Assembly (NCBI GenBank): GCA_963922205.1
Contig: CAWUHX010000039.1
Coordinates: forward strand, 1,546,930-1,610,929
DNA: 64,000 nucleotides
Reading direction: 5' to 3'
Source of the DNA: Romanomermis culicivorax
Taxonomy: Eukaryota > Nematoda > Enoplea > Mermithida > Mermithidae
Each line of letters opens with the position of its first letter. Positions within the stretch are counted from its first letter, which is position 1. The notes under the pieces are model-generated. The model had not been told where the DNA came from and did no database searches. It saw only the letters and a program-made list of their open reading frames with translations. Position numbers and translations under genes: made by a program. Positions 1 through 64,000 of this stretch are shown in pieces.

Positions 1-890
1 TTACAGTTTACAACCTTTAGTCCTTTTCACTAATCAAGGATTGACTAGGTAAAATCGTGAACCCGGATCCGACGGTTGACGCAATTTTTGAGTTTTTTCA
101 CGCAAAATCGGAATCTGAAGCCTTAATAAGGCTTCTTGAACTCGAGCAGGCCGGATTTTTATTTTTATACGGCAGTCAATATCGTTTTATCGCCTTTAAT
201 CACATCTTAAAGACAGCAAAAAATGTCATTTTTGGCGCTTTGCGCCACGAATACGATTCTTTCTTTGGATTTCTGGACCACAAGAACCATTTTGATGGAG
301 AAAATTTGGGCTATGCGAACCGAACTTAAATTTAACCATCCATAACTCCGTCAAAATTTAAGGTTTAAGTCTTGCTTTCGAATAGATTTCAACGAAGTCT
401 GCCGGTTGATATGCAAATTTATTGCGTTTCGAGAAAACCCATGAAGAATCCCTATTTTTGTTGGTTGTTTTTTTTTGGAAGGTTATACGTCATGTATTCC
501 ATATGAACTTTCCATGAAAACCCTGACAGACGTTACATATATACAGAGGTCGTTTTCCGAGTTATTCGACTTTACATAGATTTCCGATTCTGTAATAGAA
601 AAATTTTGATGCCCTGCCCTCAAAAATGTAAAGTTGATTTTGGACCTCAGAAAATAATGGGGAACAAATTCTCTTGAAACCGTTTTTGCCGGAGGAAGTA
701 AATTTCGAATTGGATAAAATGGGAATATAATATACATATTGAAATGGCTTGAATCGATCAAAACTTCCCCAATTCCGAATTCGAAGGACGAATTTGGGGT
801 GTATATAAATATGATTTCGAAGCCATTCTCAATTCAGAAATTGCAGATAAAAGCGCATTATTCGGGTAGTATCATAAAAGCGCATTATCC
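1..890. other. Intergenic, no supported gene
   Basis: AT-rich sequence. Short open frames at 57-329 and 483-761 lack splice context, family resemblance or composition bias, and I regard them as chance. A short palindrome, GGCGCTTTGCGCC, lies near 234-246 and recurs elsewhere in the window inside repeats. Confidence 0.5.
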
Positions 891-1293
891 GATGCTATGG
901 AAACCCCCCAAAAAAAATCGTCGACCATATGACTAGCCATTGGGCGATCGCCCCCCCCCCCCCACCCCAGGATTTTTCAATCCCATGGCTAGCCATATGA
1001 TAGCCGTGGGCTAGGGACCCCCAAACTTTTGGTCGGAAAAAACCGAAAAATGTCAATTTTTAAACAAAAAATGGTCAAAAACATCTATTTTCTCGGCGCT
1101 TCGCGCCATGAATACATTTTTCGGTCTATTTAAAAAACTTAGTATTTTTTGAACTATTTTTCGGACTTTTTTCGTGAAAAAACGATTTTTTTCCTTCGGA
1201 GACCTCTCCTCCAAAATTTTGGGAATTACTGACCCTCGGCCCAAAAAGGTGGCTTGACCACCCCCTCCAAATCTCGGGGTCCCGTTACATGTA
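891..1293 (+). mobile_element. Poly-C MITE-like repeat, copy A
   Basis: About 400 bp that recurs at 2577-2984 (inverted), at 56459-56853 and as a fragment at 18253-18338. Shared landmarks, in order, are a C-run, CCATATG plus GCTAGCCAT motifs, TTTTGGTC, ATGGTCAAAAAC, a GGCGC hairpin followed by ATGAATACATTTT, CAAAATTTTGGGAAT, and a terminal GTTACATGTA. Complete copies begin near TACATGTAATTGGG and end near GTTACATGTA, so the ends are short imperfect inverted repeats. No coding capacity is visible. I infer a non-autonomous DNA element; exact ends and target duplication are unresolved. Confidence 0.6.
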
Positions 1294-2576
1294 TGATTGA
1301 AGCATGTTTAGCAGTGTAAAGTCAGGCTTTTATCTTATGAAGTACTTTCTGATATTAGCTAATTTTATCAAATGCGACTTGTTGCGTGTTTACAAATTTT
1401 TGCGGTCCCTCAAGTTTGTTTTGCACGTTTATGCAAATTTATGTTTGTTTAATGTAACATTACTCCAATACTGTAAAGTATCGAATGTACAGATTCAGAA
1501 TTTACATTTTTATACATATACAAAAGCTTTGATCAGAAGTGTTGGACTAAATAAAACCATTAAATATAGAAATTTACTCATTTCTGTTGTCACACAACAA
1601 TAGTCTTTGTTCGATTACAACAATCCGTTGTCACATCAATTTAATTTGATTAAGTTCGACACTTCATTCTTTTTTTCACAGATCGGAACTTTCTCACGGA
1701 AATTTTCCCAACTTTTTTTATTTGTTTTCTTTTTTTCGTCAACCGACGCTTCCCCTCTTTTTTATTTATGTTCGCTTAATTTTTATTACCGTTATGCATT
1801 TGTGTATACTTTAATCTCATCAACAACAATAATAATTCCACAAGGCAAACTTATTTCTTTACGACGTACACACACACTATATATATACAACAAACAAAAT
1901 ATCATTCATTATTTACGATCCCATGTTAATGCACTGGCTATCTATATCACGTACGTCATCATAATTTATTCTTCCTTTCATTCATTCATGTTTTTTTCCT
2001 TTATTTTCGCCATGTTGGCGTCCATTTACGAATTGAAAGAAAAAATGCCGCGTATAATTTTTCTTCTCTTTTTTCTATTCCATTACAATCAAGGACGAAA
2101 TTGTAGGGCGGGTTGGAAGAAAAATTGATCTACATTTTTGCATATTATGTAAATTGTCGCAAAAATTACATTTTAAATTACGAAAAAATGTAAATTTGCG
2201 ATTCTATATTCAACTACCTACGTGTTTTTGTATATTACAAAAACGTATCAATTTTCATTTTTTTGAAAAAGTCATTTTTATGTTTATTTGTGATATTTAG
2301 TGCATTCTGTAGCCAATAATCGCTGAATAATGTTAAGCTAGTAAATTTCCTCCTGGGGCCTTGTTTACACAAACGCAAATTTAAGCAGTAAAAATTTTGC
2401 ATATGTCGAATCTCAGAAACTATTTAGGCAAATTCAATGGCGAAACAAAATATAGCTCATATGACTAATATTGTTTCTTCGTAATTTGTGTGAAATTTGA
2501 AGGATTATAACTACGAAGCGGTGTAAATTCTTTATTTTTTCACCTGAGCTAATTTTTTGACATCAGATGCGACTCA
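1294..2576. other. AT-rich spacer between two MITE copies
   Basis: The open frames at 1304-1603 and 1607-2128 are low-complexity Phe/Tyr/Leu/Ile-rich translations of AT-rich DNA. No domain, signal or splice structure supports them. I see nothing else here. Confidence 0.45.
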
Positions 2577-2984
2577 TGCATGTAACGGGACCCCAAGGTC
2601 TAGTGGGGAGTGACTGTTTTTGGGCCGGGGTTCACTGATTCCCAAAATTTTTGGGGGAGGGGTCTCTTGAGGAAAAAAATTGATTTTTTAACCAGAAAAG
2701 TCCAAAAAATGGTAATTTTTGTCTAAAAACCTGTAAAAAATGTATCCATGGCGCGGAACGCCGAGAAAATTGACATTTTTGACCATTTTTGTTCTAAAAT
2801 GAAAATTTTACATAAAAAACCGAAATTTTTCAATATTTTTGCAATCAAAAATATGGGGGTCTCTATGACTACCATATGGCTAGCCATAGGATTGGAAAAT
2901 CCGGGGGGTTGCCCAAGGGCTAGCCATATGGCCGATGATTTCTGGGAGGGGGTTCCTATAGCATTCCCCCCAATTACATGTATA
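2577..2984 (-). mobile_element. Poly-C MITE-like repeat, copy B (inverted)
   Basis: Inverted relative to the copy at 891-1293. It starts with CATGTAACGGG and ends with CCAATTACATGTA. The same internal landmarks appear as reverse complement: CCCAAAATTTTTGGG, the GGCGC-type hairpin near 2750, and CCATATGGCTAGCCATAGG. Copies A and B therefore form a roughly 400-bp inverted pair around a 1.3 kb spacer. Confidence 0.6.
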
Positions 2985-3910
2985 CTCGTTACATGCTCAC
3001 ATCTTCTGCTGTATTTTAAATCATGGATAGGCCAGGGTTTTATAGTTCTTTAGATCTATGCAAATTTTTGTGTAAAGAAAGCTCAGTGGGAAAAACGGGC
3101 CATGTAACATTATTGCATTGTGATTTTACATGTTTGAACTCTTATTTACTAGATTCCAAATTTCTCATTTTTCTTTCATTTTTTTGTGTTTTTTTGTAAA
3201 TTTGTAAACGAATAAATTTTTAAAATAGTGTAAAAAACAAGAAACAAATGTAAAATCGACAAACAAATTGTAAATGTCATTAACACAGGTCGAAATAAAT
3301 TTTTTAAATTTGAAAACGTGTAAAATTTTCGATGAAAAACGTTACAAATTCGCCTCATTTTATTTTAAGGTAAAAAAATGTGGCGGTTCGCGTCCCTCCC
3401 CCTCTAGCGTCAATTTCCACGCATCAAAAGTTTTATGCAAATAAACCTACATTTATACTCGTAATAGAAGGCGTCTTTCCTTTCTTCGACGAGGTCATTT
3501 TTTTGTTCGTCCCTTTCACCGGAGTGACCCCCCAAAACAGAAAGATGTGGTCGATTACTCAATCACGTGACCTTCGTCGAACTGGAAAAACACGTTTACG
3601 ACGCAGGTTCAATACGAAAAATTACCGTAATCATCCTTTTGTAGTAGTATATACCACGAAAATCTATTAGAGGTCGTCGAATTTCTGCCCCAATCAACTT
3701 TATATATATATATCGGTCAGTGGTCGAAAAAAAGAAAAGACCTGTTGTGTATTTTTTCTTTTGTTTTTGGTCCCGTGGGATTTTTAGACATGGCGTATTG
3801 TTGACTTTCTACTAGATCTGAAAGGTATACTGTAGTGTGTGTTTATAAATCAGATTGTTCACTAATGATTCCATGTGACATGAAATTTCATCGATTTTTT
3901 TTGTTTAGTC
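2985..3910. other. Upstream region of the cdc25 gene
   Basis: No supported coding sequence. A (TA)n stretch at about 3701-3713 could serve as a TATA-like element. The open frame 3380-3670 has no recognisable family. The last bases before the Cdc25 start codon are a T-rich tract ending in TTTAG, a splice acceptor, so transcription presumably starts further upstream or the message receives a spliced leader. Confidence 0.4.
3899..3910 (+). promoter_or_regulatory. Splice acceptor just upstream of the Cdc25 start codon
   Basis: A T-rich run ending TTTGTTTAG lies two bases before the ATG at 3911. It must be an intron end (5' UTR intron) or a trans-splice acceptor for a spliced leader. The gene at 28738 has the same arrangement (TTTCTTTAG six bases before its ATG). 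Nematode spliced-leader sites look like this. The alternative is an ordinary leader intron whose donor I could not place. Confidence 0.5.
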
Positions 3911-6900
3911 ATGGATTTGATAAGCGCCGCGGCGTGCCCTAGTCCGTCGCCTTCACCCGTTTTCCTCGACGATGATTCGATGGACAGCGGCTACAGTGGG
4001 TCGTGTCAGGGAAAGGTGATTTGCATAATGTGGAAAATTTTTGGGAAAGTTTCGCATGGAAAATTCAACATATTGTTTCAATGCGACATGTTATCGACAT
4101 TTTTTTTTGTAAATTTTACTTGAAATTTTTGAAAACTATAAAATATGTCTAAAATTTTAAGTTGAATCACATTAAAATTTTGAATCTAAAGGCAAAAAAG
4201 TGCCTTCGTACATAAACCTAAATATCCAATTTTTCACAAATTTTTAGATTAAAGTTGTTCGATGTATAAAAATTTCTTTTTTCCAAATGGCCCAATCGGT
4301 AAAGAAAACTCGTTTCCAAATTAATCTCACCGAATTTACAGAAAACTGTAAACCAAAATTTGTAACAAAATTTGCAAATACCCATGTAAATTTTTATACC
4401 TTGTTTTTTGATTGGGCGAGTGTCGTCACAAAAACGCATCTGTTTAGTGAGCGGATTATAAATTCGCTGTTTTGGAAAATCATTTTTCGACTGTTCAAAT
4501 CTAGATTCTCTTAGAATCGACCACTGAGTACTTATGACTATGAAATTCAAGAAATACAACGAATTCTGCTTTGCTATCGTTAGAAAATCAAACTACTCTG
4601 TTGTAACTTTTTCTGGGCAGCCATAGAAAATTCGAATTTTGCACAAATTTTTGTTCATTTGATGCTTAATTTCTGTCTCCTTTCAATTCGATTTGTTCAC
4701 TTGTAGCTGCAGTTTACAGTGTCAGAAGCTGCTCTGGTGGCCTATCAGGAACTTTCTTCAGACAGGAAATGCATTCTCTATGTTTCTATTTTTGTGAGAA
4801 ATTTGAATTTTCCGCGAATTCTTGTTTTTTGATGCTTAAATGGGCCAACGCTAAAATCCTACTAATTCTTGGAATTTAGGGAATCAAGGGAATTTAGAGA
4901 ATACACGATTAGACGTTGCTGGTTTTTTACTTTTATACAATTCATAACCTATATTTTAATAGCTAAAGTTCATAGTTGACAATTTACAAGTAACACCGAT
5001 TTCCGCCTCACTCGAAATGAAAGTTTGTTTCTAGGTAGCTTGTTTATTAGGAAACTAAAGCGTGCATGTATATTACTGAAGCTACCTCGCTTGGATAGAA
5101 TTTCACCAGGATGTATGAAACTGCTGAAACAAGCAACAAAGTTGCAAATGCCCTATGACTGTAGCAGAGCAAGGTCAGTTGGCCTTGACCTAAAAAGAAA
5201 ACTTTTTGCATAGTAGAAATAAGCTTATGGTTAGTTTCTCGAAATATTGGACCGACCACTGACTTAAATGATATTATATGCTAGCTTTGCATACCAATAA
5301 AGCGATATAGCTCATGTAAAACTTAATAACCAGGTTGACTAAAGAAAGTCAGTCGACCTCGATAGTATGCAAATGACAAAAATGCGTCAGTTGACCTCAA
5401 AAGAATGCTTACAAAGCACGACCTGTGGTGGGAAGAAACTTGCAAATTATGCTAGAAAATCTGATTGACAACAACTTTTGCTTGTGACTTTTTTATATGG
5501 CTTATAATAAAACATTGATTTAATGCTAAATGACTTAATTTTAGCTTTTTATTAGTTCTTAAATTAAGAGAAGATGTACTATGTATTTAGATTTTGTGAT
5601 TATGTGCCTTTTAGTTTTCTTGTAAGTGCAAAGTAGCAAAAATCAACTTGTATAAGCCTTGATTGAACGAATTCAGTAATAAGAGGACCTTTGCTCATCA
5701 GTGATAATTTCGTGAATTTCTTACATTGGTAAAATTCAAATGATTACAAAGATTCTTTAACTTTCCATGCTTTCTTAAATTGATTAGAACCTTTAAATTC
5801 GCTTGATGTCTTAAATTTCCTTGACTCCTTAAATTCCCTAGGTTCCTTAAGTTCCCCTGATTAGTTCCCTTGATTCCCTAAATTCCCTAGATTCCTCAAG
5901 TTCCTTTGATTCCCTAAATCCCGTAACTTCCCTAGATTCCTTAAATTACATAGTTTATATTCCTTATCAACTGATTGTATTAGTAGGAATCTACGGTTGG
6001 GCCGCTTAAATTCCGTTTTTCATCAATTTCAATTTTTTACCGTAGATTCAGTTAACATCAGTAGCTTCTGTAAGAAAAGAAGCAGTGGTCAGCAGCTTTT
6101 GCACTAGGATAAACTTTCGTCAGACAAGAAATCCAGCCTTCAGGCAGCCATTATTGTAAAAGAACTCGAATTTTCCTCAAATTCTTGTTTTTTGATTCTT
6201 AAATTCCGTTTTTCTTGAATTTCATTTTTTGCTTTTAGATATCATTTACAGTATAAGCTACAGTAAGAAAAGGAAAAGTGTTCAGCAGCTGTTGCCCTAG
6301 AATAAACTTTCTTGTGACAGGAAATTCTACGCTATTTGGTGTACGTTCACCAAAAACGAAGCAGAATCGCTCGCCACTTTTTCACATATTTTCCTAAATG
6401 TTCAGCAGACACAGGCCCGAAGAATTTTTCCTTCTCGTTTTTTTTGTTTGACTAATGGCGTCCGTTTTGGCGTTGGTTTTGGGGATGGATGGAAAGAAAA
6501 GAAAGTCGGCGGCAATTTTTGTTTCTAAAACTTTCCCCTCGTGTCCAAAAAATGACGAGTTTCCAACGAAAGTGTCCATCAATCATTTTCCCAGGCGTAT
6601 TATAGTAGTAAATGTTTGTCCGCCGGCGAATGGGGCGAAAAAAAAGACGCCACCAAAGTTTTAAGTTACTGGTCTGTAAAAAATATTCATCAATGGGAAG
6701 AAAAGCAAAGTGAACTTGCAGATCAAGCATACTGTATCCAACAAATTTTGCAATTCCAGCTATCGAGGCTTTTCAGCCATCGGTCTCAATTCAGCCACTC
6801 GATTATGGAAAAAATATTTTTGTGAAGTCCGAAAATGAACTGTTACGGTCTCAACAAAATTTGTGAGACATAAAACGTTTTTCTTCATCAAGCTCTTGAG

Positions 6901-9900
6901 GATGCGTCGGTTTTTCTAGCAGAAGCTACTAAATTTTCAAAGATGGCCATTCACACAGTTAAATCAAAAAACCAAATTCGAGCTTTTTCCTTGGATTTTA
7001 CTCGTTCCTGCCAATATTTGAGCCAGTCAACCAATCTGCCCCTATGATAAGTGCATCTCGTGTCTGAAATGATACGACTGGATGAAACAACACGGTGGCT
7101 GAATCAATACTCTATTCGAGAAATTGGTGGCTGCATCGATTCAGTGGCTAATATGACTTGGTGGTTGGATCAACACACAAATGTATTGCTAATTTTGCCA
7201 TTAGGTTTCAGACACTGTTACTTCTCCATGATATTCATAACCGACAATTTTCTTAAAATTCAGCAGACGCAATAACTGACTTCAACAGGGAACAACATTT
7301 TTGCACACTAAGCCTGCCTTTAGAATGTTAGTCCCAATTTTTTGAAAGTTTCGATTCCTCGAAAAGTGGATAAAATTCTCAATTCCTCGAAACATGCCCT
7401 AGTGCATCATGAATTTACTCTCCCCATTCCCCGAAAAGAGGATAAAATTTATGGTTCATCGAACTTTGTTGCATCGCAAATCCCAGTTCATCGAGAGTGT
7501 ATGTACAAACAGGTCGATTTTCTTGAAACGTGTGTAAATTTGATCGCAAATACTATAATTTTAAAATTATCATATCTGATGATATGAAGACTCAACGACA
7601 TCAAGAGATTTATTGTTGATGGCCATTCATGCACATTTCTGATCATTTTCGAAGTGTTCTACTTTGATGCTTAGGCTTAGGCGACCGTGGGAACTACATT
7701 TCGTGGGAACATTCCGGTTACAAAATGGTAAATTTGACCCTGCACATTTATTATTTTCGAGGAAACGTGATTTTTTGAAAAACAATTTCGAGCAATCGGG
7801 ACTTTTGCTAAAACGGGACCTTGCAGATGGAATCTTAAGCACTGTTCGAAGAATTGGAACTTTCGGTGAATCGCGACATTCGATGAGTTGACACACAATC
7901 CTTCAGACGATTTCAAAAATATATATGTGTCATTTCAGCCACTTTGTCATTTTGGCCATCGAATCGTTCCAGCCACTATTCGATGACACGAAGTATCTAT
8001 TCGGACATCGTGAATTATTTCAGCCACTGAGTCGATTCAAACACTATAAAAACCGTATCATTTTGGCTACTGAATCTATCCAGCCATTGTTTACGATTTT
8101 TTCCTTAATTGTTTTTAGTTCGACGATCACGATTATTTCCCCGAATGTAAACGAAAAACGACGTTTTTACGCCATAAATCTTTTTGTACATTAAAAGTAA
8201 GAATTTTTCATTGGGGAAATTTTATTGAATTTTCTAAATTTCGTCGTTTCGCAAGGTTTGTCACGAAGAACGCGAAGATTGTATGGATTTCGATGTGGAT
8301 AAAGAGAATAGTATTATGGACGACGTTACGATGTTGTCGCCGAAATTCAGCGAAGATTCGCCTTTCGCGTCGTTACGTGTCGCGACGGTAAAATTTTCTT
8401 TACACTCTCATATTTTACAGTTTTAAATTTTTCTCTGCTATGCGCGTTTATTTTCATTTTTCTCTTTTTGTTCCGTTCACTTTGGTCTCATCTTCGTGGA
8501 TAGTATATTTTTTGTTCATTTTATTTTTTATGACTTGTTGAAGGTTTTCTCGCTTCTTTTTGCCGTTTCGTTTGTATTTTTTGTTTTCTTTTGCCGTTGT
8601 TTCTCCTGTTATGTCATTTTCTTTACTTTTTTCTCTTTTTATGTTTCTTTCCTCTTGATTTTTTTGTTTCATTCGTTGACTTTTTTGATTTCATTTTTCT
8701 TCAATGGTTTCTTTGTTTTTCATTCCGTTTTTTATTTTTCCTTTCTTTTTTTATTCTTTGTTCCTGTCTTATCTTCTTATTCTTGAGTTCCCCGCTTTCC
8801 TTTTTGTTGCTTTTTGTTTCTTGCGTTGTCATAAGTTTTCTCGCCACTTTTTTCCTTTCTTCTGTGTGTTTGTTTTGTTTTCATTCTTTTTTTCTCAATC
8901 TCCTTTTTTCTCTTTTTTCGTAATTATTTCTTTTTAATATTTCTTTTCTTTTGGTTGTTTTGTCTGGTTTTTGTTGTGTTTTCTTCATGTTATTTTTGAT
9001 TTTTTTCTGTTTTTCTTTCGCGTTTTTACTTTCGATCCATTGAATGTCTTCCTCTGTTTTTGGCTTTTTATTCTTAAGTAATATTTATTTTTATTTATTG
9101 TGTGCTTGTTCGTCTTTTTATTTAGAACGATCTCTAGTTTTCTCTCTTGATTATTCTCTTTCTCTTCTTTTCTTTTTTGTTTTTTTGCATCGTTTCTTTT
9201 CTTTGTTTTGTTTTTTGCCTTATTCTCTAGCTTGCTTTTAATATTTATTATTTTTTGCGTGGGACTTTTTTTATTTCTTCCTTCTTTTGCTTCTTTGATT
9301 TTTGTGTTTTTTTCTTGCTTTTTGTTCGTAACGTGATGTTTTTTTTCTTTTTCTCAAGTGTTTTTTCATTTGTTTAATTGTCCTCTACTTTCACATTCTC
9401 CATTTCTTGATCCTTCGTCTTTTTTCTATTTTCGTTTTTGTTTCCTTATTCTCATTCTTATTTTATTATTTTCAGTTTCATTTTTTCGCACTATTTCTTC
9501 TGTTTTTAGGATTTTCCATTTTTTGTTTTATGTTTCGTGTTTTATTCCTTTTGATGTTTTTTACACCTATTTTTCATATTTTTTGGATTTTTACTTCTTT
9601 GTAGTTTCTTTCGATTTTTCAATTTTCGTCTCGTGATTTTTTTTTATTTTTGAATCATATTTATTGTCACAGATATTACGCGATTCAACGAACACGAAAG
9701 ATTGTAGAAGAACGAGAACGATAAAAACGTTGAAAAGAAACCAAAGATTAGCGACATTGGCTCAATCAGAATCTCCTTTTACATCTTTGAAAGTAGCTTT
9801 TTAGAAAAAAATGTATTTTATCATCATTCCATTTTAAATTTTGAAAGGTGCCCTCGAGTAGTACGCCCTCTTTCGTCAGCCGGTGCCGTTCTGAAAGCGA

Positions 9901-12900
9901 AATCGGTATTTTAGAAGCTATACAGAAAGCCGACGAAAATCGCACATTAATCGGTGATTTTTCCGAAGTATGTAAATTTTTTTAAATTTTTTTGTCACTT
10001 TACATCCTGAAATTTTCATTTTTCTCACTTTACATCCTGAAAATTGGATTAAGGGAACTTTTCTTCATGGAAAATGCATTATTCTTTGCTTTTCGAGTTT
10101 TACTGAATAGTGAATTATAATGTTATCCAAAAGCCTTTCTTTTGAAAGAGCTTCTACCAGGTTTTGCTCACTTCACATTCAAAATTTCTATGGAAATACC
10201 ATCTTTACACTTGATGTCTTGCTAAATTTCAATTTGAGTCTACCTTTTTATAGGGCCACGTTCTGCCGTTATTAAAAAATCCCAAAGTATCCGATTTAAA
10301 ATGTATAAGCGCGCAAACGGTACGAATCGCGACAAGAATTGGGCGCAAAATTTATGCAAATTTTTTTTTCTACATAGGTTTGCGATATTCTAGAAAATCG
10401 ATATCGATCGAAAATCAATCGAATCGTTTTAATCGATTGCCGTTACCCGTACGAATTCAACGGCGGCCATATACAAACGTCGATCAATCTTTACACTCAG
10501 GATCTTTTGAGAGAATTTTTAGACAATGACACCGTAATCAAGCAGCAGACGCCGGCGTCGATTCTGGAAAGTTCTATGACGCCGCAAGCTCTACGCAACG
10601 TTATCTTATTTTATTGCGAATATTCGAAAGAGAGAGGGCCCAAAATGTAAGATTAGATTTCATATTCAAGACATAGAGCTTTACGAAGAATGTCAATGTA
10701 GCAAATAGAATAACGTTTTACTAACCGTTTTTTCCGCCGGCCATCTTTACACATAAGTGTGCGAAACAATAGAAGGTTAGCCTATATAATATACTCGATC
10801 TAGAAAAAACAAAGAATACAAACATGCAGCTGCAGCTAGTAGCATGAATAAGCATGATGGAAAGCTAAGTTACCTCATATAATGAAAAACGAGCTTTACG
10901 CTGCTGGGAATTTTAATTTTACAAATTTCACTCGGCTTTGCACCGGTACTGGATCATAACTTTCTCAAATGTCGCTTATACGACAGAAGACTGACTTTAC
11001 ATTGCTACAGGCTCATAAGTTTTCATGGAACAGAAAACTGATTTTACAGTGCTACACTGATTCTTTTCAAACGTCACTGAAATGACGACCTGCTAATAGA
11101 ATTATAATTTAACAAACTCCAATCATATAGTCAAAAACTGACTTTATACTGCTACAGAATTATAATTTTTCATACTCCGCATGGGATGACTGACTGACTT
11201 TACACCATTACAGAATTATTACTTTTCAAACGTCATTGAAACGGTGGAAAATTGACTTTACACAGCTACAGGATTATAATTTTTCAAACTTCATTCATGG
11301 GACCAACGACTTACGTTATACTGTCACGGTGAGATAATATTTCAAACTTCACTCAAAAACTGACTTCACCCTCCCTTAGAATTATAAATTTTAAAACCAC
11401 TCGTACGATGAAAGACTGATTCTAAATTGTTACACAATTATAACTTTTCAAACTTTATCCATGGGTTGAAAGACTGACTTTACACCGCGATATAGTTTTG
11501 ATTTTTCAAATTTCATTCACAGGACCAACGAATCACTTTACAGTGCTACAGATTTCAAACTTTACTCATGGGATGGAAACTGACTTAAAACAGCTACAGA
11601 ATAACTTTTCAAAGGTCACTCACTTGAACTAATTTACACTTATACTGCTATGGCTATGAAATACTTAACTGATACAGAACTATAATCTTCCAAACTTCTA
11701 ACAGTTTTTAATATTTTCTATCAAATGCATGTTTTTCCATTAAATATACCTTTGTGAATGCTGAGATTGGCTGTTGACAAAATTTTGTTTAGTAAATTAT
11801 TTCCATCATAAATTAGTGCAAACAGGGAAATAAATGTTAATGTTAATGCATGATTTCAAAATTTACACCTAGAGATCTTGCCTCGTCAAATTACATGATT
11901 CGTGCTGCAAAGTTTCGTCCAGTAAAGTAGTAGTTTTGTTACAAATTGACGTTTTGATAATATTTTTTGACTTCCAAAATTCAATTATTTACACATAGAA
12001 AATGTAAAGTTCTAAAAATAAGATAATTTTACGCGAAATACTTTTGAAAATACAAAAAAAATATGCATGAATCGTGATTAAATTTTGAAACGTAATAAAC
12101 TGTGTGGTGCTCTTTTAGAATTCAAGTATTCGTATTCACTCAAAAAATAGAGGCAGTTTGTGGACAAAATCAGAAATGTTACATCAAATGTTGAACTATA
12201 CTCATTATGTGAATGTAAAGTAAAATAGATTTATTCATGCTTATCGAGTGTGTGATATACACAATATAATTTCATCTTATTGGTCTCCGATGGTATAGGG
12301 ATCAATTTATATACTACGACGATTTCAGGGTTTAATGTTGAACTGAATGAAAAGAATGCTGTTGTCCGATATAAAATAAACAAAAAGGGTTTTTCGAGAG
12401 CTTTATTCGTTGATTTGAGTTCAGCCAGTTTTCACGAGCTTTATATAAAAATATTCATCATAATTTGACGTTTTTGAACGTATTTGATAGATCTTTTGCG
12501 TCTGAATATTTGTAAAATATCGATGCCGTTACCGGGAAAAAGCACTGATTTTTTGATTAATCGGATCGGAGCATGCCTAGTATGAGCGGAAAATTCGATT
12601 TGAAAAAATTCTTTCCGCTGTTTAGGTGTCGATATTTGCGCACCGTGGATAGAAAAAAGAACGAATATCGTTACCCTTGTTTGGATTATCCGGAAATTTA
12701 TCTAATCGAAGGCGGTTATAAAAATTTTTACGGCTCTTTTAAAGTGAGATTTTAGATTAATGGTTTTATAAATAGCTCTTATGTTGACTCTCAGCTCGAA
12801 ATTTCAAAATTTTTGGTTTTCCACAAAAAATATTGAAAAATGCTGCGTAATTAAATCTTAATTATACATTCTTCTTCGAATACTGACCTTTATTTCGAAA

Positions 12901-15340
12901 ATCTGAATTTTGGAGATCCACGTCCTTTTTTGAAAAACTGGGCAATTTTTTGGAAAAATTGCCCAGTTGATGTGTAAGTTCCATGTTGAGATGTGTGAGT
13001 TTGTGAGATTTACCAGATTTGTCCTGCAGGTCTATCTTCCCTTTCTTTAGTTGAGAATGGAGATAGTGAAGAACATTTGCCACAAGTTTGCCAGAAATGT
13101 CAAGGATGTGGAGGTTGTTGACAGTCTTTGTACCAGCTTGGATCTGAGCTAAAGCTTCAGCTAAATCTTCATGTGTGAGCGCAGGATCAGAAATTGGAGT
13201 AGCAGAGGTAGAAAGTGATGGTTTTGCAACTACTGAGGCTGGAGGGACCTTTGGAATAGGATAAGGTTGCTTCGACTTATCAGGTGAGCTTGATTGAGTT
13301 GCAGAAGTGGATGGTTGAGGCTGAGCAGCAACTTGAGGTTGCAGTGTGGGGCTCTGAGGTGAAGGCATAACAGAAACAGTTAGTTGTATGGCTACTGTTG
13401 TTGGAATGGTCGCTGGCTGACCCGAGGATGGGGTAGTAGCGGTAGGTAGAGGTCCAAAAATCATCTCATACAAAAATAGGAATTCACGGTCTGGCAAGAG
13501 GTTAAGCTCTCGTCTGGACGGTGAGAAACCCATTTGAGGAGGAGTGGGTAAGTTATTATGTTTCAGAAGATTAGCTGGTATATGAAACATTTCCCGGTCA
13601 AGAGTAACACGCTGATCGAGATCAACCCTGGGTGTATCTATTAACATAAGTGTTTTTGAACATTGAGCAGAAGGTGTAGCAGAAGTGGATCCTACAGTAG
13701 CAGCGACCTGTGGTTGAGTCCGTGTATCCATTGTAACTGTTGTTGAAATTTTCTACTAAGAATAGAAAGTTTCCAAACTAAGAATGGTATATTGAGACGG
13801 AAGTTTTGCACGTTAAACTCTTTCTTACAAAAACTATGAATTGTAAAATTCTATTTTTTTATTTTGTGGGTAAAAACTTGAAATTTCCGATATATGAAGC
13901 ATAAAAATGAAGGCTTTTTTGTTATTACTTTTGAAAATTTTAAGATTTTTCAGCTAAATATTGATTTAAAGTGTAGTCTAAATTCAAGAATTTGTTTTGA
14001 TCTTTGTCCTGATTTTTGTTTTGATTATCGATTATAGAATTCTCACATTTCATATTGAACTCTTTGTAAAAATTGTACTGTCAATTTGAATTAGCTTTAA
14101 ATTGACTTAAATGCTATACTGAAATTCAAAGTTTCTTTCCTCGCAGTTTTCTATTGCAAAAATTACGCTGTTTTCTCGCTAAAGATGTCATTTTTGGTCT
14201 TTCAATTCTATAGTGGCTATTTTTATGAGTTGTTGACAAAAATTTAGTGATTTTCGCCGCTATTTCAGTCTCAAAAATTTCAGTTTTAAACCATACCGTC
14301 AATTTGACTTAATTGTCAAAAACTGGACATTTTGTAAATAACTGTTAACTTAGAACGAAAAGTAGACGGAACTGTGTTTTTGCCTTCTGGTCCATGTTTT
14401 TTTAAATATGTAAATTAAAAAAGCGCTGACATCAAGATAGTTTTTACGAAGCATTTACAGTAACCTTTTTAAGGTAAAGAGCTCGTTTAAATGCAAAAAA
14501 ATTTAAATAAATTTAAAAAAGCAACAAAAGACGAAAAATTATAAAAATTCCGTTCAATTTGAAAATTTAGCTACTGTGTCAATTAAGTTATACATTTTTG
14601 CCTAGTTTCGTCATGTAGAATTTAAACACTTGCCCATTTTTGCCTACGCTAAGGTGTAAATAAGGAAAAATTTTAAAATTTTTAACTATACTTTCGAGGT
14701 GTAAATTTCTGACAAAAATTTTACAAAATAGTCTATTTTAACCTACTTTTAAGTTGTAAATTTCGGTCAATTAGTTTACAAAATTAATTTCTAGCTACTA
14801 TAACGATAGTTGCGTATGTCTACATACCCTCAGGGTGTAAATTTAGTACAAATCGTTACTCTGAAAAATATTTTATAAACTTGTCCATTTTTGATTGCTT
14901 TCAGGGCTTGAAGATTTTTATTTACTTTTAATGTGGTAATTTCGGACAAGTAGTAAAGAGAATTGTTGATTTTCACCTACCCTCCTAAGTTTACATAGTT
15001 ATAAATTTTGGACCAATAGTTTACAAAATTGTCTGCTTGTACCTACTTTCAAGGTGTAAATTTAGGACGAGATGTTGACAAAATTACTTTTTTGCTTGCT
15101 TTCGAGTGAATAGTTTACAAAATGTACCTACTTTTGAACGTGGAAATTTCGGAAAAATTACTTTACAAAATTGTCCGTTTTCAGCACCTTTGCGAACCGC
15201 AATCCTACAAACCGATGGACCACGAAGACCATACGGAAGATTTACGTAAATTTCGTACGAAAAGCAAATCTTGGTCGTCGTTGGGTACCACGTCGGCGGT
15301 CGTCAACGCTTCGGCTCGAAAGCTGGCCGTAGGCCAATGA
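3911..15340 (+). CDS. cdc25: M-phase inducer phosphatase Cdc25, 8 exons, 361 aa
   Basis: Dual-specificity phosphatase that activates CDK1-cyclin B by removing inhibitory Thr/Tyr phosphates. Exons: 3911-4015, 8256-8387, 9673-9792, 9848-9967, 10254-10319, 10378-10646, 12626-12743, 15185-15340. The frame is continuous; six introns are phase 0 and the sixth is phase 2. The N-terminal ~150 residues are Ser/Pro-rich and regulatory (MDSGYSGS near residue 25). Cdc25 hallmarks follow: LIGDFS (153-158), a rhodanese fold with IDCRYPYEFNGGHIQ (200-214), the active-site loop YCEYSKERGPKM (260-271; Cys261, Arg267), LDYPEIYLIEGGYKNF around 290-305, and LCEPQSYKPM in the last exon. The family active-site motif is HC-X5-R; here Tyr260 stands in place of His. 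At 361 aa it is short for the family because the regulatory part is compact. The model comes from phase and homology, not transcripts. Confidence 0.93.
4016..8255 (+). other. Cdc25 intron 1: degenerate repeats
   Basis: A 4.2 kb intron with no supported gene. Blocks near 4700-4830, 6050-6190 and 6240-6330 resemble one another (CAG-rich segment, AACTTTCTTCAGACAGGAAAT-like core, then a CAAATTCTTGTTTTTTGAT-like tail), suggesting an old dispersed or tandem repeat. At 5760-5950 there is a short-period repeat of TTCCCTAGATTCCTTAAA type. At 6770-8100 short units with CAGCCACT, TCGATT and GGCCATCGAATCG recur in the style of a degraded minisatellite. TTAGGCTTAGGC occurs at about 7673. ORFs at 6394-6825 are overlapping and unsupported. 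Confidence 0.45.
5760..5950. repeat. Short-period minisatellite
   Basis: Irregular tandem copies of TTCCCTAGATTCCTTAAA-like units, around 11-18 bp each, inside Cdc25 intron 1. Confidence 0.6.
8400..9660 (+). repeat. 1.2 kb pyrimidine-rich tract in Cdc25 intron 2
   Basis: Nearly the whole intron (8388-9672) is T-rich with C and scattered G, and very few A on the sense strand. All long open frames here translate to Phe/Leu/Ser/Val runs and are artefacts of composition. It abuts a normal TTGTCACAG acceptor at 9672. Such strand asymmetry can favour triplex or R-loop structure; that is inference. Confidence 0.75.
10900..11700 (+). repeat. Degenerate ~57-bp minisatellite in Cdc25 intron 6
   Basis: About a dozen imperfect head-to-tail units of the form GACTGACTTTACACTGCTACAG, then AATTATAATTTTTCAAACTTCA, then CTCATGGGA. 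Spacing between successive GACTTTACA anchors is roughly 50-60 bp. Many substitutions and small gaps indicate an old array. No coding potential. Confidence 0.75.
12862..13731 (-). CDS. Unrecognised 289-aa ORF antisense in Cdc25 intron 7
   Basis: Uninterrupted ORF with a true ATG and TAA stop, in an intron of the oppositely oriented cdc25 gene. The first ~190 residues are rich in Thr, Pro, Gln, Ser and Ala (disordered), with one more structured segment near residues 35-95 (LDREMFHIPANLL and RRELNLLPDREFLFLYEMIF). The C-terminal ~90 residues are helical and charged (DLAEALAQIQAG, LTHLNMELTHQLGNFSKKL) and end in Lys/Asn-rich sequence. Its composition is clearly less AT-biased than the flanks, which supports real coding. 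I recognise no domain. It may be part of a mobile element, a retrocopy, or a nested gene. No terminal repeats are evident nearby. Confidence 0.5.
   Translation of the reverse strand: MDTRTQPQVAATVGSTSATPSAQCSKTLMLIDTPRVDLDQRVTLDREMFHIPANLLKHNNLPTPPQMGFSPSRRELNLLPDREFLFLYEMIFGPLPTATTPSSGQPATIPTTVAIQLTVSVMPSPQSPTLQPQVAAQPQPSTSATQSSSPDKSKQPYPIPKVPPASVVAKPSLSTSATPISDPALTHEDLAEALAQIQAGTKTVNNLHILDISGKLVANVLHYLHSQLKKGKIDLQDKSGKSHKLTHLNMELTHQLGNFSKKLPSFSKKDVDLQNSDFRNKGQYSKKNV
14640..15180 (+). repeat. Degenerate ~60-bp minisatellite in Cdc25 intron 7
   Basis: Recurring units with CCTACTTTCAAGGTGTAAAT, then TTCGGACAAATAGTTTACAA, then AATTGTC(C/T). About eight imperfect units can be followed up to the acceptor of the last Cdc25 exon at 15184. 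Confidence 0.7.
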
Positions 15341-15785
15341 AAAATGTGCATTTTTTATCGCATCAAAAACCTCCAACTTTACGTAAATATATATATACTT
15401 AATTAATTAATCGGTAAGATTATTTTTCGCCAAAAAATACAACGGATTTAAGTAATATTAATTATGCGCCGATGATAAATCCAAATGTGTCATGATTTTA
15501 TTGCCGAGCCGCTTCGTACACTTTTTTGTACACTTTTACATATGAGCAAAAATTTTATCCATTTTTTAAATGTATTGTGGACTAAATTTCGTTTTGGGAA
15601 GGAAAATGAACGTCGTGTTTTTCGCCCGATCGGAATTTGTGTAATTTTTTGGAAAATATACTAGTAGTACAAACTTTGCTCGTTTTTTCCGTATCTAAAA
15701 TTGACTAGAAATGGAAATTTTATCGATGATGCAATTTTAAATGATAATATAATAAGTAAAACACGTCATTGATTTGTATATTTTA

Positions 15786-15791
15786 AATAAA
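15786..15791 (+). terminator. Candidate poly(A) signal for cdc25
   Basis: AATAAA about 445 bp after the Cdc25 stop codon, the first good match I noticed downstream. No transcript end evidence. Confidence 0.35.
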
Positions 15792-15844
15792 AGTGTGTCG
15801 GACGTTACATGTTACTTTCGAGGGGTGAATTTATTTGTTTCACC

Positions 15845-16960
15845 TCTATTCAGCGAAACTGAAAATAGCGAGACTCAAAACAGCGACATCTCAGAACAGA
15901 GTATCAAAATAGCGAATTTTCAAAATAGTTATCTTTAGAATCTAAAATGCGGATTGGGGGTAGACATTTTGGTCTAATAGACTAATATTGGTCTAACAGA
16001 CTAATATTGGTCCTCCATTTCAACCTGGTGGATGCTGGTTATCACACATTTTGGCCCAATCGTTAGATTTCTGACATGGCCTTATAACGTGTGTTTCCAC
16101 GACAATACAGCTTTTTATTCTGGTTTGTTTATTATTAACATCTACATGCATGTATTTTGTTTCTTTTTTATTTATTGACTTATTTCCTTCTATACTCTTC
16201 GTATTTTGAGCCACTTTTTGTTTTTTGTGTTTAATTTGTTAGGTTGTGTAGTTTTGTTCTATGTTTTATTTTTTTAATATTTTTATTTTATTTATTCTTT
16301 TCATTACATTATTTTAGTTTTCATTTCTTTATTATATGTTTATTGTTTTGCCTTTACTGCGTTATTATTCTATTCATTTCATTTTATTGCTTATCCCATT
16401 TTGTTTTATTTATTTCATAAGTTTAATTATTTTTCAATTAAGCTGAATACAAAACTATTTTAATCGAGAATCCTTATGATAATTTTTGTTTTATTTTTCT
16501 TTCAAACGTTTTGCAAAAAATTTTTTTTCTGACAAATATTTTTTGTGATTTTAGAATCGTCCGTTCGTGCATACCTACCGCAACTACAGCTTTAAACCAT
16601 GTGAAGCTTAGATGGCCAAATGCAACTAAAAATAGACTCTTAAGCAAAAAAGGTTTTAATATAGCTGATTTCCATATTTATTAAAAAAATAATGTGTGCG
16701 TTTACTCTAACGCATAGACCTTTTTATTATTTGCTGTATTGATATCGTATAGCTTTTTTGAGACTCCGCTGTTTTGAGAATCACTATTTTGAGATTCCGC
16801 TAGCTGTATTGAGATTTCGCTGTAGATCGCCGTTTTAAGACTTCGCCGTTTTCAGAATCGCTGAGTTGAGACTTCGCTGTATTGAGAAACACCGTTTTGA
16901 GCCTCGCTATTTTGAGTTTTGCTGTTGTGGGTCTCGCTGTATTGGGAACACTCCCTTGTC
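15845..16960. repeat. Inverted pair of ~20-bp repeat arrays flanking T-rich DNA
   Basis: The left arm (about 15850-15945) has units such as GAGACTCAAAACAGCGACAT. The right arm (about 16745-16955) has the reverse-complement type, GAGACTCCGCTGTTTTGAGA, repeated roughly ten times. The ~800 bp between is AT/T-rich with no gene. The layout suggests a foldback element or an array split by inversion. ORF 16020-16214 in the middle is unsupported. Confidence 0.55.
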
Positions 16961-16989
16961 ATAATCCCAAAAAAAGCGGAGACTAAGAG

Positions 16990-17530
16990 CGAATCCTATA
17001 GAAACCGATTGTCAAATAGAAATAAAAATGATTTTGAAGAAAGACTATCCCTAGAAAACCGATTCTCAAAAGCGCGAATGGTATAAAAAGCTATTCCCAA
17101 AAGAACAATGCCCAAAATAGCGAATTTTCATAACGCCGATTCCCCAAGAAGTGAATGCTGAAAAGTGATTCTCGAGCAAGAAAAAAAACGGATCTTCCGA
17201 AAAGTGTGTCCTCCAAAAGGCGAATATCCTTCAAAGAGAAATTTTCGAGGAAGAGAATTCCCAAAAGAGTGATTCTCGGAAAAGAAATGCTCAAAGGACC
17301 TATTCTCAAGCTCAAAAAGTGAATCTTCGTAACAGCGATTCTCAAAAAAAGCTATATTCCTAAAAATGCGAGTTCTTATTAAGACGAATCCTTCAAAGGC
17401 GATTCTCAAGTAAGCGAATTTGCCATAAGAGCGATTCTCATAAAAGAAATTCTCGAAACAACTAGTGTTAGAGCGTAGCATAAAGTAAATTTTCGTAGCA
17501 GCGATTCTCATAAAAAGAGAATCCCCAAAA
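16990..17530. repeat. Minisatellite of AGCGATTCTCAAAA-type units
   Basis: Irregular ~18-24 bp units containing GCGAATTCTC, GCGATTCTCA or AAAAGCGA. It is close in sequence to the arrays at 15850-16955. The open frames covering this stretch on the minus strand (17091-17604) are translations of the repeat and not genes. Confidence 0.65.
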
Positions 17531-17639
17531 AACTCAATTATTACTAAGACCCGCAGATTCTTCTCAACCAGGGAAAATGTTGTCTGACTAGAACAAATTT
17601 CCATAAAGAACCCTGCCGGAGAATCTCAGTCTATTTTTC

Positions 17640-18250
17640 TTGAAATACTTGTGAATATCAAGAGTGCAAAGCAAGTACTATTTTCTATTTTTGTCATTTC
17701 CTGATAGCTTCCCTAGAACTGAAAACTTGGGAGCCTATTCAACTAACTTTTACCATTTTTTGAGTAACAAATTCTACCGTAAAAGCTTTCGTTGACAAGC
17801 GATACTAATTTTGTGTTATATAGAAGAGAGAGTATAGTCAGCAGAGCTGGGGTTGATTTTAATTTGGTAAATCAAGGGGTCACTCCTGGCTAAGCCTATA
17901 CGCTATCCCATGAAAGGAAGTTCAATGCGGAAAAAGTAGAAAGCTTATTACTGTAATCAATGTAACAACTTTTTCGTCAGTGAGCGGCAAACATATGAAA
18001 ATTACACTTAATAACGTGGTTAAGCGGTCAAAATTTCTCGAATACCACTCAAATACAGTTCTGTTCAAATCGAGAATGACCGTTTTCAATAATTTTGATC
18101 TTTCTTATTCTCATGGGGAAGTTTAGTATTTTTCTACAGTATGAGGCATGCATCAAAAAAATTGCATAAACAAATTGAACCTACTTTTCGGTTCAATTTG
18201 AATAGGTATAATCTTTAATTAATTTTAAAAAATTTCAGTATTTTTCCGAC
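17640..18250. other. Intergenic, nothing recognised
   Basis: AT-rich unique-looking sequence without ORF, RNA gene or clear repeat. Confidence 0.4.
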
Positions 18251-18252
18251 GA

Positions 18253-18338
18253 ACAGGATGGAGTCGCTATGACAACCATAGGATTCGAAAATCTTGGGGG
18301 GAGTCCTATAGCACTCCCCCCCCCCAATTACATGTATG
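18253..18338 (-). mobile_element. Fragment of the poly-C MITE
   Basis: Contains GGAGTCGCTATGACAACCAT, then ATAGGATTCGAAAATC, then a C-run and CCAATTACATGTAT. It matches the terminal ~90 bp of the copy ending at 2984. Confidence 0.6.
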
Positions 18339-18807
18339 GGTCAAAGGCCAACAGAAATTTCTATAAAAAAACTGAATTGTTTCAAAATTAAGACTTCTGG
18401 TTTTTATAACCTGTTTTCCAAATATTGCCGACCAAATGGTTAATTTTTGGCTTCAAACTGAGAAAAGGGTACAATACTGTTTTATTGCATCAGAAGAAGT
18501 CACAAGGTGAGATGTTCCACAAAAGGAACCACCGGAACTCCTGACCCCAGGATTTTCAAATGGAGTAACACATTATACAACCATTCTTTGGAATCCACAA
18601 ATGAGTATCAGAATGTTGGAGCTTTAATCAGTACCGTACATCCATGATTTGCATCTTTCATCAAAGCTTTGTTGGGTCCTTTGCTTCAGCCGATATACGT
18701 TTTTATGGAGTGTTTAGATTAGTCTAGCTTATGAAAATTGAAACAATACCTTGTCGAGGAAGAAGAAAACATATGCTGATATGGCAAGTCAATGTAGCGC
18801 AGAGCAT

Positions 18808-18827
18808 GCTCGTGTGGCGCAATCGGA

Positions 18828-18864
<37 letters not shown>

Positions 18865-18881
18865 GAGCCCACCCGTGAGCG
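18808..18881 (+). tRNA. tRNA-Asn (anticodon GTT)
   Basis: A complete cloverleaf of 74 nt. The acceptor stem pairs GCTCGTG with CGTGAGC (two G-U pairs), with discriminator G. The A-box region is TGGCGCAATCGGATAGCGC. The anticodon arm is TTCGG-CTGTTAA-CCGAA, giving GTT. The T arm contains GGTTCGAGCCC as a consensus B box. There is no intron, and a T6 run for RNA polymerase III termination starts at 18884. The B box and stems look intact, so it is probably functional. Confidence 0.95.
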
Positions 18882-18889
18882 ATTTTTTG

Positions 18890-20985
18890 TCGATTTTCAT
18901 GGACAGTAATCTAGATTGGCGAACAACAAGCGATAATCGATTTAGAAATTTTTAAACCAGTGATTGCAATTTGTGAGATTCAGGGCTTATCACGTTCCAT
19001 CGGTAAACGCACGGGGCGGGGAACATAAATTTAGGTGGATTTTGGTAAAAAAGTGTATTCAGAAGAATTTAGAAACTTGGTTTTTTCAGCAAGCCGTCAT
19101 TTTTTTAGTGGTCAAAATTCCGGAAAGATGAAAAAAGTGCGTTTTTCACCGAGTAATGGAAGAAATTTGGCTTTTTGGTATGAAAAGGGTGCCCCAGAAC
19201 GAAGTCCACTTAGAAAATTCAATGAACCTTTCTGACCCCTTTTGAGGAAAAAACGACTATAAGTTATATGCCCTTTTCTGCTCAGAGGACATCCGTCCAC
19301 TATTTTTCCTGATTTTTTTCCACATTCTTGACTTTATATGAAACGGGCTGTCTTCGATCGTAGCTCACTTTTTCTCATAATGTGTAACTTTACTCGCAGC
19401 TTCAGTTTTGTTTAATTTTCGTAACTGAAGAAACGTACGTTTTGAAATACTGCGTTTTCTGCATCAAAACTCACGAAATTTGATCACTATTCCGTTCATT
19501 GTACTTGCTCGTTAAAAAGGAACCAAATTACTGTATAAATGAAAACTTTCACAGTTCTTCAAATTCTTCAAAATCTTCAAATTATAATTCGTAATCTTTT
19601 TATAATCAGATGTTGTAATCGGATCGGGAAATTTGTTCTAAAAATCATTAATTTCCAAGTTGTTCTGAAATTTCATCAAATCTTGAAGAAATTTTCTCAA
19701 TTTTTGTAAAAATTTGTTAGATTTTGTTGAAACATATAACAATTTCGAAAAAGTTTTCTATATCCACGGAAAATCATCTTCATCACATTTTTGAAAATTC
19801 GCTAATTTTACAGAAATTTTCTAAATTTATTAAGAAGATAAGTTAATTTTATTAGAAACATCCAAAGACATTGCGAAAAATTTCTAGATCTTTGCAGATT
19901 ATTCATTTTTGTTAGTTATACAAGAAGCGCCATTATTGAAAAAACTCATTATCACTTGAAAAAATGTGTTACCACTTGAAAAAAATTGTTGCCTTCGAAC
20001 ATGATGCGCAACATTTTTTAAGATGCATCGAAAAAAATCAAGATGTAAGAGTTTCTCTATGTTCGACTTTTTTTCAAGTGCATCACAATTTTTTGAAATG
20101 CATCGCATTTTTGTGAAGATAATCTTGGAAAAAAATCAAGATCCCATTTTGAAAAAATTCAAGATGGGCGGCACATTTCTGAAACTAGCCAATCAAAGGT
20201 GTTGCGCCGCCCCTTTATATATTATATATGTGAACCCTTCAAAGTGGATTTCTGAGGTTACAACATGCTAGCGGAGGGCGCCCTTAAGTTTTACGGGAAG
20301 GGACGGCACAGGGAGGAGGGTTATTTTGCACGGGCAATCCGATGGACATATTGGTTTTTCATAAAAATTTTATTTTTCGGGGTTTTTCAGGAAAATATCA
20401 AAAATGCTTGTTTTTCCCTCAAATGCAATTATCGTTTCTTTGTCGGGTTGACAAAAAAAACAAATGACAAAAATGCTCAAACACCACTAAGCTACGAGTC
20501 TTACGGACCCACTTTTGGTCCGCGAAAATCTCATCAAATTTATGAGTCCTTCCATTATCATAACGATGGGTAACTTATTTGGTGAAACTGAGCAGACATA
20601 AATTATGAAAAACTGTCGCTTGTAACACTCATAATTCATGGACCCATTCTCATGAACTAGATTTTTTTGTTGAAATGGTCACGGCGTTATTCTTTGCTCG
20701 TAAACTCTGATTTTTGGTGAGACGGCTATTAGTAGCCCTCTTAACATGGGACTCGTAAATTTTTAAAGTTTAGGTCAGTATGCCCACAAATTTCTAGTTC
20801 TATAAACGGTCACTCGTAGCATATCTATATTCGAAGCAAAATAAAAATTACAACCTTCACAATCAAACCACAAAGAACAAATACTTCTGTAAGTATGCAT
20901 GCATCTGGAATGCAAGAACAGAGTAAACGTATCAGAATATCACGTGATAAAAAATAATATTATGTACTACACTGTATGATTTTGA
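18890..20985. other. Intergenic; no supported gene
   Basis: AT-rich. At 19560-19880 there is low-complexity sequence with AAATTTTCTAAATTT-like words. At 19920-20160 short direct repeats such as CACTTGAAAAAA and AAGATGCATCGAAAAAA recur. The open frame 20265-20573 (102 codons) shows no family or splice evidence. Confidence 0.4.
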
Positions 20986-21531
20986 TCATAAAATTTGATC
21001 GATTAAATTTTTTATCCTCTTCTTTTCGTTTTCGAAATTCGATCTTTCGATCAAATGTATAACCAAATTTAACGAATGATCTAAATTTTGACCGGCCGAA
21101 TTGATCATTTTCGAACCGGAATCCTTATTTTTCGCCCGATTTTTATCCAAATTTTCGTAGAATAATCTTTGATTTTTAGCTTCACTAAAAATTTGCCTAT
21201 TCAATCGATTATTTTGATCGTCGTCCGATATTTGATCGATCAATATTTTGATATCATTTTTCAAATTCGAACTTTTATCCATATTACCACCAATAGAATT
21301 TTGGCGACGTCGTGCTTCCGATAAAATTTTTCTCAATTTTGATCGCCTACGATGCAACAAAGCCGATTTTGACGACGACGACTGTAGTTTTTGGTTTTGT
21401 TGATCATTTTGATCCATGGGCGGCGACGATTCTAGATCAACTTCAGTCTTTCTTGAAACGCGTGAACAATTTATTCGTGAAGATAAATTTGATCCGTATA
21501 AAACAATCATGAGCAAGATGGAGACTTGCAT
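20986..21531 (-). CDS. Putative secreted basic protein, 181 aa, single exon
   Basis: ATG-to-TGA ORF with a plausible signal peptide: MQVSILLMIVLYGSNLSS is hydrophobic and is followed by a polar mature region starting near INCSRVSRK. The mature part is hydrophilic and rich in Asn, Asp, Gln, Lys, Arg and Ser, with several basic clusters (HRRRSK, EARRRQ, EKKR) that could be prohormone cleavage sites. LRKILSEARRR near residues 67-77 and SLNLVIHLIER near 153-163 are amphipathic helical segments with a loose resemblance to corticotropin-releasing-factor/diuretic-hormone peptides. No C-terminal Gly amidation signal is present. I do not assign a family. Signal peptide plus intact ORF make it a better gene candidate than nearby short frames. 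Confidence 0.55.
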   Translation of the reverse strand: MQVSILLMIVLYGSNLSSRINCSRVSRKTEVDLESSPPMDQNDQQNQKLQSSSSKSALLHRRRSKLRKILSEARRRQNSIGGNMDKSSNLKNDIKILIDQISDDDQNNRLNRQIFSEAKNQRLFYENLDKNRAKNKDSGSKMINSAGQNLDHSLNLVIHLIERSNFENEKKRIKNLIDQIL

Positions 21532-22000
21532 GATTGAAAATTAGCATAATTTCCTGGATAGAAAATGTATGATTATGGAAACGTGATCATCAATGTGAAA
21601 ATGTTCCCAAAAAATTGATCCATAAATTCACAAAGTTTCTGAACATGATCTCCAACACGGCGTTCAATATGTCGAATGGGGTATATACTGTAAACTGACA
21701 ATACTCACGAGGAAACGTTTCAAAGTGTAAATTTCAAAATTGCACATAAAATAGATTGGATAGTGTGAAGAGTTACACCAGCCGTTTTTATCCCTGAGGA
21801 CCTCCTTTACACTAAATTTGCATATACAATAGAAAGTCGGCCTAGTTGAACTAAGAAGCATCAAATGTGTAAATAGTCGAACTACATAAAGACATGAAGT
21901 ACAAAAAAGTACGTGAAAGACTGAAATTTAAAGCTCTACAGAAATTTAAAGTTGCATATCACAGAAAATATCGGATATAGACGATTAGTATCTTATTGAC

Positions 22001-22375
22001 TGCTTATGATCACATTACATAATGTGCAAGTACGAGAATGCATGGCTTACAGTATGATCACATAATATGATGTGCAGGTACATTTCATATACTGCATTGT
22101 AAAGGAAAGTTCTATAACCTTCCACAATATTCTATAATATTCTTATACATTCTACAAGGTTCTAGAACATTGCATCATTTCCTGTGATAGTATATAAGCC
22201 ATGTTGGTTTGTATATTAATTCATTTATTTATTGTACTGTTTAGTACTTTGATATTATATCTTGTGTTAGTTAGCCTTATTAAACTTGACTATTTATCAT
22301 CCAGTTGGATATTTACCAAGTATCCCAAGGCAAATCTATTTTCAACTTAGTTCAGTCATTATTCAAGACACAAGA
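22001..22375 (+). mobile_element. Solo LTR-like element, copy 1 (heat-shock-element family)
   Basis: About 375 bp, starting TG and flanked by TTGAC on the left and TTAAC on the right (one mismatch). The terminal CA has mutated to GA. It shares the core of the copies at 29019-29435 and 32579-33020: CTTACAGTATGATCACATAA units, ACATTTCATGTACTGCATTGTA, TTCTACAAGGTTCTAGAACATT, a TATATAAGC box, TTGTGTTAGTTAGCCTTA, and TTCAACTTAGTTCAGTCATT. Its first repeat unit is internally deleted. The ORF 22286-22516 lies partly in it and is not a gene. Confidence 0.7.
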
Positions 22376-22403
22376 TTAACAACTTTACTGCCACGAGTTC
22401 CAA

Positions 22404-22470
22404 AGCCTAAGCCTAAGCCTAAGCCTAGACCTACGCCTCAGTCTGAGCCTAGTAAGCCTAAGATTAAGCT
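22404..22470 (-). repeat. Degenerate TTAGGC (GCCTAA) tract
   Basis: Starts AAGCCTAAGCCTAAGCCTA and continues with diverged units (GACCTACGCCTCAGTCTGAGCCTAG). It is immediately downstream of solo LTR copy 1. The unit equals the nematode telomere repeat. Confidence 0.75.
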
Positions 22471-22479
22471 TTATTCAGG

Positions 22480-24655
22480 TAAAAGTGTTGGTGGTAAAAT
22501 TTTTAATGAGATCTGACAATTAGTCATAGGAGTAGTATTACAGGTTTTGAGATGATCTATCGAACGGATATTTTGACTTTAAATATACTTCAGTGGTTGC
22601 TGAGATCGGATATAGGTCAACTTTGCATTAACTTTACAAATTTATGCACGGTGTAAAGAAGGCTCATGGGAAAAATGGCTAGTGTAGAATTACACTATTT
22701 GTTGTGGGCTATCTAATTCACTATGTACGATTTGAAATTTTAGAATTTGCACTTTTGGAGTAGGATAGCTAGCTTGTGAACGTGTCCAGCAAAAAAGTAA
22801 AATTCACAAAAATTCAAAGCACTGATATACATTTCATTTGTTGTAAAAATGTGTCCTCAAATCTAAAACATGATAAACTAGGTTTATCAATTTAAACCTT
22901 TTCTTGAAGTCAGATAACCAAAAATCTGGTCATGTGAACGAACTTGATTCAAACTGAATTTTGTACATTCGAAATACAGCATAGCAACCTGATCTTCGGG
23001 CGAGAAAAGTTACAATGCTCATTCATTCAAATTTAGTTCGAGTTTAAATAATCAGACTTTATGAGCTTGAATGAGTGACCAAGCATTAACCTACTGCTCA
23101 GATTTTTTCGGTTTTTCATCAATCTATGCAGTTAGCAACCATAGAATGCAAATCCTAATTTTATGCATCTATATGCAAATGATAGATGTAAAGCAATCAG
23201 AATAATGCTACACCAGTCGATAGACTTTGTTTACACTTGAATTTAACAGACATCTTTCAAATTGCAATATGATCTCAAGAAAAAAACATTTTGACTGGGT
23301 GAAAACCATGAACTGCACATTTTTTCGAACTGAAACTACCACACTGATATTTATGCCAATTTTAGTGTAAACAAGAAATTTGAGCGAAAGTTGTCAGTTT
23401 AAGGTTAACGAAACCTGAAGTACCCTACAGCTTGATCGTACAGTTTATTGAGGATAGGTCAAGCTGATCAGTGGGTTTACTGTATCTCCACTAGAATAGT
23501 CGAATCAAAAAAGAAAGACGTTACGATAAAAACAGTTGAACAATATGGAAGCCTCAAAATCTATCCACAAAACTTTACCCTTTATATAGGACCCAGTTTG
23601 AAGGTATGAAACATGGTTACCCAGAAGTGAATCGTTCCACATGGCAATACCCTTTTGGATAACAACCGCACGAGATTAGAGAATGACATAAAAATTGCAC
23701 TTTGTACGTCGCCCACGTGTAATTTTTCCTACACATTTACATAAATAATTGCGGGGAAAAAAGCAAATTTTTCGCATTCCGGACGAACTTTCCAGGTCGT
23801 AAAATGATCAGGCTATAAATTACAGTCGGATATTTATACAAAAGCTTTTTTCCATTTCTCTATCTAAAATTACTCATCAACACAGCAGAAAAATGAATTG
23901 TTGGAGCAAAAAAAAGAAAAAGAAGAAAATAACAATTAAGCTTTTACACTATTTTTCGAATATTTTACGCAAAAGCAAACAAAAGAATAAAATTGCGGCG
24001 TTTGAAGGGCGTCCATCAGAAAAATTTTTGCGTCAAATATGGACAATTTTTCGCCGCTTTTGTTTTAAATGATTGATTCGGCATAAACAATAGGTGTGCA
24101 TATTATTTTTCTATCTACTTTTTTCTTGTTTCAGGGGCAAAAAATCAACAAACTCGGAGGAATATAGAAAAGAAATAGACAAAAAACAAAGAGAATGAAC
24201 TTGCACAAGGTGAATGATGACAACAATATCACAAATGTGCGTTTTCGTAGACAAAAAAACAGCCATTCGTGAAGGTGAAAACAAGCCTTAATTGAACATA
24301 TTGTTCGATTAGGAAACAGCCTCTATAGCCAGTTTTTCTTATAAAATGCTTCTAAATTGAAAAATGATGACGAAAATCGTTTTTATCAACAAAAAAGTTT
24401 TAAAGTAAGATTTTCCATTCAAAAAAATCTTTAATTTCCAGTCCTATGTGATATGTGATTTATCGCAGAATATTATGAAAATATGTAATGGTACTTGCTT
24501 TTCATTGGTATTTAGAAGCATTTCAAGAAAAATCGGCTATAGAATCACATGATGTTTATGTTGATATTTGATGAGCTAAACGTTTGCCAGTCTGGTTCAA
24601 AATATGTTACTAGGTCTTATGGAATTCGGATTTTTCAAGACCTGTGAAAACCATC
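22480..24655. other. Intergenic; nothing recognised
   Basis: AT-rich, no ORF above noise, no RNA gene seen. Isolated short words recur but no clear repeat boundaries. Confidence 0.4.
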
Positions 24656-24659
24656 TTCA

Positions 24660-24958
24660 TCTTTTTCCTTTTCCTTTTCCTTTTCCTTCTTCTTTTTCTT
24701 TTTTTTCTTTTTCTTTTTCTTTTTCTTTTTCTTTTTCTTTTTCTTTTTCTTTTTCTTTTTCTTTTTCTTTTTCTTTTTCTTTTTCTTTTTCTTTTTCTTT
24801 TTCTTTTTCTTTTTCTTTTTCTTTTTCTTTTTCTTTTTCTTTTTCTTTTTCTTTTTCTTTTTCTTTTTCTTTTTCTTTTTCTTTTTCTTTTTCTTTTTCT
24901 TTTTCTTTTTCTTTTTCTTTTTCTTTTTCTTTTTCTTTTTCTTTTTCTTTTTTCTTGT
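24660..24958 (+). repeat. (CTTTTT)n microsatellite, ~300 bp
   Basis: Nearly perfect hexamer CTTTTT repeated some 40 times after a CCTTTT-type lead-in. It produces long open frames in several phases (Phe/Ser, Leu/Phe, and Lys/Glu or Lys/Arg on the other strand), none of them genes. The high purity suggests recent or ongoing expansion. Confidence 0.95.
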
Positions 24959-25039
24959 TTTTTAGTTTTGTTAAAACGTTTCTCAAAAATGAACCAAGAG
25001 GACGAAAGTATCAACTATTTCATGCTTTTGTCAGCCAAC

Positions 25040-25330
25040 TGAACTCAAGTGCCAAACTTTTGAAGTCAAGTTTAAAACGTTCCAAAACATATCTCAAACA
25101 TTTCAAATCGAATTTCAAGCTTTCCAAATCAAATTTGAACATTTTCAAATCAAATTTCAAACTTTTCGAATCTTCCCAAACCTTCCGAGTCCTTCAATAT
25201 TTTTCAAATCAAATTTCAAAATTTTTAAAATTAATTTCAAACTTTTCAAATTAAATTTTAAATTTTTCGAATAAAATTTCAAATACCAAATGTATCTCAT
25301 CAACTTTCAAATTCTTCGAATCAAATCTTT
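25040..25330 (+). repeat. Tandem TTTCAAATCAAATTTCAAAC-type repeat
   Basis: Roughly a dozen 20-26 bp imperfect units based on CAAATCAAATTTCAAACTTT. No coding meaning. Confidence 0.7.
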
Positions 25331-27845
25331 GTCCAGAAATGTCAATTGTTCTCCTAAACCTCGAAAACCTCAGTTTTGATGTAAAAAGGTTGTAAATTCT
25401 ACCGGATCAATTTTAGTAAAAAAATTTTGCATGTCGGATGTACACAAAAAAATCGCAGTCCCAGAAGAAAATTTTAAAAATATGAAATAATAATACTTGC
25501 TTTTCATTTCTAACTTTTGAAGGTATTTCATGGAAATTTTCGTAACAAGATCATTCGCAGAACCGTCTGAGACACCCACTCCATAATGGAATCATGCAGT
25601 TTAGTAATTTAGCTATGTTGCATGGAAACCTGGATTTTCTAAATACAGATGAAGCACTGTTTCCTGGGCATACCGCAATAATTGCATATTTGGGTAACTA
25701 TAGAATCTATCTTCGTCTTGTAATTGCTTTTTCTAGCACATCAGGGACACCCTACACTGTTCGGTGGTTTCTGATTGTGTTTTTTAGTTTTTGAACAACC
25801 CCCACAATTTTTGGTGAAAACGTGATGTTTTCTGGGTCTTATGCAGGAAAAATTCACAAAGCCTTCTCTTTTTTGCGAAATTTTTCGCCGCCTCGCATTG
25901 TTAAAATTTTGAATTTTATTTTTGCTTTTGAACGTTCTTTTCTTGTCATGAGAGAATAATGGATCAAAAAAAATTTTTTCTTCCTAAACGTTATGGGATA
26001 AATTTTCCGTCGGAGTCTTTATATCTGTCAGCTTTATTTTGTTCATTTCACAAGATTCTTGGAATATGTTCTTTCCTGAAAAATGCGTGTAAAAGCGAGT
26101 ACTATTTCGGATTTTTACGATTTTCTGCTCTGCTGCATATATGACATAGTATTGAAATTTTTTTATTGTTCTGAAGACCTTACTGATTTTTGTCATTTTT
26201 CGATTAGAACCATAAAAACTTACTATAGGTGCACTTCTGGGTCAACAATGTTTTGAATGCATTTGTTTCTTTTTCTACTTTACTTCTACTCTACTCTACT
26301 TTAAAGTACTTCTAATTTCTACTTTAAAGCTACCAAAATCAATAATGTGTCTACAATCTGTAAAATGCAGGATATGAGTCTGAAGTCTGTTGTTTTTTTA
26401 AATGCTACTAAATCATGAAAGTTGAAAACAAGCACTATTCCATAATTTTACAATGTATAGCTAAGTCATTCAGCTAAGCTTTAAGAATTTTTGAATAAGA
26501 AATTTTACAGTAAAAGTTTTCTGCAAAAAATTTTGATAGCAGTAAGGATTTTTGTTGTAAAAGCAAACTATAGTTCCTGCATCACTAACTCAGTGCAACT
26601 ATTGTTGCTCAATTAAAGTTTTGTACACAAATATAAACTTATTCTAAAGTAGCAGAATCTGGTTTAAAATTATTCCTTCCATTATTTCTATAGCCTTGTA
26701 CCCAAACTATACGGTATAGATTTATTAGACATTCTTTGCAGGATGAGAAAAACATATAGTGAAAAAAGCAAAAAGTTTGAGATGGTAATAAATATCAAAA
26801 AATGTGATTTCTTAAAATGCAGTTTTTTCATAGGCGCAATTTACAGTGACAACCTGAAAATGTACAGTATTTCTGGGAATTGGATAAGTCTTCCGAATTT
26901 TTAAAGATATTACGCCAAATGTTTTAATATACACTTTATGCCAATCAACAATAAATTGAATTATTGAAGTTTGTCTGTAGTCTGTTTTGCTTGAAATCCT
27001 AGTAATATTTAGGGTGAAAAGCAAATACTATAGTATCATATTTTTACCACTTCCTGCTAAACCATATATCAGATAGGACTGTGAATTTGTACGTCTTTGA
27101 AATTATCAGTTACTATTTTTGAGTATGAAATCTTGCAAAATTTTTTTGTTTAAACGACTTTGAATTTTTTGATTTTTTCTAAAATACTCTCGGAAAATAA
27201 ATAGTAAAAATGATCTTATTGGTCTCAGAGACGATATAGAAATTAATTTACCTTAGTAATGTCAAAATTATATGGCTGGCATTAACGATTCAAAAATATT
27301 TACCAACTAAGTTGGCAAGATTTGCAATTTTATTCAGTCATCATACAACTTCCAAGTCTCACACATGTGTAATTTGTTCTACTTTTTAGCATTTTAAACA
27401 CCCTGTATGCTTTTGTAGTCTGTTTTCCTCTGAAACATTTTTAAATAAGAAAAATGGATAGCAATTACAAAATTTCATGATTTTATGCTGAACCATACGC
27501 AAAAAATCTCAAACAACAATTTTTTTAGAGAAAATCTTTATGTTAAAATTTTACTGTAAAAGCTTTGTGTAGACGATTTTGAAGATAGTATTGATTTTTT
27601 GAAATTCTTTAATCTCTGGAAGCGTTTTACAAGAAGCAGAGATTGAGTACAAACTAGCTTGTTATTGATAGTCCATCTTAAATATTTGTACGGTTGCTTG
27701 GTCAGCTTGGCTTTTGAAAACTTACCAAAATCTTTATCAACACTGGAGGAGTAACCGTTTCTGACAACCGTCGACTGTGTGTCTCAGTACTCTAGATATA
27801 GGCTAAATTTTACACTGTTCGAGGCACACTGTCTACATTAAAAAG
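25331..27845. other. Intergenic, diffuse repeats
   Basis: AT-rich. Segments with TGTAGTCTGTTTT followed by AAATGC..TAA.. and GAAAAGCAAATACTAT recur near 26390, 26970 and 27415, and again near 38440 and 38890. This suggests a diverged dispersed repeat of 200-300 bp. No supported gene. Confidence 0.4.
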
Positions 27846-28690
27846 TGACAAAAGTCCAAGCTTAGATTACTTAGACTTAGTTCCTGCTGTGCCATTTGGC
27901 GCATTGGGCTGCGAGTGTCCTCCACTGAGTTCAGTTTGATGCAGTGATCTCGGCCTCTTCTCATGATATGCCAAGCACCAACAGATCTTCTATGAAGGTC
28001 CATTACCACATGGTTCGAGGACAGCCTTGTTTCCGTTTTCCTTGCGGCGGTGTCCATGTGATGGCACTTTTCGGGAGTCACGAATCCTGTTGTTGTAAGA
28101 TATGCCCAGCCAATTGCTGCCAGCGTTCAGTCACTATGTGATTAAAAGGACGGGTGGCAGTTTTATGATGGAATGCTGTCCCGCTATGAAACTCACAGGA
28201 TTTGCCACAGCAATTGTTGTTGGGCAGCATTAAGCCTTTTCGCAATCCTTGCCAATGTCTTCACATTTAATTGCAGTTGGGAGAACAATGGTGTTGAGTA
28301 GACGAATTTTGATCACTATGTTGATTTTTGGGTTTAACCAATAGCCATTTAAAGACTGCTCCTGCCTTCCCAATGCGGCATGCTACATCATGGTCAGTGT
28401 CTCTATCATTTGCCAAAATGCTGCCCAAGTAAGTGAATCTATCAACCTTCTCAATTCGCTGTTGGCCAATCATCATGGAGTCCCTTGCTACAGCATATCC
28501 GATTTTCATGATCTTCGTTTTATTTCCACTTATCCGGAGTCCAATCTTGACCACTTTTTGTTCTGGACTTGTTGTTATGTCTTGCATGCTCTTCCTCATG
28601 GTTCCGAGGTTTCTGATTTCATCAGAAAAATCGATTCCCTCAGGTGATATGGTTCTCGCCACAGGATTCCAAATCTATCTAAATTGTCTC
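27846..28690 (-). pseudogene. Degraded LINE reverse-transcriptase 3' part
   Basis: Minus-strand translation shows the end of a non-LTR retrotransposon reverse transcriptase: GLRISGNKTKIMKIG, then IGQQRIEKVDRFTYLGSIL, then DVACRIGKAGAVFKWL in the frame 28662-28267. After frame changes the typical C-terminal part follows (TWTPPQGKRKQGCPRTMW and a WRTLAAQCAKW-like end). The GxKxNxxKTK and FTYLGS words are diagnostic of LINE polymerases. Several stops and frameshifts, with no 5' part, mark it as a 5'-truncated dead copy. The plus-strand frames over this stretch are shadows. Confidence 0.8.
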
Positions 28691-28728
28691 CAAGCTTAGA
28701 TTATGCGACAAAAAAATTCTTCTTTCTT

Positions 28729-28737
28729 TAGCTCATC
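28729..28737 (+). promoter_or_regulatory. Splice acceptor just before a start codon
   Basis: TTCTTTCTTTAG ends six bases before the first ATG at 28738. As at 3909, this suggests either a spliced leader or a leader intron. Confidence 0.45.
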
Positions 28738-31700
28738 ATGATGCGCCCCATGATTCATATCACACCTTTCGTATTATTCCAATTATCACTTTACACAACC
28801 ATTAACCGTGCCCAAAAAATCCAATGTAGCTTCGAGGGTAACGTCGGCCAGATGGTCTTTTTGCCAAAACCGGACGCGCTCCGTGCATTCATGTGTAAAA
28901 GTGCCGATGAAGTGATCACGGTAAAAGGTGAGAAAAAAACTTTGAAGAAAGCATAAATTTTCGCATTGAAGGTTGTTTACATAAAACTGTTCAGAACCTC
29001 ATCCATGTAAAAATTGACTGATACATATCTTACAGTATGATCGCATTACATGATGTGCAAATACGAGTGATGAATACCTTACAGTACAATCACGTAATAT
29101 GATGTGCAAGTACAAGTTATGCATGCCTTACAGTATGATCACATAATACGATGTGCAGGCACATTTCATGTACTGCATTGTACCCGAAAGTTCTACAACC
29201 TTCCACAATATTCTGTTATATTCTTTTACATTCTACAAGGTTCTAGAACATTTTGTATGCCGTGTTGTTTTGTATGGTCATTCATGTATTTATTGTTACA
29301 TTTAGTACTTTGATTGTGTTAGTTAGCCTTATTAAACTTAGTTATTTAGCGGCCAGTATTCCACTTGAATATTTACCAATTATACCAAGGCTAATCTATT
29401 TTCAACTTAGTTCAGTCATTATTCAAGACAGAACATTGACATTCCTCAAAAATTGACTTTACACCCATAGTTATAGCGATAACACCACATTGAGCTTTGC
29501 ACTGCTATAATTCAGTTGCAAATAAGCAAATAAAAATTTATAAAATACTTTTGTCCTGATCTTGATGAGATCTATTGACTGGTGTCAATTTTTTACGAAA
29601 ATTTCCGTGTTCTAAATTTTAAACCTGCATTAATGGTCATCCAAACGCAAAAAAATATTCCTCTTAAAATTTTACTTTCGCCACTCCCAGTAAATGCAAA
29701 ACTACTCAATTCGCTGCACATACCCCAATTCCACGCTTTTTCAGATCCTCAATATATTCGAGATTCGTGCAAATACCGTGTCGATGACTACGAATATGTA
29801 GTTGTCAGGAGGGCTCGGCCTAATGGTGTCCAGGACAAGAACATTGCCCAATGGGAATACTGTAGCGATCCTTGGAATACTACAGTAGCGGCTGCTAGTT
29901 TCAATCGACAAGGTAGACAAGTGAAAAACGAAAACTTTTAGCAATGAGCACGGCTTGCACAATTTTCCTTTTTCTCTGGAATTTTCAATATCAAATAGAC
30001 GATATCAGTGAGAAATTCAAAATTCATAGCACTTCTTCACTTTCAGATAAAAAATTTAAGTGTGAAAATCATGGCACTAATCTATACTATATAACTTCAT
30101 TTATAATCTTTGTTTCTATCAGAAATTTGATGAAAAATGGAAATCATTTAAAAATCACAAAATTTAGCATGATGCATCTACTTTTTCCGCCTAGGTTAAA
30201 ATTTTAATCAATCGACAATATCAATGAAAAAATCATGGAAATTCACGGCGTGATGAGTATGATTGCTATGTTCACGTGAACTAATAGTCAAACGTGAGAA
30301 TTTGAAAATTTACAGCACTGTCAAATTCTCATATCTTGTTTTCCTTAAGTCATTGAAAAATCGAAAATTCATAGCATTGAGCATGATTGGCAGAATTCCC
30401 ATTTTATGTGAAATTTTCGTGTTTGGTCGACAATATTATTGGAAAACTAGAAATTCACGGCGCATAAGCACGATTTTCAGTGGTTATGATATTGCTAATG
30501 CTTCTATAAATTTAAAAATTGAAAATCATTGAAAAATTCACAATGACGTGCACTATAGTCTGCATAATTTTCATGTGAATGAATCCTTATTTGGTAAGTA
30601 AAAAAATATGGAAATTCACGGCATGATCGGAATGATTGCAGTGTTTGTGGAACTAATCCTCAACCAATGAAAATTTGAAAATTCGCAATTCTGAACCTGA
30701 TCTGTAAAATTTTCATGTTTGTAATAGTTATTGCTTTTTTTCCCATGGTCAGTGAAAAAATATAATCGAATGAAAACTTACTGTTCTGAGCATGATCCAC
30801 ACAATTCTCCCCATGTTCATTTGAAATCTGCATATTTTCGCAAAAACAGTAAGAAATGAAAAATCACGTGGAAATTCACAGCACATGTGTACACAGGTGA
30901 TACAAATTTTGAAAGTATACGAACATTTGAGTTATGCTTTGCATGTTCATTTGAAAACTTGAATGTTCTACAGTCTGTCAAAGAAACGATCAATGTTACC
31001 CATTGGAAGTTATAGTCGACATGGTCCAGAAATTGGGAGGTATTTTTTCAGAATTTAGGGAACAAGATACGTTTAAATTACAGTATACTTCATAATGTTA
31101 AGGCACAATATCAACTAAGCCAACGTGTTCACAGTTGATCGGAGAGCTGAAACGTATAAGCGAGCCGTTCCTTCAACGATTTTACGCCGGTAACGATAGT
31201 CGCTGCGATTTTGGAGAAATAATTTCTGGTAAACTAAAATCTACAGCTACAGTAAAGAGCGAGTAGATTTTCTGTGAAAGTGATGATTTCTGATACAAGA
31301 GGCTTTTTTCATTTATGAACATTTTTCAGTGGTGAAGACTTCAGACTAGAAAATTCAGTTCTTAAGTGCTCCAAAGCATATTTGCCCTTAATCAGGCAAA
31401 TTTTCGTAGTTCATTCTTGGTCTCAAATCTCGGAATAATTTTTAGCCATTAACTGTCATTAGGTCTCCAGATATTCTCAGAAAACTCTGATGTGAAACAG
31501 TGTGTCTAAAAACATTTTCGAGAATTGTGGCTGATATGGTTGTGTTTTCGCCACATCTTCCATTCACATGAAATATCATTTCATATTTTTTACTTCTGCC
31601 ACAAAATCAGGCCATGAGATCGCATTTACACCTAATTTGCGTATTCAAAATTTTTGCACTTTTTGCGAATGGTGATCATAACTGAACCTACATTTTTCCA

Positions 31701-34700
31701 GTCCTCTTAGAAAGCTCTTCGAAAAACTTAAAAAAATATCCTCGGACTAGATGGCAGTAGAAACCTGCATTCAAAAAATTTTCGTTCCTCTGTAGATGAA
31801 ATGCTGCTAAAACTGAAATTTTGTCAACAATGGCACTGTAGTTTCTTTTGGCCTATATTAGCCCAGAAAACGGCTATCCGCGAGAAAAATGACCTTTCAA
31901 GGCAAAAAAAAATTTTTCTTCCAAAACGTTTAAAATAGAGTATCAATCGATAGATCTCATTGAGTTCTATTTAAAACATGATCTAAACTTGTGTGCCCCC
32001 CTTTTTGACTCAGTTATGAATGATTAAAGTTTAGTTCAAAGTTGGTTGACCACATTTTCCTTGCGCACTAGAGTGGTAACTGGTAACCTGAGTTTGACTT
32101 TTCCACATTTTTCTTCGTGCCACCCAAAAAATCATCGACTCCATTCACCCAGGATCATCTTCGTGGAATACGGCTCAAACTCAAACTTCAGTTCCTGGTT
32201 CAAAAGTCAGCGCATCAAGTGATACCGCCATTGACGCTTGTCGAAACGGCATTTTCAACAAAGTTTATTACACCAATGACGAAGCAACGCGTGATTTATT
32301 ACGCTTTTTCTTAGTGTACTTGATTTCATTTGGTTCAAAAATTTCTTCCTATGTTTCAGATTGTGTAATCAACGACAAAAGTGAATATAGGGGCAAGTGC
32401 GTCGTGATGGGCGACTTATTCAGTCGATTACAGAACCTTGGGCGGCAAAGGAATAAAATATCGGATACGGATGATAACACCATTGAGTACAAGCGCTACA
32501 TCCTACAATGTAAGTTATGCATAGGTTTGCCAGAGTTGGGACTTTAATTGACTGAACTTTCGCTTAAAACAATGTAAGTGATACATATCTTACAGTAAGA
32601 TCACACTGCATGATGTGCAAGTACGAATGATGCATACTATACAGTATGATTACATAATATGATGTGCAAGTATAAGTGATGCACACCTTACAATATGATC
32701 ACATAACATGATGTGCAGGTACATTTCATGTACTGCATTGCACCGGAAAGTATTAGAACCGTCCACAATATTCTATAATATTGTTTTATATTCTACAAGT
32801 TCTAGAACATTCTGTGATTTTCCGTGTATATAAGCTGTGTTGATTTTTACATTCATTCATTTATTTATTGTGCAATTTATTACTCTGATACTATATGTTG
32901 TGTTAGTTAGCCTTAGTTAACTTAGCTATTTACCAGCTAGTTATTCCAGTTGGATATTTACCAATTGTCCCAAGGCTAATCTATTTTAACCTTAGCCCAG
33001 TCATTATTCAAGACACAACAGTAAGCAGGATTTTTTTGGGCACCAATCGATATTTCTCATTGAGATCTATTCAAAGTTTAAACGGTGTAACTTAATTTTC
33101 GATGGTGTTAAGGATGGTTGAAGTTTGGTTGATATCACTTTTTCTTCTTGTTGCTGACTGAGTCTTTTTTTTAGTTCGATCCTTGATTTATCAAAGATCA
33201 GACAAGTACGATGGCGCACATGATTATTGGAATAAAGATGAAGCCTTCAATGTTTTGTTTAGTGATGCAGGTGAATATGCTCAACAATCCCAGTAGGTCG
33301 ACCATCGCTAAGACCATCCCAGTAGATCGAAGAAGGATATAAGCATAATTTTTTTATACATATGAATTTCCAGTGGTTCGACAATCCCAGTAAGTCGATC
33401 GTCCCAGTAGGTCGACTGTCCCACAAAGTCGACTATACCGATGAGCACGAAGTCTACGGCAGTTTAATGATTCAAATTTGCGAGATCAGATTGCTTTCAA
33501 GGATTTGGCTTACACTTAGGCATAGGCTTAGGATTAGACTTAGGCTTATGCAAGAAAGACATGCTGATCTTCTGGAGCTGTCGACCTACCGACCGGGATG
33601 GTTGACTTACTGGGACAGTTGTCGAGTCGCATGGATGGCTCGGAATTGTAGTTGTAGTGATTCCAGTGTTTGCAGGTGGTTTTCAGCAAAATGCCTTCTG
33701 AAAAACTACCAAAAATTGCACTGAAAGATATGAAAACCCACCGAAAAGCCACCACACAAAAATAATACGACTTCATCTAATAAGCGATTATTTGCGCTTT
33801 ATTTCCAACTTTATTATTATTTGTGTTTGAATTGAATATTAAATCAATAATTCGAAACACAAGTGAAAACGTGTCCATGTTTCGAAACATGTTTGCTCTG
33901 CAGCACTAACCATGCTAAAATTTTTAAACAAGTTTTGATTAATCAAAAATATATTCAATTACTTTTTAGATCTTAATCCACTTACCATTCCGTTCCATAT
34001 TTTTGCGCCACTTGTCTTCTTTTTTTGGATAAGTTGCTTGTTTCGGAAAATCGCAATTTCATTTTTTCATGCCAAATTCAGAAAAAATTGTATAGAAAAC
34101 GAAAAATCAAAACAAAGCAAATTTTCGGAAAAATTAAAAAATTGACTTCTGACCACGAGATACTACCGTGACTTTTTATAAGTGGTGAAAACTCACAAAT
34201 TCTCATATTTTTGAACAGTGTGTGGGAGAAAGAAATGTTAAACCATCAAAAAAGACAAAAAAATGGTAAAAAGTGCAAAATACCATAGCTGTGAAAAACC
34301 ATGTGAGAGGACCAAAAAACGCAAAAATGGCAGCAAATCACCTGCTAACCATGAGTGGGGGTGTGTGTTTGTGGTGCAGAATGCGCGATTGAACAGCTGG
34401 ATGCATCACTACGACACTCATTCCCCCCTTTTGTGGAGAAAAAGTCCATGTACAGTCACCAATGCAGTCTGCCCAAATGCAAGTGACGGGCAACTCAGAA
34501 AAATAATGCTCAGTGAGCGTCTCGAACCCTCGACCTTCAGCATACAAGGCACATGCTCTATTACCTGTATTACCTGAGCTATAAAGATGGTTCATAAATT
34601 GTGTTTGCAGTGGTGGTGGTGTGTGGGATGCAGACTGCATGATGAACGGCCCGATGCATCACTACAACACGCCTTCCCTCTTTTGAGGAGGAAGAGGCCC

Positions 34701-37700
34701 TGCACAGTCGCGAATGTCATACGCCCAAATCCAAGTAGCTGGCGTATCAGAAAAATAATGCTCCATGAGCAGTTCAAACTCTCGACCTGCTGCATACAAT
34801 GCACATCCTCTATTAGCCGTATTGCCTCTGCCATGAAGATGGTTCATAGATTGTGGTTGTGTGGTGGTGGTGTATCTGAGGCATGCCACATAATAAACAA
34901 CCAGACACACCATTACAACATGGTGTAGGTGTTGCCATCTCGACCCATGGATGCAACAAAAGTCGCATGCTTTGTAGCTTGAATTGGCTACCATGCTGCA
35001 TCATGAGAGATACAAGGTTCGTCCTCAGTCCACTCATCATTAACAAAAATTGGTCCACTCCAAAGTCCGGCTATGTCTGTCTACTAGCTTGTCATTCGTG
35101 TAAACTAATAAATGAATCAGGGTGATAAAACTCTACTGGCAATCCCACTTTCTGATAGTCAAAGGGTGAACATTGTGGGAAATCGTTCTCTTGTTATTGA
35201 ATCGCTGGCTGTCGCCGTCGAATTTTTCTCTTCATTTCTGTAGCGACTAATGTTCAACATATTGTCTTAGAATTTGATTTTTGCGCGCCCTTTTTGGGAG
35301 CTGTGGCCAACTGTACTCACTACGGGGTGATATGAAAAATGCAGATTGATGCCCCTAAATATGTCATCAACCGCATGCAGGAGACATTGAAAATGTTCAG
35401 ATAAGACGAATGAAAAGATATAAGTCGAATCACTGATACAATTTTCACAATGCTTATGCAATTATGTGCCTCGAAAATGATGCAAAAGATTCCTCTCTTC
35501 AGTGAAAAAATTCGAGACTGCTAGTTTAATGTTACAAAAGAAATTTCAGTTGGCTGATTCAGGCGTATGTTATAAGCTGTTAGAAGGTGCTCTATAGTTG
35601 GAGGCACCCTGTTTCACACCACATGATGTCAGTCGAATGAAGAAATAAAGGTGATCGCACTGCTTTTCCAATACACCAATGGGCATCCACATAACTCTTG
35701 TCGTTTTCCTGTAAATGGATGTAGAACAATCCCTCGATTTCTGAAATTCAACATAAATTTTTTAAACTTTCGATCTCTCATTTGAAGCATATCATTCATC
35801 AACCATCATAGCTAGGTCAATGAAAATTCGTCGATACTTCGAGCCACATTTTTCTTCTAATTCATCTTAAAACGTTATTGGTTAAGGATTTATTCAGACC
35901 CAAATGACAGCGCGGTTTGTGAAAATTTCTACAGCTCCCAAAATGGTATTTTCAAAATGATTGAAATTTTAACACACTTCTGCCTTATCTTATGGGAAAG
36001 TGTCCGGAAAGAGTTTCAAATAAGTTTTTTACTTTTTTTTCCTCTTATCCTGACACTTTAAAATAGCGTGAAAAGTGTAAAGAACGAGATCAGAAAAATT
36101 GTTTTACACAAAATTATAGTCAAGAGTATGAAAGTTCCAAGCTGATTTTCAGATATGATTAAATTTCAACTTATCATAGTCAAGATCGAAGTTTTCAGAA
36201 ACTGCATCTTAACTTTGTAATAGTGGTTCTGTGGATGATCAGGGCGTGTGCCCTGAGTGGACTGAGTGCTGCGTACTGTGAAAGATGAACACTACTACGC
36301 TTATCACTTGGCATTCATGTGACGACCGTATTTTATAGATAAAATTTTCTCTATTGCAGGTAAGATGTTCTCTGAAACCAATCCGGAAGTTCATTCGGTG
36401 ACATACGGACAACGCCAATATGGTGCAAAAACGTTTTGCGACGTTGGTCTGACTTATTTCCCTGCAAAGAACACAGAATTATATGATGCAATCAAACTTC
36501 AAGGTAGCTATTACAATACCAATGCTTTCTGTTTCTTTAAACACATCCATTAGTTTTGATAAGCAAGTAATGAATAAACACAATGTCTACAGTATTCTAG
36601 AGTATTGAAATGAAGAGGAATGTGATCATAGTTTTGTTGAGTGACGAGCGAATCAAGAAAAGCTTGTGCCCTATCAATTGGTGTCTAATGTGCTAACCCA
36701 AAATTTCCTGACAGCCTGGAAGAGGTCAGGTCAGCAGCTTCCTGGATCAAATCAGATGCACCTTAAATCCTGCACACCAGTGTTCTAATGACCACTGCCA
36801 CTAAGTAGTCTAATCTAAAATTTCCACAAACAGTTCTTTACTCTCCTGTTGATTGAGGAATTTCATCATCATAAATTGAATTCCTGTGATTGCTGAATTC
36901 TCTTATTCATGGTTCGATTAGAATCATTGTTTCCACTTCCAGATTGTCCCCCAGCGCAACAAGGAGCATGCCGTGTTTCTCGTAAGTCACTTTTTTCAAT
37001 CAATATGACATTATCTACATCAAAATGTGTCATGCTACTTTATAGAAAGTCGTTTGCCGCTCAAATATCCCACAAATGTGAATTTAGTTTACTATACTTC
37101 ATCGACGAATAGCATCGGTAAGACATCTTGCTGTCGAAAAAAGGATTTCGACCTCAAGATCGGATTCCTTCAGGTTGCTACATTCCGTCGAATCATATTA
37201 TTTTTAATGGATATGACAACCACGGCAAACAATGTATTACTTTCGAAGCTGGTGAAAATCTAATCAGTGGCAAGGATTCGGCCGAAAGGGATGAACAAGA
37301 TTTCAGGAGGCATTACATGGCAGGTCAGTAAGCTTTAGAAATGTGACTTCATCTAGGGAGGAATTCTATTTTATTAGAAAATTTTAAATCGATGAGTGAA
37401 TACAGTATTAATTGTCAATATAGTACTAAATTGTTAATACAATATCAAATTGTCAATACAGTATTACAATGTAAACACAGTATTGAACTGTCAATATAAT
37501 ATTTAATTATCGATATAGTATTAAATTTTCAAAGCAGTATTAAATTGTTAACACAGTATTGAATTGGACATCAACTAAAATTTATATTTCTTCACAAACA
37601 AACATTGATTCTAATGGCCCGAAAACTACAGCTCACATGATATAACTTGTATAAATAGAAGTCCCTACATGATACTAAAATATTTTGTACTGTTCCGGGC

Positions 37701-40700
37701 AAGATCATTATTCAAACTGAAGAGTTAAAGCTGGGTTTTATTTTTTTAATCAAATGCCTACAGAATAGCATGATATAAAATCATATTGATTTTGAACTTT
37801 GTTTCGTAATTAGTAAAACCATATCTATATAGTATTTACAGAGAATTTTTCAACGACTATGATCAGTTTTTTATTGCACCCCAATCTTGGATAGTTCAAA
37901 GTGATGCAGTAAATAATGTGAAATTGCAGATGAAAAACTACCAATTCTGATTAACAAACTTTAAAACCTGATTCTCCACATATTTTGGGAAACTTTTACT
38001 GATTAGTAAATAGATTAGGAGCTATCAAATTCAAACATTAATCAATTAAAAGAGTAGATTAGCATTCCTAATTCAATTTCGGGCTACCTGTCTTCGATTT
38101 ACAAATTTTCCATAGATTCTCCAGAACTTAACTTTTGATAATCCACTATTAAAATCTGAACCATATACGTTTTCGATCGTGGGTGATCCAATATTTTCAT
38201 GAAAAATAAAACGTTCATCATCAGCTGAAATAAAATCATACTGCTTATTTACAAAAAATAGTTCATCAATTTCCGTAAATTCCACGTGAATAACTGACTC
38301 GAACATTCTTTTTCGTGGTTTATTTTCTCATTTTATATAAGAAGTGTATACTGTGCATTTCTATGCCAAAATTGTCAAAAAAGCAGCCATTTTATTTAAC
38401 GCTTGATGACAAACTGTGTTCAAATTAATAAAGCAGTCTATGGTCTGTTTTTTTCAAATGCAATTTTTTGGGTAAGAGTTGAAAGCAAGCGCTGCATGTG
38501 CTGCATACGTTCAACTCGATCCATTATCAAATCAAAAGTATGAAATTATTCTGCTTAAAACCATCGAATACTGCGCTTTAACAAAACAAATAGCATCCTG
38601 CAACCCATGGGGCCGGCTTCATCAAAGAAACTTTAGCACCAGCTGAGCTGCAACTGAAGCTGTATCTTAAAAGCTTAACTTATACACACAAAGTTAAGCT
38701 GCAGCTGAGGTACAGCTTAACGGCTGTGTTGTAACATATAGAGTTAAGCTACAGCTTAAGCTGTAGACCAGCTGGAACTTAAGTTTTTTCGATGAAAGCG
38801 GCCCGTGGAATTATCCGCTTGCTGTTAATACACTAAATATTAGCAGATTGCTTAGAGTAAAAGATTTGTTTTTAACTCATCTTGGAAAAATTTTATTTCA
38901 AAAAACAGACTATAGCATCAAATTAAATCACATACCTTAAAACGATCAAATACTGCAGTTAAAAAACAAATAACGTCCTAATAAACATGGCCTAAATAAA
39001 ATTTTCATTTGAAAAAATAGACTATATTAAAAAAATCGTTCATACTGAACAATAAACACTTCTGACTTTCGAGCTACAATAATCTCCACGTATGACATAA
39101 TACTGACACAAGACGTCAAAAGTTACGGAAATGACCAAACATAAAACCGCAATTAGTTCCACATATCGTTATTGTATCCCTTACAAACCCCGATCCCAAA
39201 AAGGCCACTTCCACCATATCATAACCCAACAACCCAGCAAATATATTTTTGATCAACCAATATTGTTCATAACTCTTTTATAAGGGCTGGATCCCCGCAT
39301 GAATAATTATTATCAATAAGTATCCATGTATATTCTGTACTGTAGCATGGATCAATTTTGCTTTTTGTTTGATTTGTTGTGTTTTCTTCACTTTTTTGTA
39401 TCTGGGTCGGACCTTAACGTATCGGCAACTTATTTTCGTTTGCTTAGATGTGTTTTGATGTATTTATATCCATATTTTTGGTACTTTTGTATACTTTTTC
39501 AATTAATTTTATTTTGTTTATAGTTCAGTTATTGCCTTGATATTTCAGTAGTAGAGCGTTTGTACAGGGGGTACCCAAAAGATACCTCTGTTTTCAAAAC
39601 ATACAGGAAAGTTTGCGGCCTTGACTCTGTGGGACGATACAGGAGATGTAGAAAGTATGATCGACGATGTAATACGATCCCAATTTCGCTTAACTTGCCA
39701 GGCGATACAGGGGTGTAGGTCCGAAGCTTCGGGCGTACTTCCTACATGGAAGTAGAATTCTATGGGTTACCGCTTCAGGTGTACCTTCTACATGGAAGTC
39801 GAATTTTACTTGTTGAAGCTGTTGGCGCACTTTCTACACCCTACCTCATGTTGCCCCGCACGCTTAAGGAAATTCGAATCATATTGGATCATTGACCATA
39901 CTTTCTACATCCCCTGTATCGCCCGGCACGTTACACGAATTTGAATCGTCGGCTATACTTTCTACACCCCTTGTATCGTCCCACACAGTTCACAGTTAAG
40001 GCGGCAAACTTTTATGTATATGTTTTATACAGGGGTATCGTTTGTGTAGCCCCTGTACGGGCCTATATTACTACTTTCGCTTTTCAATGTACAGTTTTTT
40101 ATGTTTCTCTATTTCAGTTTTAATGTCTTTTTTCTCAACAAGCTATTTTTTAAAGTTTTTTTCTTTTTTCCTATATCGGTTGTTTATTGTACTTTTTGCT
40201 AGTTTGTTCCCTTTTATGGTTCTTGTTATTATTTTGTTTGTTCAGTTTTGTTTCACACAGCAACAGAACTCAAACTTTGGATCATCGTCTTATCTGGGTA
40301 AAAATCTTCGAAAAAATGTATGAAACGATTCTTCAGGTGTATTACGTCTTTACGACATGTCCGAAATACCAAGAATCCGTATCGAGCCAAACATATATCA
40401 CTGGAGCTTACTGCGCCAGGATTCGAATGGAGGAACTCAACATTACAGACCACGGCCAATTGGACGACTGCTTCAAGATATAGGTATAGGATATTACCCT
40501 ATATGTTTCGTAGAATATTGTTATAGTGCCTCATTTCCTGCAGAAGCTGCCCTCGGGTACGAGGACGATCCGAAAAGAATTTTTACCATCAATGAGAAGT
40601 TACCAGTACCCAGAGCAGCATTGCAAGTTCATGTGCCCTTGAGCGTGCAGGCTTTTTGTGCAGCCATCGTCGAGATGATACCTTTCTCGCAGGATGAGTT

Positions 40701-43700
40701 GAGGAACAGATTATCACGTAAGAAAAAGTGCTAAATTCCAAGTATAGATTGAAAGTTGACATTAGTCAAGCTTGAACATGCTTGTTAAAAATGTTACCCG
40801 ACCTGCATCGAAATGTCAGTTTCGTATCCTGGACACTGTTCTTACGGATGATAACATGTAATGAGAAATGTAATCAACAAATGAAAAATTCTCTTATTGC
40901 ATACTTACTTAAGAAAGAGTTGCAGTCATAGATGTATAGGGAGAGTGCGACACAAATTTGCCTTCAAAAATGTTCAGAACTCAGACAAAAATTGATTATA
41001 ATGCTTCAAAACTTCGTTTGTAGATGTTTCTCAGTGTCTTTTTTCAGCTCAAGCAAAAAGTAAATCTTTTTTTACAATTTTTAAAATTTTTACATGAAAT
41101 TTAAGTCTTCATATTGTCAAGTCTTAAAGCGAACTGATCCATTTTTAAATCACACCTATTTTTATGTTTGTTTGCAACATTTATTTGGGGAAAATTTACT
41201 TCTATATTTGATATTATGAAAAACCCTCCAAAAATGGGGTTTGTTAGGCAACTGTGGGGTCAACACTATGCAACAGTTCTGACCACAGGCTAACAACAAC
41301 AACAACAACCACAAAACTCTCCCAGACGTTTCACCAGATACTCGCCAGAACTTTCACTAAACCTCAGGCAGAACACCTTGGCACGTACCGCAGGAGTTCC
41401 TACCCAAGTCTCCAATCCTGACCTTATAAACTCCTTCCCCTACGCTCACAGAACAATACACTTATGGGTTCAAGTTGTATTGGGTAGCTAGTGGCGACGC
41501 CAAAGTAACAATAATAAACAAAAATATTGTAGAAAGGCGATGGCGGCGTCACTCCATAAAAACAAATAAATCTAACACTGACTAACAAACAGAAAAACCG
41601 CGAAACAGTGGCAGAAATAACCTATGCAAATTTATCATTTCTTTTCGCCACTTTTCGCCGCGTCCAACCGCCTGCGCACCGACGCTGGAAGCTGAACACG
41701 TGCACCTGAACCCACCTCAACATCCCTCCGCCCTCAAAACCGACCAACGGGAGGTGAAAACCTTTCTGCAGCCTGAGTCTCATACTGAGGCCCCGACTGC
41801 ATAACAGTTTTCCCCTCGGAAAACAAATTTTTGGGGCTACCCCCTCCAAGATGTGATCCAGCCCCTACCAGGTCCTTCAGGTGATGGCGACCTTGACCAA
41901 TCCATTCGGCAGGGCACTCCCTTTCGGGCTACCGGAAACGATCACGAACGTAGTTCAGCCTGGACTTTGACGTCGATCTGTGCCTAGATCCGGGGCATCG
42001 CCGTTCCTCTTCTCCCATTTCCTGGTTTTTACAGCTTCGGTGATGAGGTGTCCCAGGTGCGCTTCCTCCACGGTCGGCCGCTCGCCACGTCGCTCCGTCC
42101 AATACAAATCTACTCAGTAAAAAAAAACATTTTCTATAAAATACTTCAAATATCTAATTACGAAAATTTTATAAATGCAATTAAAATTTTCACGTCTTCA
42201 TCTTTTTCAGGCCCTGAAATTAAACGAGAAAAAATATGAGGGCTATACACGCCCGAAATAAGATGGACGGAAAGACGAATTTCGCCGGGCAACTTTTGGG
42301 CACCGGAAACGAGAAAAAATTTAAAATTTAAAGCAACAATAAAACGAGATAATATATTTTTTTTGTATTTTGTATTTTATTTGTGTTTTTGTATTTTTGT
42401 GTTTTTGAAATAAAATTTGTACGAAATAACGAATTTTGGTCCAAAAGTGATGCGGCTATATGAAATTATTGTTGCCCGCCGCCACCATAACCGCCTGTCC
42501 CTGACCCCAGCCTCGGCCATATCGCCCTTCAGTTCCCCTCTGGTACGAGCCCTGAGTGGAACTTACAGAAGATACTCCAGAAGCTGAGGTACTCGACCTA
42601 CCTTGACTTTGCCGTCAGATCAACACCTTGATTTTTTCTACCTGCATCATTAACATTCCAGATGGCGACCAGATCTGTAACCAAGTTGTATCCAACGAGA
42701 AGCATGTCCGAATCTAAGAGCTCATGAATGAGCGTCCATTCCTTCGGCATGATTGTCGTAGTATCTACAACAAAGGTGTCTCCAGTTACCGTCGAGAAGC
42801 TAATGACTCTCGCGAACTCCTTCCCTTTTGGGTTATCAACCCCAGAAGTCGCGAAAACCTTACTCACGTACTCTTGAGTAACTTTCTCGGTATCAAAACC
42901 GATAATTGGCTGTCCTCGAAACCTGCTCACCTTCAGGATTTCGATCATCTCAGCCACCTTACCTATTTCGACCAATTTCGGTTCCGTCAATTCCAACGGA
43001 AATCTCCCGAAATTCGTGGCGAACCACCGTTCCAATTCGCCGACTCTAACAATGCGCTTGACATTGTAGTCTAAAAAATTCAGGCGAAATGTTTACAACT
43101 TTTTAATGGAAATTTCTCGAAGCGGACACACATCGGTTAGACTCTACCTTCACCACAGATAGTAAGCACAAATAGGAAAGAAGAAAAAAAAATTGCAAGC
43201 AGGGGAAAATAAGGTACCACACATATATTGGGTTAGTGTTGGCAGATAGTTAAACACAAGTGCGGCCCCGACTTCTACCTTATACGGGAGTACACGCACA
43301 GACCACCTGCGTCTTCCATCAATCGACTGCTAGCCGTCTCAATCCAACGCCCAAAACGGCCTATCCAACCAATAAATTAAGAATTTCCAAGAAGAAATTT
43401 GAAAATATATTTACTAATTTACCCAAAATGTGGAAATTCGTAGAAAATTAAATTAAGATGGAATTTAGAAATTTAAATAAATTTTGAAATTATCTACCCC
43501 TAGTCGACTAGTTGCTACGCTCCACTTCTTCCCCATAACATAGACGAATTTATTCAACTCGCTATGTGTGTAGAGGAATAATGCAGTTTCGCAAAAAGTC
43601 CAAAATTTTTTTTTTTTTTTTTTTGCGCTACGGGTAGCTTTGCCACACTTTTTCAAGTTGACAGAACAAATTTGTTCCCACTAAACTTTTACAATTGTCT

Positions 43701-46700
43701 AGGCCTTCATCTAGACACCCGTGGGCTATGACATCCTGCTTTGCCCAATAAATTTTTAAAATTGACTAAGTTTAAAACTTAAGTTGCTTACCATCGACTA
43801 GGAAATACCGATTATTCTGCCGCACCTGCGGCTGACCGTAGGTCACGTGGGGGTCCGTGACCAGGTATTGTTTCGTCCGGCGTCCATTGGGGGGCCTGGA
43901 CATTTCGACCGCTTCTTTCTCAAATTCTTCGAATTCCGCGCTATCAATTTTCGAAAATTTTTAATAATTTTTTATAAGAGCTGAAAAATCGACAAAGTTT
44001 CCGCTTTCGCTACTTTTTGTCTATTTTCACTCTAAAACTCAGCGGTTTTCCCAATTCTTCCAATATTCACAGAATTGGGGGGCAACAACTACTTATTTCC
44101 TCGGAAAAAATTAATCGGACTCGGGAAAATTTAAAATTTAGGGCTGCGAAAAAATGTAAAAAATTTAAGATTTTTGCGAAGAGTTGTTTTTTACCAAAAA
44201 TTTTGAAAATTTAAAGTTTTGGGCGAGATAAATTTAAAAATTTGCAATAAATACCTTGAATAAATACAAATAATTACAATATGTATTCTGACTGGTTCGA
44301 AACAAATGATCCAGCCTGGTCCTGGATAGTAGCAGCCTGAATTGCTGATCGACTAGTTGATGCAGGTAGCATCAACTGAGGCTGCCTTTGCAATTGGATG
44401 CCTTGCTCTCTAACTCTGCAGAATTCCCTGTATCTCTCAAATTCTGGGTCATACCCGTACATTTGATCTTCTTCGGGGAATCCTACATAATAGGCACCCC
44501 TTCCTCTTCCTCTAAATCCAAATTGAGGTCCACCTCTACCTCTGAAACTTCCTCTATATGAAGCATTCCTATCACCACCATAATACTGATTAGGCATGCC
44601 ATGGTTAAATCCACCGCGTTGCTGTTGCTGACGCCGGTATGCTAATGTCTTACACTCCTCCGTAGCATGTGTATTATTCTTATGATAAATGCAATAGGGT
44701 CTCTGCTGCTTCAACTGCTTCTGCTTTTCAGCAGACGCAGCCTTCACAGTAGTCAACTCTTTTAAGGCTTCACTCTGAGTAACTTGTAATTTATCTACTT
44801 TCTGAACCAATTGTAGCCACTCCTTTGAGAGAATAGCTAGAAAAGACTCCTTGGCCTGCTCCTCGTTAGACTTTTTGACATCACGAGGCGACGGACCAGG
44901 TAGCATCTCTTCCCCATTCTCCTCACTTCTCTCCTCTTCCACTGCCTTTTGCAACTGATTTTGTGGTCTTGACTTCGTTTGGTTATACTTTTTAGTACTT
45001 CCATACGGAGCATTCCCAACAAAAGCAATTTCCGGGCATATCTCCTCCGCTACAACTTGATTCACTACTATCGGTTTATCCTTGGCTCCAAAAGTAGTAA
45101 AAACATTCTTATATTTCTTATCAATCTGAGTTACGGCGTATGCAAGGTCTTGCCAAGTTTTCATCGATGGCAATACGTCCTGCAACTCCGTCTGATACAA
45201 CGGACTACTCTTATAAATGAAGGCATTAATAATATTCTCTTGCCTTACTTGATCACTCTGATCTGCGTAGACCAGATCCACATGATTACTCAACCTTTTT
45301 AAAAACTCCAAGGCTGACTCGCCTTCTTCCTGTTTCATATTAAACAACTCCCTTTTGAGCATCGTCAAATCATAAGTCGGCGCGAGATACTTTAAAATAT
45401 TTCTCCGCGCTTCTGTATAACTTGAGGATGTTCTCGCTATCCTCCTCGCTGTGTTCTGAGACAACCTTCTCAAACACTCCTTTTTCACTTTATCAGCCGT
45501 ATTCTCCAGAAATTCACTTTCCAGATCAGTAAAAAATTTCAAAGCCTCCGTCGGCTTTATAGTATCATGTAAAGGTCTATGTTTCAAGGCCTTTACCACA
45601 TCTCTCACATCAACTTCAACACTTGAGCTAGAGTTCGAAGTAGATGAACTGCTATTCTCACTATCTGAGTAATGTCTACTTCTAGCTCTAGATCTGTGAG
45701 ATCTCTTTCGACTCTTTGACTTTCTCTTTCTTCTCCTCTCAGGGCTAAGGTCAGCTCTATTTGCGGTATCTCTCCAAGGAGTAGGACGAGAAAACCTATC
45801 CTCTCCCTGGGACGATTCGTCGCAAATAGTCACCTTCCTTTCCCTCGACCTCCTATTCTCTGAGTAACCGTAGGCATTCGATTGTGCTTGTTCAGCATTC
45901 CTCGAACTCTGCGGCTCCTCAGTCCAACCTCTATCTCTAGCCGAATATTTGTCTCTATCATCTTGAGACCTGACATAAACTTCCGAATGAACCTCTCTCT
46001 TAGGTTCACTAACTCTCTCAACTCTATTCTCAAGGTAAGAAGACTCACCTATCTTCCTCCGTTGATCATCCTCCATTTCCTTTTCCTTAATTTGCGCGCT
46101 TTCGATTACTTTGATCAATAACTCGACCTTCTTCTCCAGCGCGTTAATTCGTACGTCCTTGGGATCGACTCGATCCCTCTGCTCCTCTCGCCGAATAAAA
46201 TTCGCCATTTCGGGGTCGTATCGCCTCGAATATTTGTCGTCGTATAAATCGGCCGGCGCGTCCTCGTAATACTCGTCGTAATTCATGTCCACCATGTTTG
46301 ACCTCCACGCCGGTTTCCATTTCCGTCTAATCTCCTCCAGCGTCTCGGCCATCGGATGGACCAACTTCGAGGGCGACGTCGGTCTCTCCTTCTCAAAGGT
46401 CTGCTGACCTCTGACACTACCACTTACAGTAGTTTCAATCTCGGCTCTCCTAGCCATCTCAAAACCACTTCTCCTCAAATCTTCTTCAACTCTTGCCATT
46501 TCGGCAATTCCACTCTCTCTCCTTCCTTCAGTCTCAGGCGCCTGTGCTTGAACCTTTTCTACCGCTGCGTGTTCTTCAGCAGAGTCCAGATTCGAAACAC
46601 TAGGTTCATGTGACCTAGGAGGAGTCCTCAACATTTTTCCTACCGGAATACTCATCTTTTTCACTTTTCCGGTATGTGCCTGTAAATAAAACCCAGGAGG

Positions 46701-48713
46701 CTTAGTTATTTTTCTGGTGGTTCTCCGGTTATACGTCGTGAGAGGCGTTAAGAGTCCACCACTTGTTAGGCAACTGTGGGGTCAACACTATGCAACAGTT
46801 CTGACCACAGGCTAACAACAACAACAACAACCACAAAACTCTCCCAGACGTTTCACCAGATACTCGCCAGAACTTTCACTAAACCTCAGGCAGAACACCT
46901 TGGCACGTACCTCAGGAGTTCCTACCCAAGTCTCCAATCCTGACCTTATAAACTCCTTCCCCTACGCTCACAGAACAATACACTTACGGGTTCAAGTTGT
47001 ATTGGGTAGCTAGTGGCGACGCCAAAGTAACAATAATAAACAAAAATATTGTAGAAAGGCGATGGCGGCGTCGCTCCATAAAAACAAATAAATCTAACAC
47101 TGACTAACAAACAGTAAAACCGCGAAACAGTGGCAGAAATAACCTATGCAAATTTATCATTTCTTTTCGCCACTTTTCGCCGCGTCCAACCGCCTGCGCA
47201 CCGACACCGGAAGCTGGACATGTGCACCTGAGCCCACCTCAACAGGTTCAGCCAAAGCCCTGCCTGGGGTCAGAACCCAACCAAACCTCCTCAAGAACAT
47301 GTATGGTTTTAGCTATATCTCTTCACAAAATTAAAAAAATTTTGCTCGAATTCAGCAAATTCAAAAAATTCAATGAATTCTGTGTTCACCCTTTTTCAAA
47401 AGTGTTTTATTTCGTGTCGTCATCGTGAAAAAATATTTGCTTGAGCTCCTGGAAGTTTCATTCTCGTGCATGCAAGTTGGACTAAGTTGGATAGACAAGT
47501 TTTGAACACTTAACTTTGGGACAGCGGAAGTACTGAAATTGAAAGTGGAAAAAATTTTCTGGAAAAACTGAATCGTAGTTTTACCGATCAAACTTTGCTT
47601 TTCGTAATTGTTTTTTGCCACAAAATTGAAAAAATTTCCGGTCGCTTGACTTCAGCGGAACCTATTCTGTCTGAAATACTGCTACAGTTAATAATCAAAG
47701 TGGAAAGCAGGACGATTTGCTTATATCAAATTTTTTGAGCATAATCAACTAATTTTTATCAATGTTTTGAGTACAGAATTTTACTCTAAAATTTTTGGCT
47801 GAACGAATTGGAAGATAGTATTAATTTTTTCGATTTGGAATCGTTTCACTCAAAAAACCCGGTTAAAAAACAATCAATGAATCCATTGCTGACTTTCCCT
47901 GGAAGCCAGTTATCCCTTACTTTCCATGAAAGATTCCCGGAGCACTTATGCTGTATTGAGCACTCATGAAAATATTCTTCATCCATATTTCTTGGTTTAA
48001 CTGGTTTAATAACGCATGTGTGTTGTCGTAGATAGTTTTTCGTCCACATGGATGAAATTTCAGAATTTTGAAACCAGTTTTTGATTTGTAATATTTGATC
48101 AGACGCACATTTTTTTTATCAAAAGTGTTGAAAACCTTCATCAAAGGGACTTATGCTCCAGCTGAGCTGCAACTTAAGCTGTAGCTTAACTCATATGCAC
48201 AAAACATATGGGTAAAGCTAAGCAGCAGCTGAGCTGCACCTTAACGACAATGTTATAACATACGGAGTTAAGCTACGGCTCGGCTACAGCTTAACTTTCG
48301 CGATATGTTTTGTGTGCATGAGTTAAGCTGCAGCTGAACTGCAGCTTAACGGCAATGGTATAACATACAGAGTTAAGCTACAGCATAAGCTGCAGCTCAG
48401 TTGAAGCTTAAGTCTCTTTGATGAAAGCGGGCCCCTGAAGTTCTCGAAAAGTCTATTAGTTCACTAGTTAATTCGTGGTTCAATTTTTTAGAGAAAAACG
48501 TTGCATAATTTTATTATTTTTATTTGATCTGAAAATCGCGATGATCTGGAAGTTTAAAAACATGTTGTCATCACGTATTTTTCGTTGCAGCTTGTCCTAC
48601 GGATGGTTGATCAGGGCCAGAAAAAGCGTATGATAATTGTCACAGATGATGAGCCTAAAGACGTGTGTAATATTGTTAATAAATTGAGCAACATTCAAAT
48701 TGTTACACATTGA
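28738..48713 (+). CDS. Unrecognised Cys-rich secreted protein, at least 12 exons
   Basis: Exons inferred from splice sites and phase: 28738-28927, 29745-29920, 31135-31228, 32207-32509, 33175-33270, 36360-36503, 36943-36981, 37046-37117, 37159-37323, 40337-40483, 40544-40717, and probably 48591-48713. The N-terminus (hydrophobic [21 protein letters not shown] region) looks like a signal peptide. The mature protein has roughly a dozen scattered Cys ([61 protein letters not shown]), fitting disulphides outside the cell. All assigned introns except the second are phase 1, typical of extracellular modular proteins. I recognise no domain. The last exon is open in phase 0 (40 codons to TGA), but the preceding donor is phase 1, so either a small exon is missing or the protein ends seven codons into it. 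Exon 4 contains a stretch that could be a very short intron. Confidence 0.65.
29019..29435 (+). mobile_element. Solo LTR, copy 2 (heat-shock-element family)
   Basis: 417 bp bounded by TGATACATATC and ACAGAACA and flanked by perfect 5-bp direct repeats TTGAC (29014-29018 and 29436-29440). TG..CA ends with 5-bp duplication are the signature of an LTR. The left third contains three ~45-bp units (CTTACAGTATGATCACATAA..GATGTGCAAGTAC). A TTCTAGAA palindrome is at 29241-29248. The TATA-box segment seen in the other copies is deleted here. It lies in intron 1 of the secreted-protein gene. Confidence 0.85.
29940..30960 (+). repeat. Degenerate ~90-bp minisatellite, intron 2 of secreted-protein gene
   Basis: Units carry GAAAATTTGAAAATTCACAGC, then ATGAGCATGATTGCAG, then ATTTTCATGTGAACT..., then a GGTCAGTGAAAAA-like word. 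About ten imperfect copies. The reverse complement of the same family fills much of 53750-55700. Confidence 0.65.
32579..33020 (+). mobile_element. Solo LTR, copy 3 (heat-shock-element family)
   Basis: 442 bp, starting TGATACATATC and ending ACACAACA, with a perfect 5-bp target duplication GTAAG (32574-32578 and 33021-33025). It contains three ~45-bp 5' units, a consensus heat-shock element at 32800-32812, and a TATATAAG box at 32827-32834. It sits in intron 4 of the secreted-protein gene. No internal region or second LTR is visible, so it is a solo LTR. Confidence 0.9.
32800..32834 (+). promoter_or_regulatory. Heat-shock element plus TATA box in solo LTR
   Basis: TTCTAGAACATTC is three alternating TTC/GAA units with 2-bp spacing, the minimal consensus HSF1 site. 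A TATATAAG box starts 15 bp later. The same order occurs at 22160-22198 (third unit TTG instead of TTC, then TATATAAG). In the copy at 29241 the third unit is TTT and the TATA box is lost. Further TTC words (ATATTCTATAATATTC, TACATTCTAC) precede the element. Confidence 0.65.
33512..33552 (+). repeat. Degenerate TTAGGC tract
   Basis: CTTAGGCATAGGCTTAGG followed by ATTAGACTTAGGCTTATG: six diverged TTAGGC units in an intron. Confidence 0.65.
34370..34935 (-). mobile_element. Tandem tRNA-derived SINE copies
   Basis: Two head-to-tail units of about 245 bp, plus the start of a third near 34870. On the minus strand each begins with a tRNA-like head: TAGCTCAGGTAATAC..AATAGAGC resembles an A box, and GGTCGAGGGTTCGAGAC contains a B box (GGTTCGA). 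A ~150-bp tail shares TTATTTTTCTGA and CTGTGCAGGGCC/ACTGTACATGGAC words and ends near the TGATGCATC motif. The second copy has GGTCGAGAGTTTGAAC as B box. Overlapping frames on both strands (34263-35125) are not genes. It lies in a long intron of the secreted-protein gene. Confidence 0.65.
34940..36350. other. Intronic, nothing recognised
   Basis: The remainder of the 3.1 kb intron between exons at 33270 and 36360. No repeat boundary or ORF that I can support. Confidence 0.4.
37385..37570 (+). repeat. ~22-bp tandem repeat CAATACAGTATTAAATTGT
   Basis: About nine imperfect copies of (T)CAATACAGTATTAAATTGT in an intron of the secreted-protein gene. Units abut directly, without unique spacers. 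Confidence 0.8.
38610..38804. mobile_element. Foldback element with GTTAAGCTGCAGCT core, copy 1
   Basis: Terminal inverted repeats GGCCGGCTTCATCAAAGAAA and its counterpart TTTTTTCGATGAAAGCGGCC. The interior is a string of palindromic words (AGCTGAGCTGCAACT, AGTTAAGCTGCAGCTGAGG, TTAAGCTACAGCTTAAGCTG), so almost the whole ~195 bp can fold back. No coding capacity. A larger relative lies at 48131-48435. Confidence 0.75.
39565..40055. mobile_element. Foldback MITE with ~150-bp inverted arms, TA target
   Basis: Starts CAGGGGGTACCCAAAAGATA and ends with the reverse complement of CAGGGGCTACACAAACGATA, with TA on each side (39563-39564 and 40056-40057). The arms stay complementary far inward: AAAGTTTGCGGCCTTGACT and GTGGGACGATACAGGAGAT on the left match the right arm reversed, as does TGTAGAAAGTAT. 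The centre has further TTTCTACA/TGTAGAAA words. The TA duplication suggests mobilisation by a Tc1/mariner-superfamily transposase (inference). ORFs 39762-40123 lie inside it and are not genes. Confidence 0.8.
41242..41722 (-). repeat. 3' LTR of the antisense retrotransposon
   Basis: 481 bp, TGTTAGGC..CTCAACA on the plus strand. By eye it differs from the copy at 46764-47244 at about nine positions, roughly 98% identity, indicating a fairly young insertion. The element is read on the minus strand, so this left copy is the 3' LTR. A purine-rich GAGGGCGGAGGGA lies next to it on the sense strand. Confidence 0.93.
41723..41735 (-). other. Polypurine tract
   Basis: Sense strand GAGGGCGGAGGGA directly abutting the 3' LTR; the expected primer for plus-strand DNA synthesis. 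Confidence 0.7.
42598..43945 (-). CDS. DEDD-type 3'-5' exonuclease-like protein in LTR element, 2+ exons
   Basis: Exon 1 runs from about 43945 to 43792 (ends RYFLVD, donor GTAAGC). Exon 2 runs 43070 to 42598 after a TTTTTTAG acceptor. Joining them gives an unbroken frame ([15 protein letters not shown]). Exon 2 has exonuclease motif I ([10 protein letters not shown]), the core strand and motif-II region ([14 protein letters not shown], then [20 protein letters not shown], with Asn and Asp placed as in motif II). These match the pattern of the WRN/Mut-7/EXD2-type fold. Motif III (Tyr/His-x3/4-Asp) is not in the visible part; the frame stops soon after [18 protein letters not shown] donor there and an Arg/Gly-rich open stretch downstream (42596-42470) suggest a further exon or a frameshift. 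The start codon is not established. Confidence 0.6.
44274..46655 (-). CDS. gag: Gag polyprotein of LTR retrotransposon, 793 aa
   Basis: Structural and RNA-packaging protein. The first ATG is at 46655 (MSIPVGKM). Order: charged N-terminal region; coiled-coil-like segment ([17 protein letters not shown]); RS-rich stretch ([19 protein letters not shown], then a Ser run) near residues 310-345; a capsid-like helical domain ([55 protein letters not shown]) of the retrotransposon-gag type; a nucleocapsid zinc finger C-x2-H-x4-H-x4-C ([14 protein letters not shown]) near residue 650; and Arg/Gly-rich tail repeats (RGSFRGRGG). The ORF is intact. No protease or polymerase is fused to it. Downstream on the same strand lies the exonuclease-like ORF. 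Confidence 0.9.
46744..46761 (-). other. Primer-binding site
   Basis: Two bases inside the 5' LTR, the sense strand reads TGGTGGACTCTTAACGCC, complementary to a tRNA 3' end ..GAGTCCACCA. The tRNA identity is not assigned. It does not match the tRNA-Asn at 18808. Confidence 0.75.
46764..47244 (-). repeat. 5' LTR of the antisense retrotransposon
   Basis: 481-bp partner of 41242-41722, TGTTAGGC..CTCAACA on the plus strand, followed by target duplication GGTT. Confidence 0.93.
48131..48435. mobile_element. Foldback element with GTTAAGCTGCAGCT core, copy 2
   Basis: Left CTTCATCAAAGGGACTTATG, right CTTTGATGAAAGCGGGCCC. The interior has more copies of the palindromic AGTTAAGCTGCAGCTGAACT/GCAGCTTAACGGCAATG unit than the relative at 38610, so it has about 305 bp. 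The left terminal GGCC is degraded. Confidence 0.75.
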
Positions 48714-50770
48714 CATTGATTGACGACTTTGCTTTTCTTGATTGATGGTCCTTGACGATGAATTTTTTGCCCATTAAGTCAGAAATCACAGTAATCATAT
48801 TTTGATACCCGTATCCACAGTAATGAATTTGTGATTGCTGGAATTATTATAATGAGAGGATGGTCCAAAAAACGGTCTACTTGAAAGTACAGTAATCATA
48901 ACAGATCTGTAGTTTTATATTTTTCCAAGATCACACGAGTTCGGAATTCACAGACATGTGTTTTTCCTAGAAAATTTTTTCGCAGATTTCAAAAAGTCGA
49001 CAAGCTTTAGCGAAAAACCACTGAACTTTTTCTGAATGAAACAAGCCGAATGATATAATATAAAACAAAAGGCTTATTTGGTTTTGATAATTTCGGACAA
49101 TTTTCTTGGTATCATATTGCGACTCCGTTCTATAATAGAGAAATATCGAAAATATCAGAAAGTGTAGATTTTTCAGAAACCTAATGTTCACTCTTGATTA
49201 CGTCGATTAATTTGATTAATTTAATTTAATATTAAGTAAAAATTGATTGAGATTAATTTAACTAAAAATTGAAATTTGTTTTCAAGAAATAGAAAAAATT
49301 TTCAAGAAATGAACTAAAAATCGTTACTGAAACTTTCTTTGCCATTAGGAAAATGTTGCGCATGATGCAAGGTCACGAATTCTTCGAGTAGATCAAATAT
49401 CATAACAAAAATCCTTGGAACACGAGATAAGAAAAATTTGACCTGCATACTTTATGTTTCAATCAGTTTCATGATACAGAAAAGTTATTAGCTTTTCGTA
49501 GACCCATCGACAACGACTTCTTACAGTGATTACTTGGGGGCTGTTAGCAGCCCATGAAATTAATTCCCTACGGAAGTAGCAGTTTTTCTATTACTCAACT
49601 TCCTTTTTAAATTTTCTTAACATTATCCCGGAAAAATCAAGATGGGTGACACATCGAAGGAGAAATTATAGAAAATAATTAAAATAATATTCTGAAGTCG
49701 GGGCATGCTGACTGTTCTTTTGCTTTTAACGGAAGGTACGACAGGCTATTTTTGGAATCCGAGGCAAATGCCGGTTTTCTTGACGAAAAATTTCATTTTC
49801 TGATATTCTCAGGAAAAATGTATTTTTTTCACCAAAAATGCAGTATTTTTGGAAGATAACCCCATTTTCATTTTTTTCAGGCTGACAATAAAACACCTTC
49901 AAGAAATTTTGATAATTTCCAAATCATCGAGTTTTGGGTGAGGATAACTCCAAAAAAATCAAGGTCGTCGTCCTGCAGCAAGCCCTGACCTCACGTTCAC
50001 TTAAGGTTGTCGTACGTATAAACAAAGGAGGGGTAGCAATGCGTTTAATTGGTTGGTTCGAAACCTTTAATTTTAATTTTTTCAAGATTCTATTTTGATT
50101 TTTTTCAAAAATATGTTTCTATTCCTGTAGATATGATGAAGCCTTTTTCAAGACCTCAGATAAAAACTGGAAGCAGGTTCAACAATTTTTGGAGTGACGT
50201 AAGTGTCGGCTTTTGGCTCTAGCAAGTAAAGTTTCGGTTTAGTCTCATACTTAGGCTTAGGCTTAGGTTTATATTTGGCATGATTAGGTTTGATCAGGCA
50301 TACTGTACGAGGCGTGTCTTATGTAGTGTACTGAGTTACAGGTTATATCTGATGAACCTATCGGAAATAAGTTTCAATTTTGAAGGTTTTTTGCGAAATT
50401 ATTATCTACTTTGCTAATGGATGTATTAGGATTTATTTCTACGTGAAGGCGCGTCAACAGATCATGCATCAGTATCAGTTAATCACTACTAGAGACTCTC
50501 GTGATTTCAAGGGAAATATTCAAAATTTTTCGTGATCATTTGATACACCCCGTTGATCGACTATATGGACGAATAAAACTATTTGGAAAGTTGCACTCAC
50601 AATTTTCCTTGATTATATTGATTATGTTGTTTTCTGGGATCAGATCATAGGTAGCAGATTCTCAATCTCAATAGCTCCTCAAAGAAAGCTTTATCTGATC
50701 GAAACCATAGCTGCAAAATTTTGTCTCGTTTTCCATACTTTACAATGTTGTTGTGAGAAGTGTAAAATGC
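48714..50770. other. Intergenic
   Basis: No supported gene between the secreted-protein gene and SEC22. At about 50246-50272 there is CTTAGGCTTAGGCTTAGGTT, four TTAGGC-type units. Confidence 0.45.
50246..50272 (+). repeat. TTAGGC tract
   Basis: Three good TTAGGC units plus one diverged one; the same orientation as the tract at 33512. Confidence 0.7.
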
Positions 50771-50774
50771 ACGG

Positions 50775-50900
50775 TCTATTCCCAAGCGAGCGATTGTCAA
50801 CTATGCGATTGCCAAGTGAGCAAATTCCCTAGTGAATGAATACTCAATTGAGCGATTTCCATGTGAGTGATGCCCAATTGAGCGACTCCAAACGGACGAT
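50775..50900. repeat. ~18-bp tandem repeat GCGATTCCCAAGTGA
   Basis: Units such as AGCGATTGTCAACTAT, GCGATTGCCAAGTGA, GAGCGATTTCCATGTGA, GTGATGCCCAATTGA; seven imperfect copies. Confidence 0.7.
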
Positions 50901-51474
50901 AGAGAATGTAATTACTCTTTCTTCAGATTTTCCTGCTTTACCTTATATTTTTCTTTGTACATATTTCTTTTTTCTTTCGTTCTGAGTGTCGCCTATGTTT
51001 TCGTTTATGTATGTTTTTGCATTTTTATCTTTTGTCTCTACTTTCATTTTCTTTTTCCTTGTCATGCCATTTTCAACAGGCATTGTCCACATATAATTCT
51101 TATACAATTTGGCATGCTCTATTTCCTGTTTAATTTTATTCTTTGAGACTCTTTCTTCATTCTTACTGTCACGACCTTTCTCGAGTTTTCGTGAATTACT
51201 GTAGAACCGGAGTTTTTTGATATTTATTAGATAACTTACAGTAAATAAGGTGGATAAGGCAATAATTACAAAGGTGTGACAAAAGGCGCGAGGGTAGCGC
51301 ATAGCGATTGGGTGTAAAAGATTGGCACAAATTACTTGAAAATAAACAGTCGTTCTCCAGGTAATGGATGACAATTTGGAAGCAGGGAAATGGCTGGTAT
51401 CGAAGCCCGAGTCTCGTAAAGTAAAGGCAACGCGATTGCCTCAAACCAAAACGTAAATCGTTTCGAAGTCCAAT

Positions 51475-51640
51475 GGACTGTAAGGTGCAAGCGAGCGAAG
51501 TCGTGTAAAGACAAACCAACTGAAGCAGCGAGCGTAGCCGCGTAAAGACCAACCAATCAAAGCAGCAAGCAAAGTCGCGTAAAGTACCAGCAAACCAAGG
51601 CAGCGAGCGTAGTCGTGTAAAGTCCAACCAGCCAACTCAA
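51475..51640. repeat. ~40-bp minisatellite AGCGAGCGTAGTCGCGTAAAG
   Basis: Four head-to-tail units of about 36-42 bp, each with GCGAGCGTAGTCGTGTAAAG followed by ACCAACCAA..CAAAGCA. It makes misleading minus-strand frames (51196-51635). Confidence 0.8.
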
Positions 51641-51699
51641 AAACTGCAGAACCGAAAAGACTGACTCTTCTTCCATTTTAGAGTCGACGTCCACTTTCT

Positions 51700-52990
51700 T
51701 GGGGCGTGGTTCCAGGAGCCCCGCTGTGTGTAATTATAGTTTCCAAATTGTCGGAGGGTTCAAAACATATGAACCCATTTTTGTATGTTGAGGAAAAGTG
51801 TTTTTTGTTTTTAGCATGTGCCAACCTTTCCGTTTCTTGCTGAGTAAATTACGAGTATGAAAATAGGTGACAATAACAAAGTACTTGAAAAATAGTCTTG
51901 TTTCCAACTAGGAACCCAGACTCTCGAAAACAATAGAAAACACTAATGGATTTCTAATTATGGTACATGTGACGAGAAGTGAGGAATAAATAGAATATGT
52001 ATTTTCGCAAAGACTTACATAAAAATTATACAAATTTTTACACTCCTTGACATTACCTACTTTTCATCTTAGTTATTTGCTTTTACTTCACATTATTTTT
52101 TCTCCCTTCCTTGATGCTTTCCCTTTCCTGCTTTTTCTTTTTTGTCACTTTTTTCTTCTTCTAATGCTTTTCCGTTTATTTTCACGTTTTCTTAATGTCT
52201 TTATTTTTTTGAAGTTTCCTTTCTCTTGGTGTTTTGTTTCTTCCAGCATTCTTTTTTTTATATTTCTTGTGAAGATTTTCATACTTACAATGATAAAAGA
52301 CCCAAGAACTGCGCAAGAATTATATGGAAGACTACGGTTATTTAAAATGACAACTTGTAATGTATTGTATCATGAGCAAGAAAAGAAAAAATTAGGTGAC
52401 AAGGAAAAAAATGAAAGAAAGCACAGACAAAAGATGAAAACTTAAAAACATACATAAACAAAAACATAAGCAATACACCCAGAAAACGAATGAAAAAAAT
52501 AAATACAGAAAAACATGAGGTAAAGAAGGAAAATATGAAGAAAGTGCTATTACATTTTTGATCGCTCACTTGGAATCGTTTACATAAGAATACTACAAAA
52601 TGCGTGATGACTATGTAAAGTTCTTGTCGCTGAATTTCGAACAGCAGTCTTTATCCTGAATATTCAACTGAAAAGTAATGCCGCTCGCAGACCTAAAAAT
52701 TCTGTAACATTGAAAATCTTCCTATGGATTACTCCAACTATGCGAATTTTGATTTTTGTGCGGAATGAATGTCGTATTGATACTCAGGATACAAAACTAT
52801 TTTTTTCATAAAACAAATTTTTCATTTATTTATCACAGAACACCACAGAGAGGGGTCTTTTGAGCTCTTACATATTACAGTAAGATTTCAATTTTTATTC
52901 TGACCAAAGTTGATTAACTTGCGAATCAAAACAAGGCGCAGACATCAATGACGAATATCGCATGAGAGAAAATTCACCGATATAACAAAA
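51700..52990. other. Intergenic downstream of SEC22
   Basis: T-rich at 52080-52290, otherwise AT-rich, with no supported gene. A TTTATT at about 52826 (AATAAA on the minus strand) lies roughly 210 bp past the SEC22 stop and could be its poly(A) signal. Confidence 0.4.
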
Positions 52991-53036
52991 GTAATATGAA
53001 TAAATTAAATAACTATGTAGTGAAAATTGAGAACCA

Positions 53037-56000
53037 TCAATACCAGTACATGCGGACGTAAATCAAAAAAATAACAACGATTACAAAAACGATAGCAATT
53101 TTGAACCAAGAACTACGCAAATTTAATATTCGAGCGTCTTCTTTGTATTTTTTGCTCAAAACGGCCAATTTGGCGGCTTGATCGTCCAAAACTAGAAAAA
53201 ATGCGTGGAAAATCGGGATTAGAAAATTCAGGAATTTATATTGTAAAAAAATGCGCGACTCTCTCCACAAAAAATCTTACTTGTCAACGATTCTCCCCTA
53301 TGTATCACATCCTCTATATTTTGAACCATAATCCTTTGAACGTCCTGTAATTCATTGTGAACCATGGAAAGTTGAGTCCTGGCTCGGCTACCGGCGTATT
53401 TACGTTTTATAGTTTGTATATACGATTCTAAAAAAATAAAAAAACAATGAACAAAGAAGCCGATAAAAAACTGGGGAAAAAATTGAATCAAAAAAACCCA
53501 TGAGAAATAAAACAAATAGTGAAGATGCTTTTAAAATAAGAATTTCACACGAATTTAGAAAATTTTCCAGATAATGTTCATTATAGCAAGTTTTCATGTG
53601 ATTTTAAGGAACATGGAATGCAGTTCTGGGAATCTTCATATGAATAACAGTTTTTTGAGGGAATTTGCCAACTGGAAATTAACTTTCTACACAAACATAG
53701 AGATGCATGCATTTCCGTACGAATTCAAACATATGAATTTTGTAGTTTTGTCACAAGAATTTATATAAATATAGGAATTCTGAAAATCGTGCTCATATGA
53801 CGTGAATTTACAATTTTCCACTGATATTGTCGGCTAAACACGAACATTTCACACAAAATGGGGATTTACAGATTATGATCAATGCTGTGATATTTTGATT
53901 CTTTGCCGACCGTGAAAACAAATATAAACATTGAAATTAAATAGATCAACCTCAGTGTTGTCAGCTCTCAAATTTTCACTGTTTGCCGATCAGTCAACAT
54001 GAACTTAACAATCATACCAATCTTGCTTTGGCTTTTCATGAGATTTTAAATTTTTCACTGAACTTCTGAAAAATGAGTAACATGAACTCGGAATTATGCA
54101 GATTAGTACTATGATTTCATACTGTTTTACATTTTTACCGACTTTTTTCAAAAATATTCATTGACATGAGAATTATGCAAACTATGACGCACAGCGCAGC
54201 GAATTTTCATGAGATTACCAGTCTATAAAAAAGCATGAACAATTTTTATAAACGTGAAAATAGTGCCACAAATTCCAATTTTTCATTGATCGTGTCCAGT
54301 AAACATGAACATGTCACATAAAATGGTAATTATGCAGTGATTTTGTGAAAATTTGATACAAACAAATGAACTCATTTGTTTGTATCAAACTTTCACTTTG
54401 TTGCAGCGAATTTTAAAATTTTCACTCTATGTGGATCAGTTCACATGATAATCGCAATACCTATCATGCGGACGATTTTCACATGATTTTTAATTTTCAA
54501 TTAAGATCAAGCTTTAGTCGGATCATGCTATACATACATGGCCACAGGGTATACATAGGGTATACATTATCCCTACCCTAAACTTTAGAGTAACCATTTG
54601 CTATCTGGCGATTTTTGGACAAAATTACAAAAATTACAAAGAAAAATACATTGACAAAAAATAACAAATAACTGATGCAAGCAATGCACAAAAAATAACT
54701 GATGCAAGCAATGCACAACTAATAAACATGTCAGAAAAACTAACCTGGCATTTACTGAGTTTGAGTTTGGTTTTATCATCAATCAACATGCTCATTTATT
54801 TATTTCAGAAAAACAATGCTTCCAGTTTTTATCACCAACATAATCCAAAAAATACGAAAAGCAAAGCAAACACATCTAAAACTGACTTTTATCATTGTCA
54901 CAAAAATGATTTGCTATATGTCAATTTTAGGATTTTTCCCTACCCTAAAATTTTGACCGTGGCCATGTATGATGCTATAAATTCTGTGACTTTCCCTACG
55001 ATTTTCAACTTTTCACCTAAATTCTAAAAAAAGAGGACATGAAACCGTAAATTATGCAGGCTACATCGTGGATTTTCATGTGGTTTCAAATCTATAACTT
55101 CGTGATAGGATGTTAAACATGGAAATTCTGAAGACTCTGCTCACGGGTTTTGCATTTTCAATTTTCCGCTAATAGACTGAACATGAAAATTTAACATAAA
55201 ATGCCTATTATGCAGACCAGGCCTGTAGCCAGGAATTTTTTTCGGGGGGATTTTTCTGGAAGCCAATTTTCACCCAATTTACTGTAAAGTTGAAATTTCT
55301 GACTTGGCTTTTTCTTGTAGAACAAAATCAAAGGCCGACCTTTGCTTTTTTAACACTTGAAACATTTGGCGGGAGAGTCATGGCCCCCAATCCCCAGCGT
55401 ACAGGCCAGATGCAGATCATGAATTCTCAAGTTGCCACAATTTGTCGATCAGTTCATATCGATCATGCTGTGAACTTCAACATAATTTACAATTTGTGAC
55501 CCGAAATTGTCGCTTGATCAAGATTCCATATAAGGCAGATAAATAGGACAGATCATGCTCATGTCTTCTACTTTTCTAAGGACATCCAGTTTGTTGCTGA
55601 ACTTTTGATAAAAGAGGATTTTACATGGACTTTGAAACTATGCTGGGTTAGAGCTGCGGAATATCCGAATATCAGGCTTGCAAATTTTCACCGATTTGTT
55701 TAGGGAAGAAAAATTGACATGAAAATTATGCAGATCCACAGCACTACACATTTTTATGTGATTTCCAATCTAAAAACAATGAAAAAATTGGAAATTCCGA
55801 AGACCATGTTACAAGTTGTAAACTATCGATTTTTCGACTGACTAGAAGATTTAAGATATGAATAAAAATTATACAGGAAAAACAGATGTAAATGAAGAAA
55901 ATAAAAAAATTGATACAGTATAGGTTCGTTGTTTCCGTTATTATCCGAATTACAATCCAGAAAAATTCGAGTTCTGAAAAATAGATTAATCTGAATGACA

Positions 56001-57643
56001 ACTGTTAAAATGCTGAATTTATAGAACATTCAATTTTTGCAAAAAATTACTAAGAAATAAAAAAATATTAAAAATACAAAACTGACCGAATTCTATAAAA
56101 TGGTAAGGCCTCGTAACGGAATGGATTTTCGGACCGTATCGGTTGTTGAATTCTTTAGCTAAATCTTCGAGGAATGCGAAACAAAACTTGGCCGGAAGAT
56201 TCTTGTCGCACAGGCAAAGGCAACAAATTTCGTTTTCGATCGCGTAACTTAAAAACGCGGGGCAAAATAAACATTTTTCTGCATTCGAAAGCTGAACCTT
56301 CATTTTTTCAAATTAGAGTTCAGTTTCAGTGCGCTATAACCCCCCCCCCCCAAGAAATCATGGCTGAAATGGGTCTACTCAGGGGAATCCCATTTTTTGA
56401 GTCATAAAATCCCGAGCCATAAATGTATAGACAGTTTCACGGTCTGTTGGCTAAGTACATACATGTAATTGGGAGGAGGGGAAGTGCTGTGGGAACCCCC
56501 CCCCCCAGAAATCGTCGACCATATCGTTGGTCATTGGCGAACCCCCCGGGATTTTCCAACCCTATGGCTGGCCATATGGTATTCATAGGAACCCCCATAC
56601 TTTTGGTCAGAAAAATACTGAAAAATGTCAATTTCTGAAGAAAAAATGGTCAAAAACGTCAATTTTATCGGCGCCATGAATACATTTTATTCGGTAGTTT
56701 TAGAAAAATTGCTATTTCCGACTTTTCTCGTGTGAAAACCGCCTTTTTTCCTTTAGAGGCCCCTCCCCCCAAAATTTTGGGAATCACTAACCCCCGGCCC
56801 GAAAAAAGTCGTCCGACTTCCCCCCCCCAGACCTCCAGGCACCGTTAAATGTATGGACAAGAAATCACTATTTTTCGAACCCCACCCACACACAAATATT
56901 CGGAAATTTCGAAAAAAATTACTTACTGGAACATGTAAGGCCCGCTTTCTAAACTGCATTTCGACGGCGATCCTTGGCTCAATTTTCGGCACAATAATTT
57001 CGCTTGACTGGTATACTTGGCGATATTTAGTTCTTGCTAAAATGTATGAATAAAGTACATAAAAACCAGGCATAAATCAACAACCTTTCAAGACTGATCT
57101 TTAAAAAAATGAATATTTAAACCGGACATATTCAAAAAAATTGAGGAAGATGTACTGTTTACGAAAATTTATAAATAAAACAAGTTGAAATGCGTTTTTC
57201 GACATTTTATGCCTCTAAATACACCAAAAACGCAGTCAATTTCAAAATTGTTTTAATAAGAGTCAAAAATACGTTTTATTAGCATTTTCGGCATCTGAAA
57301 AGAGCAAAAAAGGCTGTCTATTTCAGACTAGACCTAAAAAAGTTTAAATGCATGTTTTTGACATTTTCTAAATCTGAAGACGTTGAAAAACGCTATCAAT
57401 TCTCAACTTGCTCTTAAAAGAGCTAAAAATGCGACTTTTCTGCTCCTGTAAGCAGTAAAAAAAATTGCAATCGATTTCGGAATTGCTCTTAAAAAATTTA
57501 AAATGCGTTTTTCATTTTTTAATCTACAAAATCTGAAAGTCCAACGATGAACTTACCGGCGTATCGTCACCTTCGACGGACGTAGCCAAAGGTAGTCCAT
57601 CGCTAACCCGAGCGATCATGGTCATCAAAAGAGTGGCTGACAT
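53037..57643 (-). CDS. sec22: Vesicle-trafficking R-SNARE SEC22, 5 exons, 219 aa
   Basis: R-SNARE that works in fusion of vesicles between ER and Golgi. Exons in coding order: 57643-57557, 57036-56927, 56247-56087, 53427-53281, 53191-53037. All four introns have GT-AG ends and every phase matches, giving 219 aa against about 215 in animal SEC22. Longin domain at residues 1-125: TMIARVSDGLPLATS, AKYTSQAKLLCRKLSQ, HYAIENEICCLCLCD, AFLEDLAKEFNNRYG, RPYHFIEF. SNARE motif about 137-195 with NELQDVQRIMVQNIEDVI and the zero-layer Arg163 (HRGES). C-terminal anchor about 197-215 (WFKIAIVFVIVVIFLIYV). The start codon is directly preceded by AACTAAAAG, which could itself be an acceptor. Intron 3 (2.7 kb) is full of a ~90-bp minisatellite. 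Nothing essential looks damaged. Confidence 0.95.
53750..55700 (-). repeat. Degenerate ~90-bp minisatellite in SEC22 intron 3
   Basis: Units with AACATGAAAATTATGCAGA, then ATTTTCATGTGATTT, then CAATTTTTCACTGAT..GTC..AAACATGAAC. It is the reverse complement of the array at 29940-30960. Since SEC22 is on the minus strand, both arrays have the same orientation relative to their host transcript. Confidence 0.65.
56459..56853 (+). mobile_element. Poly-C MITE-like repeat, copy C, in SEC22 intron 2
   Basis: ACATGTAATTGGGAGGAGGG at the left and ACCGTTAAATGTA at the right, with internal landmarks as in 891-1293 (C-runs, CCATATCGTTGGTCATTGGCG, TTTTGGTCAGAAAAATACTG, CAAAATTTTGGGAATCACTAA). The GGCGC hairpin is reduced to GGCGCCATGAATACATTTT. 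Confidence 0.7.
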
Positions 57644-57934
57644 CTTTTAGTTGTTTATGATTTTTAAATCAGGAATATATTTCAACGTAGCTGAAAAAGA
57701 GAAGCCATAAAAGTTCGGCGAAGATTAAATTTTTACGAACACAACTACTGCGATACCTATAATGAAAAAATATTCTTTGTGCACGAAAATTACAGGCGAA
57801 GCGACAGTCACATTTGTAGTTAAAACGCACATAAAATTTCAAGGAATTTACGACGCAAAATTTCAAAGCTCAAATTAATGCGTTTTGAGGAAGTTGACCT
57901 TTTTATTACACTTTCTATGGCGGAGTTTTTTACT

Positions 57935-58636
57935 GTGCTAACATCGTTGCCAAAGCGTCAAAAATAGCAAATATGATTCATAGAGCTTTCATTTCAAAAG
58001 ATCCAAAATTGAAAACTAAGGCCTTTACTGGCTATGTTAGACCAATCGTGGAATATGCATCTGTTGTATGGAACCCATATCTAGCAGTTGATATTCAGAA
58101 AATCGAAAATATTCAACGTAAATTTACAAAGAAAATACTGGCCGATAAAACTTTGTCCAATCAGGAGCGGTAAAACTGCTGAAATTATACAGATTGGAAG
58201 TCTGTCGATTAAATTGTGATGCTATCTTCACATATAAGATAATCAATGAATCATTTTTACTCTTTTTTGAATTTTTTGGGCACGCCACCTCCATCTTGTA
58301 CTCGTTCTAGCCAACAGAATCTATTACACATTCCCACATACAATCTTGATTGTAGAAAAGATTCATTTGCAATTCGAAGCGCTAAATTATGGAATTATCT
58401 TCCGGAAAAAGTCAAGGCTGCAACCTCGATTGTAGCTTTTAAAAGGTGTTTAACAAAAATTAATTTTGATGTTTTTTAAAGGGGCGTACGTAAGCGCGTC
58501 ACCGCCTGTCGTCCCTTGTTCTTACAATATTTTGCGTTTGATTACTAATTTATGTTTGTGTTACTCATACTTTTCTATGACATTTGTTTTAACGTCATGT
58601 AAGTTCTAAATAAAATTATTATTATTATTATTAAAG
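57935..58636 (+). pseudogene. 3' end of a LINE reverse transcriptase with (TTA)n tail
   Basis: 5'-truncated non-LTR retrotransposon. The first part reads MIHRAFISKD..LKTKAF, then YVRPIVEYASVVWNPYL, then IQKIENIQRKFTKKI, the classic carboxyl end of jockey/CR1-type polymerases. After frame breaks near 58170 the C-terminal segment continues (LHIPTYNLDCRKDSFAIRS, AKLWNYLPEKVK, FKRCLTKINFDVF, stop at about 58480). About 155 bp of 3' UTR ends in (TTA)n at 58617-58636, which looks like the element's own 3' microsatellite. Not functional. Confidence 0.85.
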
Positions 58637-58639
58637 ATG

Positions 58640-60600
58640 ACTAAAATCGGTTAATTTTGACAAAAACACGACTAATTACTATATAAGGAAAAAGCTACCA
58701 AGGTAAATGAGTTGAAGTACAATTCAATAAAATTGGAAAAATTAGAGGCTAGGCTTCGTTCACTTGAAAATTTAGAAGTTATGTTCATACATCAGTGAGA
58801 ATCTACATAGATTTGCTACACTATTTCTATGCGTTTTTGAGCGTATTTTTAGTTTTTATAACTGGAATTATGTAGATAATTCTCGAAATCGAGGAAAAAG
58901 TTCGAATTTTCCGAAACTTGTCATTGACAATGAAAAAGATGTTATATAAAAAACAATTCTTACAAAGTTTATAGTGCTGAAGACCAACGAAAATTGGATA
59001 AAATACATTTTCATAATGACATTCTACAGCTAATTATACCAATTTCAGTGGAATAAACTCAAAGAAAAATTAATTATTGAAAGCTGTTTAAAATTGAGCT
59101 ATTAGCGCTTGATCATTGAAAAAAATTAAAAAGCGAACTTTTGAAATGCATTTTGATGTTCCTCAATGATGAATGTTGAGAAACCTTTATAATTCGATAC
59201 AACAATCATCAACTGAGAAAAAGACTTTTCACGGGGTGAGAGCAGCTGCAGAATTCGCGGATTGGGGTCTCCTATTTTTTTAAAATCTTGAAGGATAAAA
59301 AATGACCCCAAAAAGTCGAAAAACCGAAAGTGCAGAAAAATTTTCCTAAAAAAGACTTTTCTGAGCAATTTGGCCATGTTGGGTGTTTGGAGATCACCAA
59401 CAGGATTACCCTTAGTGTATATATATATATCGAATTGATCGAATGACAAGGTTGTTATGTCTTAAAATGCTGAGTTTTACGAAAAAACTAAAAAACATAT
59501 ACAGATTTTGGAAGACGGAAGTGCGACTCAAATCAGACGGAAAAATCTCACGTCAAAGCAATCTCGGGCTGATTTGCATAAATTTTAAGCAAGATTACAA
59601 ATATGCAAATTTTAGCCAAAAAAGCCCAGATTTGTTCAGGGCACCGCATGGTAAAAAAATTTTGGGAGTTCAAGATAAAGATGCACTTTAGTGAACCTTA
59701 GAAGGTCAAAACTATATATGTGCATTGGGGGTGTGGTACAACCTCTAAAAGGCTTGACGGATTCTCATTTACTGTCCAGTGTCCATGGCTCTTGGACAGA
59801 TAATCATTTATATACTACCTGAGTTTTCTGAACCATAAGTTGCTACTACTTGTTATGCTACCAGTTTTTTTTTCATACAGAAACTGTTCTGCTTTGGCCG
59901 TTTGATGAGCCTTATATGCATGAGTTTTCTTGAACAAAATTTTCTAATCGTTAACAGTCAGTATTTCGCTGGAAAAAAAGATTTTTCATCAATTCTTTCA
60001 ATTTTTTTCTCTCGATGCTTAGAATTTTTCAACATTTTCAACATAAATTTTTGGGTTTAGTGAAAATAGAAATTGAAGGCATCATTCTAGATCGTGATTT
60101 TAGAATTTCTGTTCACGAATATCTATTGGAGAGATTTATTTTCCAGCATTTTAGAATATAAAAACTCGAAAATTTTTCCGATGCTCCGCGCCGAAATGAG
60201 GAACAAATTACACTTCATCAGTCTGATTTGAATTTATTTTTCAACGTTGTAAAGATTAATTTTTTAGCATTTTAGAAGGCGAAAATCCAAGAACTTTTCC
60301 AGCGCTCCGCGCCGGACTGAGAATTAAATAAAATTGAATAATCCTAATCGGAACCACAGAAATGTTAATAGCGGATAAATTCATGAAAACCCTGTCGTTA
60401 AAATGCTATCTCTGCTCTTGGAGAACACCAATACATTCTTTATCAGTCAGCTCATTTTTTTGGGTTCGGTTCTTACGTGGAAAAAATCTTCGAGGAACAA
60501 AACGGTGATTGGCGGCACAAATGTCCGGGCGAGCACTAATAGAAAACACTGGCTAATGGCTATATGCGCAAAAAGCCCTGATTAATATAAAGCATTAGAG
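58640..60600. other. Intergenic
   Basis: No supported gene. GCTCCGCGCCG words at about 60184 and 60309 belong to the recurring GGCGC palindrome. Frames 59126-59691 are unsupported. Confidence 0.4.
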
Positions 60601-60601
60601 A

Positions 60602-60836
60602 GCGAGATCTGTCATCAATTTGATTGGTGGAAAAATTCCACACCTTCAATTTGATTGGTCGAAAAGTTGTCGTCTACTCGTGAGTCCAAGCCTGAGCCCA
60701 GGCCTAAGCCTACTAACCTAAGACTAAACCTAATCCTAAGCCTAAGCGTGAGTCTAAGCCTAAAAATTTGCCAGAAATAACTGTAAAAATCAATAAATTT
60801 TTTCGACCAATCAAAATGATGACAGATCTCGCTTCG
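60602..60836. mobile_element. Inverted-repeat element enclosing TTAGGC tract
   Basis: Left arm GCGAGATCTGTCATCAATTT continues to GATTGGT. The right arm is the reverse complement (ACCAATCAAAATGATGACAG, ATCTCGC, ending near 60836). Between the arms is a second partial CAATTTGATTGGTCGAAAA word and then the telomere-like tract at 60686-60767. No coding sequence. No target duplication was recognised. Confidence 0.6.
60686..60767 (-). repeat. Degenerate TTAGGC (GCCTAA) tract, ~13 units
   Basis: GTCCAAGCCTGAGCCCAGGC, then CTAAGCCTACTAACCTAAGA, then CTAAACCTAATCCTAAGCCT, and onward; units vary between GCCTAA, GCCTGA, ACCTAA. The longest such tract in the window. Confidence 0.7.
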
Positions 60837-61505
60837 CAACAGCGTTTTTTTTGTGCACGGACATTTGTGCCAATTGGCACAAGAGACCAAAAAAATTTGT
60901 GGCAATGGCATAAAAAAATTTTTTTTACTAGAAACATAAGTGAAAACTGCGGAAAAGTTTTAGGCGAAAAGTTTGATAAAAAGTTAACGTTTAACGCATT
61001 AATTTTTGTAAAAATCGTGCCCAACTTATTTTTCAGCTAACCATGTCAGTGAGACAAGAAAAAACTGCAACAAAGTTGTTCACGAAAACCCAAAGAATGG
61101 AATGCTGAGAAAATTTAAATAGCTCTAGAATTGTTCAGGAAGTTCAAATTGATTCAATTTTCGACAATGTAAAGACTAGAGAAAATAAATTCGAAAATCG
61201 TGTAAATTTTCGATTCAAACATTGTACCGTTATCAACGATATCGGTTTTTCTATTTGAATCAATCAAACTCAAAAAGTAAGAATTCAGTTTTAAACAGTG
61301 TTTTTTTTGTGCCAAAACATGGTTTTTGGCACAAAAAAATTTGGAACGGCACAAAAGATTTTGAGCGTTTGTGCCAATTGGCACAAAATTTTTGGCTGGT
61401 CAAACACTAAATTTCCTTGATTTTTAGACGTTTTAGGGTTGAAAATGCTAAAAATTTTCGGCGCATCGCGCCGAGTCAATGAATATAATATTTCCTATTC
61501 CTATA

Positions 61506-63674
61506 CAGTCGAACTTCGTTAATGGATACCCTGGATAATGAATTTTCCCAGATATTGAATACATAGTATGGTGGTCCCTGCCAAATGTAACAGTATAAGA
61601 TATAGTTGGTACTCGCTTAATGAACACTCGGTTAGTGGTTAATGAATACCCCTAGGCCAGTACCCTAGTACTTATTTATATGTATTATTACTCTGATAAT
61701 GAATACTCGGTTAATGAATACGGCTGTTTGGATAATGAATACGGCTGTATGCAAATTTCTTTTTAAGACTGTGTGTGTGTTTAGCGTATTATTGAATCTC
61801 ATTGAATGTTTAATGTGTTGTTGTCGTTACTGCTGATATTTGTTGAGTCGAGTCGATTGTTATTTTATTATTTCGTGTGTCAATTTAAAAAAATACATTA
61901 TGCCGCCAGTTAAAAAAATCATATTTCGATCGAAACTATTAAAATAATTAATAAAGCTGATCAATTATCGTACTCTGCATTGGCGGAAAAATATAGTTTA
62001 TCTAAAGCGACTATTGGATCAATTATTCGACGAAAATCTGACGTTATAAAAAATGTTGAAACCGGACATTTTGGATTATCGACCAAAAGGATGCAAGCTG
62101 CAAAAGAAACCGATGTTGAAGACTGTTTGCTAAAATGGATCAAACAAGTGCGATTGGCTATTTTTTTATTTCTGCTTCAGTTTAAGTTATCAGAAATCTG
62201 GCAATCTTTTAAACAGGTTCGCTCGCAAAACGTTCCACTATCTGGTCCAATAATTCAGCAAAAAGCTAATAAGTTCGCCGAACAATTAGGAAAATCGGAC
62301 TTTAAATGTAGCACAGGATGGTTGGACCGTTTTAAAATTCGGCACGGCTTAATTTTTAAAAAAATATGTGGCGAATCGAATTCTGTTGAAAATTGTAATA
62401 CGGATGATTGGTATAAAAACGTTTTACCCGACATATTAAAAAATTACGCCAAAAATGACGTTTATAACGCCGATGAAACCGGTTTGTTTTGGCGATTGCT
62501 GCCTGATAAGACTTTAACATTTGAGGGTGATAATTGTGCTGGTGGTAAAAAAAGCAAAGAAAGAATTACGGTATTGGTTGGATCAAACATGGACGGCACA
62601 GATAAGTTGCCTTTATTGGTCATCGGAAAATTTAAAAATCCAAGATGCTTCAAAAATATTAAGACTTTACCAGTTGATTACGATTTTAATAAGAAAGCAT
62701 GGATGACGTCTACAATGTTTGAAGCTTGGCTTACAAAATTGAATAAAAGATTTAAAAAATTAAATCGAAAAATTGCAATGATTGTCGATAATTGTCCGGC
62801 TCATCTGAATTTAGAATTTTCGAATATTAAGCTTATTTTTTTGCTGCCTAATACTACATCGAAAACTCAGCCGATGGATCAGGGTGTAATAAATTGTTTA
62901 AAAATTAATTATTGACAAATATTGGTCGAACGTTTAATTAATTCTATCGATAATAATCAGGAGTTTTCCGTTTCTTTATTGGATGCTATAATTAACCTCT
63001 CTCGATCGTGGGAAAAAGTTAAACCAGAATCTATTTCTGGGTGTTTTGAAAAAGCTGGTTTTGTCTTTGATGATATTATTATGAATAATAATAATGAATT
63101 CACTGCGTTTCTGAAGTTTTTAATCGTCTTTGAGATTTGATGCAAATTAACAGCGATTTTAGTATTCAAGATTACTTAGAATTTGATAATGAAATTATAA
63201 CAAGCGATATTCCTGATGATTCGTCTATAATTGATGATGTTATTAAACCGATCGAAGTCGAAATTTTTGATTCTGATAGTGATGTGGATGATCTAGGCGA
63301 AGAAAATAAAATTGCTTCATTTTCTGAAATAAAATCGAATATTTCAAATTTACGTAAATTCGTTTTGGCACAGGATAATTGTTGTGATACGATATTAACT
63401 TGTATCAATAAGTTAGATGATTTTTGTGACGTAGTTCATTGTGAAAAAATGAAACAAATGCAAATAACTGATTTTTTTCATAAGTGATTTTTTTTTTTGT
63501 TTTTTTGGTAGTTATGAAGTTTATCTTCTTGTTTAATTGAATAATATAATTAAAATTTGATGTTTTAAATACTTATAAGTGGCTTTTTAACCTAATTTGG
63601 TTATTGAATACACTCGGTTAATGAATACGCCTTCTGTTGGTCCCTTGGGGGCATCCATTATCCGAGTTCGACTG
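61506..63674 (+). mobile_element. Tigger/pogo-type DNA transposon, 2.17 kb
   Basis: Terminal inverted repeats: CAGTCGAACTTCGTTAATGG on the left and, reversed on the right, CAGTCGAACTCGGATAATGG. The element is flanked by TA (61504-61505 and 63675-63676). CAGTCGAAC termini with TA duplication are typical of Tigger/pogo elements. Sub-terminal TTAATGAATAC words recur at both ends (61626-61745; 63602-63627). It contains one broken transposase gene. Confidence 0.93.
61900..63487 (+). pseudogene. Broken Tigger/pogo transposase (CENP-B-like, DDE)
   Basis: Cut-and-paste transposase. The likely start ATG is at 61900 (MPPVKK). Domains in order: psq-type helix-turn-helix (YSALAEKYSLSKATIGSII), Tc5/CENP-B-type DNA-binding helix (STGWLDRFKIRHGLIF), and DDE catalytic domain with Asp residues in YNADETGLFW, MIVDNCPAHL and PMDQGVI. 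An acidic C-terminus ends in a PCNA-interaction box (QMQITDFF). Three lesions: a frame change in the A-run at 61912-61918, an in-frame TGA at 62916-62918, and a frame change near 63130. In addition, 62148-62216 (69 bp) looks like an in-frame GT-AG intron, or an insertion between two KQVR words. It is not expected to make active enzyme. Confidence 0.88.
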
Positions 63675-63676
63675 TA

Positions 63677-64000
63677 TTTGACCCGAAAGCGAACGATTTC
63701 TCTTCGAACAGTGTATTAGTATCATTGCAGAAAATTTTTATAGGCTGTCAATGACTGATGAATGAGGAGAAATTTTGAATATTCTCCTGTTAATTCAGTC
63801 AGATTTGGATTCAAAACTGTAATTCTTACTTTTTGTGTTTGATTGATTCAAATAGGAAAATCGATGTCGTTAGTAATGGTACAATATTTCGACCGAAAAT
63901 TTACACAATTTTCGATTTTATTTTCCCTAGTCTTTACGTTGTTGTTAAACGTATAAGAGATTTTAATTCATATTCAGTACTCTGCGTTGATACCACTGCT
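63677..64000. other. Unassigned end of window
   Basis: Short sequence matching the left side of the Tigger insertion in inverse sense (TCGATGTCGTTAGTAATGGT..GACCGAAAATTTACAC against 61195-61250), so the transposon may have landed in another inverted-repeat element. Confidence 0.4.

Follow-up and report, generated by a model that had tools for sequence, protein, structure and literature searches.

A DEDDy-like exonuclease gene in the env position of a Ty3/Gypsy-type family of the nematode Romanomermis culicivorax, and its shortened, probably non-autonomous copies

Exonuclease genes of retroelements and the present locus

Where retroelements carry a gene in third position, the familiar case is an envelope gene. 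In bdelloid rotifers, DEDDy ORF3s have been described from Juno, Vesta and Athena elements (Rodriguez, Kenefick and Arkhipova 2017; PMC5408684). According to the portion of that paper considered here, the bdelloid ORF3s are separate units expressed from spliced messages, a DEDDy ORF3 was acquired at least twice in bdelloids, and TelKA2n is a non-autonomous family without most of pol and with an env-like ORF. The same portion reports mostly neutral variation for the env-like and GDSL ORFs, a test that covered these ORFs and not the DEDDy ORFs. DEDDy ORFs are also listed in Terminons in the portion of PMC6431247 considered. Beyond the bdelloid work and its reviews, no direct precedent was recognised in the open-licence full texts searched.

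The window analysed here (a stretch of 64,000 nucleotides of R. culicivorax DNA) contains an LTR element with long relatives in the same genome. Like Juno and Vesta, these relatives are LTR elements that have, besides gag and pol, an ORF3 of DEDDy type where env would be expected, whereas their host is a nematode and thus belongs to another phylum than the bdelloid rotifers (PMC5408684, portion considered). The nematode ORF3, with about 1,475 aa, two further conserved regions and an RG-rich tail, is probably much larger than the Juno/Vesta ORF3. Its motifs read DEDD, in contrast to DEED in the bdelloid ORF3s, and a dUTPase, present in three of four bdelloid lineages, was not found in the long element scanned for it (C60), whose gag-to-integrase pieces matched none of the dUTPase models even with E up to 1 allowed. 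Moreover, 2,794 first-look candidates contrast with scarce full-length bdelloid copies, and dN/dS of ORF3 is low here, whereas values for the DEDDy ORFs are unreported for bdelloids in the portion of PMC5408684 considered. Terminons and Athena Penelope-like elements likewise carry a DEDDy exonuclease as an accessory retroelement gene, but they are endonuclease-deficient, telomeric elements with an Athena-type (Penelope-like) RT and not LTR elements (PMC6431247, portion considered). The cellular DEDDy exonucleases Mut-7, EXD2 and WRN (PF01612) share motifs I, II and III with Yx3D; compared with them, the window family is very divergent, has a longer loop after motif I, is encoded by a retroelement and includes large C-terminal regions that match no known family. 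Relative to the bdelloid precedent, the apparently new features are thus the other phylum, the probably much larger ORF3 and the evidence of constraint.

The shortened element and its long relatives

The minus strand of the window holds a 6,003-bp LTR element (41242-47244), as the earlier note had claimed. Its 5′ LTR (46764..47244) and 3′ LTR (41242..41722), each 481 bp with TG..CA ends, differ by nine mismatches without gaps, and a GGTT target-site duplication stands on the left (41238..41241) and on the right (47245..47248); the small number of LTR differences agrees with the fairly recent movement that had been proposed. A putative primer-binding site (PBS), TGGTGGACTCTTAACG, lies downstream of the 5′ LTR (46746..46761, minus strand) and is identical across seven aligned copies, and the polypurine tract GGGCGGAGGGA adjoins the 3′ LTR (41723..41733, minus strand), with a polypurine-like tract at the equivalent place in four long relatives. 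The gag frame extends from stop to stop over 44274-46781 (835 codons), of which 793 aa are counted from the first ATG (44277..46655, minus strand). It features an RS-rich middle, a C-x2-H-x4-H-x4-C knuckle and an RG-rich C-terminus. A Pfam scan of this frame matched no gag model; the label gag was given because the frame carries the knuckle and occupies the position in which a gag-pol frame begins.

The second gene of the window element, also on the minus strand, consists of exon 1 (43792..43903; 112 nt, 37 codons from the ATG plus one base), a 721-bp GT-AG intron (43071..43791; GTAAGC...TTTTTTAG) and a truncated exon 2 (42598..43070), which closes after 157 codons with a stop at 42598-42600. 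Exon 1 (43903-43792) and exon 2 (43070-42601) join in frame to 194 codons, and the previously proposed splice coordinates 43792/43070 proved exact. Exon 2 encodes the N-terminal half of a DEDDy-like domain, with motif I (FDTE; D and E codons within 42886-42894) and motif II (GYN..TD; N and D codons within 42673-42687). Motif III (Yx3D) is absent from the ORF3 frame of this copy because the frame stops at a deletion junction (42602..42611, minus strand, located by comparison with L009), after which pieces of the RG-rich tail stand. The description of this gene in the earlier note as spliced and DEDD-exonuclease-like was right, but only half of the domain is retained, and the 194-aa product, lacking most of ORF3, should be catalytically dead, as predicted from the missing motif III. 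A Pfam scan of the window ORF3 fragment alone gave no match.

Exon 2 was used to search the assembly that contains the window (595 contigs, 359 Mb), giving the 2,794 first-look candidates, of which 150 were scored, all with E below 1e-90. By hand count, the frame around the match was exactly 1,445 codons long in 61 of these 150 rows, and 22 matched up to residue 157 like the window copy; rows 2 to 8 (L002-L008) were 96-98% identical to the window exon 2. Six further loci were examined around the 1,445-codon frame, which was open in five and broken in one (L014), and the 5′ end was also examined for four loci (C60, C14, C61 and C17). These four long elements span about 14.07-14.08 kb from LTR to LTR, with LTR differences of 5/483, 10/474, 23/477 and 8/477 and 4-bp target-site duplications of CATG, GAAG, TATT and ACTG. 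The pol domain scan covered C60 (L009, L015) only among the four, and identified a protease (gag-asp_proteas, 2.4e-10), RVT_1 (3.3e-40), RNase H, Integrase_H2C2 and rve (Pfam), that is, the Ty3/Gypsy order PR-RT-RNase H-IN between LTRs with a short target duplication. The gag-pol of C60 is a single open frame, with the 1,445-codon frame (ORF3) downstream of the integrase in the env position; breaks were found in the gag-pol of C14, C61 and C17. Judged by Pfam models and domain order, the long relatives are a Ty3/Gypsy-type family. The same element, with the same splice sites, recurs throughout the 359-Mb genome, which together with the PF01612 matches of the fuller copies (see below) argues against a chance arrangement. 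No relatives of the family were found in the viral contigs or prokaryote genome contigs searched.

Comparison of the window element with the long copies by blastn indicated how the two forms are related. LTR and gag are retained to about position 2955, after which the window copy skips pol and resumes at the exon 1 region; a second jump of about 3.5 kb leads from position 4643 within ORF3 to the tail. The window copy thus lacks the stretch in which the long relatives encode pol, in line with the previous claim that it has no polymerase of its own. The gag/exon 1 junction (44280..44290, minus strand) was used as a query of 141 bases, giving 327 first-look candidates, 40 of which were scored; 11 of these 40 places matched it over its full length with 94 to 100% identity, and among the other 29, C33 spans it partly and the rest match mostly on the gag side. 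The ORF3 junction was spanned unbroken in all seven other search loci (L002-L008), and three of the seven (L002, L004 and L008) also spanned the gag junction within the 1.5 kb examined. Two of these shortened copies, L121 (at the L002 place) and L122 (at the L004 place), measure 6,141 and 6,146 bp, with target-site duplications of TGAT and GATT and LTR differences of 2/478 and 0/480, respectively. The shared junctions, own target-site duplications and young LTR pairs identify the shortened form as a subfamily that has been moving recently.

Non-autonomous elements of the TR-GAG type are gag-only LTR elements that have kept LTRs and gag, have lost pol and presumably move in trans. Compared with this type, the window copy also keeps a spliced, half-length exonuclease domain and has a pol-bearing relative with matching LTRs in the same genome. 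The search for other copies and an autonomous partner that the earlier note had proposed thus succeeded, in that long, pol-bearing relatives with matching LTRs were recovered from the same genome. As expected of a non-autonomous derivative, the same LTRs and gag, the lack of pol, the shared junctions and own target duplications were all found. With regard to anatomy and descent, mechanism aside, the window copy is thus very probably a non-autonomous, internally deleted member of the long-element family. The matching LTRs, PBS and gag suggest that such shortened copies are probably mobilised in trans by the pol of long copies.

Identity, splice signals and apparent constraint of ORF3

The long ORF3, about 1,475 aa in all, comprises the 37-codon exon 1 and an exon 2 frame of some 1,438 codons, with the DEDDy-like domain first, the two further conserved regions next and the RG-rich tail last. 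D-x-E, the motif II D and Y-x3-D occur in that order in full ORF3, and among 25 long copies the tetrad was kept almost without exception (D67 25/25, E69 24/25, D140 25/25, Y244 25/25, D248 24/25). We take D67/E69, D140 and Y244/D248 to be DEDDy motifs I, II and III, respectively. A full catalytic tetrad in several copies had been set beforehand as a supporting test, and each residue was indeed present in at least 24 of the 25 long relatives; the motif II asparagine (N136) was kept in all 25. With E up to 1 allowed, the Pfam model PF01612 matched 24 of the 25 fuller copies, the best at 2.2e-4; the curated cut-off of this model was not reached by the window family (L009, 16 to 18 bits vs. 23.6). 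An NCBIfam 3′-5′ exonuclease/polymerase model matched ORF3 at 0.0061. PDB sequence searches gave no significant exonuclease either with the window family (EXD2 6k17, E 0.29) or with the two other ORF3 regions. A profile of RNase D (E. coli and 12 of 80 loci) showed no significant match to the window family and a weak one to a second family described below (E 0.0022).

Other DEDDy lineages in the same genome provided the intermediate steps. The genome search with PF01612 yielded 119 scored candidates, 103 of them at E up to 0.1; by hand count, 95 of those 103 pass the PF01612 cut-off, six only with frame neighbours. The 95 include fourteen rows with frames of 608 to 614 codons, and none of the places of the window family was recognised among the rows of this search. 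The L125 lineage, with 41% identity to ORF3 over 297 residues, matched PF01612 at 1.7e-4. The second family exceeded the curated cut-off of this model (L124 1.5e-13, L127 7e-11, L123 1.4e-10), and L124 matched a mut-7 homologue (7jw2, 6.4e-4) and WRN (2.4e-3) in the PDB. In L123, the sole second-family copy read upstream, RNase H and integrase zinc-binding matches precede the exonuclease frame. The profiles of the window family and the second family aligned over 220 columns (E 3.2e-5, probability 72.7); a BLASTP comparison of ORF3 with the second family gave no convincing similarity. The acidic residues are kept in both the L125 lineage and the second family, and the motif II asparagine is absent at the aligned column in both. 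Taken stepwise through these relatives, the comparisons support the identification of full ORF3 as a DEDDy-like 3′-5′ exonuclease.

Other assignments of ORF3 were considered and set aside. In the linker, PF12212 gave a PAZ-like match at E 0.037 to 0.039, below the cut-off and within a low-complexity stretch. A Maelstrom-like Cys-His-Cys pattern did not hold, C149 of A1 being kept in L125 but not the later Cys and His. An env identity was likewise set aside, the pieces of ORF3 having matched none of the env families in Pfam.

Splice signals were compared in an alignment of 30 rows, which contained the window copy twice (win, L001) and left out L014 as well as L003, L004, L005 and L008, in which the anchor word did not occur. 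The acceptor AG of exon 2 was present in all 30 rows and the donor GT of the intron in 27, with one GC and two rows unaligned there. The exon 1 ATG with its 112 nt was kept in 26 of 30 rows (L010 has TTG, L029 a frameshift, and L036 and L007 were unaligned). Upstream of exon 1, the window copy has a 3′ splice acceptor, GATTTTTCAG (43981..43990, minus strand), a candidate entry for a subgenomic or trans-spliced message; the acceptor TTTTTCAG upstream of the ATG was found in 28 of 30 rows. Candidate partners of this acceptor are a donor in the LTR, GAGGTACGT, present in five of seven copies, and a trans-spliced leader. The canonical SL1 leader had no exact match in the genome; therefore, the species might lie outside the usual SL1 users or use a leader variant. 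Overall, the intron is a feature of the family, as would suit expression of ORF3 through splicing of a subgenomic message.

Two side observations concern the host sequence. The window contains two arrays of AAGCCT (= TTAGGC), and TTAGGC is the nematode telomere repeat. PF01060, which we take to be a mainly nematode family, had 38 matches in the genome, all above the cut-off, and none in 14 control genomes; as the seven named ones are prokaryotes, this control is of little value with regard to other animals. Both observations fit the nematode host.

Pairwise dN/dS of ORF3 was calculated for 25 copies, most of them picked for long frames (26 were examined, L014 being broken), so the values lean low because this choice favours intact copies. 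They were 0.136 for residues 1-300 (exonuclease domain), 0.127 for 301-400, 0.097 for 401-690, 0.185 for the linker, 0.048 for residues 1091-1300 and 0.221 for the RG tail. The second family gave 0.082 (four copies, dS about 1.05) and the L125 group 0.174 (three copies). For gag, four long copies gave a dN/dS of 0.138 and three shortened copies one of 0.131, stops being skipped in three of the seven stretches (two in C61 and one each in C17 and L121). From these comparisons, ORF3 of the long family looks to be under constraint.

These results bear on the origin of the gene. In the model of the earlier note, a host exonuclease gene with its intron was captured by the window element and has since travelled as a passenger, a reading prompted by the exon-intron structure and the exonuclease motif words. 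It now appears extremely improbable: the same gene, splice sites and tetrad occur in the long relatives, the junctions show the window copy to be a deletion of the long form, and dN/dS is low. The intron is likewise no sign of capture by the window copy because its splice sites are conserved across copies of the family. We therefore rejected a captured host gene in a lone passenger element, against which the long relatives, shared junctions and low dN/dS all speak; the exonuclease of the window copy is instead the truncated start of ORF3.

A separate question is whether the half-domain of the shortened copies is itself selected, for example because it serves full ORF3 as a decoy or as a dominant-negative partner. 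Its dN/dS was 0.102 among the four copies sharing both junctions and 0.093 among all eight copies (L001-L008), gag gave 0.131 in three shortened copies, and the half-domain contained no stops in these eight. However, they are the best matches and not a random sample, and four of the 22 window-type rows carry stops. In addition, dS among the four shortened copies reaches 0.21, equal to the level of long copies, and the constraint on the half-domain is therefore perhaps borrowed through recombination with long copies. Selection on the half-domain itself thus seems very unlikely.

Possible roles of ORF3

The organisation of the family suggests the following model. The long element would encode gag-PR-RT-RNase H-IN followed by ORF3 in the env position; its genomic RNA would keep the intron, and a spliced message would make ORF3. 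Shortened copies would be copied in trans by the pol of long copies. The complete ORF3 may act as an accessory nuclease, kept because it helps the element. The preferred target would be RNA 3′ ends, either in the element's own ribonucleoprotein or in host small RNAs; RNA in general as the target is quite possible, if slightly less than an even prospect. cDNA ends are the alternative target, and the evidence favours neither RNA nor cDNA.

One possibility is a counter-silencing role: as an exoribonuclease, ORF3 would shorten or degrade the small RNAs of the host or the precursors of these, allowing the element to escape RNA-based silencing. The best PDB match of the second family (the mut-7 homologue), the RNA-binding-like RG-rich tail, the strong-looking constraint on ORF3 and the lack of an env family in the Pfam scans of its pieces would all fit this role. 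DEDDy enzymes, however, also act on other RNAs and ssDNA. Rodriguez, Kenefick and Arkhipova (2017; PMC5408684) doubted a silencing-promoting role as self-limiting, neither role being tested in the portion of their paper considered. We regard the counter-silencing role as somewhat unlikely.

Alternatively, ORF3 might work inside the replication particle, trimming cDNA or primer ends or removing unpaired 3′ nucleotides before integration, a role that we consider similarly doubtful. It is a separate spliced gene that is not fused to Gag-Pol, and ordinary Ty3/Gypsy elements, to our knowledge without such an ORF3, manage without it. On the other hand, both the window family and the single copy of the second family read upstream have a DEDDy frame behind the integrase, and some DEDDy exonucleases, WRN among them, act on ssDNA (PMC5408684, portion considered).

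A broader reading would combine both forms of the element. In several animal phyla, LTR retroelements might recurrently carry a DEDDy exonuclease as a selected third gene, serving counter-silencing or RNA-end processing, and the gag and dead half-nuclease of the shortened elements might be working products that interfere with the long element or hitch-hike on it. We rate this combination as unlikely.

Returning to the preferred model of an accessory nuclease in a long family with shortened derivatives, ORF3 is intact in many copies and looks constrained, and it resides in recently mobile elements of a phylum in which RNA silencing is well studied. The role of a retroelement exonuclease therefore becomes testable. 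The shortened copies could serve as a natural comparison, with the same LTRs and gag, no complete nuclease and no polymerase.

Conserved regions of ORF3 beyond the exonuclease

In addition to the DEDDy-like exonuclease domain, ORF3, the third gene of the long relatives, contained two regions (L009:5888-6790 and L009:7943-8620, numbered on the long copy L009) with no significant match in Pfam, NCBIfam or PDB searches. Their pairwise dN/dS values (ca. 0.097 and ca. 0.048, respectively; 25 copies, most chosen for long frames) were both lower than that of the exonuclease region (0.136).

Other features of the window

A transposase fragment of a DNA transposon was found at 61914-62915 (+), matching DDE_1 (E = 1.3e-33) and HTH_Tnp_Tc5 (E = 1.3e-16), and a tRNA-Asn (gtt) gene at 18807-18882 (+). 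Interstitial telomere-like AAGCCT (TTAGGC) repeats were located at 22403-22462 and 60688-60763, and an open frame of FS repeats contained a TCTTTT hexamer array of ca. 49 copies (24660-24952). Two short arrays ca. 3.5 kb apart (29025-29157 and 32591-32723) had similar 49-bp units.

PF01612 fragments in a possible tandem array elsewhere in the genome

The PF01612 search of the same genome detected three fragments in G000:C158 (at 182213, 187991 and 193769). Their equal scores and exact 5,778-bp spacing suggest that a unit carrying a DEDDy sequence is repeated there in tandem.
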